A DNA stretch of 64,000 nt. Origin: a bacterium (lineage in GTDB: Bacteria > Bacillota > Clostridia > Lachnospirales > Lachnospiraceae). Under the pieces are notes generated by a model. That model had not been told where the DNA came from and searched no databases. It was given only the letters and a program-made list of their open reading frames with translations. Below, piece by piece: positions 1 to 64,000 of the stretch (positions within the stretch are counted from its first letter, which is position 1; each line of letters opens with the position of its first letter). The stretch is from NCBI GenBank assembly GCA_023664305.1, contig JAMPFT010000020.1, positions 1-64,000 of the forward strand, in the 5' to 3' direction. The position numbers and the translations under genes are program-made.

Positions 1-4
1 AAGT

Positions 5-21
5 CCCAACTGGCTGTTGGG
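5..21. other. Short perfect hairpin at the window edge
   Basis: A 6-bp perfect inverted repeat (CCCAAC, loop TGGCT, GTTGGG) lies just upstream of the first gene. No T-run follows it, so it is not a clear terminator. One reading frame here ends at TGA 25-27 and could be the last codons of an upstream gene, but too little is visible to decide. Bases 40-66 carry the purine-rich ribosome-binding region of the next gene. Confidence 0.35.
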
Positions 22-66
22 TACTGAAACCCTACACTTATATATTAGGAGGAGGAAGAGAAGAGG

Positions 67-861
67 ATGAAATATTACGGAGGATGTGATTCCGGAAGCA
101 CCTATACGAAGTGCGTGATCATCGACGAGAATGGCAAGATGGCGGCGGACGTCACCCTGCGCAGCCGGATCAATTCGGTGCTCAGCGCTCAGGACGCTTT
201 AAAGCAGGCGGTGGAACAGGTGCCGGATTTAAACAGCCCGGAGGAGCTGGAATATCTGGTGGGAACCGGCTACGGGCGGAACAAGGTGCCCTTTGCGGAC
301 GAAAATATCTCGGAGATCAGCTGTCACGCTATGGGGGTTCATGTGGCGGATCCCAGCGTAAAGGCCATTATCGATATCGGCGGACAGGACGTCAAGGGTA
401 TTTCCGTAGACACGGACGGGACAGTGTTGAATTTTGCCATGAACGATCGGTGCGCGGCGGGAACGGGACGGTTTTTTGAGGCGATGGCGAGAGCCTTCGA
501 GATGGATCTGGAGGAGTTTTCCAAGCTGTCGCTGAAGGCGAAAAATGTGATTCCCATCACGTCGCAGTGTACCGTGTTCGCGGAGTCGGAGGTCATTTCT
601 CTCGTGGGCGAGGGAAAGCCCATGGAGGAGATCGCGGCAGGAATCGAACTTTCCGTTGCAAAGAGGTGCTTCGTCATGTCGAAGAAGGCGGGAGCGGTGG
701 AAAAGATTACCCTGACCGGCGGCTGCGCGAAGAACGAGGGGCTGAAGGAGGCCATTGAGAAAGTGCTGAACCTGAAGGTGATCGATCTGCCCATCGACCC
801 GCAGCTCATGGGAGCGCTGGGAGCGGCGGAGTATGCAAGGCAAAAGTGCAAGAAAGCGTAA
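67..861 (+). CDS. Acyl-CoA dehydratase activase (BadF/BadG/BcrA/HgdC family ATPase)
   Basis: This 264-residue protein belongs to the ASKHA-fold ATPases that inject one low-potential electron into 2-hydroxyacyl-CoA dehydratases, benzoyl-CoA reductases or double-cubane-cluster proteins. An N-terminal phosphate-binding loop (GCDSGSTYTK, residues 6-15), a second (IDIGGQDVK, 102-110) and a C-terminal loop (LTGGCAKN, 216-223) are visible. Cys129 (DRCAAGTG) and Cys168 (SQCTVF) match the two positions that in HgdC-type homodimers hold a bridging 4Fe-4S cluster. Length is normal for the family. The ATG at 67 follows a purine-rich ribosome site. The partner dehydratase or reductase is not in the window and may lie upstream. 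It starts a tightly packed run of genes reaching 5069. Family is sure; the partner is unknown. Confidence 0.9.
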   Translation: MKYYGGCDSGSTYTKCVIIDENGKMAADVTLRSRINSVLSAQDALKQAVEQVPDLNSPEELEYLVGTGYGRNKVPFADENISEISCHAMGVHVADPSVKAIIDIGGQDVKGISVDTDGTVLNFAMNDRCAAGTGRFFEAMARAFEMDLEEFSKLSLKAKNVIPITSQCTVFAESEVISLVGEGKPMEEIAAGIELSVAKRCFVMSKKAGAVEKITLTGGCAKNEGLKEAIEKVLNLKVIDLPIDPQLMGALGAAEYARQKCKKA

Positions 862-887
862 ATAGCGGAAAGGAACGGTGAAAGAGG

Positions 888-1052
888 ATGCTGGCGATCA
901 AGATAATCGGAATTGCAGCGGCGGTACTGGTTGCGCTGTTTGTGCTGACATTTCTGATTTATTTCTTTAATCTCGACATGAAGCTGACGTCAATGCTTGC
1001 GCCTTTGTTCGAGAAGCATTATGATAAAATAGACAGAGATAAGCATTTATAG
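888..1052 (+). CDS. Small single-pass membrane protein, unknown function
   Basis: A 54-codon ORF starts at ATG 888 (MLAIKIIGIAA...) preceded by AAAGAGG and ends at TAG 1050-1052. Residues 4-29 are one continuous hydrophobic stretch, then a charged tail (FEKHYDKIDRDKH) that is presumably cytoplasmic. It sits 26 bp after the activase and 5 bp before the next gene, so translation is probably coupled. I recognise no family. The position suggests a membrane anchor or accessory for the neighbouring metalloenzyme genes, which is inference. Confidence 0.65.
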   Translation: MLAIKIIGIAAAVLVALFVLTFLIYFFNLDMKLTSMLAPLFEKHYDKIDRDKHL

Positions 1053-1057
1053 ACGAT

Positions 1058-1786
1058 ATGAAACTGTACGATGAAACTATACAAAAATTTCAGGCGCTTC
1101 TGGGGACGGGGCAGGAACGCAGCCTGCCTCTGGGCGAGACGGACTGGAAGGATGTCTCGGATCGGAGTATGATCCTGCGGAGCGATATGGCCTATGAGCT
1201 GGGAGGGGAAGGACTTCCCGCCATCGGCTGTACGGTGGTTACGGCGGATTCGGCTTTGGTTCCGGAGGACAAAATCACGCTTTTGGGTCCGGATCTTCCT
1301 CAGATCGACCGGGATGTACCCTACGCCAGAATCGCCTTTGTGAGAGTGACGGAGGAAGCTCTGGGGGAAGGGCAGGCCCTGTATCAGGCGATCCGGAACC
1401 TGGAATACACGAGATACCACTTCTACCCGGAAGGGTTTATGATGCGTGTTTCTGCTTCCGGGCAGAAGGAAAGCGTCCGGGTCGGCAAGGAAGCCCTGAA
1501 AAGAGGACTGGATTTTACGAAGACCGGGAATCGGATGATAACCGCTTTCCGCAGGCGAACCCCCGTCGAGGCGGTTCAGATCTTTTATGTGACGGCAAAG
1601 GAGGCGGATTATCCGGCGTTTTTGCAGTATACCGCGGAGGCGGAACGCATTACGAAGACCATCGATCACATTATGAAGACGGCGCTGATGGATTGCGGCG
1701 CCTGCAGCCTGCAGAAGGTCTGCGACGAGGTGGAAGGGCTGAAGGCCCTGCATTTCCGGGAGAGACGGGGATCGTCCGGCGAATGA
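1058..1786 (+). CDS. Acetyl-CoA synthase beta/CdhC-like protein, truncated form
   Basis: The 242-residue protein resembles, from memory of the family, the middle part of the acetyl-CoA synthase beta subunit (AcsB/CdhC). Shared landmarks in order are SDMAYELGG near 42-50, a LLGPDL...V block near 75-97, the segment VGKEALKRGLDF...MITAF near 142-164, and AVQIFYVT near 172-179. The end carries Cys213, Cys216 and Cys222 (C-x2-C-x5-C), near where ACS starts its A-cluster ligands (C-x2-C-x8-C-x9-C). The rest of the ACS C-terminal domain is absent, so carbon-carbon synthesis as in true ACS is not supported. Neighbours are the activase upstream and a Fe-S flavoprotein and HypA downstream. The relation to ACS is likely; its role is unknown. 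Confidence 0.6.
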   Translation: MKLYDETIQKFQALLGTGQERSLPLGETDWKDVSDRSMILRSDMAYELGGEGLPAIGCTVVTADSALVPEDKITLLGPDLPQIDRDVPYARIAFVRVTEEALGEGQALYQAIRNLEYTRYHFYPEGFMMRVSASGQKESVRVGKEALKRGLDFTKTGNRMITAFRRRTPVEAVQIFYVTAKEADYPAFLQYTAEAERITKTIDHIMKTALMDCGACSLQKVCDEVEGLKALHFRERRGSSGE

Positions 1787-1896
1787 CGCCGGAATGCGTC
1801 AAAACGGTTCTGCGGCATGGAAAGATTTGCAGAATCCGATAAAGCAAGCAGGAATAAAATGGTGAAAGGAAACCATAAACAAGGAGGATAAAAAAC

Positions 1897-4707
1897 ATGG
1901 CGTTTGACATGGAGCAGTACGAAAGGTGGCCTGCAAACCACAAGCACGATCAAAATCCCAGCAAGAAGATTCTTGCCTTGGGGAAGAAGATCACGGACGT
2001 AGCCGCCCACAAGCTGGGGAGCGTAAAGGTGGAGGATCCGGAATACTGGGGCCTGGCCGAGCTCATCACCGAGGAGATGGCGGAGGTGGGTCTTGCGATG
2101 AAGCTGAGGACGCCCTATACCTTTGCCGAGCTGTGTAAGCTGTGCAAGATTGACAAGGACGGGGAGGAGAAATTCCAGAAGCTCTTGGACGAGATGAGCT
2201 ACATCGGTCTTCTGGAGTACGATTACGGTTATCACTACGACCATAACGGCCGCACCCACGAGCAGACGGAGCGCAGATATGTGCTGCCCATGTTCGTGCC
2301 CGGCTCGGCGGAGCTGTTCAACATGGAGGAGCTGCCCGACAGGAGCAATCCCAGACTGCGGGATCATCCGGACGTTGCTTCCTTCTTTGAGCGCATGACC
2401 TATATTCCCCTGGCGGGTATCACCCAGATGGTGCCGCCCGGAGGCGCCGGGATTGGTATGCATGTCATCCCGGTGGAGAAGGCAATCTCTATGGAGAACC
2501 AGTCGGTGGATCTGGAGCATCTCTCTTATTGGTTGAAAAAGTACGAGGGTCACATCGGCGTAGGACGCTGTTCCTGCCGCGCGTCCCGCAAGGTGCTGGG
2601 AGAAGGCGTGGCGGACGACGATTTCGGCTGGTGTATCGGGGTAGGCGATTTTGCGGATTACTGCCGCGAGACGGGCAAGGGCCACGATATCACCTACGAC
2701 GAGGCGATGGCGATTCTGCAGAGAGCGGAGGAGAACGGCTTCGTACATCAGATCACCAATATCGACGGCGAAAACAAGATTTTCGGTATCTGTAACTGTA
2801 ACGTCAATATCTGTAACGCCCTGCGCACCTCGCAGCTTTTCAACACGCCGAATATGTCCCGTTCCGCCTATGTGGCGCACGTTGACAAGGAAAAGTGCGT
2901 GGCCTGCGGACGCTGTGTGGAGTACTGCCCGGCGGGAGCGACAAGGCTCGGACAGAAGCTTTGCACCAAGGACGGCAAGGAGGTCGAATATCCGAAGCAG
3001 GAGCTTCCGGACGAGGTAAAATGGACGAAAGACAAGTGGGATCCCGACTATCGCGACAACAACCGGATCAACAGTCACAAGACGGGTACTGCGCCCTGTA
3101 AGACGGCCTGTCCGGCGCACATTGCGGTGCAGGGTTATCTGAAGAAGGCTTCCCAGGGCAAGTACAGGGAAGCTCTGGCCCTGATCAAGAAGCAGAATCC
3201 CTTCCCGGCTGTCTGCGGCCGGATCTGTAACCGCCGCTGCGAGGACGCCTGCACGAGGGGAACCATCGACGAGGCGGTTGCCATCGACGCGGTAAAGAAG
3301 TTTATTGCGGATCAGGATCTGAAGGCGGAGACCAGGTACATACCGCCCGTGGTGATCCCGGCCAGCATCCATATGGATCATTTCCCCGAGAAGATTGCCA
3401 TCATCGGCGGCGGTCCGGCAGGACTGAGCGCGGCCTTCTATCTGGCGGAGAAAGGGTATCGCCCTACGGTGTTTGAGAAGAACGAAAAACCCGGCGGAAT
3501 GCTTCAGTACGGGATCCCGTCCTATAAGCTGGAGAAGGACGTCATCGAGGCGGAAATCGACGTCATGCGCGAGATGGGCGTGGAGATTAAGACCGACGTG
3601 GAGGTCGGAAAGGACGTTACCTTAAAGCAGCTGCGCGAGCAGGGCTATAAGGCGTTCTATATTGCCATCGGCTGCAGCGCGGGCCGCCGTCCCGGGGTTG
3701 CCGGAGACGAGGCGGATGGCACCATGACCGCGATCGAATATCTGCACGGGGCAAATACGGGAAATACCTCCTTTACGGGCAGAGTCATCGTGGTAGGCGG
3801 CGGAAACGTGGCTGTGGACGCGGCGAGAGTCAGCGTCAGGAGCGGCGCTTCGGAGGTAACCATGCTCAGCTTGGAGTCCGAGAAGGAGATGCCTGCTTCC
3901 GCGGAGGAAATCCGTGAGGCGGAAGAGGACGGCGTCCTGATCAAAAACGGCTGGGGTCCGAAGGAAGTGTTGACGAAGGACGGAAAGGTGACGGGAGTGG
4001 TATTTAAAAAGTGTCTTTCCGTCACGAACGCGGAAGGAAAATTTGCGCCCACCTATGACGAGAACGACACGATTACACTGAATTGTGACCGGGTGATCTT
4101 TGCCATCGGACAGAGAACGGTGTGGGGTAACCTGTTGGAGGGAGAAAAGGTAGAGTTCAGAGGGCCTGCCGTCGTGGCGGATCAGCTGACCTTCCAGACC
4201 GGCCAGCCGGATATCTTTGTGGGCGGCGACGTCTATACCGGACCGAAGTTTGCCATCGACGCGATTGCCGCCGGACATTACGCGGCGGAGTCCCTGCACC
4301 GCTATGTACACAACGGCCATATGACCATCGGCCGCAACCGCTGGGAGTTTAACGCGCTGGATAAGGACAATATCCGTGTGGATAGCTACGATAATTCCTC
4401 CCGCCAGATTGAGGCGCTGGACCCTTCGGTTCCCGCAAAGTCCTTCAAGGATGCGCATGTAACCTTTACCGAGGAACAGGTGAAGAAGGAGACCGCGCGC
4501 TGCCTGGGCTGCGGCGCTACCATAGTGGATGAGAACAAGTGTATCGGCTGCGGCGTATGTACTACCAAGTGCGAGTTTGATGCGATCACGCTGCACCGCG
4601 ACCGTCCGGAGTGTACGAATATGATAAAGGCGGAGGATAAGTTCAAGGCGATCATCCCTTATCAGCTGAAGCGTGCGGTGAAGATTGTAAAGAACAAGAA
4701 TAAGTAA
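1897..4707 (+). CDS. Multidomain Fe-S/FAD oxidoreductase (GltD-like core)
   Basis: This 936-residue cytoplasmic redox protein has an N-terminal region with Cys225/227 (RCSCR), Cys246/256 and Cys299/301/306. A 4Fe-4S ferredoxin motif follows (Cys334, 337, 340, 344). Next comes a glutamate-synthase-small-chain-like unit: N-terminal cysteines 401, 405, 440, 444, 448, 452, an FAD loop IIGGGPAG (502-509), an NAD(P)H loop VVGGGNVAVDAAR (632-644), and the conserved GGDVYTGP (777-784). The C-terminus has a further cysteine array (869, 872, 882, 885, 888, 892). No glutaminase/GOGAT large subunit is nearby, so it is probably not glutamate synthase but an NAD(P)H-linked electron hub. The ATG follows AAGGAGG at good spacing. 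The gene lies in the activase/ACS-like/HypA cluster. Confidence 0.85.
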   Translation: MAFDMEQYERWPANHKHDQNPSKKILALGKKITDVAAHKLGSVKVEDPEYWGLAELITEEMAEVGLAMKLRTPYTFAELCKLCKIDKDGEEKFQKLLDEMSYIGLLEYDYGYHYDHNGRTHEQTERRYVLPMFVPGSAELFNMEELPDRSNPRLRDHPDVASFFERMTYIPLAGITQMVPPGGAGIGMHVIPVEKAISMENQSVDLEHLSYWLKKYEGHIGVGRCSCRASRKVLGEGVADDDFGWCIGVGDFADYCRETGKGHDITYDEAMAILQRAEENGFVHQITNIDGENKIFGICNCNVNICNALRTSQLFNTPNMSRSAYVAHVDKEKCVACGRCVEYCPAGATRLGQKLCTKDGKEVEYPKQELPDEVKWTKDKWDPDYRDNNRINSHKTGTAPCKTACPAHIAVQGYLKKASQGKYREALALIKKQNPFPAVCGRICNRRCEDACTRGTIDEAVAIDAVKKFIADQDLKAETRYIPPVVIPASIHMDHFPEKIAIIGGGPAGLSAAFYLAEKGYRPTVFEKNEKPGGMLQYGIPSYKLEKDVIEAEIDVMREMGVEIKTDVEVGKDVTLKQLREQGYKAFYIAIGCSAGRRPGVAGDEADGTMTAIEYLHGANTGNTSFTGRVIVVGGGNVAVDAARVSVRSGASEVTMLSLESEKEMPASAEEIREAEEDGVLIKNGWGPKEVLTKDGKVTGVVFKKCLSVTNAEGKFAPTYDENDTITLNCDRVIFAIGQRTVWGNLLEGEKVEFRGPAVVADQLTFQTGQPDIFVGGDVYTGPKFAIDAIAAGHYAAESLHRYVHNGHMTIGRNRWEFNALDKDNIRVDSYDNSSRQIEALDPSVPAKSFKDAHVTFTEEQVKKETARCLGCGATIVDENKCIGCGVCTTKCEFDAITLHRDRPECTNMIKAEDKFKAIIPYQLKRAVKIVKNKNK

Positions 4708-4724
4708 GGAAAGCAGGGAATGAC

Positions 4725-5069
4725 ATGCATGAGCTGGGAGTCGTGTTTTATGTCGTCCGCGACGTAAAGCAGGTGGCGGAAGAGAACGCCGTGGAAAAGA
4801 TTTCCTCCGTGACGCTGCAGATCGGCGAGGTGTCGGGGATTATCCACGATTATCTGATCGACTGCTGGAACTGGGCGAAGAAGAAGGAGCCCGTGATGGA
4901 GGAGGCCGAGCTTAAGATCGAGCAGATCGACGCAGTCACCTTCTGCGAGGACTGCGGGCAGGAATACCCGACGGTGCAGTATGCGAAGGTCTGTCCGCAC
5001 TGCGGCAGCGAGCACACTTACCTTCGACGGGGGAACGAGTTCCTGATAAAAGAAGTGGAAGCATATTGA
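4725..5069 (+). CDS. hypA: HypA-type nickel metallochaperone
   Basis: The 114-residue protein matches HypA/HybF, which delivers nickel to NiFe hydrogenase or other nickel sites together with HypB. The N-terminal Met-His-Glu with His2 is the usual nickel ligand, and a zinc module is formed by Cys74/Cys77 and Cys90/Cys93. Length is typical. It begins 17 bp after the oxidoreductase and is the last gene of the cluster. No hydrogenase, hypB or urease genes are in the window; the only nearby nickel-site candidate is the ACS-like protein at 1058-1786. Some Clostridia carry HypA-like proteins of unknown client, so the hydrogenase link is not assumed. Confidence 0.85.
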   Translation: MHELGVVFYVVRDVKQVAEENAVEKISSVTLQIGEVSGIIHDYLIDCWNWAKKKEPVMEEAELKIEQIDAVTFCEDCGQEYPTVQYAKVCPHCGSEHTYLRRGNEFLIKEVEAY

Positions 5070-5073
5070 CCGG

Positions 5074-5107
5074 AGGCCTGGCGCGGGAGGTTTCCCGCAC
5101 CAGGCCT
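5074..5107. terminator. Long GC-rich hairpin after hypA
   Basis: Eight base pairs (AGGCCTGG/CCAGGCCT), one C-A mismatch and six more (GCGGGA/TCCCGC) close a four-base loop. It starts 5 bp after the hypA stop. No T-run follows, so it may stabilise the 3' end rather than terminate on its own. A smaller hairpin (AACCGG/CCGGTT) lies at 5125-5144. Confidence 0.6.
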
Positions 5108-5147
5108 GACTCGTCCGAAAACAGAACCGGACGAAGAGCCGGTTGCA

Positions 5148-5193
5148 CAAAAGAGGTTGGAGACCGTCCCCGGGCGGCTCTGATCTCTTTTTT
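5148..5193 (+). terminator. Probable intrinsic terminator of the redox cluster
   Basis: AAAAGAG near 5149 pairs with CTCTTTT at 5185-5191 around an inner GC-rich helix, and the 3' side runs into six T residues. It follows the two hairpins after hypA and would end the 67-5069 transcript. The rest of the gap to the next gene (5194-5385) shows nothing I can identify. Confidence 0.6.
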
Positions 5194-5385
5194 GTGACGC
5201 TGTTTGCTTTGCGAATCGTAAATTTTAGTTGCGGCCCAAATTCCGTTTCTGCGCGGCAAGCCGGGTTTGTTTTATTCCCGCGGGCAATGCGCCAAGCGGC
5301 CGTGAAGCGGACGTTTGCCCCTCTTTCGGGAAAAAACAGCGGAAAATTCAGCGAAAAAATTCTCCGGAAAAAATTTACAAAACGG

Positions 5386-5414
5386 TGTACAGCGGAAAGA
5401 AAAAAGGGTAAAAT
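5386..5414 (+). promoter_or_regulatory. Sigma-A promoter for the dipeptidase gene
   Basis: TGTACA (5386-5391) and TAAAAT (5409-5414) are separated by exactly 17 bp, giving a start near 5421 and a leader of about 70 bases before pepD. Confidence 0.6.
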
Positions 5415-5491
5415 GAGGGGGACGGCGCGGGAAGAATTTCCGGCGTCCGATATCAGAGTTGCGCGGAGGAATGCGCGGAAGAGAGGAATGT

Positions 5492-6943
5492 ATGGGAGTT
5501 TTATCGGAATTGGAGCCGAAAAGCGTTTTCGGCTATTTCGAAGAGATCACAGGGATCCCCCACGGGTCGGGCAATGTGGGGCAGATCAGTGATTATCTGG
5601 TGAATTTTGCAGAGGAACACGGGCTTTTTTATATCCGGGATGAGTGGAAGAATGTAATCATCGTGAAGGAGGCGTCCTCCGGATATGAGAATGAGCCGAC
5701 GGTGATCCTGCAGGGCCACATGGATATGGTGGCGGTAAAGAAGCCGGGATGTGATATCGATATGAGCAGGGACGGTCTGCGGGTTGCCGTGGACGGCGAC
5801 AGGATCTACGCGGAGGGAACCAGTCTCGGAGGGGACGACGGGATTGCCGTGGCATACGCGCTGGCACTGCTTTCCTCGGATTCTGTCCGGCATCCGAGAC
5901 TGGAGGTTATCCTCACGGTGGATGAGGAGGTGGGGATGGACGGCGCGAGAAATATCGATCTGTCTATGCTTACCGGGCATCGGATGGTGAATCTGGATTC
6001 CGAGGAAGAGGGCGTATTCTTAAGCAGCTGTGCCGGGGGAGCACGGGTAAAGTGCCGCATGCAGACTGCTGAGCAGGAAGTAACGGGTACGGCTTACCTG
6101 GTGACGGTGGACGGCTTGCTGGGCGGGCATTCCGGCGGCGAGATCCATAAAGAGAGAGGAAATTCCAACTGCCTTTTCGGACGGTTTTTGTACAGATTAT
6201 GCGAGCATATGCCGGTGAAGCTGGCCAAGCTGCAGGGCGGTCTGGCGGACAATGCGATTCCGCGGGAAACGTCGGGACTTCTCGTCATCGACGAGAAGGA
6301 CAGCGAAAAGTTTGTCTCTCTTCTGGATACGGTGGAAAAAGAGCTTCAGGCGGAGCTTTGCGTGAAGGATCCGGACGTCAGGATCCGCGCGGAGAAGACG
6401 GAAATCCCGGAAACGGTATGCATGACCGCAGAGGACACGGCGCGGGCCGCCGCTTTTCTGGTGAGTCTGCCGAACGGCGTCCAGGCCATGAGCGCGGATA
6501 TGCCGGGGCTGGTGGAAACCTCTCTGAATCTGGGTATTTTGGAGTATCGGGACGGGGCCGTGTGGGCCGATTTCTCCGTGCGCAGCAGCGTGGAGAGCGC
6601 AAAAAGGGCGTTGATCCAGAAGCTGTGTGCCGTGACGGAGCTTGCGGGAGGTAAAACGGCAGTTTCGGGAGATTATCCGGGCTGGCGGTTTCGGAAGGAT
6701 TCCCCTCTGCGGAAAAAGATGGTGTCCCTGTATGAAGAGATGTACGGGGAGAAGCCCAGGGTAGAGGCTATCCACGCAGGGCTGGAGTGCGGTATTCTGG
6801 GAAGCAAGATCGAGGATCTGGACTGCGTCTCCATGGGGCCGGACATGCAGGATATCCATACGACGGAGGAAAGCTTAAGCATTTCTTCCGTGAGGAGAGT
6901 CTGGGAATATCTGGTAAGACTTTTGGAAAAAAAGGAAGTTTAG
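5492..6943 (+). CDS. pepD: Aminoacyl-histidine dipeptidase (peptidase M20C)
   Basis: The 483-residue protein is a cytosolic di-zinc dipeptidase of the PepD/carnosinase-like M20C family, acting in peptide turnover. Metal and catalytic residues are visible: His76-x-Asp78 (GHMDMV), Asp115 (GGDDG), Glu145-Glu146 (DEEVGM), Asp169 (NLDSEEEG) and the late DIHTTEE segment. The opening MGVLSELEPKSVFGYF...IPHGSGN is typical of the family. I chose ATG 5492, with GAGAGGA four bases upstream, over earlier in-frame starts at 5459 (TTG) and 5471 (ATG), which add residues unlike the family. The next gene begins about 90 bp later on the same strand and may be co-transcribed. Confidence 0.93.
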   Translation: MGVLSELEPKSVFGYFEEITGIPHGSGNVGQISDYLVNFAEEHGLFYIRDEWKNVIIVKEASSGYENEPTVILQGHMDMVAVKKPGCDIDMSRDGLRVAVDGDRIYAEGTSLGGDDGIAVAYALALLSSDSVRHPRLEVILTVDEEVGMDGARNIDLSMLTGHRMVNLDSEEEGVFLSSCAGGARVKCRMQTAEQEVTGTAYLVTVDGLLGGHSGGEIHKERGNSNCLFGRFLYRLCEHMPVKLAKLQGGLADNAIPRETSGLLVIDEKDSEKFVSLLDTVEKELQAELCVKDPDVRIRAEKTEIPETVCMTAEDTARAAAFLVSLPNGVQAMSADMPGLVETSLNLGILEYRDGAVWADFSVRSSVESAKRALIQKLCAVTELAGGKTAVSGDYPGWRFRKDSPLRKKMVSLYEEMYGEKPRVEAIHAGLECGILGSKIEDLDCVSMGPDMQDIHTTEESLSISSVRRVWEYLVRLLEKKEV

Positions 6944-7031
6944 ATTTTATGTGACGTTTTGCGGCGCTGCCCGGCGCAAAGCCGCCGGACAAAAATCGCA
7001 GCGCAGGCTGCAGAAAGGCATGGTGATTCAG

Positions 7032-10000
7032 ATGAGTCAGTTTGACTATAACAAGGTAAAGGATCCTGAGTTCTTCGGAGAAAACAGAGTGCCGGCCCAC
7101 TCGGATCATGTAAGCTACAGGGGGCACGGCGAGGCGGAAAAGGAAAGCTCCGGCTTTCGGTTTGGCTTAAACGGGCTGTGGAAGTTTTCCTATGCGCCCA
7201 ATTACGAGTCCGCGGTCAGGGATTTTGAGAAGCCGGAGACGGACTGCAGAGGCTGGGCGGATATCCGTGTGCCGGCGCATATCCAGATGGAGGGGTATGA
7301 TGCGCCTCAGTATGCCAATGTGCAGTACCCCTGGGACGGCAGGGACGAAGTGATGCCCGGAGAGATCCCGGAGCACTTTAACCCTGTGGCCTCCTATGTA
7401 AAGTATTTTGAGGTGCCGGAGAGCTGGAAGGGCGGCCCGGTGTTCATTTCCTTCCAGGGAGCGGAGAGCGCGCTGGCGCTGTGGTGTAACGGTCATTATG
7501 TGGGGTACGGCGAGGACAGCTTTACTCCGTCTGAGTTTGAACTGACCCCGTTTCTGAAGGAGGGCGAAAATAAGCTGGCGGTCAGGGTATTTAAGTGGTG
7601 CTCCGGCAGCTGGTGCGAGGATCAGGACTTTTTCCGTTTCTCGGGAATTTTCCGGGACGTCTATCTGTACACCGTGCCCGAGGTTCATATCCGGGATCTG
7701 CGGGTGCAGACGCTGTTGAACGATACCTTTGACAAGGCGGAGCTGGTACTGGATCTGCAGGCTACGGCGGCGGGCAGCGTAAAGCTGACCCTGACCCGGG
7801 AGGAGAGAAGCTATCGTTTTGATCCGGTTTACCAAAAGAACCCGGGGCGGCTTGTGGAGGAAAAGGCGGTTGCGCAGATGACAGCCGATCTGGAGCAGGA
7901 GAGCCGGCTTTCCCTTTCCGTGGAAAAGCCCCTTCTTTGGAGCGCGGAGACGCCAAACCTGTACCGGCTGACGATCGAGGTGTCGGACAGAGACGGGAAG
8001 CTGCAGGAGGTCATCCCCGTCCGGGTGGGCTTCAGGCGCTTTGAGATCGCGGACGGACTGATGAAGCTCAACGGCCGGCGCATCGTATTTAAAGGTGTAA
8101 ACCGCCATGAATTTAGCTCCCGCACGGGCCGCGCGGTCAGCGAGGCCGAGCTTTGGCAGGATCTTGTGACCATGAAGCGGCACAATATCAACGCAATCCG
8201 GACATGCCATTATCCCAATGATTTTAGAATCTATGACCTCTGCGACAGGCTGGGGCTGTACATGATCGACGAGTGTAATCTGGAGTCCCACGGCTCCTGG
8301 GATTCGGCGCTTCGGGGCGTGATTCCGAAGGAATCCGTTGTGCCGGGGAACAGACCGGAATGGAACGCCGCGATGCTGGACCGTGTCAACTCCATGTATC
8401 AGAGAGATAAAAATCATGCGGCCATCCTGATCTGGTCCTGTGGAAACGAGGCCTACGGCGGGAAGAATATTTACGATATGTCCCGGTTTTTGCGGGAGCA
8501 CGATTCCGGCCGGGTGATCCAGTATGAGGGAATCTGCCACGACAGAAGCTATCCGGATACCAGCGATGTGGAGAGCCAGATGTATACCAGCGCGGCCAAC
8601 ATCGAAAAATGGCTGCAGAAGGACAGGAGCAAGCCCTTTATCTGCTGTGAGTATACTCATGCCATGGGAAATTCCTGCGGGGCCATGCACAAATATACGG
8701 AGCTGGCGGAGAGAGAGCCTTTGTACCAGGGAGGATTCATCTGGGACTATGTGGATCAGTCCATCTATAAGAAGGATCGCTACGGAAAGGAATTTCAGGC
8801 CTACGGCGGCGATTTTGACGACAGACCCTGCGATTACAATTTCAGCGGAAACGGCATTGTCTACGGTGGTGACAGGCTGCCGTCGCCCAAGATGCAGGAG
8901 GTCAAATATAATTACCGCAATATAGACGCCGAGGTCGGCGAGGACAAGGTTACGGTTACCAACAGAAACCTGTTTGTCGGCACCGACAGCTATGACTGCT
9001 TTGTCCGCCTGGAGAAGGAAGGAAGATTTCTGGAGGAATGTCTGCTGCCCACGGATGTAAAGCCCGGCTGCAGGAAGGAATACGATCTGCCCTTTGCGGT
9101 TCCTCAGCAGAAAGGAGAATATACCGTGACGGTCTCTTTCTGCCTGAAGGAGGATACGGCATGGGCGGCGGCAGGGCATGAGGTCGCTTTCGGACAGGGC
9201 GTGTTTACGAAGACCGACGAGTGGATTGCGGACAGGTCTCTTGCCGTGAAAAAGCCGCTGCAGGTCATCCACGGATTTTACAATCTGGGCGTTCGGGGAG
9301 AGGAGTTCGAGGCTCTGTTTTCCTACGGCGGCTGCGGACTGGTTTCTTACCGCTACGGCGGGAAGGAGATGCTCAAGACAATGCCTCTGCCTAACTTCTG
9401 GCGGGCACCGGTGGATAACGACTGCGGGAATCACATGATGCAGCGCTGCGGGCAGTGGAAGCTGGCCAGCATGTATGTCGGAAACTACGGCATTCGGGAG
9501 AAAAATCCCGTGGTGACGGAGGAAGAGAACTGCGTTACCGTGACCTGCAGGTACCAACTGCCTACCAGGCCTGTGGCCGAATGTGAACTTCGCTATCGGG
9601 TATACGGGGACGGTACTGTCGAGACGACACTTTCCATGGACGCGGCAAAAGAGCTGGGCGATCTGCCGGAATTTGGCGTTATCCTGAAGATGGACGCGGA
9701 TTATGACAGGCTGGAGTGGTACGGCAACGGCCCGGCGGAAACCTATGCAGACAGGCAAAAAGGGGCAAAGCTGGGGATTTACAAAAATTGCGTGGCCGAC
9801 AATATGGCCGGATACATGGTGCCTCAGGAGTGCGGCGCAAAGACAGAGGTACGATACGCCAAAGTAACGGATGCAAAGGGCAGGGGGCTGCTCTTTGCCG
9901 GAAAGGGGATGACCTTCTCCGCCCTGCCTTACACGCCTCACGAGATGGAAAACGCGGCACATGCCAACGAACTGCCGCAGGTGCATTATACCGTGGTCAG

Positions 10001-10121
10001 AGCGGCTATGGCGCAGATGGGCGTGGGAGGCGACGACAGCTGGGGAGCCAGAGTGCATGACGAATATCTGCTGCCGGCGGAAGGAAAACTGGAGTTTACC
10101 TTCTGCTTCCGCGGGATATAG
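7032..10121 (+). CDS. lacZ: Beta-galactosidase, glycoside hydrolase family 2 (LacZ type)
   Basis: The roughly 1029-residue enzyme hydrolyses lactose and other beta-galactosides. Domain order is GH2 sugar-binding jelly roll, immunoglobulin-like domain, TIM barrel, second Ig-like domain and the C-terminal beta-galactosidase small-chain domain. Glu473 in WSCGNEAYGG fits the acid/base and Glu540 in CCEYTHAMGN the nucleophile. There is no signal peptide, so it is cytoplasmic. The start is uncertain: GTG 6951 opens the frame, but homologues begin near MSQFDYNKVKDPEFF; ATG 7020, GTG 7023 and ATG 7032 are candidates, with AGAAAGG at 7012-7018 giving the best spacing to 7023 and a loose one to 7032. 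No lactose transporter or regulator is adjacent. Confidence 0.95.
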   Translation: MSQFDYNKVKDPEFFGENRVPAHSDHVSYRGHGEAEKESSGFRFGLNGLWKFSYAPNYESAVRDFEKPETDCRGWADIRVPAHIQMEGYDAPQYANVQYPWDGRDEVMPGEIPEHFNPVASYVKYFEVPESWKGGPVFISFQGAESALALWCNGHYVGYGEDSFTPSEFELTPFLKEGENKLAVRVFKWCSGSWCEDQDFFRFSGIFRDVYLYTVPEVHIRDLRVQTLLNDTFDKAELVLDLQATAAGSVKLTLTREERSYRFDPVYQKNPGRLVEEKAVAQMTADLEQESRLSLSVEKPLLWSAETPNLYRLTIEVSDRDGKLQEVIPVRVGFRRFEIADGLMKLNGRRIVFKGVNRHEFSSRTGRAVSEAELWQDLVTMKRHNINAIRTCHYPNDFRIYDLCDRLGLYMIDECNLESHGSWDSALRGVIPKESVVPGNRPEWNAAMLDRVNSMYQRDKNHAAILIWSCGNEAYGGKNIYDMSRFLREHDSGRVIQYEGICHDRSYPDTSDVESQMYTSAANIEKWLQKDRSKPFICCEYTHAMGNSCGAMHKYTELAEREPLYQGGFIWDYVDQSIYKKDRYGKEFQAYGGDFDDRPCDYNFSGNGIVYGGDRLPSPKMQEVKYNYRNIDAEVGEDKVTVTNRNLFVGTDSYDCFVRLEKEGRFLEECLLPTDVKPGCRKEYDLPFAVPQQKGEYTVTVSFCLKEDTAWAAAGHEVAFGQGVFTKTDEWIADRSLAVKKPLQVIHGFYNLGVRGEEFEALFSYGGCGLVSYRYGGKEMLKTMPLPNFWRAPVDNDCGNHMMQRCGQWKLASMYVGNYGIREKNPVVTEEENCVTVTCRYQLPTRPVAECELRYRVYGDGTVETTLSMDAAKELGDLPEFGVILKMDADYDRLEWYGNGPAETYADRQKGAKLGIYKNCVADNMAGYMVPQECGAKTEVRYAKVTDAKGRGLLFAGKGMTFSALPYTPHEMENAAHANELPQVHYTVVRAAMAQMGVGGDDSWGARVHDEYLLPAEGKLEFTFCFRGI

Positions 10122-10139
10122 TGAAAAGCTGAAAATAGA

Positions 10140-10178
10140 AAACGTGGCGGTCGTAATGTCCGCCACGTTTGCCTTTTG
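10140..10178 (+). terminator. Intrinsic terminator of lacZ
   Basis: An 11-bp perfect stem (AAACGTGGCGG at 10140-10150 with its complement at 10160-10170) is followed by GCCTTTT. It lies 18 bp after the lacZ stop. Confidence 0.85.
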
Positions 10179-10273
10179 GCTTCAGTCAGGCTTCCAGCCG
10201 AGCGTCGCCTTTCAGACGCACCGCCACAGTAACAGCAGTCACAAAAAAATATCACGTTTTCAATAAAAACTGA

Positions 10274-10300
10274 TTGCAGAACGAAATAATGTGGTATAAT
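10274..10300 (+). promoter_or_regulatory. Orphan promoter facing the XRE gene
   Basis: A consensus TATAAT (10295-10300) with an extended TG two bases upstream follows TTGCAG at 15-bp spacing. No plus-strand gene lies directly downstream; transcription would run into the convergent XRE gene from its 3' end. It could make an antisense RNA or be a chance match. Confidence 0.4.
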
Positions 10301-10358
10301 GACCTTATTCAAGGCAGAAAACGGCCGTATAGCCATCAATGTTGACACAGGGTGAATG

Positions 10359-10595
10359 TCAGCGCTCAAAAAAGGCATTATAATCACAGTTGAAGATATC
10401 AGTCAGCGCAGTAAGCAGATCAACACTGGGGTTGTTTGTTCCGTTTTCAACCTTACTGAAGGTACTGGATGAGATTTCAACCCCGTGCAGCTGAAGCTTC
10501 GCGATAATCTCCATATTTCGCATCTTGTGTTCCAGTCGTAATCTTTTAATGTTTTGCCCAACTATGTGGTTGGTTCTTTGATTTATTCGTTCCAT
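10359..10595 (-). CDS. Small XRE-family DNA-binding regulator
   Basis: The 78-residue protein is essentially one Cro/C1-type helix-turn-helix domain: GQNIKRLRLEHKM, then MEIIAKLQLHGVEISSSTFSKVENGTNNPSVDLLTALTDIF. It is probably a repressor acting on itself or a close neighbour. The ATG at 10595 has no strong Shine-Dalgarno site upstream (AT-rich GGTTAAACTTTAAATT), so it may be weakly translated. It sits alone between lacZ and an uncharacterised gene on the opposite strand, in a noticeably AT-richer patch. No toxin partner is apparent. Confidence 0.8.
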   Translation of the reverse strand: MERINQRTNHIVGQNIKRLRLEHKMRNMEIIAKLQLHGVEISSSTFSKVENGTNNPSVDLLTALTDIFNCDYNAFFER

Positions 10596-10662
10596 AATTT
10601 AAAGTTTAACCAGTATTTTATCGAAGCGATGCCAAAATAGACGCGCGAATGATAAAATTTAG

Positions 10663-10671
10663 TGCTATAAT
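10663..10671 (+). promoter_or_regulatory. Extended -10 element upstream of the 10716 ORF
   Basis: TGCTATAAT (extended -10, hexamer 10666-10671) lies 45 bp before the ORF at 10716. No good -35 is present, but extended -10 promoters can do without one. Confidence 0.4.
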
Positions 10672-10715
10672 CATAAAATGAGTGGATGTTGTTGATTTAG
10701 AAAGGATGAAATGAT

Positions 10716-11054
10716 ATGGAAAGAATCAAAAAAATTATAGAATTTCTAAAAAAAAGACATAAGGCGAGAAAGGCAGATTTCTATGGCAGCATCGCGTTTG
10801 GATCGTGTTTCAGGCTTGCGCCGCCTTCATTTTTCATACTCAATGATAAGGAGACGGTTCGTCGTGAGCTGGATCGGGCAGAATGCGAAGCGCTGGAAGC
10901 CCTTGAGAGAAATTTTAAGGAGGAGGCGATCGGAATCCGGGAGGACAGGGCAAAAAGAATAAAGGCAAGAGAGGCGCAAAGAATAAGGGCAGACGAAGGA
11001 AAGCAGCAACAGGGCATAGAAGCGGAAACTTTGATCCTGACAGGGAAATCGTAA
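10716..11054 (+). CDS. Hypothetical protein, charged and mostly helical
   Basis: A 112-residue ORF starts at ATG 10716 with AAAGGATG about eight bases upstream. The N-terminus is basic (MERIKKIIEFLKKRHKARK) and residues 45-100 are rich in Glu, Arg, Ala and Lys, probably a long helix or coiled coil. I see no known domain, signal peptide or membrane segment. It is flanked by the divergent XRE gene and tRNA-Pro. A good ribosome site and upstream -10 support expression, but composition alone could mislead, so confidence is moderate. Bases 11055-11187 hold nothing I recognise. Confidence 0.45.
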   Translation: MERIKKIIEFLKKRHKARKADFYGSIAFGSCFRLAPPSFFILNDKETVRRELDRAECEALEALERNFKEEAIGIREDRAKRIKAREAQRIRADEGKQQQGIEAETLILTGKS

Positions 11055-11187
11055 ACCGGCGGCAGATTTGAAAACGTTGAAATTTGTAACTGAAATAATG
11101 AGAAAACAATAGAAACCACGATATATTGTATTTTAGCAGAACATCTTGTTATCCGCAAGCAAAAAGCAGAAAAAAGCAAAAAAACTA

Positions 11188-11216
11188 TTGATTTTTTCTC
11201 TTAGACACGTTATAAT
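11188..11216 (+). promoter_or_regulatory. Promoter of tRNA-Pro
   Basis: TTGATT (11188-11193) and TATAAT (11211-11216) are 17 bp apart; the start would be about 7 bp before the tRNA 5' end. Confidence 0.75.
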
Positions 11217-11229
11217 GCTTATTGTGTTT

Positions 11230-11304
11230 CGGGGTGTGGCTCAGCTTGGTTAGAGCGCCACCTTAGGGAGGTGGAGGTCGCGAGTTCGAATCCCGCCACT
11301 CCGA
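11230..11304 (+). tRNA. tRNA-Pro, anticodon AGG
   Basis: A 75-base cloverleaf with acceptor CGGGGTG/CACTCCG (one G-T pair), a D-arm GCTC/GAGC, anticodon stem CCACC/GGTGG with loop TTAGGGA (anticodon AGG) and T-loop TTCGAAT. The discriminator is A and CCA is not encoded. C1-G72 fits bacterial tRNA-Pro. The T-stem carries one A-C mismatch (52-62). A34 would need deamination to inosine, or reads only CCU. It has its own promoter and terminator. Confidence 0.9.
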
Positions 11305-11317
11305 TATTGTGAGAAAT

Positions 11318-11355
11318 GCCAAAGCCTTGATTTCCAAAGCTTTGGCGTTTTTTTT
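11318..11355 (+). terminator. Intrinsic terminator of tRNA-Pro
   Basis: GCCAAAGC (11318-11325) pairs with GCTTTGGC (11339-11346), followed by G and eight T residues. Confidence 0.85.
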
Positions 11356-11413
11356 GTCCGGAGAATCCGCGGCAGGGCGGTCCGGTTAGAAGAACGGTGG
11401 AGGAAGAGTCGTG

Positions 11414-12748
11414 ATGCGGCAAACGGCGGCAGAAAGTCATTCTCAAAGGGAAAAGAGTAAAAAGAAGAAAGCGATGCCGAAGAGGGCGGGACAAAAGGAG
11501 ACCGGTCAGCAGGGCCCGGCAAGGCCTGAAAAGAGAGAGACGGCGGTCTGTGCCGCAGCGGGACGGTGCGGCGGCTGTACCTGGATTGGAAAGGATTACC
11601 GGGAGCAGCTGGAGGCGAAAGAAAAGAGATTTCGCAGAATGATGGAGCCGTATTGTAAACCGGAGCCGATCATCGGCATGGAAGAAGCGGCGCATTATCG
11701 GAACAAGGTTCATGCGGCGTTTGGCGAGGATAGAAGGCATAATGTGATTTCGGGTATTTACGAGGAAAACAGTCACCGGATCGTGCCGTTAGACAGTTGT
11801 TACATTGAAAATCAAAAGGCGGATGAAATCATTGTATCTATCCGCGGACTGCTGAAATCCTTTAAGATCCGGCCGTACAACGAGGACACCGGATACGGGC
11901 TGCTGCGTCATGTCCTGATCCGGACAGGCCACGCTACGGGACAGGTCCTGGTGGTGCTGGTCTTAAGCTCTCCGATTATGCCTTCCAAAAATAATTTTGT
12001 CAGGGCGCTTTTAAAGCTCCATCCGGAGATTACCGCTATTGTTGTCAATGTCAATGACCGGGATACCGGGATGGTGTTAGGGGAAAAGGAGCAGGTCATC
12101 TACGGAAAGGGATATATCGAGGATAAAATCTGCGGTAAGACATTCCGCATTTCGGCGAAATCTTTTTACCAGGTCAATCCCGTGCAGGCGGAAAAACTTT
12201 ATCGGAAGGCGTTGGAGTATGCGGAGCTGACCGGAGGCGAGACGGTTGTGGATGCCTATTGCGGCACGGGAACCATCGGTATTGTCGCGGCAGAGCAGGC
12301 AGGAAGAGTCATAGGAGTGGAAAACAACCGGGATGCCGTGAAGGATGCCAGAAGCAATGCAAAGCGCAATCAGGTGTACAATATAGAGTTTTACGAAAAC
12401 GATGCGGGGAAGGTTCTGACGGAGATGGCGCAACAGGGCGCGCAGATAGATCTGGTCATCCTGGACCCGCCCCGCAGCGGCAGCAGCGAGGCGTTTTTGG
12501 AGGCGGCGGCAAGGCTTGCGCCCCGGCGGGTGATATATATTTCCTGCAATCCCGACACGTTGGTCCGGGATCTGAAGCTGTTGACGGGAAAGGGCTATAA
12601 GGTACAGAGGGGCGTCGCGGTAGATATGTTTCCGTTTACAGAGCACACGGAAGCAATCGTCTGTCTGGACCGAAAGCAGGGCGGCGACAGGCCGTCGGGA
12701 AGCTCCCCGAAAAGGGGAGAGGGCCGAAAGCGGACAAAAAGAGATTGA
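11414..12748 (+). CDS. rlmD: 23S rRNA (uracil-5-)-methyltransferase, RlmD/RlmCD (RumA) family
   Basis: The roughly 444-residue SAM-dependent enzyme makes 5-methyluridine in 23S rRNA. The Fe-S motif is visible at Cys46, Cys52 and Cys55 (AAAGRCGGC) with a later Cys in PLDSC. The SAM-binding motif is VVDAYCGTGTIGI, then LDPPRSG, and Cys378 in YISCNPDTL is the methyl-accepting nucleophile. The usual N-terminal TRAM domain is missing; instead there is a 40-residue basic extension (SQREKSKKKKAMPKRAGQK). GTG 11411 or ATG 11414 are both possible behind GGAGGAAGAG. The C-terminal 20 residues are basic and come from a short duplicated DNA sequence. The substrate uridine cannot be told from sequence. 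Confidence 0.92.
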   Translation: MRQTAAESHSQREKSKKKKAMPKRAGQKETGQQGPARPEKRETAVCAAAGRCGGCTWIGKDYREQLEAKEKRFRRMMEPYCKPEPIIGMEEAAHYRNKVHAAFGEDRRHNVISGIYEENSHRIVPLDSCYIENQKADEIIVSIRGLLKSFKIRPYNEDTGYGLLRHVLIRTGHATGQVLVVLVLSSPIMPSKNNFVRALLKLHPEITAIVVNVNDRDTGMVLGEKEQVIYGKGYIEDKICGKTFRISAKSFYQVNPVQAEKLYRKALEYAELTGGETVVDAYCGTGTIGIVAAEQAGRVIGVENNRDAVKDARSNAKRNQVYNIEFYENDAGKVLTEMAQQGAQIDLVILDPPRSGSSEAFLEAAARLAPRRVIYISCNPDTLVRDLKLLTGKGYKVQRGVAVDMFPFTEHTEAIVCLDRKQGGDRPSGSSPKRGEGRKRTKRD

Positions 12749-12779
12749 TCCGGCTGTCGGGAGGTTCCCTGAAAAGGGT
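12694..12779 (+). repeat. Imperfect direct repeat with hairpin at the end of rlmD
   Basis: Two 24-base copies (12694-12717 and 12756-12779) match at about 20 of 24 positions. Copy 1 contains the hairpin CTCCCC-GAAAA-GGGGAG and lies inside rlmD; copy 2 lies between the convergent genes. There is no clear T-run, so no classic terminator separates rlmD from the permease gene. Confidence 0.5.
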
Positions 12780-12780
12780 G

Positions 12781-15579
12781 CTAATCCTCACCGAGCTTCA
12801 AAGCCTTGCTGATGTTCATGCGGGAAACGATCCGGGCCAGTACGGTCAGGCAGAGGCATATTACGACGGCGATTACGGCAAAAAGCTGAATCAGATCCGC
12901 CCTGTCGCTGATTAATTTTAGAGGAAGGACCTGATCTGCTGCGGCGTAGGCGTTTTGGATCATGGGGACGAACATCCGGGAGGAAAGCAGGCCGATGACG
13001 CCTCCCGAGACGATGGCGAACAGGCCGGAAAAAATCTGTTCAATGATCAGCATCCAGACGATTTCCCTTTTTCGCATCCCCATGGCGCGGAGCACGCCGA
13101 AGAGAAGCTCCCTGGATCGGATCGACAGGATCCAGTAGATCAGGTAACCGGTGCAGCAGAGAATCAAAACCACCAGAAAGCTCATGGAGAGGATACCACT
13201 GGTGCCCTGGATCAGCGTAGTCTCCGCCATTTCGGCAATCTGCTCCGTCGTATTTCGGAAGGAGGTGAGAAGAACCTCCGTATGCTCTGTCATCCACTCT
13301 GTCAGTTCCCTTCCGCCGTCGTCGGTGGCGATCCACACCTCGTAGGGCCGGACACCCGCGGATTTCTGGAGACTGTGGAGATTTGCGACGATCAGATAGT
13401 TTTCCGTCTCTTCCGCCTCGCCGTATTCGTTCAGGGAATATTCTGAGGGAATAAACCCCGGCCAATAGGGGAAAAAGCCCCGGATGTAGCCGCCGACGCT
13501 GCCCTTATGGACGTTTTCCAGAGTAATGTAATCTCCCAGCCGGTAGCCTAAGCGGGTCATAAAGTTTTCGGATACCAGAAATCCGTTCCCGTCGCCTGCC
13601 AGTACATTCAGGTAAGTGCGATAGTCGTAGGGAAGGAGACCGTCCCGCAGATCGGCGACTTCGGCAAAGCTCCCCGTCTGGATTCCCATGAGCTGAACGG
13701 AAGGGGAGCCGGAGGTTTTTAAGGTAACCGTTTCCCTCTGAACCCTGGTTACGGCAGTGATATCGTCTATCGTCTGATATTTGGAAAATTCCGGTTCCGT
13801 ATAGACAAGCTTGTCCGCCAGGCCGCTGTTGATCAGGTCCGCGTTGGTTCGGAATTTTTCCGTCAGCACAATCTCCGCGCCGTTCCGATAGCTTAAGTTG
13901 GCGTTGGAATTTGCGATGATCGTTCTGGCGATGGTCGTATTGGAAATACCGATGGCTATGGTCAGCATCATGAACACAATCATAAATTCCTGCCGGGATC
14001 CCGTCTGGATGGCGGAGAGGAAAGCGGTGTAAGCCGCGGGCCTCAGCCGTTTGGAGGTCAGCCGGTAAATCAGCCTCAGAAGCAGGGGCTGCAGGCGGCA
14101 GACAAAGAGGCTGCAGCCTAAAATAAACAGGGAAAAGCTGATATACAGGAGAGGATCCATACCCTTTCCCGTCAGGACGTCCTCCATGACGACGCCTGTG
14201 TTTCTGCGGTAGCTGTAGAATCCGTAAAGGGAGACAGTCAGGCAGATCAGGTCCAGGCAGGCCTTCTTCCAGAGGGAGGTATGCTTCAGGGATCTGCTCT
14301 GCTTGAGGTTTACGATGGACACATCGCTGTAGCTTATCACGGGGAGGGCGGTCATGATCACGGAAAGAAGGATGGCCGCCGCGACGTAAACGAGGATATC
14401 CGCAGTAAAGATCAGAGGCAGGGGATGCGTCCCGTGAAACTCCAGAAAAGCCGTGGCTTTCCCTAAAAGTCTGCAGAGGGCCAGTCCCAGCGGAACGCCC
14501 GGCAGCAGGGCGAACAGGGACAAAAACAGGCTCTGGAACAGGTACAGGGAGAAAATCTGACTCTTTTTTGCGCCCCGGCTTTTCAGCAGGGAAATTTCGT
14601 TCCGCTCCATATCCAGCATCTGGCCGGAAATCATGAACAGGAAAGAGCAAAGAAGCAGGAGTACCGGGATCTGAAGGATCGTCAGCGTCAGCTCCACCTT
14701 TTTGGCGTTGGCGCTGTACTGGGTCAGAATATTGCAGAAAACCTCGGCGTTTACCTTCTTTTCCAGGCTGCTCCAGCTTTGTACCCCGCGGTAGGCATTG
14801 AGGTAGTCGGAGACCTTTGAAATCGGAATCTGCCGGTAATCCCAGCAGGCGGTCCAGTATGCGTCCAGACCGTAGCCCAGATCTTTACCGTCGTCTACAA
14901 ACAGGCTGCAGAAGGTATCCATATCCAGGAACACTCTTTTATCCATATCAGTAAAGGCGCGGGTCCAATAGTTGTCGGAGGCGTCCAGAGGACGGAAGAC
15001 GCCGGTAATACGGATCGAGATATCGTTTCCCTGTGTATCGGTAAACAGATCGTAGGTAAAAATATCTCCCAGCAGCACATCCAGCTCTACCATGGCGGAT
15101 TCGCTGAGCATCACTTCATAGCAGCCGTCTGCCGCCTTTCCGGTTTCCGGGAACTGCCCCTGGACGATCTCCACATGGCCGCGTAAATCGGACATGGCGG
15201 AGAGGTACATTTTCTTTTCCTTTTTGTTGTCTCGGATCTCCTGCGGAAGCACTCTGCCGGAACTGAGGCCGAAGGTGGTGATTCGGCGGCTTACGGGGAT
15301 TCCGATGGCATCCAGCGCGTCGTTGAACGCTTTTTCCGTTTTTTCCAGCGGAGAATTGGAGATGTTCTTGATCGTATGCTGGGACACGAAAAGGACGGCG
15401 GGCCAGGTTCCGTTCGTCTCATAATAGTCTTCAAAGTCGTCGGTCAGCATCCGCTGAAAGGCGGAGACCCGGTAGAGGGGCTGGCTTACCGCCACGGCGA
15501 TCAGCAGCACGTTTCCCAACAGCATGCAGGCGACCATCCATTTTTTATGTAAAAGCTTTTGGAACATCAGAGAAAACAT
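12781..15579 (-). CDS. Large FtsX-like ABC transporter permease
   Basis: The 932-residue membrane protein has one N-terminal membrane helix (about 17-33), a long extracellular domain, a first bundle of helices (starting near LTLTILQIPVLLLLCSFLFMI), further helices in the middle, a second extracellular domain, and a C-terminal FtsX triplet (ILSMSFLVVLILCCTGYLIYW, IFSGLFAIVSGGVIGLL, LFAVIAVVICLCLTV). The layout matches MacB/FtsX-type ABC permeases with duplicated cores. I chose ATG 15579, preceded by AGGGGG, over the longer frame. Upstream in the operon are three adaptor lipoproteins. No nucleotide-binding subunit is found in the window, although FtsX-type permeases normally need one. Confidence 0.85.
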   Translation of the reverse strand: MFSLMFQKLLHKKWMVACMLLGNVLLIAVAVSQPLYRVSAFQRMLTDDFEDYYETNGTWPAVLFVSQHTIKNISNSPLEKTEKAFNDALDAIGIPVSRRITTFGLSSGRVLPQEIRDNKKEKKMYLSAMSDLRGHVEIVQGQFPETGKAADGCYEVMLSESAMVELDVLLGDIFTYDLFTDTQGNDISIRITGVFRPLDASDNYWTRAFTDMDKRVFLDMDTFCSLFVDDGKDLGYGLDAYWTACWDYRQIPISKVSDYLNAYRGVQSWSSLEKKVNAEVFCNILTQYSANAKKVELTLTILQIPVLLLLCSFLFMISGQMLDMERNEISLLKSRGAKKSQIFSLYLFQSLFLSLFALLPGVPLGLALCRLLGKATAFLEFHGTHPLPLIFTADILVYVAAAILLSVIMTALPVISYSDVSIVNLKQSRSLKHTSLWKKACLDLICLTVSLYGFYSYRRNTGVVMEDVLTGKGMDPLLYISFSLFILGCSLFVCRLQPLLLRLIYRLTSKRLRPAAYTAFLSAIQTGSRQEFMIVFMMLTIAIGISNTTIARTIIANSNANLSYRNGAEIVLTEKFRTNADLINSGLADKLVYTEPEFSKYQTIDDITAVTRVQRETVTLKTSGSPSVQLMGIQTGSFAEVADLRDGLLPYDYRTYLNVLAGDGNGFLVSENFMTRLGYRLGDYITLENVHKGSVGGYIRGFFPYWPGFIPSEYSLNEYGEAEETENYLIVANLHSLQKSAGVRPYEVWIATDDGGRELTEWMTEHTEVLLTSFRNTTEQIAEMAETTLIQGTSGILSMSFLVVLILCCTGYLIYWILSIRSRELLFGVLRAMGMRKREIVWMLIIEQIFSGLFAIVSGGVIGLLSSRMFVPMIQNAYAAADQVLPLKLISDRADLIQLFAVIAVVICLCLTVLARIVSRMNISKALKLGED

Positions 15580-15630
15580 AGAGATACCCCCTGCCCGCCT
15601 GCGGCGGCACAAACAATTGGTGCAAATCCG

Positions 15631-15680
15631 GAAGAACGCCTGCTCAAAGAGGTGGGCTATGCCCCCTCTTGGCATTCTTC
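15631..15680. repeat. Nested hairpin element, copy 1
   Basis: Inner core AAGAGG-T-GGGC, loop TAT, GCCC-CCTCTT is enclosed by an outer stem GAAGAACGCC/GGCATTCTTC with one mismatch (a G-U pair if read on the minus strand). It lies in the 200-bp gap between the third adaptor gene and the permease gene. A separate hairpin AAGTTGC-TTTA-GCAACTT follows at 15681-15698. Confidence 0.7.
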
Positions 15681-15707
15681 AAGTTGCTTTAGCAACTTGT
15701 GCAACTT

Positions 15708-15771
15708 AGATTTTCTTAGCGGGCGTCCTAAAGAGGTGGGCCACGCCCCCTCTTGACCGCTTAGAAAATCT
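15708..15771. repeat. Nested hairpin element, copy 2
   Basis: The inner core is the same as copy 1 except the loop (CAC in place of TAT), but the 15-bp outer stem (arms 15708-15722 and 15757-15771, one mismatch) has an unrelated sequence. Same orientation as copy 1, about 85 bp apart. Intercistronic in the minus-strand exporter operon. Confidence 0.7.
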
Positions 15772-15779
15772 TTGCACAC

Positions 15780-16982
15780 TTAGGGCTCGGCCAGAATCAC
15801 GGCGCCTTCTTCCAGACCGTCCAGTACCCAGTAATAATTTGCGTTGGAGCCCCCTGCCAGAAAGCCCTTTTTCAGGAAGGAGCCGTCCTGTTTTACAACC
15901 GTAACGTAGGGAATGCCGTTTTCCACGGTAACGGCCTGTGTCGGCACCAGAAGAACATTTTCCATGGTTCCCTGGTCGCCGTGGATTTTGGCGTCCCTGA
16001 TATTGGAGGAAAGCTGTGTCTCCGTGTCAGATAGATCACTTTCGGCCTCGGGCTGCAGCAGGAAATAGATTTTATCCTCCCGGAGATTGCCGTACAGGTC
16101 GCCCTCCGTGCCGGTGACGACGCTTCCGGTCATTTCCAGAGGCTGCCCGCCCCGGACGTTCACCGTCCAGGTGAAATCCATTCCGTAACGGTAGGTCTGG
16201 TATTGATTGTTGGAAGCGGAAAAGATCAGTTCGTCCAGCGGCAGGATACTGCAGATCAGCCTGCCGTTTTCGACGGTATCCCCGGTTCGCGGCAGGGAAG
16301 AGGGGAGAATCACCAGCCCGTCCCTGTCTGCGGTGACGGCGCGGACAGGGCTTTCGGAACAGGCTTCCAGCTGTGAGACTTCCCTTTGCTTGTGGGCAAT
16401 CTGCTTCTCATAGCTGCGGCATGTATTCTGCCATTCCAGAACCCGGCGCTCCAGCTGGATGGTCCGGACTTTATTTTCATAGGGATTCCAGATTAGCTTC
16501 AGCGCGTCCCTTTCCTTTTCGTATTCCTCCTCGAAGCTCCGGGTTTCCTCCGCATACCGCTCGGTCAGCCGCTGCAGCTGCAGCCGCGCCTGCAGAAGAT
16601 CCACAGGATCCGTCCGGATTTCGATCAGAGCGAGGACGTCGCCCTTCGTCACGGTCTCATAATTGGAAACCTCCGTACTCACATAAGTCATGGAGCCGTA
16701 CTCCACATTTGCCCTGACGGGACAGGCGGTATAGTAATCTCTGTTGTAAGTGGATTCCAGGCCGGGAACGGTAAAGATTCCGCGGGTTACGGTGTAAGTA
16801 TCTGCAGCTTTCTCTTCGGGCGGCGTATTCTCCAGGACGTTCAGATCCAGGTAGTCCGTGATGTCCCTTTCCGCGGAAATGTCCGTCCCCGTATCGCTGA
16901 AAACACGGAAACTGCAGGCACCAAGCAGCGGAAGCAGCGCCGCCGCGGTCAGCAGAGAGAGCGCCTTTTTGCTACGGAACAT
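15780..16982 (-). CDS. Efflux adaptor lipoprotein (HlyD/MacA-like), third of three
   Basis: The 400-residue protein starts with a lipoprotein signal (MFRSKKALSLLTAAALLPLLGAC; lipid-attached Cys23) and would sit on the outer face of the membrane. Residues of about 65-125 form the first half of a lipoyl-like domain, followed by a coiled coil (LQRLTERYAEETRSFEEEYEKERD...) and a barrel segment ending in VLLVPTQAVTVENG and LDGLEEGAVILAEP, typical of adaptor C-termini. It overlaps the preceding adaptor by 11 bp, so translation is coupled. The substrate is unknown; together with the permease it suggests export of a peptide or small hydrophobic compound. Confidence 0.85.
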   Translation of the reverse strand: MFRSKKALSLLTAAALLPLLGACSFRVFSDTGTDISAERDITDYLDLNVLENTPPEEKAADTYTVTRGIFTVPGLESTYNRDYYTACPVRANVEYGSMTYVSTEVSNYETVTKGDVLALIEIRTDPVDLLQARLQLQRLTERYAEETRSFEEEYEKERDALKLIWNPYENKVRTIQLERRVLEWQNTCRSYEKQIAHKQREVSQLEACSESPVRAVTADRDGLVILPSSLPRTGDTVENGRLICSILPLDELIFSASNNQYQTYRYGMDFTWTVNVRGGQPLEMTGSVVTGTEGDLYGNLREDKIYFLLQPEAESDLSDTETQLSSNIRDAKIHGDQGTMENVLLVPTQAVTVENGIPYVTVVKQDGSFLKKGFLAGGSNANYYWVLDGLEEGAVILAEP

Positions 16983-18129
16983 AGATCACATCTCCTTCCT
17001 CCAGGCCGGACAGAATCTCCGTATCGATTCCGTTGGAAATTCCCTTCGTCACATAAACCTTTTCCCGGCCGCTTTCCGTCTTACGGTAGACATACCTTCC
17101 GCCGACGTCGGAACGGACGGTGATTTCGGGTATCAGCAGGACATGTTCCTTTGCGGAAGTAACCAGCTTGACCACAGCCATATCCCCGTAGGAGATATCC
17201 CCGTCGGGCTCCGCAATCAGGAAATTCGAGTACATGGTTTCTCCGCTGTTCCGAAGCTGCAGCAGGAGATCCTCATCGTAAGGGTCGTAGGTCAGCTCAT
17301 ACTGCTTTCCGTTCCGGAAGCCGGTTACTGCAGCGCTTTTCAGATATCCCTCGGAAATATATTCGCAGCGGAGGCAGTAAACATCTTTTTCGGCGATGGC
17401 TACATAATCCATGGAATCGGAGGTGTAGTCCGAACCCGTCATGTCGTACAGAGCGATAACGGTTCCGTCGCAGGGAGCGGTGATCGTGATTTGACGGTAG
17501 GTTTTTCTGGCGGCTTTCAGCTGTTCCTCCAGATACGAATACTCCAGCAGATAGGTTTCTTCCACCTGAGAATTAATCAGCTCCAGGCGTTTCACCGACC
17601 GGTCCAGCTCGCCGATCCTGCGGCAGACAGCGGTCCATTCCCCTTCCTGCCACACCTTATCCTCATCCTCCAGCTGAGCGTAATATTCCTCCATTTGGAT
17701 TTTGGAGGCGGCCACGGTTTTTTCGTTGAGGGCAGCCTCATATTCGTATTGGCTGGTGAGATCCTCCAGCTGTTCCTCCAAAGCCTGAACCGCCTCGAGG
17801 TAAGGGGCGGGATTTAAGGTGGCCAGTACCTGGCCCTTTGCGACGGTATCGCCGATGGAAACCTGATATTCCCCGAAGCTTCCCTGGGTCGCAAAGCCTA
17901 ACTGCCGGACGCGGGGGGCAACCCAGGCCTCATAAAGATTGCAGACCTCGATGGCACCGTAGGAGACTTCTGTCGTCTGTTCCCGGTTTGAGGTGTCCCA
18001 GTCCCCGTTCAGGACGGGCTGCGGCGCAGGCTCCGGCGTCTGTCCGCCGCAGCCTGTCAGGGTGAGGCACAGACAAAGAGCGGCGCACAACCGCAATCCT
18101 GTACGCGATTTCAAAAAATCAGTCCTCAT
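16972..18129 (-). CDS. Efflux adaptor lipoprotein (HlyD/MacA-like), second of three
   Basis: The 385-residue protein has a signal peptide ending in LTGC (lipobox), a split lipoyl domain (VSIGDTVAKGQVLATLNPAPY and ITITAPCDGTVIALYDMTGSD), a central coiled coil and a C-terminal VLLIPEITVRSDVGGRYVY...GISNGIDTEILSGLEEGDVIYVP block. These are the landmarks of MacA-type periplasmic adaptors. I chose ATG 18129 with GGCAGG eight bases upstream over GTG 18138. It overlaps both neighbours by 11 bp. It differs clearly from the other two adaptors, so the three are not recent copies. Confidence 0.87.
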   Translation of the reverse strand: MRTDFLKSRTGLRLCAALCLCLTLTGCGGQTPEPAPQPVLNGDWDTSNREQTTEVSYGAIEVCNLYEAWVAPRVRQLGFATQGSFGEYQVSIGDTVAKGQVLATLNPAPYLEAVQALEEQLEDLTSQYEYEAALNEKTVAASKIQMEEYYAQLEDEDKVWQEGEWTAVCRRIGELDRSVKRLELINSQVEETYLLEYSYLEEQLKAARKTYRQITITAPCDGTVIALYDMTGSDYTSDSMDYVAIAEKDVYCLRCEYISEGYLKSAAVTGFRNGKQYELTYDPYDEDLLLQLRNSGETMYSNFLIAEPDGDISYGDMAVVKLVTSAKEHVLLIPEITVRSDVGGRYVYRKTESGREKVYVTKGISNGIDTEILSGLEEGDVIYVP

Positions 18130-19228
18130 CTTCGTCACCTGCCTTTTGGCTGAGAATCACCTGATCGTGTTCCTGTAAGCCGCTTAAAATTTCGGCCTTA
18201 TCTCTTCCCGAAAGACCTACGGTTACTTCCCGGATTTGACGGATGCCGTCCTCCAGAACGTATACGAAGTAGCCTTCTTCCGTGCTGTGGAGAGCCTGCA
18301 GGGGAACGGAAAGCACGTTTTTCCGTTCGCCCAGAGAGACGGTCATCCTTCCCACCGTGGCCAGCTCGGGAAAGACGGATTCGCTTACCAGCGCAAACTG
18401 CAGGCATCCCGTTTCGTCCCAGAGCTCCATATTCACGGGGACTACTTCGTAAAATTCCGAGCCGCCCTGTTTGACATATTCCACCTGATAAGTCTCGCCC
18501 TCCAGAAGATAATCCCGATAGCGGAAATCTGTCGATTCAAAGTAGCAGGTGGAGATGTCGCAGACTGTGACGACGGTTTCTTTTGTGTTGCTGTAGCTCG
18601 GTCCGGTCAGTCTGAGCGCATAGGTTACTTCGCCGGTGACAGGCGCGTAGATGCGGCCTTTTTCCAGCTGCTCCCTTGCCTGGGCAAGACGGGCGGTATC
18701 CAGGGCTACCGCGTCCTCCAAATCCTGAATCCTGTTTTTGTATTGAGAGGAGACGGATTCCCGCTGCTCCTGCAGAGCTTTTTTGTCGGCCGCCGTCATA
18801 TGAGTATAATAATAAAGCGTCTCGGCGCTTTCCAGATCAAAGTCCCGAAGGGCGACGGTCTGATCAAGTCTCAGCTGATCCGCCTGCAGGGTGTGCTCCA
18901 GCGCCGATACATAAGTTTCCGCGTCCCGGTTATCCAGAGAGGCCAGAAGCTGTCCCTTTTGTACAATTTCGCCTTTTTTTACATTGACGGAATCGATCCT
19001 CTGTCCGTCCAGGCTGAAGGTGAGACTGTAGGAAGCCGCCTGACGGTAGGTACAGAGTATGGTGCCGGTGACGGAAATGTCGTCGTAAACCACCTCTGCC
19101 ATGGTATAGGAAATCCCCTCCTCCCGGTTTTTCAACGGGGGGATATTATTTTTTTCCTGTTCCGCCGCGCATCCCCCAAGGAGAGCCAAACAGCATAGAA
19201 AGAGAGACAATACCTTTCTTTTTTTCAC
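18119..19228 (-). CDS. Efflux adaptor lipoprotein (HlyD/MacA-like), first of three
   Basis: The 369-residue protein opens the operon. It has a lipoprotein signal (MKKRKVLSLFLCCLALLGGC, Cys20), a lipoyl-type hairpin (VNVKKGEIVQKGQLLASLDNRD then RIYAPVTGEVTYALRLTGPSYS), a helical hairpin between them, and the adaptor C-terminus VLSVPLQALHSTEEGYFVYV...VGLSGRDKAEILSGLQEHDQVILS. The C-terminal acidic tail (DEDED) overlaps the start of the second adaptor. A possible promoter lies 55-80 bp upstream. In homologous operons the ATPase gene often follows the adaptor; here another adaptor does. Confidence 0.87.
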   Translation of the reverse strand: MKKRKVLSLFLCCLALLGGCAAEQEKNNIPPLKNREEGISYTMAEVVYDDISVTGTILCTYRQAASYSLTFSLDGQRIDSVNVKKGEIVQKGQLLASLDNRDAETYVSALEHTLQADQLRLDQTVALRDFDLESAETLYYYTHMTAADKKALQEQRESVSSQYKNRIQDLEDAVALDTARLAQAREQLEKGRIYAPVTGEVTYALRLTGPSYSNTKETVVTVCDISTCYFESTDFRYRDYLLEGETYQVEYVKQGGSEFYEVVPVNMELWDETGCLQFALVSESVFPELATVGRMTVSLGERKNVLSVPLQALHSTEEGYFVYVLEDGIRQIREVTVGLSGRDKAEILSGLQEHDQVILSQKAGDEDED

Positions 19229-19280
19229 GGATAACGCCTCCAGACTGCAAGTATGAAAACCAAAGATCGGTTCTTTTTTT

Positions 19281-19309
19281 ATTGTAAAACAAGTTGGTGA
19301 AAATGAAAA
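19281..19309 (-). promoter_or_regulatory. Probable promoter of the exporter operon
   Basis: Read on the minus strand, TTTTCA (19309-19304) and TACAAT (19286-19281) are 17 bp apart, placing the start about 45 bp before the first adaptor gene. The -35 is a weak match. Confidence 0.45.
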
Positions 19310-19352
19310 GAGTTTTTAGAAAAACGTTTTTGTAAATTTTATATTTTCCGAA

Positions 19353-19381
19353 ATGACAGACAGGGAGAAAGATGATATAAT
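19353..19381 (+). promoter_or_regulatory. Promoter reading into the structured element
   Basis: ATGACA (19353-19358, one mismatch to consensus), 17 bp, then TATAAT (19376-19381) with an extended TG. Start would be near 19388, immediately before the first arm of the folded element at 19391. Confidence 0.65.
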
Positions 19382-19550
19382 GTCCGTAAAGGGCAGAGTC
19401 AAGTGCCCGAAGAAACAGCTGCCGTGCTCGCACGAGCAGATGATTCTTCGGGGATTTGACGAGCGAGAGCGACAAAGGATGCAAAGCATCCTTGGAAAAA
19501 CCGCAGGTTTTTCGGGGCTCTGCCCGGGACTTGCAGCTTCATGATATAAT
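19372..19550 (+). repeat. 10-bp direct repeat carrying the -10 box at both ends of a folded element
   Basis: ATGATATAAT occurs at 19372-19381 and again at 19541-19550. Only the first copy has a -35 at proper distance. The pair brackets about 159 bp of hairpin-rich sequence, as a target-site duplication would, or as a duplicated promoter would. Confidence 0.7.
19391..19525 (+). ncRNA. Candidate multibranched structured RNA
   Basis: All stems are perfect: P1 GGGCAGAG (19391-19398) with CTCTGCCC (19518-19525) closes the whole; P2 CCCGAAGAA (19406-19414) with TTCTTCGGG (19444-19452) encloses TGCTC-GCAC-GAGCA; P3 AAGGATGC-AAA-GCATCCTT (19475-19493); P4 GAAAAACC-GCA-GGTTTTTC (19495-19513). No coding function is evident. 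It could be an independent RNA, a leader of the 19571 gene, or a MITE-like insertion. No T-run terminator follows. Confidence 0.6.
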
Positions 19551-19570
19551 ATCGGCAGAGAGGTATAAAA

Positions 19571-20338
19571 ATGTTTAAAATTCTGATTTGTTTTCTGGCA
19601 GGAATCGGCGCGGGTCTGGGAACCGGATTTGCGGGAATGAGCGCGGCGGCAGTCATAAGCCCGATGCTGATTACGTTTCTTGATCTGCCGGCATATGAGG
19701 CGGTAGGAATCGCGCTTGCAAGCGATGTGCTGGCAAGCGCGGTCAGTGCGTATACCTACGGTAAAAATAAGAATCTGGACGTCCGCAACGGGCTGGTAAT
19801 GATGGTTACGGTGCTATTGTTCACGATGGTCGGCAGCTGGACGGCAAAGCTTGTGCCCAATACGACAATGGGAAGTTTTTCCGTCTTTATGACGTTGCTG
19901 CTGGGCATCAAGTTTATTGTGAAGCCGGTTATGACGACAAAGGAGACTATGGCGTCGGTTGACGCAAAAAAGCGAATCCTCCAGTCTGTCGCCGGCGGCA
20001 CGGCAGTCGGCTTTATCTGCGGATTTGTCGGAGCAGGCGGCGGGATGATGATGCTTTTGCTTCTGACCGGCGTTCTGGGCTATGAGCTGAAAACCGCGGT
20101 CGGAACCAGCGTGTTTATTATGACCTTTACCGCGCTGACGGGAGCCGTCAGCCATTTTGCCATCGGCGGTATGCCGGACCTGATGTGCCTGGCGCTCTGC
20201 GTCGCGTTTACCCTGCTCTGGGCGCGGATTGCGGCTGTGTTTGCAAACAAGGCGAGCGCGGTCGTGCTGAACCGGGCCACCGGCGTCGTGCTGGCGGTTT
20301 TAGGCGCGGCAATCCTTGTTGTCAATACGCTTAAATAA
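19571..20338 (+). CDS. TauE/SafE-family membrane permease
   Basis: The 255-residue integral membrane protein has about seven or eight hydrophobic helices arranged as two similar halves, with glycine-rich helix starts (AGIGAGLGTGFAGMSAAAV near residue 9 and ICGFVGAGGGMMMLLLL near 150), which is the TauE/SafE pattern. Members export sulfite, sulfoacetate or other small organic anions; the substrate here cannot be read from sequence. ATG 19571 follows GAGAGG. The gene is convergent with the DHH gene, only 10 bp apart, and lies downstream of the folded element and the second copy of its -10 box. Confidence 0.85.
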   Translation: MFKILICFLAGIGAGLGTGFAGMSAAAVISPMLITFLDLPAYEAVGIALASDVLASAVSAYTYGKNKNLDVRNGLVMMVTVLLFTMVGSWTAKLVPNTTMGSFSVFMTLLLGIKFIVKPVMTTKETMASVDAKKRILQSVAGGTAVGFICGFVGAGGGMMMLLLLTGVLGYELKTAVGTSVFIMTFTALTGAVSHFAIGGMPDLMCLALCVAFTLLWARIAAVFANKASAVVLNRATGVVLAVLGAAILVVNTLK

Positions 20339-20348
20339 CAGGAAAGCG

Positions 20349-21329
20349 TTATTTCTTTCCCAGAAAGTCCAAAATCAGATTTCGGATGGAATCCTTCGGG
20401 TACGCCCCGAGCTCCGGCAGACGGTCCCTGCCGATAAAGCCGCCGCCCATTGAGGCATGTCCGCCTCCGTTGCCGATATCCTTTAACGCCCCGTGGAGCA
20501 GATCGCCGGCATGAACTTCAGGGGTCTCCGAACGGACGGACAGCTTCACGCCATCGTTTCGGAAAGAAAATACAATCGCTACCTCCACCTCGACCAGAGA
20601 CAGGATAAAATCCGACAGGATTGCGATCATCGCATCCGGACACGGAAAAGGAATGCAGGAAAATCCGATTTTGTCGTACAGCTCAATATTCTCGATTACC
20701 GCGCCGTATGCCTTCAGATCGGAAAATTCCATATTGTTTCTTTCCAGGTCAGACAGCTTCTCCTGGTCGCAGAAGGGAAACAGAAATCCGAACATCCTGA
20801 TGTCGAACTCCGTCACACCTCTTGTAAACTGGAGGGTATCCATTTTGATCCCGTAGAGCAGGGCCGTCGCCACGTCTCTGTCCGGTTCGTTTCCCGACAG
20901 AGCGTAATATTCCGCGATCAGGGTGGCGCATGCTCCGGTAATGCGTATATCCTGATAACGGTATTCTATCGGGACAAATGTAGGGTGGTGATCGATGCAG
21001 GCGATTTCATCTCCGACAAAATCAGTTACGTTTCCGCCGTGCTTTTGCGTGTCTACGCAGATAATCCGATCCGTCTCCTGCATGTCCGCGGTGAGGCTTT
21101 CATAAGGCACAAGCCGGATCTGAAACGTGTCCAGCATCTTGGAGGCGCTCAGCTTGTCAATCCTTCCGTCATAGCAGAGTACGGATGTGACGCCGTATTT
21201 TTCCAGCAGCTTCTGAAGTCCGTAGGCAGAAGCGATGGCGTCCGGATCCGGGAAATTGTGTGTCTGGATATAAACGGTGTGCCCCTGGCATAATGCGACC
21301 AGATCTTCCAATTTGCTCATAGTGCTCAT
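20349..21329 (-). CDS. DHH/DHHA1-family phosphoesterase (NrnA-like)
   Basis: The 326-residue cytosolic protein has the DHH catalytic motifs: His24 with Asp28/Asp30 (HNFPDPDAIAS), Asp92-93 region (CVDTQ) and Asp113-His114-His115 (CIDHHP), plus the C-terminal DHHA1 motif GNGGGHASMGGG. Such enzymes degrade short oligoribonucleotides, pAp or cyclic-dinucleotide products. No GGDEF or membrane segment is attached, so it is not GdpP. ATG 21329 has GAGGGGG ten bases upstream; ATG 21320 is the alternative. A good promoter lies 125 bp upstream and the leader contains a 10-bp hairpin. Confidence 0.88.
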   Translation of the reverse strand: MSTMSKLEDLVALCQGHTVYIQTHNFPDPDAIASAYGLQKLLEKYGVTSVLCYDGRIDKLSASKMLDTFQIRLVPYESLTADMQETDRIICVDTQKHGGNVTDFVGDEIACIDHHPTFVPIEYRYQDIRITGACATLIAEYYALSGNEPDRDVATALLYGIKMDTLQFTRGVTEFDIRMFGFLFPFCDQEKLSDLERNNMEFSDLKAYGAVIENIELYDKIGFSCIPFPCPDAMIAILSDFILSLVEVEVAIVFSFRNDGVKLSVRSETPEVHAGDLLHGALKDIGNGGGHASMGGGFIGRDRLPELGAYPKDSIRNLILDFLGKK

Positions 21330-21385
21330 AATTTGATATCCCCCTCGTTCTTTTTTTATTCTATAGGCAATTTCGCCGTAACCGG

Positions 21386-21408
21386 AGAAGAATGCGAAGC
21401 ATTCTTCT
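21386..21408 (-). other. Perfect 10-bp hairpin in the DHH gene leader
   Basis: AGAAGAATGC and GCATTCTTCT flank a three-base loop. It falls between the DHH promoter and start codon, with no T-run after it on the minus strand. It may be a repeated intergenic hairpin or an mRNA stability element. Confidence 0.6.
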
Positions 21409-21452
21409 AAGTGCCGCATAAGGGCGCTTTGTGCCGCTTGTAGTACTTTCTT

Positions 21453-21481
21453 ATTGTAGCATAATTTTCTCTTCCGGACAA
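21453..21481 (-). promoter_or_regulatory. Promoter of the DHH phosphoesterase gene
   Basis: On the minus strand TTGTCC (21481-21476) and TACAAT (21458-21453) are 17 bp apart. Confidence 0.7.
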
Positions 21482-21543
21482 TCGTTATTGTCATGATCCG
21501 GCATATCGGAACCGTACATACATCCTGAGAGAATTGTCCGTTG

Positions 21544-21729
21544 GATTGCGGTGCGTCCTGCAAGGCATCTGCTTCAGCCGGGAACAGGTTTTTTGCGGAC
21601 CGTAAAGGTACATCGGCGCCTGGCGAGGTACTCTCGAACTTAGCGTCCGTTATGTGCCGACCCGAGTGTAAACGTGTCCGCAGAAAACCTGTTTCCGGCG
21701 GCCAATGCCGTACAGCGGACGCTTGAATC
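21544..21729 (+). ncRNA. Candidate long-hairpin structured RNA, 6S-like in shape
   Basis: A 24-bp helix pairs 21577-21600 with 21676-21699; its only two non-Watson-Crick positions are G-U pairs on the plus strand but A-C mismatches on the minus strand. Below it, an 8x5 internal loop leads to a lower helix (GCGTCC 21553-21558 with GGACGC 21717-21722, plus an imperfect GGCAT/ATGCC segment). GATT/AATC extends it to about 186 bases. Inside is CGAG-GTACT-CTCG. The size and single-hairpin shape recall 6S RNA, but I cannot confirm the family. No convincing dedicated promoter or terminator is visible. Confidence 0.55.
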
Positions 21730-21741
21730 TGCTATCCCTTA

Positions 21742-21770
21742 TTGAAAAGACGCGGTTTGTGTGGTACACT
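21742..21770 (+). promoter_or_regulatory. Promoter of the KAP-like gene
   Basis: TTGAAA (21742-21747), 17 bp, TACACT (21765-21770) with an extended TG. The start would be about 28 bp before ATG 21805. Confidence 0.7.
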
Positions 21771-21804
21771 GTAGGTAGCCTGAAAGAGAGGGGTTTATAC
21801 TGAT

Positions 21805-24474
21805 ATGGAATGTAAAAATTGCGGACACGGGATTGCAGACGGCGTTGCGTTCTGCCCTTATTGCGGAGCAAAGGTTGCGGAGAATAAACCGGAGGAGGAC
21901 AAGCCGATTTATGTGGCCGACGTGAAGGGAATGTTAAAATCCGGAAAGCTGGCGGTTTATCGGGACAGAGTGGAGTTCAGCACAAGTAACGTCCAGAAAA
22001 CGGTTTTCAATTATTCTGCCCTTGTGTCGGTAAAAAAGGGACTGGACCGTATCTTTTTCATCACGGAGGACGGAAGGACAGAGTCCTGCACCGTAAACAT
22101 GAAAATGATTCATGAGGCCTTTTTGTATATTGAGAAGGCGTCAAAGCCCTATATTGAGGAAAGAAAAAAACGTCTTTTGACAGAAGGGATCCGGTATTCC
22201 TTTGTCAGCAATCTGGGACTGTCCGGCGGAATCCTGAATATTACGGACGACAGAGCGGATTTCAGGGCAAAGTCGGGACAGGGGGAGACGGTTCTTTATA
22301 AGGACGTGAAATCTGTCGGCATCTCCATGGGTATGCTGGAATTTTCGCTGACCGACGGGAGGTCGAAATCGTTTACAATCGGCAAGGATATCCGGGACGA
22401 GGTCCTGGCCTTTGTCGAGAAAGCGATTGTGCCTTATATCGCGGAGAGAAAAGAGGCTCTTCTGGCAAAGGGAATTTATTTTTCCTGTCTGAGCGGTCAG
22501 GGGCTGGGCAGCGGGACGCTTGACGTTTTGAGCGACAGAGTGGAGTATAAGGCAAAATCAGGGCAGAGCGAAAGCGTTCTGTTCAAGGACGTCCGAAAGG
22601 CCGGTCTCTCCATGGGCACGCTGGAGCTTTCGATGACGGACGGAACGACAAGGTCCTATGCGGTGGAAGAGGATATCCGCGAGGATGTCCTGGCCTTTGT
22701 CGAAAATGCAATCAGGCCCTATGTGCTGGATCGGACGGTAGGCTTCGATACGGTCTTCGGCATAGACGAGAAGATAGAAATCAATGAGGAACGCGGCGTT
22801 TTCCATATCATCAGACAGGGAGGCAATGAAATTACCGGGGAATATCCCATGGGCGATGTGGTGCAGTGCGAGTGGAGGGAATGCAGCGAGCCGGGCAGTA
22901 TGCTGGGGGGCGTCCTTTCAGGCGGCATGGCCATCATCAACAGTGCGGCGAAGGCCGTAGGGACGCAGGGAGTGCCGAACACAGAGGATAAAATCAGCTA
23001 TGTGGCTGTTTTCCTGACGATCCGCAATGAGCTGGGGACGCGGAGGGTGAACATCCGGTTTGGCGATTTTACGCTGGGAATGAGCAGGGCAAACAAAAAG
23101 TATGAGAAGTACCTTGCGGAAATAGCGAGGTTTACGGATTATCTGAGCGGCAGCTGGCCGAAATGTGAGATCGTTGCGCGCGTCTTACCTGAGGCGGGAA
23201 GCAATGCCGTGGAAATTACGGCGGAGGCTGCGGAGGGAAAGGAAGAAGCTTATACGGATTCGGACGCGGCAGCGGAGTCCGGGGAAAAGGATCAGTTCGG
23301 CATTATTAAGTACATAGAAGGAGTATCCGGATTTATTGCCGAGTGTACGACCCCCATGACGATTGCGATCCAGGGAAGCTTGGGGAGCGGCAAAAACAGT
23401 ATTATGAAAATGATTTCCAACAGTTTGGAGGAGCACTGCAGGGGAAATCTGATATGGTTCAATGTGGGACAGTTTTCACAGTCCGACTCAGGGGAACAGC
23501 TTCCTTTGCTGGTAGGGAACAGACTGGTCAGCCAGCTAAACGGCGCAAACGGCCCGGCCACAAAGGATCGGGCGATCAAGGTGGCGAAGGGGCTCATCAG
23601 CATTACCTCGGGGCTGCTTTCTCAGGGAAGTACGGCGGGAAAGGAGCTGATGGAGGGACTGTTTAAGGAGGATGCGGCAAATTCGCCGGATAAGCTGATG
23701 CAGGCTTTTTCCGAGCTGGTAAGAGAGAGAACCGTCGGAGAAAACGGGAAGGTGCCTGTTTTCATAGAAGATCTGGACCGGCTCACACCCGCAAGAGGGG
23801 TAGAAGTGCTGGAGGCTCTGCGGGGTTTCTTTGAGTGCGAGGGATGTGTCTTTGTCATAAACGTAGACTATAACTTCGTAATCCGCGGGGCGAAGGAAAG
23901 GTACGGGAAGGATTTTGACGACAATGCGGGGAAGCGCTTTTTTGATAAGCTGTTCCAGGTATCCTTCCGGGTGCCGGTGTCCGGCTATAATATACAGAAT
24001 TATGCGAAGGACAAGCTGGAGCATATTGATATCTACACGGAAGACGAGGAAGAGCTGGGCTTTTATGTCGAACTGATCAGGCATTCCGTGGGCGGCGAGC
24101 CCCGGGATATGGATCGGCTGTTTAATTCGTTTTTATTGCTCAAAAAACTGGCCGATCCGGAGATGTATGAGAGCAAGTACAGGCGTCTGATGCTGTTTTC
24201 CCTGCTCTGTATGCAGACGAGATTCCGTGATATCTATGACTATATCGTGCGGGTAAAGGATAAGGTGACGCCCGATTTCCTTTTAGGGCTTTGCAGCGGC
24301 CAGCCGGAGGGTATGGAGCTTTCCTGGCCAAACGACGACGAAAAGACAAAATTCTGTGACTTTGCAAAAGTATTCTGCGACATCATAAACACGGACGGGA
24401 TAGAGCATATCTCCGAATCGGAATGCAGCGTATTTGCGGAGGTGCTTGACTTTTCAAGCATCACTTCCAAATAG
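21805..24474 (+). CDS. Zinc-ribbon, repeat-bearing KAP-like P-loop NTPase
   Basis: This 889-residue protein begins with a zinc ribbon (Cys3, Cys6, Cys17, Cys20). Residues of about 36-118, 119-213 and 214-308 form three related beta-rich repeats, possibly PH-like; repeats 2 and 3 are closely similar (for example RAKSGQGETVLYKDV against KAKSGQSESVLFKDV). A fourth beta-rich region follows (310-460), then an acidic linker. Residues of about 500-800 look like a KAP-type NTPase: Walker A GSLGSGKN (524-531) and Walker B VFIEDLDRL (652-660). The residue after the Walker A lysine is Asn instead of Ser/Thr. KAP proteins in other bacteria include membrane-associated and phage-exclusion proteins; no transmembrane helices are obvious here. 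The gene stands alone. Confidence 0.75.
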   Translation: MECKNCGHGIADGVAFCPYCGAKVAENKPEEDKPIYVADVKGMLKSGKLAVYRDRVEFSTSNVQKTVFNYSALVSVKKGLDRIFFITEDGRTESCTVNMKMIHEAFLYIEKASKPYIEERKKRLLTEGIRYSFVSNLGLSGGILNITDDRADFRAKSGQGETVLYKDVKSVGISMGMLEFSLTDGRSKSFTIGKDIRDEVLAFVEKAIVPYIAERKEALLAKGIYFSCLSGQGLGSGTLDVLSDRVEYKAKSGQSESVLFKDVRKAGLSMGTLELSMTDGTTRSYAVEEDIREDVLAFVENAIRPYVLDRTVGFDTVFGIDEKIEINEERGVFHIIRQGGNEITGEYPMGDVVQCEWRECSEPGSMLGGVLSGGMAIINSAAKAVGTQGVPNTEDKISYVAVFLTIRNELGTRRVNIRFGDFTLGMSRANKKYEKYLAEIARFTDYLSGSWPKCEIVARVLPEAGSNAVEITAEAAEGKEEAYTDSDAAAESGEKDQFGIIKYIEGVSGFIAECTTPMTIAIQGSLGSGKNSIMKMISNSLEEHCRGNLIWFNVGQFSQSDSGEQLPLLVGNRLVSQLNGANGPATKDRAIKVAKGLISITSGLLSQGSTAGKELMEGLFKEDAANSPDKLMQAFSELVRERTVGENGKVPVFIEDLDRLTPARGVEVLEALRGFFECEGCVFVINVDYNFVIRGAKERYGKDFDDNAGKRFFDKLFQVSFRVPVSGYNIQNYAKDKLEHIDIYTEDEEELGFYVELIRHSVGGEPRDMDRLFNSFLLLKKLADPEMYESKYRRLMLFSLLCMQTRFRDIYDYIVRVKDKVTPDFLLGLCSGQPEGMELSWPNDDEKTKFCDFAKVFCDIINTDGIEHISESECSVFAEVLDFSSITSK

Positions 24475-24484
24475 GGACGGCGGA

Positions 24485-24527
24485 TAAAAAACGGGCAGCG
24501 CGTTTGGCGGACTGCCCGTTGTTTTTT
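24485..24527. terminator. Bidirectional intrinsic terminator
   Basis: AACGGGCAG (24490-24498) and CTGCCCGTT (24512-24520) form the stem, flanked by A-run and T-run. It serves the plus-strand KAP-like gene and the convergent sugar kinase gene. Confidence 0.85.
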
Positions 24528-25473
24528 AATGGCAATCCGCGGAAAGCTCTTCCAAGGTAGGCATTGCCGGGATTGCGCCGTGGCGGCTTGTGGTGATGCT
24601 GGCGGCGCGGTTTGCAAAGGAGACGATATCCTCCAGCTCCCGAACGGACAGCTCGTCCAGACTTTTAAAACGCGAAATCCGGGACAGGGCGGCGCCGAAA
24701 AAGGTGTCTCCCGCGCCGTTGGTGTCCCCTACGGTACAGGGAACGCCGGGCACATGTCCGGTGTGGCCGCGGAAGCGGTAAAAGGCCCCGTTCGGCCCCA
24801 TGGTGACAAAGATCAGGGAGATTCCCTGTTCGGCCAGCAGAGCGGTGCCTTCTTCCGGATCCGCCGTGCCCGTAAGCAGAGGCAGCTCCTCGTCGGAGAT
24901 CTTCAGGATATCCACCAGAGGCAGAGGGGCGCGCATCTGTGTCACAGCCAGGGCGCTGTCCGGCCAGAGACTTTCCCGATAGTTGGGATCGTAGCTCACC
25001 AGCACGCCCAGCTCCTTTGCGGCCCGGACGCCTGACAGGGTAGCGCTGCGGGCAGGCTCGCAGGTCAGGCTTACGCTGCCGAAATGAAAAATCCGGGTGT
25101 TCTTCAGGGCTTCTTCGGAAATATCTTCGGCGGACAGATTGACGTCGGCGCTGGGATCGCGGTAGAAGCTGAAGCTTCTTTCGCCGGATTCATCCAGAGT
25201 TACCACGGCGAGAGTGGTGTGCTGCACGGGGTCTGTCACAAGTCCCGAGGTATCCACACGGTTGTCCTCAAGACATTTTTTCAGAGAAAGGCCAAAGCTG
25301 TCGTTGCCGACGCGGCCGATAAAACCGGTTTTTGCGCCGAGCCGGGAGGCCGCCACCGCCAGATTTGCCGGAGCGCCGCCGGGATTCGCGTGAAAACAGG
25401 GGATCCCCTGTTGTGTGGTTCCGGATTGCGTCAGATCGATGAGAATTTCTCCAATTGCTAAAATATCAGTCAT
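24526..25473 (-). CDS. PfkB-family sugar kinase, probably fructokinase
   Basis: The 315-residue cytosolic kinase shows the two PfkB signatures: GGAPANLAVAASRLG (32-46) and DTNGAGDTFFGAAL (250-263) with catalytic Asp256. The opening DILAIGEILIDLT and the length fit fructokinases (ScrK-like) better than ribokinases. It would phosphorylate fructose or a related ketose with ATP. AAGGAG precedes the ATG. It is the second gene of a two-gene operon behind an esterase, 22 bp apart. No sugar transporter is adjacent, so substrate identity is inference. Confidence 0.88.
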   Translation of the reverse strand: MTDILAIGEILIDLTQSGTTQQGIPCFHANPGGAPANLAVAASRLGAKTGFIGRVGNDSFGLSLKKCLEDNRVDTSGLVTDPVQHTTLAVVTLDESGERSFSFYRDPSADVNLSAEDISEEALKNTRIFHFGSVSLTCEPARSATLSGVRAAKELGVLVSYDPNYRESLWPDSALAVTQMRAPLPLVDILKISDEELPLLTGTADPEEGTALLAEQGISLIFVTMGPNGAFYRFRGHTGHVPGVPCTVGDTNGAGDTFFGAALSRISRFKSLDELSVRELEDIVSFANRAASITTSRHGAIPAMPTLEELSADCH

Positions 25474-25495
25474 ATTTTGTCTCCTTTTCTATATA

Positions 25496-26683
25496 TTACA
25501 GATTTTTTTGAAAGAAAATCCTGACGACAGGCCCTTCCTTTGTATATTCCAACACAGCCGTGGCGTCGGCGCGGTTCAGCCGGGAGAGCGTCTCGCTGTC
25601 CGTGTCGATTGCCGGTTTCCACTGGCCGTTTACCTCCCGGTTTACAATGTGGATCCGGCAGTCTTTGCCCTCCGCGTCAAGTCCCTCCAGCGTATAGTCG
25701 GCGCAGATGCTCTTTGTACCGTCCGGGTAATACTTTTGCGTATCGCAGCCGCCCGGCAGAACCGTCCCGTGAAAAAGCGCCGTGTCGCAGTAGCCCGTAA
25801 AAAAGATCCTGTTTTCCCGACAATCCTTTAGCTTGCGGGATTCCGTGTGCGTGATAAAGACGCGGACCGTCAGCAGCTCTTCCCGTCCCAGAAGGAACTG
25901 TCTGACGCAGGCGGCCACGCTTTCCCGCTGCCCGTCGTTTACGCCGTGTCCCATATTGCGGATGAGGTGCAGATGGCACTGGCCGGGAGCATAGTTTTCT
26001 TTTGCACGGACCGAATAAGAGTAATTGACAACGGGATCCTCCGTTCCGTGTAAAATCAGCACCGGTCCCTGATAAGGCCGAAGCTCCTTATAAACGTCCA
26101 TTTCCGCCACGGTATCGTGGAACTGCCTTCCCAGCAGAATCGCTCCGCAGTCGATCACCTCCGGCACATGCTCCGGATCGTAGCTTGCGCCGCCAAGGCA
26201 CCCTGCCCTTGCGTGATCCGGGATGCACAGCGCGGGATAAACCATCACCAGACTTTTAACGGCGTCTTTGCATTTTGCGGCGGCCAGGCCGGAGACCATT
26301 CCCCCCTGACTGCAGCCGAGCAGGGTCACCCGGCTCTCATCGACATAGGGAAGCGCTTTTACATGACGGATCACGGCAGTCAGGTCAGCGACCTGGGTCA
26401 GAATGGTAGCCTGCGTGGTTTCGCCGTCGCTCTTTAATTCCTCCGGGGTCATGGCGTGGCTGCCGCCGCAGAAGCTGAAGCAGAACGCGGCGTATCCCCA
26501 GCCGGAGAAGATTCTGCAGTATTCGGCCTCGCCGGTATAGTTCCCGGTAAAGCCGTGGCTGACGATGATGGCGGGATACCGTTCCCCTTCCCGGAAGTTT
26601 TCCGGCAGATACTGCATCCCCCGAATCCGTAATCCGTCCCGCTTACAAAAAAATAAGTCTTTTTTCACGTTGTTTTCTTCCAT
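25496..26683 (-). CDS. Alpha/beta hydrolase fused to a DUF3237-like domain
   Basis: The 395-residue protein starts with an alpha/beta hydrolase of the cinnamoyl/feruloyl-esterase-like type: oxyanion HGFTGN (43-48), nucleophile Ser125 in GCSQGG, Asp in HGTEDPVV and His in NMGHGV. From about residue 270 a second module begins (VFITHTESRKLKDCRENRIFFTG...VLPGGCDTQKYYPDGTKSICADYTLEG), which resembles DUF3237 proteins of unknown role. There is no signal peptide, so it acts inside the cell. With the downstream fructokinase it may release and phosphorylate a sugar from an ester or conjugate, which is inference. The promoter carries a palindrome over its -35. Confidence 0.82.
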   Translation of the reverse strand: MEENNVKKDLFFCKRDGLRIRGMQYLPENFREGERYPAIIVSHGFTGNYTGEAEYCRIFSGWGYAAFCFSFCGGSHAMTPEELKSDGETTQATILTQVADLTAVIRHVKALPYVDESRVTLLGCSQGGMVSGLAAAKCKDAVKSLVMVYPALCIPDHARAGCLGGASYDPEHVPEVIDCGAILLGRQFHDTVAEMDVYKELRPYQGPVLILHGTEDPVVNYSYSVRAKENYAPGQCHLHLIRNMGHGVNDGQRESVAACVRQFLLGREELLTVRVFITHTESRKLKDCRENRIFFTGYCDTALFHGTVLPGGCDTQKYYPDGTKSICADYTLEGLDAEGKDCRIHIVNREVNGQWKPAIDTDSETLSRLNRADATAVLEYTKEGPVVRIFFQKNL

Positions 26684-26721
26684 TTGCTCCTCCGCTTTTG
26701 TCTGTCTTGTTCCTGATTTTC

Positions 26722-26750
26722 ATTATAATTGTGCTGACTGATCTTGACAA
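26722..26750 (-). promoter_or_regulatory. Promoter of the esterase-kinase operon
   Basis: On the minus strand TTGTCA (26750-26745) and TATAAT (26727-26722) are 17 bp apart. Near-consensus. Confidence 0.8.
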
Positions 26751-26754
26751 GATC
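26740..26754. promoter_or_regulatory. Palindromic operator candidate over the -35
   Basis: GATCTTGACAAGATC is a perfect 7+1+7 palindrome covering the -35 of the esterase promoter. A dimeric repressor bound here would block the polymerase. No LacI or GntR gene lies beside it. Confidence 0.55.
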
Positions 26755-26781
26755 AAAATCAAACCCGTAATTAAATTTTTT

Positions 26782-26822
26782 TTATCATTAACATTGACAT
26801 TATCATTAACATATTGTATAAT
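26782..26822 (+). promoter_or_regulatory. Consensus promoter of the blaI-M56 pair with direct repeats
   Basis: TTGACA (26794-26799), 17 bp, TATAAT (26817-26822) is a full consensus promoter. A 13-base sequence TTATCATTAACAT is repeated at 26782-26794 and 26800-26812, an 18-bp period that overlaps the -35. A strong promoter with overlapping repeats suggests repression, most simply by the BlaI-type protein it expresses. Confidence 0.75.
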
Positions 26823-26959
26823 GTAAATCAGAAGCAGGAAATACTTGAAAGGAAACCTCCAAATATTGAACTGATGTCAAAGAGGGGGTTTACACACCCT
26901 CCTGTGAAGCGCGCAAGGGGTATCTTACAGGAAAAGGAATCGGAAAGGACAGGTGTAGC

Positions 26960-27337
26960 ATGAAAAAATTATCGGATTCGGAGTTCGAGATTATGAAGGT
27001 TCTATGGAGCGGGGACGGGCCGATGACCTCCAACCAGATTCTGGACGGCGTCAGGGACAGGTATGACTGGAAGCTGGCGGGGCTGATGACGTTTCTGGCA
27101 AGGATGGTCGATAAAGGGTATGTGTACTGCGACAGGACGACGCGGACCAACTATTACTCCGCCCTTGTGTCCCAAGATGCATATAAGACCCAGGAAAGCG
27201 AGAGCTTTCTGGAAAAGCTGTACGACAATTCCGCAGCGAAGATGATCGCCCATCTCTACAGGGGAAGCAAAATTTCACAGGAAGAAATAAAGGAATTAAG
27301 GGCTTATCTTGATTCCTTGGAAGGAGAAGAGAAATGA
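26960..27337 (+). CDS. BlaI/MecI-family transcriptional repressor
   Basis: The 125-residue protein has the winged-helix of BlaI/MecI/CopY (LSDSEFEIMKVLWSGDGPMTSNQILDGV...WKLAGLMTFLARMVDKGYV) followed by a helical dimerisation tail with ISQEEIKELRAYLDSLE. Such repressors bind palindromes as dimers and are inactivated when the partner M56 peptidase leads to their cleavage. The gene overlaps the M56 gene by 4 bp (ATGA), so the two are co-translated. No beta-lactamase or penicillin-binding protein gene follows, so the regulon is unknown. Confidence 0.92.
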   Translation: MKKLSDSEFEIMKVLWSGDGPMTSNQILDGVRDRYDWKLAGLMTFLARMVDKGYVYCDRTTRTNYYSALVSQDAYKTQESESFLEKLYDNSAAKMIAHLYRGSKISQEEIKELRAYLDSLEGEEK

Positions 27338-30204
27338 CACAGAAATGGTTAATCGGTATGTTGAATACGTCCGCAGTAATGGGACTGGGGATTGTACTGA
27401 TCAGCGTTCTGCTGTTCGTCAGCAGAAAGAAGTACAGCGCAAGGTGCAGGAAAGGAATCTGGATTTTTCTGGCTGTCCTGTTTTTGGTTCCGTTTTCCTG
27501 GTTCCGCTTTCCGAGAGCATACAGTCTGGAGGTTCCCAACGTTGTGCTGCGCGAGTTTGAACGTCAGACGGCGGAAACCGGCTTTACGCCCGGTATAGAT
27601 TCTGTTGTCACGGATCAGGAGGGGAGCGCCGGGAAAGCGGACGGCACGGGGATGGTCGGACAGAGCCAGTCCGCTCCGAATGAAGCAGCGCAGCCTTCTG
27701 TCAAACCGGCGGAGAAAGCAAGCCTGACCGTGGCGGACGTCCTGTTTGCCGTGTGGCTCATTGCGGCTGCGGCTTTTGCGGTTTATTTTGCGGAGGGCTA
27801 TCGGCGGATGCGCGGCAAGATCAGGCGCTGGAGCTGGGAATGCAGGGATAAAAGAGTACGGGAGATTTTTTCGGAGCTTGTAGCGGAATGCGGGCTGAAG
27901 AGAATGCCAAAGCTGCGGATCATGGATTCTTCCGCAGGTCCTTTTACGACGGGAGTGCTGAAAAATATGATCGTGCTGCCGGATGAAAACCTGCAGGAAA
28001 AAGACCTGCGTTTTATCTTAAAGCATGAATTGACCCACTGTAAAAACAGGGATATTCTCTGGAGACTTCTTTTCGTGACCGTGAATGTGATCTATTGGTT
28101 TCACCCTCTTGTATGGTTTTTGCGCAAGACGGCGGAGCAGGATATGGAGATTGCCTGCGATGAGGCGGTTGTGTCCGAGGCGTCCAGGGAAGACCGAAAG
28201 GAATACGGCGATGTGATCATGTCCTGGGTAGAACAGAGCAGATATCGGGGCAGCGTGATTTCCACCGGGTACGTCCATGGAGTGAAATTCTTAAAGCGCA
28301 GATTTGACAGTATCTTCGGAGGCGGGAGAAAGAAGAACGGCGTCCTTCTGGCGGGCGGCGCGGTTGCCCTTGTACTGCTTACCGGCTGTATTCTTCATGT
28401 GCAGAGCGGCGGAAATGTATATGCGGCAAGGAAGATTCCCATTGATTCCGGTATTGAAGTGAGAACGGACGTCAACGGGGACGGAGAGACGGACCGGGTG
28501 CGCGTAACGGATAACAATCTGGGCGAATGGGATTCCGTACTGACCATTTTGAGCGTGGGACTGAACAATGGCGACGGCGAGTGGGCGTCGGTAAGCTATC
28601 CGGAACGCTGGGATTCTTATGTTGTGACGGGAGACCTGACCGGGAACGGAGCAGCCGATATCGTTCTGGTAAAAATTGCCTGGGGTAGTATGCATGGTAT
28701 GGGAGATGTCACCGTGCTGCATGTGGAGACGGATGAGACAGGAAAGCCCGAACTGGTGGAATATCCCGGAAACTTTATCCAAAATCCGGAGCTGGAGCCG
28801 AAATGGATCGGCGGCTGGGAGGACTATCCTTATCCGGAGGATGATATCAGCAGTTATGCGGAACCGCCGACCGTTATGGACGAAGGTTACTACGGAGCGA
28901 CCATCATCGAGAAGGATGGAAAGACGATGCTCCGCCTGGTCATGCTGGCGGAAGCGCAGACAGACAGCGGTATGTGCATCGACTGCTCCTACACGCCCGA
29001 GGGCTGGTACATCGAGGATATCCAGATGGTTTATGATTACTACGGCGGCGGTTGGGAGGAGAAGCTTCTGAAGGCCGGGGAGACTGCGGCGGGCGTCGAT
29101 CAGGCTCCCGTCCTGACGGACAGCGAGGCGTCCGGCAGCCTTTCGGAGGAGGATTTTTGGAGAGTAGAGGACGAGGGGAAGGAAAAGGTACGGTTTTCCA
29201 CAGGTCTGGAAGTGGTTTACCCGGAAAGCTGGCAGGGGAATATCGTGTTGAGAGAGGAAAGCGGGGCGATAGCGTTCTGCGAAAAAGGAAATGCGGTCGC
29301 CGGGATAGGCGGAGACTTATTCTACCTGTGCCTGATCGAGCGCACGGAAGGTACGATCGTACTGTCTGACCTGAGCAAGGCACTGGGATTCTACCGACAG
29401 GGCGACAGAGAATATGTTCTGGTGCAGGATCTGCCGGGGGACAGACTTTATTCCGAGGAAGACCAATCGCTGATCGACGCGTATCTGACTTTAAGCGAAA
29501 CGATGGATGACGTGATCATAAAGACAGACGCCATGCAGGGATTTACGGAGATAGACTGGGTGCAGTATGAGAGCGTAATAGGTCAGAATTACTGGGTGCA
29601 GTGGGAGAACGTAACAGGTCAGGAACCGTCGTTTTTTATCCAGAGGCTCCTGCCGGAAGAGGCGGCTGTAAGTCCTGAAATTGCAGAATATGATTACGAG
29701 AGCGCCTGTAAAGCGGGGGAAGTCCGGCAGCTGCGCGGCGTATTGCCGGGAACGGGCGAGGGGATCTGGTACATCATAACGATAGACGGCGTGGAATATT
29801 ACTATGCCAGGTATGATGAGTTTCCTGACAGAGTAGAACGGACGGGATATTCCGTTATCAGTGAAAAGTACTCATTGGCAAACGGGCTTTCCGTAGGAAT
29901 GACGAAAACAGAGGTTCTCGATCTGTGGCCCGCCATGGCAATATTGGATACAGAAGGGAATCCCATCAATGAGGCGGTCGGTCATATGGGATGGAACGGC
30001 ACAGCTTATCCCCACAGTCCCGTGAACATGGACGGGGAATGGGATTATGGCGGCGGAAAAGATTACGCCTGGGAAAGCCGGTTTGATTACATTATGATTG
30101 CGGATGTGGTACAGGGGACGGATGCCCTGCCTCTTTACCTGGCCCTGATGATGAAAGATGATAAGGTTTCGGCGATTACCTTTTACTGTCCGACGGCGGG
30201 TTAA
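27334..30204 (+). CDS. M56-family (BlaR1/MecR1-like) membrane peptidase with an unusual ectodomain
   Basis: The 956-residue protein has membrane helices near 6-30, 42-58 and 131-153, a cytoplasmic zinc protease with HELTH (231-235) and CDEAV (275-279), and a fourth helix near 335-356. In BlaR1 the extracellular part is a penicillin-binding sensor of about 240 residues. Here it is about 600 residues and shows no such fold: an FG-GAP-like calcium loop (DVNGDGETD, 379-387) starts it, a lipoprotein-like module (STGLEVVYPESWQGNI) follows, and a SmpA-like motif (LSVGMTKTEVLDLWP) ends it. It probably senses a cell-surface signal other than a beta-lactam and relieves BlaI repression. Confidence 0.85.
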   Translation: MTQKWLIGMLNTSAVMGLGIVLISVLLFVSRKKYSARCRKGIWIFLAVLFLVPFSWFRFPRAYSLEVPNVVLREFERQTAETGFTPGIDSVVTDQEGSAGKADGTGMVGQSQSAPNEAAQPSVKPAEKASLTVADVLFAVWLIAAAAFAVYFAEGYRRMRGKIRRWSWECRDKRVREIFSELVAECGLKRMPKLRIMDSSAGPFTTGVLKNMIVLPDENLQEKDLRFILKHELTHCKNRDILWRLLFVTVNVIYWFHPLVWFLRKTAEQDMEIACDEAVVSEASREDRKEYGDVIMSWVEQSRYRGSVISTGYVHGVKFLKRRFDSIFGGGRKKNGVLLAGGAVALVLLTGCILHVQSGGNVYAARKIPIDSGIEVRTDVNGDGETDRVRVTDNNLGEWDSVLTILSVGLNNGDGEWASVSYPERWDSYVVTGDLTGNGAADIVLVKIAWGSMHGMGDVTVLHVETDETGKPELVEYPGNFIQNPELEPKWIGGWEDYPYPEDDISSYAEPPTVMDEGYYGATIIEKDGKTMLRLVMLAEAQTDSGMCIDCSYTPEGWYIEDIQMVYDYYGGGWEEKLLKAGETAAGVDQAPVLTDSEASGSLSEEDFWRVEDEGKEKVRFSTGLEVVYPESWQGNIVLREESGAIAFCEKGNAVAGIGGDLFYLCLIERTEGTIVLSDLSKALGFYRQGDREYVLVQDLPGDRLYSEEDQSLIDAYLTLSETMDDVIIKTDAMQGFTEIDWVQYESVIGQNYWVQWENVTGQEPSFFIQRLLPEEAAVSPEIAEYDYESACKAGEVRQLRGVLPGTGEGIWYIITIDGVEYYYARYDEFPDRVERTGYSVISEKYSLANGLSVGMTKTEVLDLWPAMAILDTEGNPINEAVGHMGWNGTAYPHSPVNMDGEWDYGGGKDYAWESRFDYIMIADVVQGTDALPLYLALMMKDDKVSAITFYCPTAG

Positions 30205-30235
30205 TGTCTGCTTTCTTTATTCTCCGCTCCCTTAC

Positions 30236-30278
30236 ATACAAAAAGGACACATAGAATTTTTTATTTTCTATGTGTCCT
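30236..30278 (-). terminator. Intrinsic terminator of the DUF4143 ATPase gene
   Basis: A 13-bp perfect stem (arms 30244-30256 and 30266-30278) with a T-run on the minus-strand 3' side (TTTTTGTATG). It lies 23 bp after the stop of the minus-strand gene and may also shield the end of the M56 gene. Confidence 0.8.
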
Positions 30279-30300
30279 GATACTGTTATTTTGAATGATA

Positions 30301-31554
30301 CTAAAACTCCAAACTATCCGCATTGAGCAGAAAATATTTCATTCCCATAATTACAAATCCTTCCTCATTTCTCCAAGGCTTTTTCGTTCCATTTACTATA
30401 ACAATCTTCTTAAATGAATCCGGAATATTGCGGAGTGAATTGAGTTCCTGTGTCTGCTTTTCCTCGGAAGTCATATCATAAGCTACCTGAATGTAATATC
30501 TCTGGCTGCCCTGGTTCACTACAAAATCAACCTCTAACTGCTTATGAACCCTCTTTCCTTCGCTATTCTTTGCAAACACATCCACAATACCGACATCAAC
30601 ATTGTAACCGCGCACAAGCAGCTCATTATAAACGATATTTTCCATAATATGAGTAGGCTCCTGCTGTCTGAAATTCAATCTGGCATTTCTAAGTCCAACA
30701 TCCGAAAAGTAGTATTTCAGGTTTGCTCCCACATATTTTCTTCCTTTAATATCATATCGGACTGCTTTAGAAATTATAAATGCCTCTGCTAAATAATCAA
30801 TATGGTTGGATATGGTTTTATTGCTGTAAGTGATACCTATTTCACTTTTGAAAGTATTTGATATTTTGGTTGGATTGACAGGGGCTCCTATGGCAGAAGC
30901 CAGAATATCCACCAAAGTTCCAATCTCATCGACATTTTGTATTCTGTTTCGCTCTACCACGTCCTTGATATAAACATTGGTAAAAATATTTTTAAGATAC
31001 TCAGCCTTCTGGCGTTCCACAGAGAATTGTGCTACCTGTGGCAGGCCGCCATATATCATATATTCCTCCCATGCATCATCATAATCTCCATCAAAAGCCG
31101 CATAGAACTCTACAAATGATAGCGGATAAATTCTGATTTCATCTCCCCTTCCCCTAAATTCAGTTACAATATCGCTGGATAAAAATTTAGAATTACTGCC
31201 GGTTACATACACATCAATATTACTGATACGAAGCAAGCTGTTTAATACTTCTTCAAATCGCGGCATAAACTGTACTTCATCCAAGAGCAGATAATACTTC
31301 TGGTCATCTTTCATTGCATCTTTAATATGCTGATAACACTTTTTGGGATCTCTCAGATCCTCGTTTTCAATGCCATCCAATGCAATCTCAATGATGTGGT
31401 CATTATCTACGCCACTCTCCAATAAATATTTCTTAAACAACACAAATAACAGGAATGATTTGCCGCATCTCCTGATTCCTGTGATAATCTTAATCATTCC
31501 ATTATCCTTTCGTATCTTTAACTGTTCAAGGTATAAATCTCTCTTAATCTCCAT
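30301..31554 (-). CDS. AAA-type ATPase with DUF4143 C-terminal domain
   Basis: The 417-residue protein has Walker A GIRRCGKS (26-33), a Walker B YYLLLDEVQ near 92-100 and the C-terminal DUF4143 region (nuclease-like fold: LEVDFVVNQG...YYIQVAYDM). This family is widespread in anaerobes in many copies; its role is unproven, though an archaeal relative is called an MCM-like or STAND-type ATPase and some are thought to act in DNA or toxin-antitoxin-like processes. The codons are AT-rich compared with flanking genes, consistent with acquisition by transfer. It has its own promoter and terminator. Confidence 0.88.
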   Translation of the reverse strand: MEIKRDLYLEQLKIRKDNGMIKIITGIRRCGKSFLLFVLFKKYLLESGVDNDHIIEIALDGIENEDLRDPKKCYQHIKDAMKDDQKYYLLLDEVQFMPRFEEVLNSLLRISNIDVYVTGSNSKFLSSDIVTEFRGRGDEIRIYPLSFVEFYAAFDGDYDDAWEEYMIYGGLPQVAQFSVERQKAEYLKNIFTNVYIKDVVERNRIQNVDEIGTLVDILASAIGAPVNPTKISNTFKSEIGITYSNKTISNHIDYLAEAFIISKAVRYDIKGRKYVGANLKYYFSDVGLRNARLNFRQQEPTHIMENIVYNELLVRGYNVDVGIVDVFAKNSEGKRVHKQLEVDFVVNQGSQRYYIQVAYDMTSEEKQTQELNSLRNIPDSFKKIVIVNGTKKPWRNEEGFVIMGMKYFLLNADSLEF

Positions 31555-31600
31555 AGCACCACTCCTTGTTTTTGTGCATTGCTCGAATTTTGGTAATGAT

Positions 31601-31629
31601 ATTTTATCATTAAATTATTTTTACTTCAA
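31601..31629 (-). promoter_or_regulatory. Promoter of the DUF4143 ATPase gene
   Basis: On the minus strand TTGAAG (31629-31624) and TAAAAT (31606-31601) are 17 bp apart. The rest of the 314-bp gap to 31868 holds a weak hairpin GTGCA-TT-TGCAC with a T-run (31648-31665) and a plus-strand TATAAT at 31772-31777. Confidence 0.65.
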
Positions 31630-31771
31630 TAGCCATTACTATTTTTTGTGCATTTGCACTTTTTTATGTAATGAGCAAAGCAAAAAATGATGCTTCCGCG
31701 ATGTCAGCGATGGCACAATCCATTCCATTGGTTGTATATAAAAACATCTTCCGTTTTCTGCCAAAAAGCTA

Positions 31772-31777
31772 TATAAT
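31772..31777 (+). promoter_or_regulatory. -10 box upstream of the 31869 gene
   Basis: TATAAT is preceded at 17 bp by TTCCGT, a poor -35. The gene starts 91 bp downstream. A second AT-rich -10-like site (TAAAAT) lies near 31831. Confidence 0.35.
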
Positions 31778-31868
31778 GAAGCCAGTCACAAACTGGGATT
31801 TATGGGGGCAAGACATGAGTGTTTTATGATAAAATGTTTTAACAAAGCTGTCAGGAGAGGGTTTTACT

Positions 31869-32186
31869 ATGGATAAAGCACGAATTTCTGTTGATTTCAA
31901 TGAAATGGTTGACCATAATATCGTTATGTTGTCTCAAACTGATGCAAGAACGGATTCCCATGGAAACATCGTTACTCTTTACGAAGGAATGCCGATCAGT
32001 ATATATGAGGAGGACATTTACGAGAATGGGGAGGTTGATTATTTGATCGCGGAAGGTATCGTTATAAAGCATGATTTGGATATTTATCCGTTTTTTCCTC
32101 ACATAAAATGGTTTTGCATGATTGATTTCAATGGCATTCAGAACAAGCCTGAATTGAGAAAGAACCACAGCGAACCGTCACTATGA
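31869..32186 (+). CDS. Hypothetical protein in the AT-rich patch
   Basis: A 105-residue protein starts at ATG 31869 with AGGAGAGG about eight bases upstream. It has a mixed, soluble composition (MDKARISVDFNEMVDHNIVML...) and no membrane segment or motif I recognise. The segment AEGIVIKHDLDIYPFFPHIKWFCMIDFNGI suggests a small beta-rich domain. It sits 58 bp before a GNAT gene on the same strand, so they may be co-transcribed. AT-rich codon choice matches the neighbouring ATPase and GNAT genes rather than the rest of the window. Confidence 0.65.
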   Translation: MDKARISVDFNEMVDHNIVMLSQTDARTDSHGNIVTLYEGMPISIYEEDIYENGEVDYLIAEGIVIKHDLDIYPFFPHIKWFCMIDFNGIQNKPELRKNHSEPSL

Positions 32187-32244
32187 CAAACCCCGAATTT
32201 TTGAGGCATTATCAACACGAAAGAGAAAAGGGATTATAAAAGAA

Positions 32245-32748
32245 ATGAATAGAGTGATTTTCATTAGAAAAGTTCAAGCTGGAGACGAATCCGTGCTTGC
32301 ATATATACAGACAGAAAGCTGGAAAGCCGCGTTTCAAAACATACTGGATAAAAACACATTGGATAGATATACCAACATGGATCAAGCAACAAGCATGTAT
32401 AAGAAACTATTGGAAGAAAAGAAAGGAAATGGCTATATTCTGACACTCGATGGTCAACCGCATTGCATTGCCTGGTGGGATGCTGCCCGTGACTCAGACA
32501 TGTATGGGAAAGCAGAGCTTATCTGCATTCATAGCCTACCGCACAACTGGCAGAAAGGCTATGGCAGTTTGATGATGGAGCGAGTGTTGTCAGATATGAA
32601 AGATGCGGGATTTTCTGAAGTTGTTTTATGGGTTTTCTTTGACAATATAAGAGCAAGAATGTTCTATGAAGCAAAGGGCTTTTGTGCAACAGAGCATTTG
32701 AAACAAGGATTAGGCGCACAAGAAATATGTTACTCGAAATCTTTGTAG
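32245..32748 (+). CDS. GNAT-family N-acetyltransferase
   Basis: The 167-residue protein has the GNAT fold landmarks: an N-terminal IRKVQAGDESVLAYIQTESW, the acetyl-CoA loop HNWQKGYGSLMMERVLSDMKDAG (motif A, Q/R-x-x-G-x-G/A type as QKGYG) and the late ARMFYEAKGFCATE. Such enzymes acetylate small amines or antibiotics; the substrate cannot be inferred. The ribosome site AAAGGGAT is about 12 bases upstream, a little far. AT-rich like its neighbours, it is probably part of a laterally acquired segment. Confidence 0.85.
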   Translation: MNRVIFIRKVQAGDESVLAYIQTESWKAAFQNILDKNTLDRYTNMDQATSMYKKLLEEKKGNGYILTLDGQPHCIAWWDAARDSDMYGKAELICIHSLPHNWQKGYGSLMMERVLSDMKDAGFSEVVLWVFFDNIRARMFYEAKGFCATEHLKQGLGAQEICYSKSL

Positions 32749-32887
32749 CACTATAACTTCCAGTTGTGCAATATCGCAGCTACACAAAAAATGAATAACT
32801 ACCGCCTATAAAAGGCAGCTACCAAGACAGGAAATATCCAAGGGCTATAATATTTCGCAAATACAGGAAAGGACAGCAACGAAAACT

Positions 32888-33676
32888 ATGAATCGCATCT
32901 TATGTGAAATTAAGGAAATAATCGACAGCAACATCAAATTGTATCTGCCCCATGTGACGGACGGCGAGTTGGAAAACGGCGGGGAAGTCTATTACATGAA
33001 CGGGAAAAACGGGACGGAGTTCGACTGGTATGTCAACGGAAATCTGTCTCCGTTCATGGTTTTTTACAATGATAAGGCAAATCTGGGCGCGGTAAAATTG
33101 TTGCTCTGTAAGGATGGGGGAGTTCTCCTGTTCTTATACGGCGACCGCGGGAATCAGCTTGTGAAGCAGGCGGAGACACAGATTGATGCGAGCGAGGAGG
33201 AGCTGTTCGAGCTTGCCGTGATTATGCGGAACGCGGCGGACGACCGTAGAATCTGGGGCAAGTGCATTGACGGCATCAACACGGATATCGCGGTCAGCGA
33301 GGAAATGCGCAGTGAATTTCGGGGGCGTGAAAAGAACTATGATGTGATAAAAAATCGAAAGCTGATTTTGAATCAGAGTGCCTACGTCTCGAAAAGGATT
33401 ACGCGGGAAGGTTGGAAAGTCGGTTATATGAAGCGGCTTGAGCCGCACGGCGAGGGAGACAGCGGATGGTGCTTTTTTGCGGGGAATGAGAGTGATAAAT
33501 ACACGTCCGATTTCAGGAATATCGAATTGGTGTATGTGGGGGATGTGTGGCAGCGCTTTGATTCGGACATTCTCCGGTACATTGACGCTCCGGTGGGGAC
33601 GAGTTTGATTCGGATTTCTGCGGATGCCTTTGAGATTGACAAGAACGATAAGCCGGTCTTTCTGGTGAAAAGGTGA
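32888..33676 (+). CDS. Protein with C-terminal DUF2185 (immunity-protein-like) domain
   Basis: Residues of about 162-255 of this 262-residue protein match the DUF2185 pattern (AYVSKRITREGWKVGYMKR...DSGWCFFAGNESDKYTSD...IELVYVGDV...IDAPVGTSLIRI), a fold also found among polymorphic-toxin immunity proteins. The N-terminal 160 residues (ENGGEVYYMNGKNGTEFDWYVNG...) are not recognised and may be a second domain of the same type. No toxin, WXG or LXG gene is adjacent. The ribosome site is weak (AAAGGA about 15 bases before ATG). Base composition returns to the GC-richer average of the window from here on. Confidence 0.65.
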   Translation: MNRILCEIKEIIDSNIKLYLPHVTDGELENGGEVYYMNGKNGTEFDWYVNGNLSPFMVFYNDKANLGAVKLLLCKDGGVLLFLYGDRGNQLVKQAETQIDASEEELFELAVIMRNAADDRRIWGKCIDGINTDIAVSEEMRSEFRGREKNYDVIKNRKLILNQSAYVSKRITREGWKVGYMKRLEPHGEGDSGWCFFAGNESDKYTSDFRNIELVYVGDVWQRFDSDILRYIDAPVGTSLIRISADAFEIDKNDKPVFLVKR

Positions 33677-33696
33677 CGGAAGAGAGGGGGATCGGA

Positions 33697-35034
33697 ATGA
33701 ACCACAAGGGAACGAAGACAATCGAGACGAAGAGGCTGATTCTCAGGGCCTTCCGGCAGGAGGACGCGGAGCCGATGTATCGCAACTGGGCGTCGGATCC
33801 GGAGGTGACCCGGTTCCTGACCTGGCCGGCGCATGAGAGTGTGGAGGCCACGGAAAAGGTGGTGGAAAGCTGGGTAGATAAAAACGGCGATAAATCCTTT
33901 TACCAGTGGGCCATTGTGCTTCGGGAAATCGGGGAGCCTATCGGCAGTATCTCCGTGGTAAAGACAGATGAGAGAACGGAATCCGTCAGCATGGGTTACT
34001 GCATCGGGCGGAAATTCTGGGGAAAGGGGATTACCGCGGAGGCGTTGCGGGCCGTGATCGTCTTTCTTTTCGAGGAAGTGGGCGTAAACTGTATTAATGC
34101 CTGTCACGATCCCCGCAATCCCAATTCCGGCAGGGTCATGAGAAAGAGCGGGATGACCTACGAGGGGACCTGGCGGGCGGCGGGCTTCAGCAATCAGGGG
34201 GTCTGCGACGAGTCCTGGCACTCGATTCTGAGGTCGGAATACGAGGCGGGAAAGCTCGGTGCAGAAGCCGAAAATACGGCCGGTGAGGTGAAGAAAAGCG
34301 ATACCGGAACCGAAAACGGGGGCTGCGAAGCGAGGAAGGTCAGCGCAGAGGCGGAAAGCGCGGCAGATCGGGCGAAAGATTCCGGCGACGGAAAGTGCAT
34401 CCTGATCTGCGCGGGCGACCTGACTTTGGGGGAGATTCCGGCGGGAGAGGAGGATCTTGTGATCGCCGTGGACGGGGGACTGAGTTATTGCGGTCTTTTG
34501 GGCGTGGAGCCGGATCTGATTCTGGGAGATTTTGATTCGGTCAGCGAAAAGGAGGCGGAGGCCATAGAGCTTTTGGAGAAGCAGATCCCGGAGCGGATTT
34601 TGCGGCTTCCGGCGGAGAAGGACGACACGGACACGCTGGCTGCCCTGAAGGAGGGGCTGCGGCGGGGTTACAGGGACTTCCGGATCTACGGAGGGACGGG
34701 CGGACATCTGGAGCACACGCTTGCGAATATCCAGTGCCTTTTGTACCTAAAGCACAGGGGAGCGGCAGGGTATCTGACGGACGGGGGACAAACGATCCTG
34801 ATCGTGCAGAATGAGACAATCCGCTTCCGGGCGGGACTGGAGGGATATCTGTCGCTGTTCTCTCTGGGGGAGGAGGCGAGAGGCGTTACCCTAAAGGGAA
34901 TGAAATACCCGCTGAACAGGGCGGTGGTGCGGAACGATTTTCCCATCGGAATCAGCAATGAATTTACGGGCAGGGAAGCGTCGGTGACGGTAGAGCAGGG
35001 CGCTCTGGTGTGCATCCTTTCTTTTGCGCAGTGA
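33697..35034 (+). CDS. GNAT acetyltransferase fused to thiamine pyrophosphokinase
   Basis: The 445-residue protein has two enzymes. Residues 1-185 are a RimJ/RimL-type GNAT (ETKRLILRAFRQEDAE..., GYCIGRKFWGKGITAEALRAV, NPNSGRVMRKSGM). A charged Ala/Glu-rich linker covers about 186-232. Residues 233-445 form thiamine pyrophosphokinase (ThiN): AVDGG (257-261), GDFDS (277-281), KDDTD (308-312), GGTGGHLEHTLANI (332-345) and NEFTG (421-425). ThiN makes thiamine diphosphate from thiamine and ATP. The reading frame is continuous with no sign of a sequencing slip. ATG 33697 follows GAGAGGGGG; GTG 33673 overlaps the previous stop and is less likely. No other thiamine genes are nearby. Confidence 0.9.
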   Translation: MNHKGTKTIETKRLILRAFRQEDAEPMYRNWASDPEVTRFLTWPAHESVEATEKVVESWVDKNGDKSFYQWAIVLREIGEPIGSISVVKTDERTESVSMGYCIGRKFWGKGITAEALRAVIVFLFEEVGVNCINACHDPRNPNSGRVMRKSGMTYEGTWRAAGFSNQGVCDESWHSILRSEYEAGKLGAEAENTAGEVKKSDTGTENGGCEARKVSAEAESAADRAKDSGDGKCILICAGDLTLGEIPAGEEDLVIAVDGGLSYCGLLGVEPDLILGDFDSVSEKEAEAIELLEKQIPERILRLPAEKDDTDTLAALKEGLRRGYRDFRIYGGTGGHLEHTLANIQCLLYLKHRGAAGYLTDGGQTILIVQNETIRFRAGLEGYLSLFSLGEEARGVTLKGMKYPLNRAVVRNDFPIGISNEFTGREASVTVEQGALVCILSFAQ

Positions 35035-35048
35035 GGAGAGATGGGGGC

Positions 35049-36401
35049 ATGGCAATGAAACGTGATTTGACAAGAGGGAATGTTACCGGTTCCCTTCTGA
35101 TTTTCGCGGGCCCTATGATATTGGGAAATTTGCTGCAGCAGCTTTACAATATTGTGGATACCTGGGTGGTGGGAAAATATGTGGGCGCGGATGCGTTGGC
35201 GGCTGCGGGCTCGGCCTATTCGCTGATGACCTTTCTGACCTCGATTTTGATCGGGCTTTGTATGGGAAGCGGCGCTCTGCTGTCTTTTTACCGTGGACGG
35301 AGAGATGCGGAAAAATTTGGAAATGTTCTGCAGGCCTCCTTTGTGTTGATCGGCCTGATCTGTGTGGGACTGAATCTGGCGGTGTATGCATTTTTGAATC
35401 CGATCCTGCGTTTCCTGCGGATCCCCGGGGAGCTGTTTGAGCCGATGCGCGGCTATGTCAGGATTGTTTTTCTGGGGATTTTCTTTGTGTTTCTCTATAA
35501 TTTTTTTGCCTTTGTCCTGCGGTCGGTGGGAAACTCTCTGGCGCCGTTAGTGTTTCTGGGACTGGCGGCCGCCGTCAATGTGGTTCTGGATCTTGTGTTT
35601 GTCCTGATTTTTGCTGCCGGGCTGGAGGGCGCGGCATGGGCTACCGTGATGGCGCAGGCTTTTTCGGGTCTCGGACTGGCGTTTTACACCCGGCTAAGGG
35701 AGCCGTCCCTCCGCTTTTCTCCCGGGGCTTTTAGAAGAGGCGGAAAGCCGATAAGGGAGATTCTGCAGTTTTCCCTGACCACCTCCGTCCAGCAGTCGGT
35801 GATGAATTTTGGAATCCTTATGATACAGGGGCTGGTGAACAGCTTTGGAACCGAAGTGATGGCGGCCTTTGCCGCAGCGGTGAAGATAGATACCTTTGCC
35901 TATATGCCGGCGCAGGAGTTCGGAAACGCTTTTTCCGTATTTATTTCCCAGAATTACGGGGCGGGAGAGCGGGAACGCCTGAAAAAGGGCATAAAAAGCG
36001 CCTCCGCAGTATCCGCGGGGTTTTGTCTGTCGGTTTCTGCCGCCGTGTTTTGTGCGGCAGAGGAACTGATGAAAATTTTTGTCCGGGAAAGTGAAACGCA
36101 GATCATTGAAATCGGAATGGGATATCTGCGGATAGAAGGAGCGTTCTATCTGGGGATCGGCATTCTGTTTTTGCTGTACGGCTATTATCGGGGCGTCAAC
36201 CGTCCTGAGATTTCTCTTCTGCTGACGGTGATTTCGTTGGGAACGCGCGTGGCGCTTGCCTATCTGCTGGCAGCGATACCGGAGATCGGCCTGTACGGCA
36301 TCTGGTGGGCGATCCCCATCGGATGGGCGCTGGCGGACGTCACCGGTATCCTGCTGATCGGCCGGAAAACTACAGATATTGATTGGAAGACCGGCGCATA
36401 A
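35049..36401 (+). CDS. MATE-family multidrug/metabolite efflux transporter
   Basis: The 450-residue inner membrane protein has about twelve hydrophobic helices in two homologous halves, starting MKRDLTRGNVTGSLLIFAGPMILGNLLQQLYNIVD, the usual opening of clostridial MATE pumps, and YNIVDTWVVGKYVGADALAAAGSA. MATE proteins export cationic compounds in exchange for sodium or protons. Starts at ATG 35049 or ATG 35055 are both possible behind a G-rich site. It follows the GNAT-ThiN gene by 14 bp and its last 32 bases overlap the end of the convergent gene at 36370. Confidence 0.93.
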   Translation: MAMKRDLTRGNVTGSLLIFAGPMILGNLLQQLYNIVDTWVVGKYVGADALAAAGSAYSLMTFLTSILIGLCMGSGALLSFYRGRRDAEKFGNVLQASFVLIGLICVGLNLAVYAFLNPILRFLRIPGELFEPMRGYVRIVFLGIFFVFLYNFFAFVLRSVGNSLAPLVFLGLAAAVNVVLDLVFVLIFAAGLEGAAWATVMAQAFSGLGLAFYTRLREPSLRFSPGAFRRGGKPIREILQFSLTTSVQQSVMNFGILMIQGLVNSFGTEVMAAFAAAVKIDTFAYMPAQEFGNAFSVFISQNYGAGERERLKKGIKSASAVSAGFCLSVSAAVFCAAEELMKIFVRESETQIIEIGMGYLRIEGAFYLGIGILFLLYGYYRGVNRPEISLLLTVISLGTRVALAYLLAAIPEIGLYGIWWAIPIGWALADVTGILLIGRKTTDIDWKTGA

Positions 36402-36660
36402 GGAACCGGACAGAGTATCCCTTTTCGTCGCATACAGATCGGACGATGTCTTCGGCGAGATCTACCGCATTTTCGTTGACGCAGATAATGCATACATTCT
36501 TTTTGCGCCGGAAGAGGGAAGGCTTCATCCAGCGTATGTAATAAGAGATGCGCTCCTGCAGCAGCTGATGCTCGATCAGCTGCTTGCATTCCGGATCGGA
36601 TATCTCGCAGAGTTCAATTTCATTGTTCACTTTCAGGGAAGTAAAGATGGTCTGTTCCAT
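36370..36660 (-). CDS. Conserved-looking hypothetical protein, 96 residues
   Basis: ATG 36660 has GAGGTG six bases upstream and a good promoter at 36703-36732, which support a real gene. The protein (MEQTIFTSLKVNNEIELCEISDP...) is soluble, with a basic centre (YYIRWMKPSLFRRKKNVCIICVNENAVDLA) and a short basic tail. I do not recognise a domain. Its 3' end overlaps the last 32 bp of the convergent MATE gene. It follows the end of the penicillin-binding protein gene by 81 bp on the same strand but has its own promoter. Confidence 0.65.
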   Translation of the reverse strand: MEQTIFTSLKVNNEIELCEISDPECKQLIEHQLLQERISYYIRWMKPSLFRRKKNVCIICVNENAVDLAEDIVRSVCDEKGYSVRFLMRRSSNQYL

Positions 36661-36702
36661 GACTTTCACCTCGTTGTAACTTATTAGAAATGATCTGCCC
36701 TT

Positions 36703-36732
36703 ATTATAGCACAGCAGGGCGGAAAAGCGCAA
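36703..36732 (-). promoter_or_regulatory. Promoter of the 36660 gene
   Basis: On the minus strand TTGCGC (36732-36727) and TATAAT (36708-36703) are 18 bp apart, with an extended TG before the -10. Confidence 0.65.
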
Positions 36733-36741
36733 TGCTTATGG

Positions 36742-39444
36742 CTATTGTTGTGCGGCAGCCGCGGCCGCAGCCGCCGCGGCTGCCCGGCGCTGGTTGATTT
36801 CCCACTGCTGGGCGTTCTGGATGGACTCGTAGTCGGGATTTGCATAAAATTCCGCGTCGTGCTGACAGTGGTTTGAAGTGGCGGGTGGTACGATGGTCAC
36901 CGTGCCGTCCGGATTTTCCGTGATCATAGTGGAACCGCTGATCAGGGCCGGATCCTCCACCAGAGGAAGATCCACCCGCCCGTATGTCTTGAAGGGACAT
37001 TCAAAGCTTGCGGGAAGTCCGTCGTATTCGCAAAGCTCGCCCTCGTAGTGGATATCGCAGCTGTCAATGGGAACGGTTCCGTCCTCAAAATACTCGTTGG
37101 CGATTTCCTCCTCCGGACAGACGCCGGGGATCGGCAGCTTGCCGGATTTCTTGCAGACACGCGCCTGTACCAGTCCCAGCGGAATCGGGAAAGGCTCCGG
37201 AGGGAGGTCTTCGTGGACGCGCTGCATAACGGCCCGCCAGATGTTTCTGGAGGTGGCTCTTTCCGCGTCGGTATCCATGTCGATATTGTTGTCAAAGCCT
37301 GTCCAGACGGTGCAGGTATAGTAAGGCGTGTAGCCTGCGAACCAGGAGTCCTTGTAGCCTGTGGAGCTTCCCGTCTTTCCGGCCATGGGCATGTTGCGGT
37401 TAAAGTTTACGCTGGTAGCTGTGCCGCTGGTGATAACGTCCGTCATTGCGTCGGTCAGCAGGAAAGCGGTGGTTTCCTTGAGCACCCGGTGTCTGGCGGG
37501 AGAGGTATTGTCGAGGAGCACATTTCCATCGGCGTCCAGCACTCTGGTGTACAGCTTGGGCTCCACATAAGTGCCCAGGTTGGCGATAGCGGCGTAGGCG
37601 GCGTTCATCTCATAGGGAGTGACGCCGTGGGTCAGGCCGCCGAGCGCAATGGTCTGCGTGACGTCAGTGTAGAGCTTGTCGCCGATGATCTCGCCGTTTG
37701 TCAGTGTGGAGAAGCCGAAATTCAGGCAGTAATCGTAGGACAGCTGCGGCGATATGACGGTTACCGTTTTTACCGCAATAATGTTCATGGAATCGCGGAT
37801 GGCGTCCCGGATGGAATGGATTCCCCGGTAGCCGCCCTTCCACCAGTTCCTGATGGGTGTTCCGTCGTCATAGTTAAAGGGCGCGTCGTTGTAAACGGTG
37901 GCAAGGGTCTGGCCCGCGCTGTCCAGGGCGGGGGCAAAGGCCGCCAGCACCTTGAAGGTGGAGCCGGGGGGACGTTTTGTGTCGGTAGCCCGGTTCCAGG
38001 TCCGCCGGCCTTCCTTGGTTCCCCGCCCGCCGACCAGGGCGCGCACATAGCCCGTGTCCTGCTCCGCGATGACGGCGGCGCTCTGCGGCTGGGGCGTCAG
38101 GCTGATTGTCTCTTCATAATTGTCCTCCGTCTCCACGATGCCGAGCTGCTCCATCATGGCGGCGCGGTAGGTGGCGATCGCCTCATAGGCGTCCTCGTGG
38201 GAGGAGAAGAGCAGATTGAACTTGGAGCTCTTGTTCGCCTTAAACCAGCTTGTCATATTTTCCTTGCTGAAATTCGTCTGGGTCTTGTCCGGCCCGGTGA
38301 TGGTCAGGGCATAGCTTAACAGCCACTGCACTTTCTCCGGATAGTTCTCCGGATTGGCGTACTCCTCGTCCATGATTTTCTGAATCGTGGGGTCCATGGT
38401 GCTCTCGATGCGCAGGCCGCCGGAGGTCAGAATTTTTTCCGCCGTGGCGGCGTCGTATCCCGCGTCGTCGATCAGATCCTGAAGCACCTGCTCGTAGACC
38501 GCGTCCGAGAAATAGGAGCCGGAGGTAGCGGTGACGCTTTCCCGGTAGTCGATGTCATAATTGCCGATCCGTTGGTAGACGTCCTCCGTGTCCGCGACAG
38601 CCTCCTGATACTGCTCCTCCGTGATAAACCCGAGGTTCAGCATGTTGGTCAGACAGGTCTGCCGTCTGTCGGCGTTTGCCTCGGGATGGCGGATGGGATT
38701 TAGGGCAGTGGGACTCTGGGTGATCGAGGCGATGACGGCGGCCTCCGAAACCGTCAGATCGCTGGCGGACTTGCCGAAATAGCGCTTGGAAGCGGCTTCC
38801 ACGCCCAGGGTGTTCTGCCCCAGATTGATGGCATTCATATATTCCAAAAGGATTGCGTCCTTGTCGAAATATTTTGAAATCTCAATCGCAAGATACTGCT
38901 CCTGCAGCTTTCGTTTTAATTTTTTAATCGTGTTTTTCCCCTCGGAGGTCCACTCCGTGAAGACGGTGTTCTTCAAAAGCTGCTGTGTGATGGTGCTGGC
39001 GCCCTCGGCCCTCTTGAAGCGGGTCCGGATAAAGGTTACGCCCGCCCGGATCATACCCTTGAAGTCGATGCCGTTGTGCTGGTAGAAGCGCTGATCCTCG
39101 ATGGCCACAAACGCCTTTCCCAGATAGTCGGGCAGCTCGTCCATGGACTCGACGCGCAGACGGTTGGAGTTGCTGCTGACGTACTGGTCGATTTCATTGC
39201 CCATGCAGTCGTATACCACGGTTGCCTGACCGGAAGCGACCACGTCCCCGAAACGGATCTGAGGAGTGGAGGCGAGGATGCCCTTGTAAGCGCCGATGCC
39301 TGCGGCAGCGCCGCAGATCCCGAGGCCGACTGCAGCCACGAGAAACAGCTTGACGATTCCGATGAGCAGTTTTTTCTCTATTTTTACCGTTTTGGAATTC
39401 AGTGCCTTTTGCTTTGCGCGGACACCTTTTTGACCGTAATTCAT
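36742..39444 (-). CDS. Class A penicillin-binding protein (PBP1A type)
   Basis: The 900-residue bifunctional cell-wall enzyme polymerises glycan strands and cross-links peptides. One membrane anchor spans residues 24-52. The GT51 glycosyltransferase domain has Glu116 in EDQRFYQHNGID and the STITQQLLKN motif (150-159). The transpeptidase has the active-site tetrad STFK (Ser495-Lys498), an SMN motif near 550 and KTG starting at Lys690. After it comes a region with two CxxxxxC-like cysteine-bearing segments (ICPEEEI and DSCDIHYEGELCEY) and an unusual C-terminal run of about ten alanines ending in QQ. The promoter is the extended -10 at 39487-39492. Confidence 0.95.
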   Translation of the reverse strand: MNYGQKGVRAKQKALNSKTVKIEKKLLIGIVKLFLVAAVGLGICGAAAGIGAYKGILASTPQIRFGDVVASGQATVVYDCMGNEIDQYVSSNSNRLRVESMDELPDYLGKAFVAIEDQRFYQHNGIDFKGMIRAGVTFIRTRFKRAEGASTITQQLLKNTVFTEWTSEGKNTIKKLKRKLQEQYLAIEISKYFDKDAILLEYMNAINLGQNTLGVEAASKRYFGKSASDLTVSEAAVIASITQSPTALNPIRHPEANADRRQTCLTNMLNLGFITEEQYQEAVADTEDVYQRIGNYDIDYRESVTATSGSYFSDAVYEQVLQDLIDDAGYDAATAEKILTSGGLRIESTMDPTIQKIMDEEYANPENYPEKVQWLLSYALTITGPDKTQTNFSKENMTSWFKANKSSKFNLLFSSHEDAYEAIATYRAAMMEQLGIVETEDNYEETISLTPQPQSAAVIAEQDTGYVRALVGGRGTKEGRRTWNRATDTKRPPGSTFKVLAAFAPALDSAGQTLATVYNDAPFNYDDGTPIRNWWKGGYRGIHSIRDAIRDSMNIIAVKTVTVISPQLSYDYCLNFGFSTLTNGEIIGDKLYTDVTQTIALGGLTHGVTPYEMNAAYAAIANLGTYVEPKLYTRVLDADGNVLLDNTSPARHRVLKETTAFLLTDAMTDVITSGTATSVNFNRNMPMAGKTGSSTGYKDSWFAGYTPYYTCTVWTGFDNNIDMDTDAERATSRNIWRAVMQRVHEDLPPEPFPIPLGLVQARVCKKSGKLPIPGVCPEEEIANEYFEDGTVPIDSCDIHYEGELCEYDGLPASFECPFKTYGRVDLPLVEDPALISGSTMITENPDGTVTIVPPATSNHCQHDAEFYANPDYESIQNAQQWEINQRRAAAAAAAAAAAQQ

Positions 39445-39486
39445 TCCAATACCTCCCTGCGCGCTTCGTCAGCGCACATATATTTT

Positions 39487-39492
39487 ATTATA
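39487..39492 (-). promoter_or_regulatory. Extended -10 promoter of the penicillin-binding protein gene
   Basis: On the minus strand TGTTATAAT gives an extended -10; no good -35 is seen at 17 bp. The start codon is about 43 bp downstream. The palindrome GCGCGCTTCGTCAGCGCAC follows it in the leader. Confidence 0.5.
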
Positions 39493-39550
39493 ACAAAAAA
39501 AAGTATGTAAAGAAAGGTTTTCTTTTCAACTTAATAATTTTAATAATTGT

Positions 39551-39579
39551 TTCACATTTTTGAAAAATTATGCTAACAT
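39551..39579 (+). promoter_or_regulatory. Promoter of the YigZ-family gene
   Basis: TTCACA (39551-39556), 17 bp, TAACAT (39574-39579) with extended TG. This puts the transcript start near 39586, downstream of the first in-frame ATG at 39570, and so supports the later start codon. Confidence 0.65.
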
Positions 39580-39629
39580 TAAGAGGAAATCAATTGTCTG
39601 CTGAGGCGGGCGGATGGGAGCTGCGTGTT

Positions 39630-40286
39630 ATGGATAAGGGGGAGATGGGTTCCTACCTGGTTCTGCTGGAGGGCGGACAGGGAGAATACGAGGAAAAAAA
39701 ATCCCGTTTCATCGCGACGGTCAGAGGCTGCAAAACGGAGGAAGAGGCGGCGGCTTTTATCGAGGAGACCAGAAAGAGGTACTGGGACGCAAGGCATAAC
39801 TGTTCCGCCTTTGTGCTGGGCGGCAGGGGAGAGCTGACCAGGTGCAGCGACGACGGGGAGCCCGCGGGCACTGCGGGCCGTCCCATGCTGGAGGTGCTTC
39901 TGCGGGAGGAGATCCGGGACGTGGCGGTCGTGGTGACCAGATATTTCGGCGGGGTGCTTCTGGGGACGGGAGGACTTGTCCGGGCGTATACCCGTGCGGT
40001 GCAGGAGGGACTGAAAAACTGCGTTGTCGGCAGGATGCGCTACGGCGTGCAGCTGCGGGTGGCCACCGATTACGGCGGCATTGGAAAGCTTTTGTATTTG
40101 CTGGGAAACGCGGGGATAGAGCCGTATGCAAGCGAATACACGGATCAGGTTACATTCTGCGTGACCGTCCCGGTTTCGGAGGCGGAGGGACTGCAGAAGG
40201 AAATGACCGAGGCTACGGGAGGCAGGATTAAAGTAGAAAAGATAAAAGAGTTCTATTTCGTTGACAAAGGGTCCGTCGGGGGCTAA
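39630..40286 (+). CDS. YigZ/IMPACT-family protein
   Basis: The 218-residue protein has the UPF0029 N-terminal domain (EKKSRFIATVRGCKTEEEAAAFIEETRKRYWDARHNCSAFVLG...SDDGEPAGTAGRPMLEVLL...VVVTRYFGGVLLGTGGLVRAYT) and the smaller C-terminal domain found in YigZ proteins. Its eukaryotic relative IMPACT binds GCN1; the bacterial role is unproven but probably ribosome or protein related. ATG 39630 has GGGAG nine bases upstream and fits the family length. The earlier frame start at 39570 lies inside the promoter. Confidence 0.88.
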   Translation: MDKGEMGSYLVLLEGGQGEYEEKKSRFIATVRGCKTEEEAAAFIEETRKRYWDARHNCSAFVLGGRGELTRCSDDGEPAGTAGRPMLEVLLREEIRDVAVVVTRYFGGVLLGTGGLVRAYTRAVQEGLKNCVVGRMRYGVQLRVATDYGGIGKLLYLLGNAGIEPYASEYTDQVTFCVTVPVSEAEGLQKEMTEATGGRIKVEKIKEFYFVDKGSVGG

Positions 40287-40289
40287 AAT
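40261..40289 (+). promoter_or_regulatory. Promoter of mgtE, overlapping the end of yigZ
   Basis: TTGACA (40261-40266), 17 bp, TAAAAT (40284-40289). Start near 40296, giving a leader of about 143 bases. The leader lacks the conserved M-box core. Confidence 0.7.
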
Positions 40290-40353
40290 AAATTTGTTCG
40301 GGTTCGTTTGTTTTCGGGCCAAATAACAGAGCACGAAAGGTGGTGGTTTTTTT

Positions 40354-40482
40354 ATGAAGAGTACGATAGCAGGCTCAGACAGTCCGGTTCCGGGTCGAAG
40401 TTGCACAGGGATAAAAAAATCACATAAGGAGAAGTGCTATGGAAAGAAACAACGAACTGGAGAGGCTGCGCGAGCTTCTTAA
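40354..40482 (+). CDS. Possible short leader ORF overlapping the mgtE start
   Basis: ATG 40354 is preceded by AAAGGTGG and opens a 42-codon frame (MKSTIAGSDSPVPGRSCTG...) that runs past the mgtE start codon and stops inside it in another frame. It contains a Pro-Val-Pro segment. Short proline-bearing ORFs precede some magnesium transporter genes in enteric bacteria, but none is known to me here, so this may be chance. Confidence 0.3.
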   Translation: MKSTIAGSDSPVPGRSCTGIKKSHKEKCYGKKQRTGEAARAS

Positions 40483-41788
40483 CGCCAAGCAGTACACGAA
40501 ACTCAGACAGTTTCTGGCCGAGTTAAACGACGCGGATATCGCCGCTTTCCTGGAGGAGATGGAGGAGGAAGAGATCTCAAAGGTGTTCCGGATCCTGCCG
40601 AAGGATCTGGCGGCGGATGTGTTTTCCTACCTGGAGGTAGAGAGCCAGCAGGCGGTCATCAGCTCCCTGTCCGATGCGGAGGCGGCCAACATCATCGACA
40701 ATCTGATGGCCGATGACGCGGTAGACTTTCTGGAGGAAATGCCGGCCAATGTAGTGGATCAGCTTCTGGCTAACGCAAGGCCCGACACCCGTCAGGCCAT
40801 CAACCATCTGCTGCGCTACCCGGAGGATTCCGCCGGGAGTATCATGACGGTGGAGTATGTGTCCTTCAAGGAAAACATGACGGTGGCGCAGGCGATCCAG
40901 CATATCAGAGACGTGGGTCTTGACAGCGAGACCATCAATATCTGCTATGTCCTGGACGGCCAGAGGAAGCTGGTAGGAACCGTGGCGCTGCGGTATCTGC
41001 TGCTCAGCGGGGGGGAGGAAATCATCGGCGATCTGATGCACGAGAACGTGATTGCCATCAATACCCTCATGGATCAGGAGCAGGCGGCGGCGCAGTTTAA
41101 AAAATATGACTTTACGGCCATGCCTGTGGTGGATAACGAAAACAGGCTGGTGGGGATCATCACCGTGGACGATATCGTGGATATCATCGAGGAAGAGACC
41201 ACGGAGGATATGGAAAAGATGGCGGCAATCGTGCCCAGCGACAAGCCCTATATGAAGACGACGGTGGCGGATACCTATAAAAAGAGGATCCCATGGCTGC
41301 TGCTCTTGATGATATCGGCTACCTTTACGGGAGCCATCATCAGCTCCTTTCAGGACGCGCTGAGCGTCTGCGCCGTGCTGAGCGTCTTTATCCCCATGTT
41401 AATGGATACGGGAGGAAACGCGGGAGGGCAGGCCAGCGTGACGATTATCCGCGGTCTTTCCCTGGGAGAGATCGAGTACAGGGATATCGTAAAAATCGTC
41501 TGGAAGGAAATGAGAGTGGCGCTTCTGTGCGGCATGACGCTGGCCGCGGCCAATTTCGCGAAGCTGATGATCTTTGACGGAGTGGGGCTCTATGTGTCCT
41601 TTACGGTGTGCCTGACGCTGGTGGCGGCGGTGGTGATGGCCATGCTGGTGGGGTGTCTTCTTCCCATCGGCGCCAAGAGGCTGGGCTTTGACCCGGCGGT
41701 GATGGCAAGTCCTTTTATCACTACGATCGTGGACGCGCTGTCGCTTCTGGTCTATTTCCGGTTCGCCGTGCTGATTATGGGAATCTGA
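40439..41788 (+). CDS. mgtE: MgtE-family magnesium transporter/channel
   Basis: The 449-residue protein has the MgtE N-terminal superhelical domain (about 5-130, with the repeated EEMEEEEISKVFRILPKDLAADVFSYLE-type repeats), two CBS domains (about 134-255, AGSIMTVEYVSFKEN and MPVVDNENRLVGIITVDDIVDIIEEE) and five C-terminal membrane helices forming the pore (from about 285, including PMLMDTGGNAGGQASVTIIRGLSLGEI). It imports Mg2+ and closes when cytosolic Mg2+ occupies the CBS/N-domain sites. AAGGAG lies eight bases before ATG. A short hairpin (GGAATCT-GAGG-AGATTCC) covers the stop codon. Confidence 0.94.
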   Translation: MERNNELERLRELLNAKQYTKLRQFLAELNDADIAAFLEEMEEEEISKVFRILPKDLAADVFSYLEVESQQAVISSLSDAEAANIIDNLMADDAVDFLEEMPANVVDQLLANARPDTRQAINHLLRYPEDSAGSIMTVEYVSFKENMTVAQAIQHIRDVGLDSETINICYVLDGQRKLVGTVALRYLLLSGGEEIIGDLMHENVIAINTLMDQEQAAAQFKKYDFTAMPVVDNENRLVGIITVDDIVDIIEEETTEDMEKMAAIVPSDKPYMKTTVADTYKKRIPWLLLLMISATFTGAIISSFQDALSVCAVLSVFIPMLMDTGGNAGGQASVTIIRGLSLGEIEYRDIVKIVWKEMRVALLCGMTLAAANFAKLMIFDGVGLYVSFTVCLTLVAAVVMAMLVGCLLPIGAKRLGFDPAVMASPFITTIVDALSLLVYFRFAVLIMGI

Positions 41789-41899
41789 GGAGATTCCTGC
41801 AGCCTGACCGGAGGGAGAGGATGCCGCGGAGACGGAAATGAGAAGGTGCGGGGAGAGTTTATCGTGGAAAACTGTAGAAGTACAGAGGGCAATCAATGT

Positions 41900-42736
41900 A
41901 TGAAGATCGAGGAGCTGGATCCGACGTTTCTGTTTACCTGGAAGGGCACACGCAGCAGGGAACGGGACGAGGGCAGTTACCGAAGCCATGATCATATCGA
42001 GATGTCTTTCGTGCTTTCCGGGGAGGGGAAATACCGGTTTGAGGACGGTATCGTTTCCGTGCAGGAGGGAGACCTGATCGTCATTAACCCCGGGGAAAAG
42101 CATCAGGCGCTGGCCTGCCCGGAGGCGGAGCTGCCGGCCACGGAATTTTTCGTGGGAGTGACCGACGTGCGGATCGCGGGACTTCGGGAGAACACCCTGC
42201 CCGTCAAGGGCGGCGGCCATGTGCTGCATACCGCGGGGGAGCTGCGGCAGAGGCTGTTTAAGATATGCGCCTCCATGGAGGCGGAAAACGCCGTGTGCAG
42301 GCAGGGGCGTTACTTTATGCTGAAGGCTTATCTGATGCAGATGATCCTTTTGATCGTCAGGGAGCAGTGCGAGCCGGTGCAGCGCCCCAAGGGATATTCC
42401 TTTGAGTCGGTGAATAAGAAGTATGTGGTGGAGCAGATCGTCAGCTATTTTGAAGATCATTACAGCGAAAAGATTTCTCTGGATCAGATCGCGGAGAATA
42501 TGTACTTAAGTCCCTTTTATATTTCCAAGATCTTTAAGAGCGAGACGGGAGACGCGCCGATCCGCCACCTGATCAACATCCGCCTGGAGAAGGCGAGAGA
42601 GACGCTGGAGAACGGCTGGGAGGGAAGCATCCAGGAGGTGGCGGCGTCTGTGGGCTACGACGACGCCTATCATTTCAGCAAGCTGTTCAAAAAAAGGTAT
42701 GGGATCTCGCCTTCCCAGGCGAGGAAAAAGGCGTGA
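41900..42736 (+). CDS. AraC-family transcriptional regulator with cupin-type sensor domain
   Basis: The 278-residue protein has a cupin-like N-terminal half (HDHIEMSFVLSGEGKYRFEDGIVSVQEGDLIVINPGEKHQ) and two C-terminal helix-turn-helix motifs (LDQIAENMYLSPFYISKIFKSETG and IQEVAASVGYDDAYHFSKLFKKRYGISPSQAR). It probably binds a sugar or other small ligand and activates a nearby operon. ATG 41900 (GAGGG about ten bases upstream) fits family starts better than GTG 41846. No obvious target lies next to it: mgtE is upstream and a C39-like gene downstream, the latter with its own promoter. Confidence 0.9.
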   Translation: MKIEELDPTFLFTWKGTRSRERDEGSYRSHDHIEMSFVLSGEGKYRFEDGIVSVQEGDLIVINPGEKHQALACPEAELPATEFFVGVTDVRIAGLRENTLPVKGGGHVLHTAGELRQRLFKICASMEAENAVCRQGRYFMLKAYLMQMILLIVREQCEPVQRPKGYSFESVNKKYVVEQIVSYFEDHYSEKISLDQIAENMYLSPFYISKIFKSETGDAPIRHLINIRLEKARETLENGWEGSIQEVAASVGYDDAYHFSKLFKKRYGISPSQARKKA

Positions 42737-42745
42737 AGAAGACTG

Positions 42746-42774
42746 TTTACAACAAAAAAACTTTTGGCTACAAT
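42746..42774 (+). promoter_or_regulatory. Promoter of the 42812 gene
   Basis: TTTACA (42746-42751), 17 bp, TACAAT (42769-42774). It begins 10 bp after the AraC-type gene stop. Confidence 0.65.
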
Positions 42775-42811
42775 ATTTCCAAATTTATATAAAAACAGGA
42801 GGTATCGGTGT

Positions 42812-43480
42812 ATGAGGTATTTTTTTGAGTCCCAGATCGAAAAGAAAGAGAAAGGCTACATGATCAGGATTCCCTTTAACATCTGGGAGGTCTGCAAGCA
42901 GAGAGACGTGATCCAGGCGGAGGTCGTCCTGGATAACAAGATCATCGACTGCGAGCTGCTTCCTCTGGAGAAGGGTAACTATGAGATCCACATTGAGGAC
43001 GGGGACGCGGTGAACGTAGAGCCCGGCGTGCCGCACAAGATCCTGCTCCATGTCAACGGCTCCCTGATCCGCATGGATCAGAACAGCCCTTACAGCTTCG
43101 ACAAGCCGGTCCGCAAAATCGACAGCATGAAGGTCATCATCCAGCCGGAGGACGGTCTCTGCGGCCAGGCCTGTGTGGCTATGCTGGCAGGGGTGACCAT
43201 CGCGGAGGTGATCAGCGTGATGGACTGCCGGGAATGGCAGGCTACCATGGGCCGGGTGATTTCCGCGTTAAATTACTACGGAATCGATCATACGGATATC
43301 ATCGTGTATACGGAGGGACGCGACGCGGTGCTTCCGAAATGCTGTATCATGATGGAGAAGATGGGACGTTTCTGCCATTATCTCGTCCATTACGACGGAA
43401 AATTTTACGATTCCAACCTGGGCGTGCTGGAGGAATACGATATGTCCAAGCTGCTGGGATATCTGGAGATCAAGTGCTGA
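42812..43480 (+). CDS. DUF1905-like domain joined to a C39-like cysteine peptidase fold
   Basis: The 222-residue protein has an N-terminal beta-barrel-like domain (GYMIRIPFNIWEVCKQRDVIQAEVVLDNKIIDCELLPLEKGNYEIHI, about 15-85) resembling DUF1905. Residues of about 104-222 look like a C39/papain-like fold: Cys117 in DGLCGQACVAML, then FCHYLVHYDGKFYDSN with His189 or His193 and Asp200. A possible catalytic triad is present, but activity is unproven. There is no signal peptide, membrane segment or bacteriocin-type leader context, so export processing is unlikely. ATG 42812 has AGGAGG ten bases upstream; the longer frame from 42764 is unlikely because it starts upstream of the -10. Confidence 0.7.
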   Translation: MRYFFESQIEKKEKGYMIRIPFNIWEVCKQRDVIQAEVVLDNKIIDCELLPLEKGNYEIHIEDGDAVNVEPGVPHKILLHVNGSLIRMDQNSPYSFDKPVRKIDSMKVIIQPEDGLCGQACVAMLAGVTIAEVISVMDCREWQATMGRVISALNYYGIDHTDIIVYTEGRDAVLPKCCIMMEKMGRFCHYLVHYDGKFYDSNLGVLEEYDMSKLLGYLEIKC

Positions 43481-43514
43481 CAGAAGACGAGAGTATTGAG
43501 GAGGGGACAAAAAA

Positions 43515-44510
43515 ATGAGCAAGCAGACAAAGATCTACGAAGCTGTGGCTCAGGCTACAGGCTTCAGGTATGATGCCCTGGGACAGGTGGTGTACGGAAA
43601 GGCGGACGGATTCGATGTGATGATTTACGCGGAGAATCCCGGCACACCGACTCTGCTCACCATCCATACCGCGGCCAGAAATACTTCCGGCGCGATACTG
43701 GATCCGAATGAGGCGAAGGAATTTGCCAAGGGCGCGGAGCTCGTAAAAAGCGTGGAAGAAGACGGCAACCATATTGTGATACACCTGTGGAATGAGATCA
43801 AGCAGAATAAACTGACGGAAAAGCTGCCCGGCGCGCTCAGGCAGACGCTTTCTTTCCTGCGCTCTAAGGGATTCGTTCCCTGCTGCAGCGTCTGCGGCAG
43901 GGAGGAAGAGGTTTCCGGCATTCTGGCCGGGGGAAATCATTATCACCTCTGCATGGAGTGCGAGGGCACGATGCGGAGCAATTTGACCACCGTGATTCAG
44001 CAGAAGGACCAGAAGCGCGAGAATATTGTGGGCGGTATTGTGGGAGCGTTTCTCGGCTCCCTGCTGGGCGTCCTGTGTATTATCGTGCTGAGCCGCCTGG
44101 GTTATGTGGCGGCGCTTTCCGGCGTGGTTATGGCGGTGGGTGTGCTGAAGGGTTACGAGCTGCTGGGCGGCAAGCTGACCAAAAAGGGAATCGTCCTCAG
44201 CGTCCTGATCATGCTGTTTATGACTTATCTGGGCGACCGTCTTGACTGGGCGATTGCGCTGTTGACGAGCGGGGGCGGAGCCGAGGCCGGCTATAACATT
44301 TTTGAATGTTATCAGCTGGTGCCGTATGCGATTGAGATGGAGTTGATCGAGCTTTCCTCTTATGTGGCGAATCTGCTTCTGATTTATGCCTTTCTGCTTC
44401 TGGGGGCGATCCCTACAATTCTTTCCAGAGTCAGGGAGAAAAAGGAAGAGACGCAGATGCGCAGGCTGGGCACGGTGAGCAATTCTCTCAACAGCCAAAA
44501 TTCCTATTAA
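43515..44510 (+). CDS. Membrane protein with a cytoplasmic zinc-ribbon-like motif, unknown function
   Basis: The 331-residue protein has a soluble N-terminal domain (1-130), a four-cysteine motif (PCCSVCGREEEV...YHLCMECEGT, near 117-150) likely to bind zinc, and at least four membrane helices (about 172-300, starting GGIVGAFLGSLLGVLCIIVL). The charged C-terminal tail ends NSLNSQNSY. I recognise no family beyond that layout, which recurs in Clostridia. ATG 43515 has GAGGGG nine bases upstream. It follows the C39-like gene by 34 bp, so the two may form an operon. A strong terminator follows at 44521. Confidence 0.7.
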   Translation: MSKQTKIYEAVAQATGFRYDALGQVVYGKADGFDVMIYAENPGTPTLLTIHTAARNTSGAILDPNEAKEFAKGAELVKSVEEDGNHIVIHLWNEIKQNKLTEKLPGALRQTLSFLRSKGFVPCCSVCGREEEVSGILAGGNHYHLCMECEGTMRSNLTTVIQQKDQKRENIVGGIVGAFLGSLLGVLCIIVLSRLGYVAALSGVVMAVGVLKGYELLGGKLTKKGIVLSVLIMLFMTYLGDRLDWAIALLTSGGGAEAGYNIFECYQLVPYAIEMELIELSSYVANLLLIYAFLLLGAIPTILSRVREKKEETQMRRLGTVSNSLNSQNSY

Positions 44511-44520
44511 TAATGAATGA

Positions 44521-44552
44521 AAAAACGCCGGAACAGGTTCCCGGCGTTTTTT
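44521..44552 (+). terminator. Intrinsic terminator after the 43515 gene
   Basis: AAAAACGCCGG (44521-44531) pairs with CCGGCGTTTTTT (44541-44552), the 3' arm ending in six T residues. Confidence 0.9.
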
Positions 44553-44636
44553 GACGGAAGGGAACGGAGGCAGAAAATGACGAAATCGGGAAGGAATTAT
44601 AAAGTAAATATAAAATCTGTTTTTTGAACAGGAAGT

Positions 44637-44690
44637 GAGAAAACGGGAGAAAACAAGAGATTTAATGAGAAAACAAGAGAAAACAAGAGA
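44637..44690 (+). repeat. Tandem GAGAAAAC(AA) repeats upstream of groES
   Basis: A unit GAGAAAAC recurs four times, three of them extended to GAGAAAACAAGAGA. The array lies 20 bp before the groES promoter. Confidence 0.6.
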
Positions 44691-44709
44691 TATATCGCGG
44701 TGAATGCGT

Positions 44710-44738
44710 TTGAAAAAGTCGATACATAAAACTAATAT
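44710..44738 (+). promoter_or_regulatory. groESL promoter
   Basis: TTGAAA (44710-44715), 17 bp, TAATAT (44733-44738). Start near 44745, directly before the CIRCE operator. Confidence 0.8.
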
Positions 44739-44750
44739 ATGTTTTGATGA

Positions 44751-44777
44751 TTAGCACTCGATGAAAATGAGTGCTAA
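44751..44777. promoter_or_regulatory. CIRCE operator (HrcA binding site)
   Basis: TTAGCACTC-N9-GAGTGCTAA is an exact match to the CIRCE consensus. HrcA bound here represses groESL at normal temperature. hrcA is not in the window. Confidence 0.97.
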
Positions 44778-44816
44778 CAAATGAATAAAGTACCTATCAA
44801 ATAAGGAGGCATTCAA

Positions 44817-45101
44817 ATGAAATTAGTACCGTTAGGTGACAGAGTTGTGTTGAAGCAGCTGGTTGCGGAAGAGACGACCAAATCAGGCATCGTTCTTCCC
44901 GGTCAGAATAAGGAAAAGCCCCAGCAGGCGGAAGTGATTGCGGTAGGCCCCGGCGGCGTTGCGGACGGCAAGGAGATCAAGATGGAAGTGAAGGCCGGCG
45001 ATCAGGTGATCTATTCCAAGTATGCGGGAACGGAAGTAAAGCTGGAGGATGAGGAATACATCATCGTGAAGCAGAGCGATATCCTGGCAGTGATCCAGTA
45101 A
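44817..45101 (+). CDS. groES: Co-chaperonin GroES
   Basis: The 94-residue protein has the GroES fold landmarks: [15 protein letters not shown], the mobile loop [30 protein letters not shown], and [29 protein letters not shown]. It caps the GroEL cavity in an ATP-dependent way. AAGGAGG is seven bases upstream. Regulated by the CIRCE operator 40 bp upstream. Cotranscribed with groEL 105 bp downstream. Confidence 0.97.
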
Positions 45102-45155
45102 GAGGCAGACAGCGGACAAAGTGTCTGAGCGCTGCCCGGCACGAAACTGTCCTGA

Positions 45156-46832
<1,677 letters not shown>

Positions 46833-46870
46833 GCGTTTTGTATGAAACGGCGTTGTCACGGGTAAATTAT

Positions 46871-46907
46871 AAAGACGCAGGCAGATTTATCTGCCTGCGT
46901 CTTTTGG
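46871..46907 (+). terminator. Intrinsic terminator of groESL
   Basis: A 15-bp perfect stem (arms 46871-46885 and 46890-46904) with loop TTTA and a T-run. Confidence 0.93.
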
Positions 46908-46957
46908 AAGGCTGTCAAAAGCAAAAATGTATAAAGCGAAAAAAAGTAAAAATTCTC

Positions 46958-46987
46958 TTGCGGAACCCCGGCACACTGTGTTATAAT
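46958..46987 (+). promoter_or_regulatory. Promoter of tRNA-Trp
   Basis: TTGCGG (46958-46963), 18 bp, TATAAT (46982-46987). Start is about 40 bp before the tRNA. Confidence 0.7.
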
Positions 46988-47035
46988 AATTTTTGTTGGT
47001 GGTTCCGCAGCAGGAAGAGGCGGACATCTGCAGAT

Positions 47036-47106
47036 AGGGGAATAGTACAGTGGTAGTGCGGCGGTCTCCAAAACCGTTAACGGGAGTTCGAGCCTCTCTT
47101 CCCCTG
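47036..47106 (+). tRNA. tRNA-Trp, anticodon CCA
   Basis: A 71-base cloverleaf: acceptor AGGGGAA/TTCCCCT, anticodon stem GCGGT/ACCGT with loop CTCCAAA (anticodon CCA), T-loop TTCGAGC, discriminator G. CCA end is not encoded. It has its own promoter and terminator. Confidence 0.95.
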
Positions 47107-47109
47107 CTG

Positions 47110-47146
47110 AAAAGACCTTGACCGCGTAAGGCGTTCAAGGTCTTTT
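47110..47146 (+). terminator. Intrinsic terminator of tRNA-Trp
   Basis: AAAAGACCTTGA (47110-47121) pairs with TCAAGGTCTTTT (47135-47146). Confidence 0.88.
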
Positions 47147-47207
47147 GTTATCTTACGGAAATCAGTTTGCTGCATCTTTGAAAAAAAGGCAGGGAGGGCA
47201 AAGCGGG

Positions 47208-47621
47208 ATGGAAGATTTCAAAAAGGAGGACGGTTCCGAAAGACTGGAGAAGGCGCTTGCTACGCTGCGGGAGTATGTGGGAGAACTGTCCGCGCGGGCG
47301 GGAGAGGAGGAAGCGTACGCGGAGGCTCTCTGGCGGAAAATCAAAGGGTCGCCGGGGCTTTTGCAGGAGCTGGCTTACTATCACGACTACGGCAGCTTTT
47401 TATGTCGGTATACGGTGGCAGGGCATACGCTGGCGGATGTGCTGGTGTGGCAGGTAGATCATTTTAAACTCTATATGGACCGGCCCGGGGAGATGAACCG
47501 CTACAGGCAGGAGAGGCTGCTGCTTGCGGCGTTTGAAGGGATGGCGCAGCTGGAAGAGGATCCTGACGGCCTTTTGAAGAAAATGAGAGAAGAGTCGGGG
47601 CAGGACGCCGCCAACGGTTAA
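47208..47621 (+). CDS. Hypothetical protein, helical
   Basis: The 137-residue protein (MEDFKKEDGSERLEKALATLREYV...) is highly charged and probably all-helical; the centre has an aromatic patch (LAYYHDYGSFLCRYTVAGHTLADVLVWQVDHFKLYMDR). No domain is recognised. ATG 47208 has GGAGGG nine bases upstream and is preferred over 47145, whose extra 21 residues overlap the tRNA terminator. It ends before a bidirectional terminator. I do not infer a function. Confidence 0.65.
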   Translation: MEDFKKEDGSERLEKALATLREYVGELSARAGEEEAYAEALWRKIKGSPGLLQELAYYHDYGSFLCRYTVAGHTLADVLVWQVDHFKLYMDRPGEMNRYRQERLLLAAFEGMAQLEEDPDGLLKKMREESGQDAANG

Positions 47622-47681
47622 GGCAAAGAGAAAGGGAATCTGCGCCGTCCGGCAGCGCGGCGGACGGCAGGAGACAACAAT

Positions 47682-47719
47682 AAAAGCGCTCGCGGATCTG
47701 AGCATCCGCGGCGCTTTTA
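47682..47719. terminator. Bidirectional terminator
   Basis: AAAAGCGC with GCGCTTTT (47682-47689, 47711-47718) and an inner CGCGGAT/ATCCGCG stem. Serves the 47208 gene and the convergent 47768 gene. Confidence 0.85.
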
Positions 47720-47767
47720 CCGTAAAGGGGAACTATTACACAGTATAACGCAAAAGAACGGAAATGT

Positions 47768-50065
47768 CTATACCTTTCCCACCGTAAAATTAATTTCTGC
47801 TTCCAGAGTGGAGGGAACCGGCGCATTACTGTTACGCAGCTTCTGTTTCAACATCTCCAGACGGTGGACGCGCTGGCCCGCAAGAATCTTCTGGCGGCCC
47901 ATCATCTCCGTGTAGATGGGGTTCTGCTCCATGGTTGCCGCCAGCGGGGCGGGGAAAGGACAGTAGGTGAAGAGGATTCTTCTCGCCACCTTGTTCAGCC
48001 TCGGAGAACCGCTTCCCTCGAACAGCACCCAGACGATATAGTCGCGTACAAACATTTCCTTGAAGCTGTTCTTCGCGCGCTGCAGGCTGTTGCGGATGCG
48101 TTCCTTGGCCTCGCCGCTCAACTCCTGATTCTTCCGGAAGAACTGGATATAATCGAAATACTCGCTTGTCAGAGAGCGCTCCGACACGTCGTTCCAGCGG
48201 CTGCCCTGTACGCGCTTGCACATCTCCCAGCGAAATTCTCCGGTGAGCCGGACGAGAGTGGTGTTGATGTCTTCCATGTGGAAGATGGAGAAGAACATTC
48301 TGCCGGGCGAGTTGCGCTTTTTCCCTTCGATCTCCTGCCACATGACGCCGCGGATTCCCACATTCGGCATCAGGATGATATCCGGCAGAAATTCCAGATG
48401 GATGGTCTCCTTTCCCATGGCGTCCATATTGTCATAGTCCAGACTTTCCCGATAGAAAGCGGAATAGTCGATGGACTTTATCATTTCAAAAGCCTTGCTG
48501 ATCTGAGCGGCGGTGACAAAGGCGGTGTTCAGATCCTTCAGCACCGTATCCTCTGAGAAGAGCGGGCAGAAGGTAGTAATGCGGCCGCAGGTGATCTTGT
48601 TGACCTGGGGGAACATGTTCTGCATCTCGAAACGCACCTTGCTCATGGGATCGTTTTCCATGGCCGCCATTTCCGCCGCGGTGATATTGCCGCTGGACTT
48701 TTGCTTGTGGATATAGTCCGTATAGTCTTCGTCAAACTCATTCCGGCTGGGATTTTTTTCGCCGCTGTAAACGGCCAGCAGCCAGTGGTAGAGCGTGTAG
48801 ACGCCGAAGCTGCTCCGGTTTTCCATGCCGCAGGCCAGATTGTAAAGCTTGGGGCAGTTGGCCGGGCCGGCCAGCTCCTCGTCCACATAGCCGAAGAACA
48901 AAAACATCTTTACGGCGACGGGAATGTGGGGGGTGAGGACGGATTTTTCGAAGACGGCGGAATAGAGCGAATAAAATTCGTCCGTCAGCTTTCTGCGCAG
49001 GCGGATGCTCTTGTCGTCCATGGCGCTGCGGTCCTCCAGCTCCTTATACTCGCCCACATGCTGACGGAAGGAAGCGGCTGCCTCCGAACCAAACTCCGCG
49101 TATTCCAGGATGGCGTCCAGAGAACCGGAGAGCTCCCGGGTGATAGCGGCAGACACGCCGTCTTTCTTTTCGGAGTCGGCATTTTCCGGCGCGGGGGCAT
49201 TCTGCCGGTTGAGACTGCTGCGGAAGCTGTTGATCCGGGCGCTTACCTTAGGCTTGTCCAGGGACGGATCATTTTCAAACTGGCTTATGATTCTAAGGAT
49301 ATCCCGGTAAAGCCCCTCGGCGTCCTCGTTGTTCTGGCCGAGACGCAGATACAGGGAGGAGAACTGCTCGAAAAGATCGTCTCCGGAGGCGCTGAAATAA
49401 CAGCCTGCCACGGAGGCGCAGTACTGGGACTGCTCCTCCAGCACGGAGAAGATAGCGCGGAAATCCCGGCCGCCCCTGCGCAGCAGCCCTATGGATACCC
49501 CCGGCTCCTGCATCAGCGCTTTGGTGGTTTCCCCCGTGCGGGAATAGATATGGTGCAGACCGAGATAATAGGCGTTCAGCCAGTCGTCGGGCGTATCCTC
49601 CCCCAACAGGGCGCCCAGATCGTCCGCGTTGCCTCCCGTGCGGGGCTGGATGCGGTAACGGCTGCAAAGAGCGTCGTATTTTGCGTAGTCCTCCGTCAGA
49701 TTCTGATGGAGACTGGTGCATTTCATTTCCGAAAGGGAGCTCTGTTCCTGCAGCATGGTGATCTGGCTGAACAGGGACAGCAAAAACAGTCTTGTTATAT
49801 CGGGATGCTTCTGCAAGAGATCATCCAGAGAGTCCATGGATTTTAAGGGATAGGAAAGAACGGTGGTTTCCTCCAGCACCGTGTACCCCAGAAAGTGAAC
49901 CTCGGAGTTCAATTCGCAGATCCCGATGACCTCGCCTTTCCCGATCTGATAAGCGCCGCCGGGATATTCTACCGAGACCTTGCCTTTTGTGATCATGTGG
50001 AGAGCCGTCACGGGCTGTCCGACCTCATAAAGACGTCTCCCCTTTTCCAGTGTAGTTCCTGCCAT
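47768..50065 (-). CDS. Large protein with N-terminal cyclic-nucleotide-binding-like domain
   Basis: Residues of about 1-95 form a Crp/cNMP-binding beta-barrel (TTLEKGRRLYEVGQPVTALHMITKGKVSVEYPGGAYQIGKGEVIGI...), but I do not see the usual arginine-bearing phosphate cassette, so ligand binding is uncertain. The rest, about 670 residues, is largely helical, with no helix-turn-helix and no membrane segments, and contains several conserved-looking blocks (KMFLFFGYVDEEL, ITCGRITTFCPLFSEDTV, FLPDIILMPNVGIRGVMWQEIEGKKR, FRWEMCKRVQGSRWNDVSERSLTSEY). I recognise no family. ATG 50065 follows AGAGGT. A TATAAT at 50135-50140 (minus strand) may be its promoter. Confidence 0.75.
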   Translation of the reverse strand: MAGTTLEKGRRLYEVGQPVTALHMITKGKVSVEYPGGAYQIGKGEVIGICELNSEVHFLGYTVLEETTVLSYPLKSMDSLDDLLQKHPDITRLFLLSLFSQITMLQEQSSLSEMKCTSLHQNLTEDYAKYDALCSRYRIQPRTGGNADDLGALLGEDTPDDWLNAYYLGLHHIYSRTGETTKALMQEPGVSIGLLRRGGRDFRAIFSVLEEQSQYCASVAGCYFSASGDDLFEQFSSLYLRLGQNNEDAEGLYRDILRIISQFENDPSLDKPKVSARINSFRSSLNRQNAPAPENADSEKKDGVSAAITRELSGSLDAILEYAEFGSEAAASFRQHVGEYKELEDRSAMDDKSIRLRRKLTDEFYSLYSAVFEKSVLTPHIPVAVKMFLFFGYVDEELAGPANCPKLYNLACGMENRSSFGVYTLYHWLLAVYSGEKNPSRNEFDEDYTDYIHKQKSSGNITAAEMAAMENDPMSKVRFEMQNMFPQVNKITCGRITTFCPLFSEDTVLKDLNTAFVTAAQISKAFEMIKSIDYSAFYRESLDYDNMDAMGKETIHLEFLPDIILMPNVGIRGVMWQEIEGKKRNSPGRMFFSIFHMEDINTTLVRLTGEFRWEMCKRVQGSRWNDVSERSLTSEYFDYIQFFRKNQELSGEAKERIRNSLQRAKNSFKEMFVRDYIVWVLFEGSGSPRLNKVARRILFTYCPFPAPLAATMEQNPIYTEMMGRQKILAGQRVHRLEMLKQKLRNSNAPVPSTLEAEINFTVGKV

Positions 50066-50134
50066 TTTTGTTTACCTCTTATTCCGATACTGAATTAACG
50101 CCCGGGAGAAACGTTTCCGAACGCCAATTCTTAT

Positions 50135-50140
50135 TATACA
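50135..50140 (-). promoter_or_regulatory. -10 box upstream of the 50065 gene
   Basis: TATAAT on the minus strand with only a poor -35 at 17 bp. A plus-strand TGATAAAAT (hexamer 50186-50191, extended -10) lies nearby and could serve the divergent 50252 gene. Confidence 0.4.
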
Positions 50141-50251
50141 ACATAATCTCTGTAATTTTCTACTGTACTTTTAACAAAAATGTGATAAAATAAAAATACA
50201 TATGTGTCATTTTTTGTATGCGGCAGAAAGATAGGAAAGAGAGAGGCAGCC

Positions 50252-50719
50252 ATGGAGACAAACGCGGAGTACAGAGAGCAGCTTCTAAAGAAGTATAAGC
50301 AGTCGGTGATGCCGCTGCTGCGTTATCTTCCCTGGTTTGAAAAAAACAGGGGACAGAATGTCAGCGGATTTTATGAGGGGCCGGAGATGTCGGAACACGC
50401 CATGAGTATCCCGGTGTACGATTCCACGCTGATGAGCTTTGTGAAGGAGGCGGGAGCTTCCCCGCTGATGGATAGGAATTATCTGTATACTTATACCCGA
50501 AACCACATCCGCACACACGCGGATGAGAGAAGGATGATCGCGTCGGCGGAGCTGAAGGACTGGGATATTCTGAGGGGGATTCTTTCCAAATATGTGATGG
50601 GCGGCAGGACAAAGAGCGTGCTGTGGGCGCAGGGCGTCCAGGAGGATATTTTCCGCCTGACGCTGCAGCGGATGCGGGATATTCTGGAGTTTTGGGACAG
50701 ACCGCTGGACGTGAAATAG
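50252..50719 (+). CDS. Hypothetical protein, 155 residues
   Basis: The soluble protein (METNAEYREQLLKKYKQSVMPLLRYLPWFEKNRGQ...) carries the patches SIPVYDSTLMSFVKEA and YTRNHIRTHADERRMI, and ends in a helix (FRLTLQRMRDILEFWDR). The layout resembles short clostridial proteins of a family of unknown function; I cannot name a role. ATG 50252 with GAGAGG upstream is preferred to the earlier 50204 frame. It is followed 50 bp later by a TetR gene on the same strand, so the two may be co-transcribed. Confidence 0.7.
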   Translation: METNAEYREQLLKKYKQSVMPLLRYLPWFEKNRGQNVSGFYEGPEMSEHAMSIPVYDSTLMSFVKEAGASPLMDRNYLYTYTRNHIRTHADERRMIASAELKDWDILRGILSKYVMGGRTKSVLWAQGVQEDIFRLTLQRMRDILEFWDRPLDVK

Positions 50720-50769
50720 GGAAAAAGGCGCGGACTTTTGCGTCGCGAAATACGGAAACGAGGGGAAAG

Positions 50770-51354
50770 ATGGGAGAAAAATCGGTACAGAAGAAGAAAT
50801 TTATACTGGAGACGGCAAGAAAGGTATTTGTGGAAAAGGGGTTTAAAAAAGTCACGATGAAGGATATCGTGGAGGCCTGCGGGATCAGCCGGGGGGGCCT
50901 GTATCTTTATTTCGACAATACCAGCCAGATTTTTCTCGAGGTGATGAAGCTGGAGAGCGAGGAGACGGACGACGTCTTTTCCGATAATATCACGGAGGAC
51001 GCCACGGCGGCGGACATCCTGATCCTGTTCCTGCAGGAGCAGAAAAAGGAGCTTCTGCGGAAAAAGGATACGCTCACACAGGCTGTTTACGAATATTATT
51101 TTGAGGCGAGGCCGGGGAAAAAGGACAATGTGCTGAGAAAACAGTTTGACTCTGCCTGCAAGATCATCGAGAAGCTGATCGAGACGGGGGTGGAGAACGG
51201 AGAATTTTTCTGCGAGGACTGTCAGGGGACGGCGCGGAATATCATGTTTGTCCTGGAGGGACTGAAAATTTCGGCCCAGACCATCGGCATCACGTCGGAT
51301 ACGGTGGACCGTGAGATTCTGTTTATATTGGGGTCGCTGGGCGTGGAAATGTAA
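50770..51354 (+). CDS. TetR-family transcriptional repressor
   Basis: The 194-residue protein has a clear TetR helix-turn-helix (FILETARKVFVEKGFKKVTMKDIVEACGISRGGLYLYFDN) and a helical ligand/dimerisation half. Its natural target is not next to it: it is followed by purL 47 bp downstream, for which a TetR regulator would be unusual. ATG 50770 follows GAGGGGAAAG; the longer frame from 50623 reads through the preceding gene and is rejected. A transporter-type target elsewhere is plausible. Confidence 0.9.
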   Translation: MGEKSVQKKKFILETARKVFVEKGFKKVTMKDIVEACGISRGGLYLYFDNTSQIFLEVMKLESEETDDVFSDNITEDATAADILILFLQEQKKELLRKKDTLTQAVYEYYFEARPGKKDNVLRKQFDSACKIIEKLIETGVENGEFFCEDCQGTARNIMFVLEGLKISAQTIGITSDTVDREILFILGSLGVEM

Positions 51355-51401
51355 AGGCGCCGGAGAGCGTTCGCCGTTAATGCGGCAGGAGGAGTGCAGA
51401 C

Positions 51402-54400
51402 ATGGGAAATGTCAGGCGGATTTATGTGGAGAAAAAGGAGCCTTACGCGGTAAAGGCGAAGGAACTGCACGAGGAATTGAAAAATTATCTGGGAATCGAC
51501 GTGGAGGGCGTCAGGGTATTTATCCGCTACGATGTGGAAAATATTTCCGACGGGGTCTTTGAGACGGCCTGCAGGACCGTGTTCTCGGAACCCCCGGTGG
51601 ATGAATTGTTTCGAGAGACGATTGAGATACCGGAGAACGGCAGGGTTTTCTCGGTGGAATTTCTGCCGGGGCAGTTTGACCAGCGGGCGGATTCCGCGGT
51701 GCAGTGCGTCCGGTTTTTGCGGGAGGATGAGGATCCGGTCATCCGCACTGCCGTGACCTATCTGATTCTGGGAGACATCACCGAGGAGGAATTTGCGCGG
51801 ATCAAGTCCTACTGTATCAACCCCGTGGATTCCAGGGAGACGGGACTGAAAAAGCCGGACACCCTGATCACGGTCTTTGACGAGCCGGCGGATATCGCGG
51901 TGCTGGAAGGGTTTTCGCAGATGGAGGAGACGGAGCTTAAAGAGCTTTACGGTTCCCTGTCTCTGGCTATGACCTTCCGGGATTTTCTGCATATCCGGAA
52001 TTATTTCAGGGACGACGAGAGGCGCGACCCGTCTGTGACGGAGATCCGCGTGCTGGATACTTACTGGTCCGATCACTGCCGTCACACGACCTTTTCCACC
52101 GAGCTTACCGGCGTGAAATTCGGCGAGGGATATTACCGCACGCCCATGGAGACCGCCTATCGGAGTTATCTGGATACCAGGGAGGAGATCTTTGCCGGAA
52201 GAGAAGATAAATTTGTCTGCCTGATGGATCTGGCGCTTATGGCGATGCGGAAATTAAAGAAGGACGGCAGACTGACCGATATGGAGGAGTCGGAGGAGAT
52301 CAACGCCTGTTCCGTGGTGGTTCCCGTGGAGATGGATTACGGGGATCACAAAGAGACGGAGGAATGGCTGGTCTTTTTCAAAAACGAGACGCACAATCAC
52401 CCTACGGAAATCGAGCCCTTCGGAGGAGCGGCAACCTGTCTGGGCGGCGCGATCCGGGATCCGCTTTCCGGCAGGGGTTATGTCTATCAGGCCATGCGCG
52501 TCACCGGCGCGGCGGATCCTACGGTTCCCGTATCGGAGACCTTAAAGGGAAAGCTGTCCCAGAAGAAGCTGGTGCGTGGGGCGGCAGGAGGCTACTCCTC
52601 CTACGGGAATCAGATCGGCCTGGCGACCGGTTATGTCAAGGAAATCTATCATCCGGATTATGTGGCGAAGCGGATGGAGATCGGCGCGGTCATGGGCGCG
52701 GCGCCCAGACGCAACGTGATCCGGGAGAGCTCGAAGCCCGGCGATATCATTATCCTTTTGGGAGGACGCACGGGCCGCGACGGCTGCGGCGGCGCGACGG
52801 GATCCTCCAAGGTACATACGGAAAGCTCCATCGAGACCTGCGGCGCGGAGGTGCAGAAGGGAAACGCTCCCACCGAGCGCAAGATCCAGAGGCTGTTCCG
52901 CAGGGCAGAGGTGAGCAGAATCATCAAAAAATGTAACGATTTCGGCGCGGGAGGCGTGTCCGTGGCCATCGGGGAGCTGGCGGACGGGCTGACCGTGGAT
53001 CTGGATAAGGTGCCGAAGAAATACGCGGGTCTGGACGGCACGGAGCTTGCCATCTCCGAGTCCCAGGAGCGTATGGCGGTGGTAGTGGATCCCGGGAATG
53101 TGGAAAAGTTCCTGGCCTACGCGGCGGAGGAGAACCTAGAGGCGGTGGCCGTAGCTGAGGTTACGGAGGACCCCAGGCTGGTGCTGACCTGGAGAGGGAA
53201 AAAGATCGTTGACTTAAAGAGGGCCTTTTTGGATACGAACGGCGCGCATCAGGAGGCCTCCGTGGAGGTGGAAATCCCCGATGAGAAGGGAAATTACTTT
53301 AAGAAATGGGCGGTTCCGGCGGCAGGGGAAAAGCTGAAGCAGGGCGATGTGAAGGGAGCCTGGCTGACGTTATTGGGGGATCTGAACGTCTGCTCCCAAA
53401 AAGGTCTGGTAGAGATGTTTGACTCCTCCATCGGCGCGGGCAGCGTGCTGATGCCTTACGGCGGAGTGCATCAGCTGACGGAGACGCAGGCCATGGCGGC
53501 AAAGCTCCCCGTGTCGGAGGGAAAGACCGATACGGTTACGGTGATGAGCTTTGGCTTTGATCCCTATCTGTCCTCTTGGAGCCCTTATCACGGCGCGGTC
53601 TATGCGGTGGTGGAGTCCATGGCAAAGATCGTTGCCTCCGGCGGCGACCCCTCCCGCATCCGTTTTACCTTTCAGGAGTATTTCCGCAGGATGACGGAGG
53701 ATCCGAAGCGCTGGAGCCAGCCCTTTGCGGCTCTGCTGGGCGCTTATGACGCACAGATCGGGTTCGGGCTTCCCTCCATCGGCGGAAAGGACAGCATGTC
53801 CGGCACCTTCAACGATATCGACGTGCCGCCTACGCTGGTCTCCTTTGCGGTAGATATCGCAAAGAGCGGGGAGATTGTGACGCCGGAGCTGAAAAAACCC
53901 GGAAACAGGCTGGTCCGGTTTGCCGTCGAAAAGGACGACTATGACATTCCCATGTATGACGCGGTGACGGAAATGTACCGTAAAATACACCGCCTAACAG
54001 TAGAGGGGACGGTGGTGTCGGCCTATGCGACGGATTCCAAAGGCGTGGCGGCCGCTCTGTCAAAGATGGCCTTCGGCAACGGACTGGGCGTTTTAATCGA
54101 CGGCGGTGTGGAGCCGGAGAGACTGTTTACAAACGGGCTGGGAGATATTCTGGCGGAGATTCCGGCAGACAGGATGGCGGCGCTGGACGCTGCAGAGATA
54201 GATTACACGCTGATCGGAACGGTTACGCAGGAGCCCTCCGTCACCGTCGGAGAGACAAAAATCCCGCTGCAGGAAGCTTTGGAGGCGTGGACGGGGAAGC
54301 TGGAGAAGGTGTTTGCCACAAAGGCCGTCCGGGAGACTGCGCCTGTGGAGAGCCCGCTCTATCGGACGGACCGGGTTTATGTCTGCAAAAACAGGGTGGC

Positions 54401-55202
54401 AAAGCCCACGGTGTTTATACCGGTGTTCCCCGGAACGAACTGCGAGTACGACAGCGCGAAGGCCTTTGAACGGGCGGGCGCCAATGTGGTGACCAGGGTT
54501 TTCCGCAATCTGAGCGCCCGGGACATCCGCGAGTCCGTGGATGCGTTTGAAAAGGATATCGCCCAGGCGCAGATTATCATGTTCCCGGGAGGATTTTCGG
54601 CCGGAGACGAGCCGGACGGCAGCGCCAAGTTTTTTGCAACCGCGTTCCGGAACGAAAAGCTGAAGGAAGCGGTCGGGAAGCTTTTGCAGGAGCGGGACGG
54701 TCTGGCGCTGGGGATCTGTAACGGTTTCCAGGCCCTGATCAAGCTGGGGCTGGTCCCGAACGGCGAGATTCTGGGGCAGAAGGAGGATTCGCCTACCCTG
54801 ACCTTTAACACCGTCAACCGTCATATCTCCAAGATGGTTTACACCCGGGTCGTGTCCGACAAATCGCCATGGCTTCGGGGCGCAGAGCTGGGCGGCGTAT
54901 ACTGCAATCCCGCCTCTCACGGGGAAGGCCGGTTTGTGGCGTCGAAGGAGTGGATTGACAGGCTGTTTGCAAACGGACAGGTGGCCACTCAGTATTGCGA
55001 CCCGCAGGGACGTGTCTCCATGGACGAAGAGTACAACATCAACGGTTCCTACTGCGCCATCGAGGGAATTACTTCCCCGGACGGCCGGGTTTTGGGCAAG
55101 ATGGCCCATTCCGAGAGAAGAGGGGACGCCGTTGCGGTGAATATTTACGGGCGGCAGGATATCCGGATCTTTGAATCCGGCGTGGAGTATTTCAGAGGTT
55201 AA
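51402..55202 (+). CDS. purL: Phosphoribosylformylglycinamidine synthase, long (PurL/PurSLQ-fusion) type
   Basis: The 1266-residue enzyme makes FGAM from FGAR, glutamine and ATP in purine synthesis. It has an N-terminal PurS-like domain, two AIR-synthetase-type halves (DHCRHTTFSTEL; KNETHNHPTEIEPFGGAATCLGGAIRDPLSGRG; GIGGKDSMSGTF) and a C-terminal class I glutamine amidotransferase (FPGGFSAGDEPDGS, catalytic Cys in ALGICNGFQ). It is therefore the one-chain enzyme as in enteric bacteria rather than the three-chain PurS/L/Q of Bacillus. AGGAGG precedes ATG. Other purine genes are not in the window. Confidence 0.95.
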   Translation: MGNVRRIYVEKKEPYAVKAKELHEELKNYLGIDVEGVRVFIRYDVENISDGVFETACRTVFSEPPVDELFRETIEIPENGRVFSVEFLPGQFDQRADSAVQCVRFLREDEDPVIRTAVTYLILGDITEEEFARIKSYCINPVDSRETGLKKPDTLITVFDEPADIAVLEGFSQMEETELKELYGSLSLAMTFRDFLHIRNYFRDDERRDPSVTEIRVLDTYWSDHCRHTTFSTELTGVKFGEGYYRTPMETAYRSYLDTREEIFAGREDKFVCLMDLALMAMRKLKKDGRLTDMEESEEINACSVVVPVEMDYGDHKETEEWLVFFKNETHNHPTEIEPFGGAATCLGGAIRDPLSGRGYVYQAMRVTGAADPTVPVSETLKGKLSQKKLVRGAAGGYSSYGNQIGLATGYVKEIYHPDYVAKRMEIGAVMGAAPRRNVIRESSKPGDIIILLGGRTGRDGCGGATGSSKVHTESSIETCGAEVQKGNAPTERKIQRLFRRAEVSRIIKKCNDFGAGGVSVAIGELADGLTVDLDKVPKKYAGLDGTELAISESQERMAVVVDPGNVEKFLAYAAEENLEAVAVAEVTEDPRLVLTWRGKKIVDLKRAFLDTNGAHQEASVEVEIPDEKGNYFKKWAVPAAGEKLKQGDVKGAWLTLLGDLNVCSQKGLVEMFDSSIGAGSVLMPYGGVHQLTETQAMAAKLPVSEGKTDTVTVMSFGFDPYLSSWSPYHGAVYAVVESMAKIVASGGDPSRIRFTFQEYFRRMTEDPKRWSQPFAALLGAYDAQIGFGLPSIGGKDSMSGTFNDIDVPPTLVSFAVDIAKSGEIVTPELKKPGNRLVRFAVEKDDYDIPMYDAVTEMYRKIHRLTVEGTVVSAYATDSKGVAAALSKMAFGNGLGVLIDGGVEPERLFTNGLGDILAEIPADRMAALDAAEIDYTLIGTVTQEPSVTVGETKIPLQEALEAWTGKLEKVFATKAVRETAPVESPLYRTDRVYVCKNRVAKPTVFIPVFPGTNCEYDSAKAFERAGANVVTRVFRNLSARDIRESVDAFEKDIAQAQIIMFPGGFSAGDEPDGSAKFFATAFRNEKLKEAVGKLLQERDGLALGICNGFQALIKLGLVPNGEILGQKEDSPTLTFNTVNRHISKMVYTRVVSDKSPWLRGAELGGVYCNPASHGEGRFVASKEWIDRLFANGQVATQYCDPQGRVSMDEEYNINGSYCAIEGITSPDGRVLGKMAHSERRGDAVAVNIYGRQDIRIFESGVEYFRG

Positions 55203-55289
55203 AGAAAAGACGGCCTGCAGCGGCACAGGCAGACAGGAATCGATAAATTTTGGAAAGGGCGGCGTACAAGAGGCCGCAGGGTGGATGAG

Positions 55290-56516
55290 ATGTTTCTGGC
55301 ATTAATACCGTTGTTTGACGAAAAAATGGCGGTGCGCGCGTATTCTATTTTTTCGCAGAAGGATAATTTTTTCCTGAATCCGTTAAAGCTGGGTACGGGA
55401 CAGAATGACGGCGCGGCTGTCGTAGAGGGTCTGGAGCTGATCGAGAGCATGGGAATTGAGACCCTGTCGGAGGACAAGGAGATCTTTGTCCCTCTGGGGA
55501 GCATATCGGTCTTTTCCGATGTGGAGGGCCAGTGTAGCGCGCCGCATGAAAGGATCGTATTTCTGATCGACTATACGATACCGCCTGTGGAGATCTATGT
55601 GAACAGGCTGCGGGAACTGAAGGAGAAGGGCTACAAGCTGGCGGTACAGAAGCTGCCTGTGGAGGATTACGAAAACTGGCGGGAGATTCTGAAGTTAGCG
55701 GATTATATCTTTTTGAACAGCAGGAAGGTAGCCATTGAAAAGGCGAGGCAGTATTTTGCCAGGAAATATCCCGGGATCAAAATCTGCGCGGGCGGCATCG
55801 ATAACATGTACACCTTTGATTTTCTGCGGAACACCGGCAGTTACTCTCTGTATGAGGGGGATTTTTACCGCGTGCCCGTCACCAGAGGCTCCCATGAGGT
55901 GGCACCGCTCAAGGTCAATTATATCGAGCTGCTGAATGTGGTCAACAGCGAGAATTTTGAGCTGGCGGACGCGGCGAAGATTATCGGGCGGGATACGGCG
56001 CTGACCATCTCTCTGCTGAAAATGGTGAACAGGATGACGGTGAAGTCCGGCATTACCACCATCCGGCACGCGGCGGCGATGCTGGGACAGAAGGAGCTGA
56101 AGCGGTGGATCAACACCGCCGTGGTGAATGAGCTTACCGCGGACAGACCCAGCGAAATCACGAGGGTTTCCCTGCTGCGGGCCAAGTTTGCGGAGAATCT
56201 TGCGCCGTTGTTCGGCCTCGGCGGTAAGGCGGAGGAGCTGTTTTTGATGGGGCTGTTCTCCGTGCTGGATGTGATTCTGGAGAAACCCATGGAGGAGGCG
56301 CTGGAGACGGTCATGGTGTCGGAGGATATACGCAGCGTGCTTATCTCCTCGGAGGGCTGCCTTGCGCCGGTATATGATATGATGAAGCAATACGAGGCGG
56401 CAAACTGGCAGGAGGTTTCAAGACAGCTTTTGCTGGCTGAGATGGACGCGGGGCCGGTCTGCCAGGCATATGTGGACGCGCTGAAGTGGTATCGGGATCT
56501 CATGGCGGAACGGTAG
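55290..56516 (+). CDS. HDOD-domain signalling protein with degenerate EAL-like N-terminus
   Basis: The 408-residue protein has an N-terminal half (MFLALIPLFDEKMAVRAYSIFSQKDN...) similar to YuxH-type proteins with a degraded EAL-like barrel that lacks the EAL signature and catalytic acids, so it probably does not cleave c-di-GMP. Residues of about 210-400 are an HDOD domain (LLNVVNSENFELADAAKIIGRDTALTISLLKMVNRM...LGQKELKRWINTAVV). Such proteins are signalling or scaffold components. GTG 55281 and ATG 55290 are both possible; the latter is supported by AGGGTGG six bases upstream. It follows purL by 87 bp and ends before the car promoter. Confidence 0.87.
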   Translation: MFLALIPLFDEKMAVRAYSIFSQKDNFFLNPLKLGTGQNDGAAVVEGLELIESMGIETLSEDKEIFVPLGSISVFSDVEGQCSAPHERIVFLIDYTIPPVEIYVNRLRELKEKGYKLAVQKLPVEDYENWREILKLADYIFLNSRKVAIEKARQYFARKYPGIKICAGGIDNMYTFDFLRNTGSYSLYEGDFYRVPVTRGSHEVAPLKVNYIELLNVVNSENFELADAAKIIGRDTALTISLLKMVNRMTVKSGITTIRHAAAMLGQKELKRWINTAVVNELTADRPSEITRVSLLRAKFAENLAPLFGLGGKAEELFLMGLFSVLDVILEKPMEEALETVMVSEDIRSVLISSEGCLAPVYDMMKQYEAANWQEVSRQLLLAEMDAGPVCQAYVDALKWYRDLMAER

Positions 56517-56550
56517 TGCCCGGTTCCCTGAGAAAACTTTAAATTTCCTA

Positions 56551-56579
56551 TTTACGAACCGAAGGTTTTCCGCTATAAT
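56551..56579 (+). promoter_or_regulatory. Promoter of the car cluster
   Basis: TTTACG (56551-56556), 17 bp, TATAAT (56574-56579). Start near 56586, about 260 bp before carB. Confidence 0.8.
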
Positions 56580-56597
56580 GGAACGAGTATATAAACG

Positions 56598-56815
56598 CGG
56601 GACGCCTGTTAGGGGTGTCCCGGCTGAAAAAGTCCGATGACGCGGGCTTTTGGCGGAAAGAGGCGGTATACAGGATGAGGATACGGTGGACTGCGATTGC
56701 GAAGAATAAACCGACGAGCATGCCCGGAGCCTTTTGTTCCCTTTTTTCCGTTGTTGTTTCAATTTTATATTACGGTTGAAAAAAGTCAGTAAATTATTTA
56801 CTGACTTTTCTTTTC
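56598..56815 (+). promoter_or_regulatory. Car leader with hairpins and an internal terminator
   Basis: Hairpin 1 CGGGAC/GTCCCG (56598-56622), hairpin 2 AAAAGTCC/GGGCTTTT (56628-56651), then a 13-bp perfect terminator stem (AAAAGTCAGTAAA at 56781-56793 with its complement at 56797-56809) and a T-rich tail. The terminator precedes the carB ribosome site by about 15 bp, so it must be regulated, as in an attenuator. I do not see a clear PyrR box. This explains the otherwise gene-free 56517-56844 gap. Confidence 0.7.
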
Positions 56816-56844
56816 GTCAATCAGAAGAATACAGGAGGACGGTT

Positions 56845-59800
56845 ATGAGTAAAAGAGAAGACATCAAAAAAGTGTTGATTATCGGTTCCGGTCCGATCAT
56901 CATCGGTCAGGCGTGCGAGTTTGACTATTCGGGCACGCAGGCCTGCAAGGCATTGAGAAAGCTGGGGTATCAGATCGTCCTGGTAAATTCCAATCCGGCC
57001 ACCATCATGACGGATCCGGAGATTGCGGATGTGACCTATATCGAGCCTCTGAATGTGAAGCGTCTGGAGCAAATCATTGAAAAAGAGCGCCCCGACGCGA
57101 TCCTGCCGAATCTGGGCGGCCAGTCCGGCCTGAATCTCTGTGCGGAGCTGGCGGGAGCAGGCGTTCTGGATAAGTACGGGGTCAAAGTGATCGGGGTGCA
57201 GGTGGACGCGATCGAACGGGGAGAGGACCGGATCGAGTTCAAGAAGACCATGAACAAGCTGGGGATCGAGATGGCGCGCAGCGAGGTCGCCTATTCCGTG
57301 GAAGAGGCGTTAGCCATCGCGGACAGGCTGGGTTATCCGGTGGTGCTGCGGCCCGCTTATACTATGGGCGGCGCCGGCGGCGGACTGGTCTATAATGTGG
57401 AGGAGCTCCGGACGGTCTGCGCCAGGGGGCTGCAGGCTTCCCTTGTGGGCCAGGTGCTGGTGGAGGAATCCATCCTGGGCTGGGAGGAGCTGGAGTTGGA
57501 GGTGGTCCGGGACGCCAAGGGTAATATGATCACGGTCTGCTTTATCGAGAACATCGATCCGCTGGGAGTACATACCGGGGATTCCTTCTGCGCCGCTCCC
57601 ATGCTGACGATTTCGGAGGAGCTGCAGAAGCGCCTGCAGGAGCAGGCGTACCGGATCGTGGAGGAGGTTCAGGTCATCGGCGGGACGAACGTGCAGTTTG
57701 CCCACGACCCCGCAAGCGACCGCGTCGTAGTCATTGAGATCAACCCCAGAACCTCCCGCTCCTCGGCGCTTGCCAGCAAGGCCACGGGCTTTCCCATCGC
57801 GCTGGTATCCGCCATGCTGGCGGCGGGGCTTACGCTGGACGAGATTCCCTGCGGCGTACACGGCACGCTGGACCGTTATGTGCCCGGCGGGGATTATGTG
57901 GTGATCAAATTTGCCAGATGGGCCTTTGAAAAATTCAAGGATTCCGAAGATCGGCTGGGCACCCAGATGCGCGCCGTGGGCGAGGTCATGAGTATCGGAA
58001 AGAATTATAAGGAGGCCTTCCAGAAGGCGGTCCGCAGCCTGGAGATCGGAAGGTACGGCCTGGGCTTTGCGAAGGATTTTCATGAGAAAAGCAGGGAGGA
58101 GCTGCTAAAGCTTCTGATCTATCCCACCAGCGAGAGACAGTTTATCATGTACGAGGCGCTGCGCAAGGGCGCTACGGTGGAGGAGCTTTTTGAACTGACG
58201 AAAATCAAGCGGTATTTTATCGAGCAGATGAAGGAGCTTGTGGAGGAAGAGGAAGAACTGCTCGCCGGAAAGGGAAGCGTCCCCGGCAGGGAGGCGCTTA
58301 AGCGTGCCAAGGAGGACGGCTTTGCGGACCGTTATCTGAGCAGGCTGTTAGAGGTGCCGGAGGAGGAGATCCGCCGGGCCAGAATCGGCTACGGCATCAC
58401 GGAGAGCTGGGAGCCGGTGCATGTCAGCGGCACGCAGGACAGCGCCTACTACTATTCCACCTACAATGCGCCGGATAAAACGGCTGTTTCGGACAAAAAG
58501 AAGATTATGATTCTGGGAGGCGGCCCCAACCGGATCGGCCAGGGAATCGAGTTTGACTATTGTTGCGTACACGCGGCCTTTGCCCTGAAGGAGCTGGGCT
58601 TTGAGACCATTATCGTAAACTGCAATCCGGAGACGGTATCCACGGACTACGATACCTCGGATAAGCTGTATTTCGAGCCGCTGACCCTGGAGGATGTGCT
58701 GAGTATCTATGAGAAGGAAAAGCCTCTGGGCGTCATCGCGCAGTTCGGCGGCCAGACGCCTTTAAATCTGGCGGCGGAATTAAAGAAAAACGGCGTGCGG
58801 ATTCTGGGAACCTCCCCTGAGGTCATCGACATGGCGGAGGACAGGGATCTGTTCCGGGAGATGATGGAAAAGCTTGAAATTCCCATGCCCGAGTCGGGGA
58901 TGGCATCGGATGTGGAGGAAGCGCTGCAGATTGCGGAGAAAATCGGATATCCCGTGATGGTGCGGCCGTCCTATGTGCTGGGCGGCAGAGGGATGGAGGT
59001 AGTAAGCGATCCCGACAGCTTAAGACAGTATATGGCGGCGGCAGTGGGCGTGACGCCGGACAGACCGATTCTGATCGACCGTTTTCTGCGTCATGCCACG
59101 GAGTGCGAGGCGGACGCCATCGCGGACGGAAAGCATGCCTTTGTGCCGGCGGTGATGGAGCATATCGAGCTGGCGGGAGTACACTCCGGCGATTCGGCCT
59201 GTATCCTGCCCTCCAAAAACATTCCGGCCCAGCTTGTGGAGACCATTAAGGAGTATACCAGACGGATTGCGGAGGAGATGGGCGTCTGCGGCCTGATGAA
59301 TATGCAGTATGCCATCGAGAACGGGAAAGTGTATGTATTGGAGGCCAATCCCAGAGCCTCCAGAACGGTGCCGCTGGTGTCGAAGGTCTGCAATGTGAAG
59401 ATGGTGAAGCTGGCGACGCAGATCATGACGGGCGGTCTGACGGGGCTGCCCTCGCCCATCGTCGGCCTGAAGGAGGTGCGGCCCGCCTACTACGGCGTCA
59501 AGGAGGCCGTGTTCCCCTTCAATATGTTCCAGGAGGTGGACCCGGTCCTGGGGCCGGAGATGCGTTCCACCGGCGAAGTGCTGGGGCTTGCGGCCAATGT
59601 GGGAGAAGCCTTTTTCAAGGCCCAGGAGGCGACCCAGACGAAGCTTCCCGTGTCCGGCACGGTGCTGTTCAGCGTCAGCAGCAAGGACAAGCCGGAGGTG
59701 ACGGAGGTGGCGAAAATTTTCGAGGACTGCGGTTTTAACATCATGGCGACGGGAACTACCTACGAGCTGCTGCTGCAGAACGGGATCAGGGCACAGCGGG

Positions 59801-60063
59801 TCAATAAAATGCAGGAGGGCAGACCAAACATCGTGGACGAGGTGATGAACGGCAAAATCCAGCTGATCGTCAACACCCCTGCCGCTAAGGAGGAAAAGCA
59901 TTTCGACGACAGTTATATCCGTAAAACCGCCATTAAGGCCCGGGTGCCCTATATGACGACGATGGCGGCGGCAAAGGCTACCGCGGACGGAATCAGCGTT
60001 GTGATCCGGGAAGGGGAGATCGGCGTCATGTCCCTTCAGGAGATCCACGCAGCCATCCGTTAG
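56845..60063 (+). CDS. carB: Carbamoyl phosphate synthetase large subunit, first copy
   Basis: The 1072-residue subunit has both ATP-grasp halves: [72 protein letters not shown], and in the second half [57 protein letters not shown]. The C-terminal allosteric (MGS-like) domain is complete. With CarA it makes carbamoyl phosphate for pyrimidines or arginine. ATG 56845 follows AGGAGG; the extra 37 residues of the longer frame overlap the attenuator stem and are not believable. It lies before carA, the reverse of the usual carA-carB order. Confidence 0.96.
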   Translation: MSKREDIKKVLIIGSGPIIIGQACEFDYSGTQACKALRKLGYQIVLVNSNPATIMTDPEIADVTYIEPLNVKRLEQIIEKERPDAILPNLGGQSGLNLCAELAGAGVLDKYGVKVIGVQVDAIERGEDRIEFKKTMNKLGIEMARSEVAYSVEEALAIADRLGYPVVLRPAYTMGGAGGGLVYNVEELRTVCARGLQASLVGQVLVEESILGWEELELEVVRDAKGNMITVCFIENIDPLGVHTGDSFCAAPMLTISEELQKRLQEQAYRIVEEVQVIGGTNVQFAHDPASDRVVVIEINPRTSRSSALASKATGFPIALVSAMLAAGLTLDEIPCGVHGTLDRYVPGGDYVVIKFARWAFEKFKDSEDRLGTQMRAVGEVMSIGKNYKEAFQKAVRSLEIGRYGLGFAKDFHEKSREELLKLLIYPTSERQFIMYEALRKGATVEELFELTKIKRYFIEQMKELVEEEEELLAGKGSVPGREALKRAKEDGFADRYLSRLLEVPEEEIRRARIGYGITESWEPVHVSGTQDSAYYYSTYNAPDKTAVSDKKKIMILGGGPNRIGQGIEFDYCCVHAAFALKELGFETIIVNCNPETVSTDYDTSDKLYFEPLTLEDVLSIYEKEKPLGVIAQFGGQTPLNLAAELKKNGVRILGTSPEVIDMAEDRDLFREMMEKLEIPMPESGMASDVEEALQIAEKIGYPVMVRPSYVLGGRGMEVVSDPDSLRQYMAAAVGVTPDRPILIDRFLRHATECEADAIADGKHAFVPAVMEHIELAGVHSGDSACILPSKNIPAQLVETIKEYTRRIAEEMGVCGLMNMQYAIENGKVYVLEANPRASRTVPLVSKVCNVKMVKLATQIMTGGLTGLPSPIVGLKEVRPAYYGVKEAVFPFNMFQEVDPVLGPEMRSTGEVLGLAANVGEAFFKAQEATQTKLPVSGTVLFSVSSKDKPEVTEVAKIFEDCGFNIMATGTTYELLLQNGIRAQRVNKMQEGRPNIVDEVMNGKIQLIVNTPAAKEEKHFDDSYIRKTAIKARVPYMTTMAAAKATADGISVVIREGEIGVMSLQEIHAAIR

Positions 60064-60084
60064 GGCCGCGACAGGGAGGTTTCT

Positions 60085-61311
60085 ATGAAAGCTTTTTTGA
60101 TTTTGGAGGACGGCACCGTCTTTGAAGGAATACACTTTGGAGCGGAAAAAGAGGTAATCAGCGAGATTGTTTTTAATACGTCCATGGCGGGATATCTGGA
60201 GGTGCTCACGGATCCGTCCTACGCGGGACAGGCGGTATGCATGACTTATCCTCTGATCGGAAATTACGGTATCTGCCTGGAGGATCAGGAATCCGCGAGG
60301 CCCTGGCCGGACGGGCTGATCGTCAGGGAGTTGTCCCGCATTCCGAGTAATTTCCGCTGCGACTGCACCGTACAGGAGTTTCTGGAGAAGAACGGTGTGC
60401 CCGGAATCGCGGGGATTGACACCAGGGCGCTTACAAAGCTCCTCCGGGAAAAGGGAACCATGAACGGCATGATCACGACGAAGGAAGAATATGCTCTGCA
60501 GGAAATCCTGCCCAGGCTGAAGGACTATACCATCGGAAACGTGGTGGGGCGGGTGACCTGCCGGGAAAAATATGTGGTGGATGCCGTGGAGGAGCTGTCT
60601 GAAAACGGGCCGATTTCAGGAACGGCAAAATTTGACGGGGAGGCTTATGAGCGGGGCGTCCGGGAGAAGAGACCGTCTCTGGTGCGTAGCTTAAACGGTA
60701 AAGGCCTGCATGTGGCGCTGATGGATTTCGGGGCAAAGGCAAATATCGTCCGCTCCCTGGCCGAGAGGGGCTGTCAGGTGACGGTGTTTCCGGCCTTTAC
60801 TCCGGCGGAGGAGATCCTGAAGATGAAGCCGGACGGCATTATGTTAAGCAACGGCCCGGGAGACCCGAAGGAGTGTACCCCGATCATCGGGGAGATCAAA
60901 AAGCTGTACGAATCGGACGTTCCGATTTTTGCCATCTGTCTGGGGCACCAGCTGATGGCTCTGGCAAACGGATGCGACACTTATAAGCTGAAATACGGAC
61001 ATCGGGGCGGGAATCATCCGGTCAGGGATCTTTCCACGGGAAGAGTTTATATTTCCTCCCAGAACCACGGCTATGTGGTGGATACCGAAAAACTGGATCC
61101 AAAGGTTGCCGTGCCTGCCTTTGTCAACGTAAACGACGGCACGAACGAGGGGCTTTCCTACACGGGCAAAAATATTTTTACGGTGCAGTATCATCCGGAG
61201 AGCTGTCCCGGCCCCCAGGATTCCCGGTATCTCTTTGACCGGTTTATCGAAATGATGCGCCGGGCTGCGGCGGAGAGCGGCGCGGCAAAAGGAGGTGACG
61301 GCAATGCCTAA
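60085..61311 (+). CDS. carA: Carbamoyl phosphate synthetase small (glutaminase) subunit
   Basis: The 408-residue subunit has the CPSase small-chain domain ([46 protein letters not shown]) and a class I glutaminase ([10 protein letters not shown], catalytic Cys in [12 protein letters not shown], and late [13 protein letters not shown]). It supplies ammonia to a CarB subunit. ATG 60085 with GGGAGG upstream. It starts 21 bp after the first carB and its last bases overlap the start of the second carB by 8 bp, so all three are one operon. Confidence 0.97.
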
Positions 61312-64000
61312 GAATCCGGAGGTAAAGAAAGTGATGGTCATCGGTTCCGGTCCGATTGTCATCGGTCAGGCTGCGGAGTTTGACTATGCGGGCACCCAGG
61401 CCTGCCGTTCCCTGAAGGAGGAAGGGGTGGAGGTCATTCTGGTCAATTCCAACCCTGCCACCATCATGACGGACCGCGATATCGCGGACAAGGTTTATAT
61501 CGAGCCGCTGACCGTGAAGGTATTGGAGCAGATTATCGAAAAGGAGCAGCCCGACAGCATCCTGCCCACCCTGGGCGGACAGGCGGGGCTGAATCTGGGC
61601 ATGGAGCTGGAGGAGTCCGGCTTTCTTGCGGCCCACGGCGTGTCGCTTTTAGGGACGACTGCGTCAACCATCCGAAACGCCGAGGGAAGGCAGGAATTTA
61701 AGGATCTGATGGAGCGGATCGGGGAGCCCTGCGCGGCCTCGAAGGTAGTGGAGACCGTGCAGGAGGGCGTTTCCTTTACGGATACCGTCGGCTATCCGGT
61801 GGTCCTGCGGCCTGCCTATACGCTGGGGGGCTCTGGCGGCGGAATTGCCCATAACCGGGTAGAGCTGGAGGAGATTCTGGAGAACGGACTGCGCCTTTCC
61901 AGAGTGGGGCAGGTGCTGGTGGAGCGGTGCATCGCCGGGTGGAAGGAGATCGAGTATGAGGTGATGCGTGACAGCGCGGGAAACTGTATTACCGTCTGCA
62001 ATATGGAAAACATCGATCCCGTGGGAGTACACACCGGGGACAGCATCGTCGTCGCGCCCTCCCAGACCTTGAGCGACAAGGAATACCAGATGCTTCGGAC
62101 CTCGGCGTTAAATATTATCAACGAGCTGAAAATCACGGGAGGGTGCAACGTGCAGTTTGCGCTTCATCCCAAGAGCTTCGAGTACTGTGTCATCGAGGTG
62201 AACCCCAGAGTGAGCCGTTCCTCCGCGCTGGCGTCCAAGGCCACAGGGTATCCAATCGCCAGAGTGGCGGCAAAGATTGCGCTGGGCTATACGCTGGATG
62301 AGATTAAAAATACCGTCACGGGGAAAACCTACGCCAGCTTTGAGCCGGCGCTGGATTACTGCGTTGTGAAGATTCCCAGGCTGCCCTTCGATAAGTTCCT
62401 CACCGCAAAGCGGGTCCTGACCACCCAGATGAAGGCGACCGGAGAGGTGATGAGCATCTGCAGCAGCTTCGAGGGAGCGCTGATGAAGGCGGTCCGATCG
62501 CTGGAGCAGCATGTGGACAGCCTGTTAAGCTATGATTTTTCCGGGCTTTCCGAGGAGGAACTGACGGAAAAAATGAGCGTGGCCGACGACCGGAGGATCT
62601 GGATGATCGCCGAGGCGGTACGCAGGGGAATTTCCTATGAAATAATTCAGGAGATTACCGGGATCGATATCTGGTTTATCGATAAGATTGCCGTTTTGAC
62701 GGAGATGGAGGAGACGCTGCGAACCAAAGAACTGACGGCGCCGCTTTTAAAAGAGGCCAAGCGGCTGGAATTTCCGGATTCCGTCATTGCAGAGCTTGCG
62801 GGCAGGACGCAGGAGGAAATCAGAAAAATGCGGCGGGAGAACGGGATCCGGGCCGTCTACAAGATGGTGGATACCTGTGCGGCGGAGTTTGCCGCCGCGA
62901 CGCCCTATTATTATTCCGTCTACGGCGGCGAGTGCGAGGCCGTGGAGACAGCGGGACGCAAAAAAGTGCTGGTGCTGGGCTCCGGTCCCATCCGCATCGG
63001 CCAGGGCATCGAATTTGACTACTGCTCCGTCCATGCGACCTGGGCCTTTTCCAGGGCGGGCTACGAGACGATCATCGTCAACAATAATCCGGAGACCGTC
63101 AGCACGGATTTTGACATTGCGGACAAGCTTTATTTTGAGCCGCTGACGCCGGAGGACGTGGAGGCTATTGTGGAGATCGAGCACCCGGACGGCGCGGTGG
63201 TGCAGTTTGGGGGCCAGACCGCCATCAAGCTGACGGAAAGCCTGATGAAAATGGGTGTTCCGATTCTGGGCACCCAGGCGGAGGATGTGGACGCCGCCGA
63301 GGACAGGGAGCTTTTTGACAGAATCCTGGAAAAGACCCGGATTCCCCGGGCCGCGGGAGGTACGGTCTATACGGCGCAGGAGGCGAAGGAGGTGGCAAAC
63401 CGCCTGGGATATCCCGTGCTGGTGCGGCCGTCTTATGTGCTGGGAGGCCAGGGGATGCAGATTGCCATCTCTGACCGGGAGATCGAGGAGTTTATGGAGA
63501 TCATCAACCGGATCGCCCAGGATCACCCGATTCTGGTGGATAAATATCTCCAGGGGAAAGAGATTGAGGTAGACGCGGTGTGCGACGGCACGGAGATCCT
63601 GATCCCGGGCATTATGGAGCATATCGAGCGGACGGGGGTCCATTCCGGCGACAGTATTTCGGTGTATCCGGCTCATACCATCGGCAAGCTGGTGAAGGAT
63701 AAGATCGTGGAGTACACAAGACGGCTGGCGCTTGCCCTGCATGTAAAGGGGCTGATCAACATTCAGTTTATCGCCATCGGCGAGGACGTGTACGTCATCG
63801 AAGTGAATCCCAGATCCTCCCGCACGGTGCCCTATATCAGCAAGGTGACGGGGATCCCGATTGTGGATCTGGCGACGGAGGTTATCCTCGGGAAAAGCAT
63901 CCGGGAGCTGGGCTATCAGCCGGGGCTGCAGCCGGAGGCGGAGTATTACGCCATCAAGATGCCGGTGTTTTCCTTTGAGAAGATCCGCGGGGCGGAGATC
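61304..64000 (+). CDS. carB: Carbamoyl phosphate synthetase large subunit, second copy (runs off the window)
   Basis: Start ATG 61304 ([30 protein letters not shown]...) overlaps the end of carA by 8 bp; the frame is open to the window end (899 codons visible of about 1070 expected). Both ATP-grasp signatures are present ([12 protein letters not shown]; second-half [62 protein letters not shown]). The protein differs throughout from the first copy (for example QAAEFDY in place of QACEFDY), so this is an old or separately acquired paralog, not a recent duplication. The C-terminal allosteric domain lies outside the window. Confidence 0.95.

Follow-up and report, generated by a model that had tools for sequence, protein, structure and literature searches.

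Five genes of a Lachnospiraceae contig as the probable downstream part of a two-module redox operon

The window analysed in this study is a stretch of 64,000 nucleotides from a Lachnospiraceae genome. Judging by sequence, the five genes with which it opens are probably the downstream portion of an operon that extends beyond the window and is built of two modules. The first of these, module 1 or the core, comprises a CooC-like ATPase, the HGD-D proteins DHA and DHB, an activase, a membrane peptide (TMP) and ACSL, a protein related to acetyl-CoA synthase (ACS). Module 2 comprises HypB, an IsrA-like flavoenzyme (FSFL) and HypA. Our reading, which we hold tentatively and at slightly less than even chances, is that module 1 may be an ATP-driven low-potential reductase or dehydratase with CooC-loaded nickel, accompanied by a nickel-chaperoned flavoenzyme.

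The window and the upstream half of the operon

The first-pass annotation of this DNA had described five genes packed on one strand. Frame calls confirmed five open reading frames on the plus strand at 67-5069, and their coordinates and families were also confirmed. The features of the window, and those of contig C32 of the same genome, are as follows.

1-55, no strand: border of a repeated element that is probably an insertion sequence (four other contigs also carry it)
67-861, plus: activase of the HgdC/BzdQ type, putative ATP-driven electron injector (Pfam and NCBIfam families)
888-1052, plus: TMP, single-pass membrane peptide of 54 amino acids (homologues in 43 of 45 loci, among the matches listed)
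1058-1786, plus: ACSL, ACS middle-domain protein of 242 amino acids (PF03598)
1694-1723, plus: CxxCx5C of ACSL (C213, C216, C222), candidate metal site (79 of 79 alignment rows)
1897-4707, plus: FSFL, IsrA-like Fe-S flavoenzyme (Pyr_redox_2, Fer4_20, Fer4; two CxC motifs)
2569-2799, plus: FSFL segment with both CxC motifs and the intervening cysteines (from the sequence)
4725-5069, plus: HypA, nickel metallochaperone, probable FSFL partner (HypA family; genome co-occurrence)
5068-5196, plus: hairpins with T run, probable operon end (fold z -6.98)
C32 8454-9128: HypB, in the contig end region
C32 9346-10179: CooC-like ATPase
C32 10372-11562: DHA, HGD-D protein
C32 11562-13112: DHB, HGD-D protein
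C32, last after DHB: flavodoxin-like frame, named by eye (no match in an NCBIfam search)

HypA reached 111.6 bits against Pfam HypA (cut-off 28.9) and 76 against TIGR00100 hypA, under the cut-off of 88.1. A Pfam search with TMP returned no family. A terminator had been placed at the end of the cluster, and strong hairpins were found 3' of HypA, with the T run within the last 3' arm. A simple consensus terminator scan gave 5 sites against a shuffle mean of 5.2, which is not above chance. Further downstream, at 5459-10121, the window holds ordinary genes, including a beta-Ala-His dipeptidase-type peptidase and a LacZ-type beta-galactosidase.

Base 1 of the window is base 1 of contig C12. The start of the cluster at position 67 therefore reflects an assembly break, and genes further upstream are invisible in the window. 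The first 53 to 55 bases have copies that are 98-100% identical on four other contigs of the same genome, which indicates a repeated element, probably an insertion sequence. On two of these four contigs the copy was shown at the contig end, and the repeat was absent from the locus of a relative, L037.

A double-cubane or dehydratase-like gene had been predicted upstream of the activase, and a DHA/DHB pair was indeed found, both on C32 and in L037. The latter is a Roseburia MAG whose ACSL is 95% identical to the present one. Its single contig carries HypB, CooC, DHA, DHB, the flavodoxin-like gene, activase, peptide, ACSL, two inserted genes, the flavoenzyme and HypA. The inserted genes lie at 10907-12868 between ACSL and the flavoenzyme, and one of them looks like a P-loop ATPase by eye. 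Because a single L037 contig shows the complete gene order, C32 and C12 very probably represent the two halves of one operon, and the repeated element seems to split it between DHB and the activase in the present genome.

The core module

A scan of named genomes with the ACSL alignment gave 264 confirmed relatives, and locus counts were made on 80 of these 264. The 80 belong mostly to Lachnospiraceae, and also to Oscillospiraceae, Emergencia, Pseudoflavonifractor, other Clostridia and a few Spirochaetes. Lachnospiraceae of gut and rumen carry the core branch widely, and it also occurs in some Oscillospiraceae and Spirochaetes. Among the 45 of the 80 listed relatives with at least 9 kb upstream of ACSL, CooC was found in 44, DHA in 41, DHB in 41, the activase in 44, TMP in 43 and HypB in 9. 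The neighbourhood that had been supposed from the window is therefore conserved across relatives, with core genes in 41 to 44 of the 45 listed loci. Gaps were also seen: L049 is without activase, L053, L074 and L081 are without DHA/DHB nearby, L093 is without CooC, DHA and DHB, and L110 and L115 are without TMP. Outside the 45-locus set, the examined stretch of L021 has DHA, DHB and ACSL but neither activase nor CooC; the genome of L021 holds a second, complete locus, L015. The missing core genes of L093, L053, L074, L081, L049 and L021 count against our two-module reading. Of nine additional loci, eight carry all six core genes, and the ninth, L188, is cut by a contig end.

Genome counts, which ignore relatedness, gave the same picture of ACSL and DHB. 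In 150 family genomes ACSL occurred in 14, and strong DHB matches (E <1e-80, 14 of 40 matching genomes) occurred in the same 14. In 391 class genomes, a sample that overlaps the family sample in at least G000 (the present genome) and G082, standalone ACSL occurred in 7, again the same 7 as the strong DHB match. The other five ACSL-profile matches in the class genomes sit in open frames of 537 to 719 amino acids and look like true ACS. A search of plasmids with ACSL gave no match. Flanking genes, considered as a clue to the substrate, showed mostly shared synteny and common families.

The conserved cysteines were counted in alignment rows that include the reference row, from which proteins cut by contig ends or under 80% of full length had been dropped. 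The reference for HypB, CooC, DHA and DHB comes from L015, which is the same contig stretch as L038, so that one sequence is counted twice in these row counts. One of the ACSL sequence sets holds 65 of the 79 sequences.

PF06050 (HGD-D) matched the two L015 proteins at 4.7e-86 and 3e-36. The closest solved structure to DHA was BzdN (1e-23), and DHA residues C37, C75, C102, C270, C302 and C338 align exactly on BzdN C36, C73, C100, C263, C293 and C327. The six BzdN residues hold an [8Fe-9S] cluster according to the consulted sections of PMC11971306, in which BzdNO is the first double-cubane enzyme for which a catabolic role is defined. In DHA the six cysteines are kept in 61, 62, 63, 62, 63 and 63 of 63 rows, respectively. 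The DHB profile found DCCP, MbdO, BzdO and a dehydratase alpha subunit among solved structures. Counted on the profile alignment, DHB C180 falls on BzdO C95, and C209 falls on residue 129, one off the ligand C128. C447 falls on BzdO C380 in a stretch scoring -2.2 bits, and it also pairs with a cysteine in the better MbdO alignment. C180 and C447 are present in all 77 rows and C209 in 76 of them, and the DHB branch has extra cysteines at C373 (74/77), C201 (72/77) and C205 (63/77). DHB thus appears to keep three cysteines like the catalytic [4Fe-4S] ones of BzdO, one of the three being a residue off in the alignment.

The activase matched BcrAD_BadFG at 3.5e-59, the acyl-CoA dehydratase activase family at 1.4e-67 and TIGR00241 with 227.9 bits (cut-off 125.4). 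Its nearest solved relatives were MbdQ and dehydratase activators, and C129 and C168 are present in 74 of 74 rows. Among the NCBIfam models tested, the L015 DHA and DHB proteins reached no equivalog cut-off, and the activase passed the general activase model only, which sets them apart as a separate branch. From these matches, we place the core within the ATP-driven benzoyl-CoA reductase/dehydratase/DCCP kind, where it forms a new branch.

Second DHA/DHB pairs were also observed. One lies on contig C11 of the present genome (L035, 9261-11992) and is 63% and 55% identical to the L015 proteins; no activase, CooC or ACSL was found beside it. Others, at L185 4137-7336 and L186 10404-13737, have their own membrane peptide and run divergently to the main-core CooC gene. 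The membrane peptide therefore seems to go with DHB.

The ATPase had CooC as its best solved relative (6.6e-18, the next at 7e-9), and its CxC pair (C118, C120) is present in 63 of 63 rows. In CooC this pair presumably binds nickel. ACSL scored 34.4 bits against CdhC/PF03598, the ACS middle domain (cut-off 24), and its family profile found ACS in the PDB at 6e-8. A profile-profile comparison with ACS (hhalign) gave a probability of 91%, with an alignment that ends before the CxxCx5C. This motif lies behind the middle domain, and C213, C216 and C222 are invariant (79/79 rows). All three forced joint alignments place C213 and C216 on the leading CxxC of the A-cluster motif of ACS, and two of them place C222 on a further ACS cysteine; we take the ACS cysteines so aligned to be A-cluster ligands. 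In unforced HMM alignments with 22 ACS proteins, CxxC fell on CxxC in 2 and was shifted in 1, and 19 ended before the motif. ACSL may thus keep the start of the ACS cluster site. The A-cluster domain PF19436 had no match in the present genome, and 13 of 14 sampled ACSL carriers show no such domain. We rejected the view that ACSL is a true ACS, given the absence of this domain from the genome. We likewise rejected a decaying ACS remnant, given that the cysteines are kept in 79 of 79 rows and that the presence of ACSL tracks DHB.

The gene content, co-occurrence and cysteine conservation are direct observations; from them we infer the clusters themselves, the nickel of module 1, the electron flow and the link between modules in the following scheme. 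Module 1 would belong to the benzoyl-CoA reductase/2-hydroxyacyl-CoA dehydratase/double-cubane kind and act, driven by ATP, as a low-potential reductase or as a reductive dehydratase. On ATP hydrolysis the activase would pass electrons to an [8Fe-9S] double cubane in DHA, and from there they would reach a [4Fe-4S] cluster with an open site in DHB. Nickel would be loaded by the CooC-like ATPase, most likely into the ACSL site, where the CxxCx5C stands beside an ACS-type domain; a nickel role of ACSL by this route is possible. A nickel-bearing core would amount to a new kind of metal enzyme, and nickel on ACSL would make that protein a natural, minimal relative of the ACS A-cluster. The core branch, which in every sampled genome is accompanied by this ACS-derived protein and in most cases by an adjacent CooC-like ATPase, could readily furnish a new metal site.

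A nickel-free core has also to be weighed. Module 1 would then be a 2-hydroxyacyl-CoA dehydratase or aryl-CoA reductase, with ACSL as a CoA-binding or docking subunit whose cysteines hold ordinary Fe-S or zinc. The CooC-like ATPase would aid Fe-S building, and the neighbouring ene-reductase may reduce the product. To our knowledge, the characterised relatives of DHA and DHB found here are all nickel-free, which speaks for this explanation. The A-cluster domain missing from ACSL also speaks for it, and so does the fact that many loci have an ene-reductase-type flavoenzyme, IsrA-like or BaiCD/OYE-like, next to the core. The relation of the ATPase to CooC and its CxC pair speak against it, and we consider a nickel-free core unlikely, while giving it real weight. 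Our two-module reading has in turn to accommodate an ACSL with three cysteines and without A-cluster domain, and a motif match that comes from forced alignments. Going further, ACSL could have a minimal ACS-type Ni-Fe-S site loaded by CooC and driven to very low potential by the activase and the double-cubane DHA/DHB pair. Fermenting gut bacteria would then have an ATP-driven nickel enzyme that joins electron injection like that of benzoyl-CoA reductase to ACS-like chemistry with CO, methyl or acyl groups, a proposal that we regard as speculative and rather improbable.

The flavoenzyme module and its link to the core

A previous report, PMC10134865, described IsrA as a putative isoprene reductase of Acetobacterium wieringae. 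By the features given in the accessible part of that paper, FSFL is like IsrA: the domains come in the same order, and a distance of 74 residues separates two CxC motifs. With about 900 amino acids and a GltD-like core with Fer4 domains, it is also as the IsrA type (clade 9) is described there. The 74-residue spacing was found in 34 of 35 FSFL-family rows, and the exception, from L115, is an OYE-type protein. Among 988 IsrA homologues, the same part of the 2023 paper reports HypA near 73% and HypB near 56%, and it proposes IsrA as a client of HypA/HypB. The IsrA-HypA-HypB association is thus already published, and our literature search found no follow-up on IsrA. In the present genome HypA adjoins FSFL and HypB lies on C32, and in L037 HypB is in the same operon.

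In this study, we found IsrA-like proteins (E <1e-40, 31 of 76 matching genomes, the best of the rest at 2.1e-12) in 31 of the 150 family genomes, HypA over its family cut-off (43 of 65 matching genomes) in 43, and both in 30. ACSL was absent from 20 of the 31 IsrA genomes. Of the 13 genomes with HypA and without IsrA, 10 have a match to PF00374, the NiFe hydrogenase large subunit. The present genome, 94.64% complete, has no PF00374 match, in agreement with the earlier claim that the client of HypA is not a hydrogenase here. The observation that the window has neither hydrogenase nor hypB thus extends to the genome for the NiFe large subunit, but hypB lies on C32 of the same genome. HypA therefore goes with the IsrA-like enzyme or with hydrogenases, as observed in a sample with only three ACSL genomes without IsrA (G069, G082 and G086). 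Nine stretches of viral contigs with HypA were also found, none of which was confirmed.

Pairwise distances of ACSL correlated with those of DHB, DHA, CooC and the activase (r 0.75 to 0.84), of FSFL (0.72) and of HypA (0.92), and in each case 0 of 999 permutations was as high. The HypA-ACSL value (0.917, n=31) was the best of the pairs tested, and FSFL-HypA gave 0.862. These correlations represent co-inheritance of linked genes, and the modules are not separated by them.

The first-pass annotation had made HypA the loader of ACSL. In that explanation HypA, with HypB, would deliver nickel to ACSL, which would be reduced by the activase and the flavoenzyme. Both genes are in the same operon here and in L037, and the distance correlation of 0.917 and the co-occurrence of HypA with ACSL (11 of 14 ACSL genomes against 32 of 136 others, p 7e-5, kinship ignored) also fit HypA loading and to that extent count against our two-module reading. 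The co-occurrence that had been expected between the two was borne out in these 11 genomes but fails in G069, G082 and G086, none of which has HypA. HypA is present in 30 of 31 IsrA genomes, ACSL is absent from 20 of these 31, and the IsrA-HypA association appears in the consulted part of PMC10134865. Since HypA follows IsrA and is absent from the three ACSL genomes without it, loading of ACSL by HypA is very unlikely. The HypA step of the earlier account was therefore replaced by a CooC step, CooC being the better nickel lead for the core.

In our reading of two modules, each would have its own chaperones. Module 2 would be an NAD(P)H-dependent Fe-S flavoenzyme with nickel chaperones of its own, which probably reduces a C=C bond, perhaps in the product of module 1. 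If this is true, clients would be provided for orphan nickel chaperones of these bacteria: the core for CooC, and the IsrA-like enzyme for HypA/HypB.

The two modules could instead be unrelated neighbours, with IsrA/HypA/HypB as a separate enzyme that stands beside the core by chance in some lineages. Downstream flanks of 5 kb or more were available for 58 listed loci. Flavoenzyme and HypA occur together in 29 of them, the flavoenzyme alone in 2, HypA alone in 2 and neither in 25; these 25 fit chance neighbours. Of the 136 family genomes that have no ACSL, 20 possess an IsrA-like protein, which likewise fits chance. The HypB/flavoenzyme/HypA block of L082 is next to the core but on the other strand, which fits two modules and is also what separate enzymes would show. 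ACSL and IsrA-like proteins co-occur in 11 of 14 ACSL genomes against 20 of 136 others (p 1.4e-6, kinship ignored), and this argues against chance, together with another kind of flavoenzyme beside the core. BaiCD/OYE-like flavoenzymes were found at most 1.3 kb from the core in 5 of 102 loci, a set that includes several stretches counted twice. Three are BaiCD/bilirubin-reductase-like OYE flavoenzymes in loci without IsrA-like protein (L185 13110-15179, L186 1933-3996, L187 777-3188). Matches in L098 and L115 are likewise beside a core without IsrA-like protein, the one in L115 on the other strand. In L074 and L183 such a flavoenzyme lies 4.5 to 9.3 kb from the core. We consider chance neighbours a serious alternative, albeit on balance improbable. 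Since both kinds of flavoenzyme are related to presumed C=C reducers, we suggest that the core may yield an unsaturated product that the neighbouring flavoenzyme would reduce.

Comparison with known systems

In the open-licence PMC literature we found no paper describing the core, and the portions of PMC7306483 and PMC10418091 consulted do not describe it. CooC, ACSL and peptide partners are unreported for the benzoyl-CoA reductase/dehydratase/DCCP kind in the literature searched.

Class I benzoyl-CoA reductase Bzd/Mbd (BzdNO with BzdPQ) shares with the core two HGD-D subunits, one with six double-cubane cysteines and the other with three catalytic-cluster cysteines, and an activase. However, DHA and DHB score far under the NCBIfam cut-offs (bzdN 91.7 of 453.8 bits), one activase gene is present here against the two MbdP/MbdQ chains of Mbd in the PDB, and CooC, the membrane peptide and ACSL are added. 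DCCP and its reductase have the HGD-D fold family, the double-cubane cysteines and an activase in common with the core. The core proteins differ in that the double_cubane model gave 146 and 43.8 of 350 bits, under the cut-off, and in having two different subunits, whereas DCCP is a homodimer in the available text of PMC11971306. The (R)-2-hydroxyacyl-CoA dehydratase HadBC/HadI also combines two HGD-D subunits with an activase, but the HadB and HadC models gave 21.3 of 750 and 92.4 of 700 bits, and the core has extra subunits.

Acetyl-CoA synthase (AcsB/CdhC) with CooC/AcsF is comparable in that ACSL is homologous to its middle domain and has a CooC-like ATPase alongside; unlike the synthase, ACSL has 242 amino acids and three cysteines and is without the A-cluster domain. 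IsrA with HypA/HypB, as far as described in the part of PMC10134865 consulted, agrees with module 2 in domain order, CxC spacing and the nearness of HypA and HypB, whereas FSFL is here joined to the core module.
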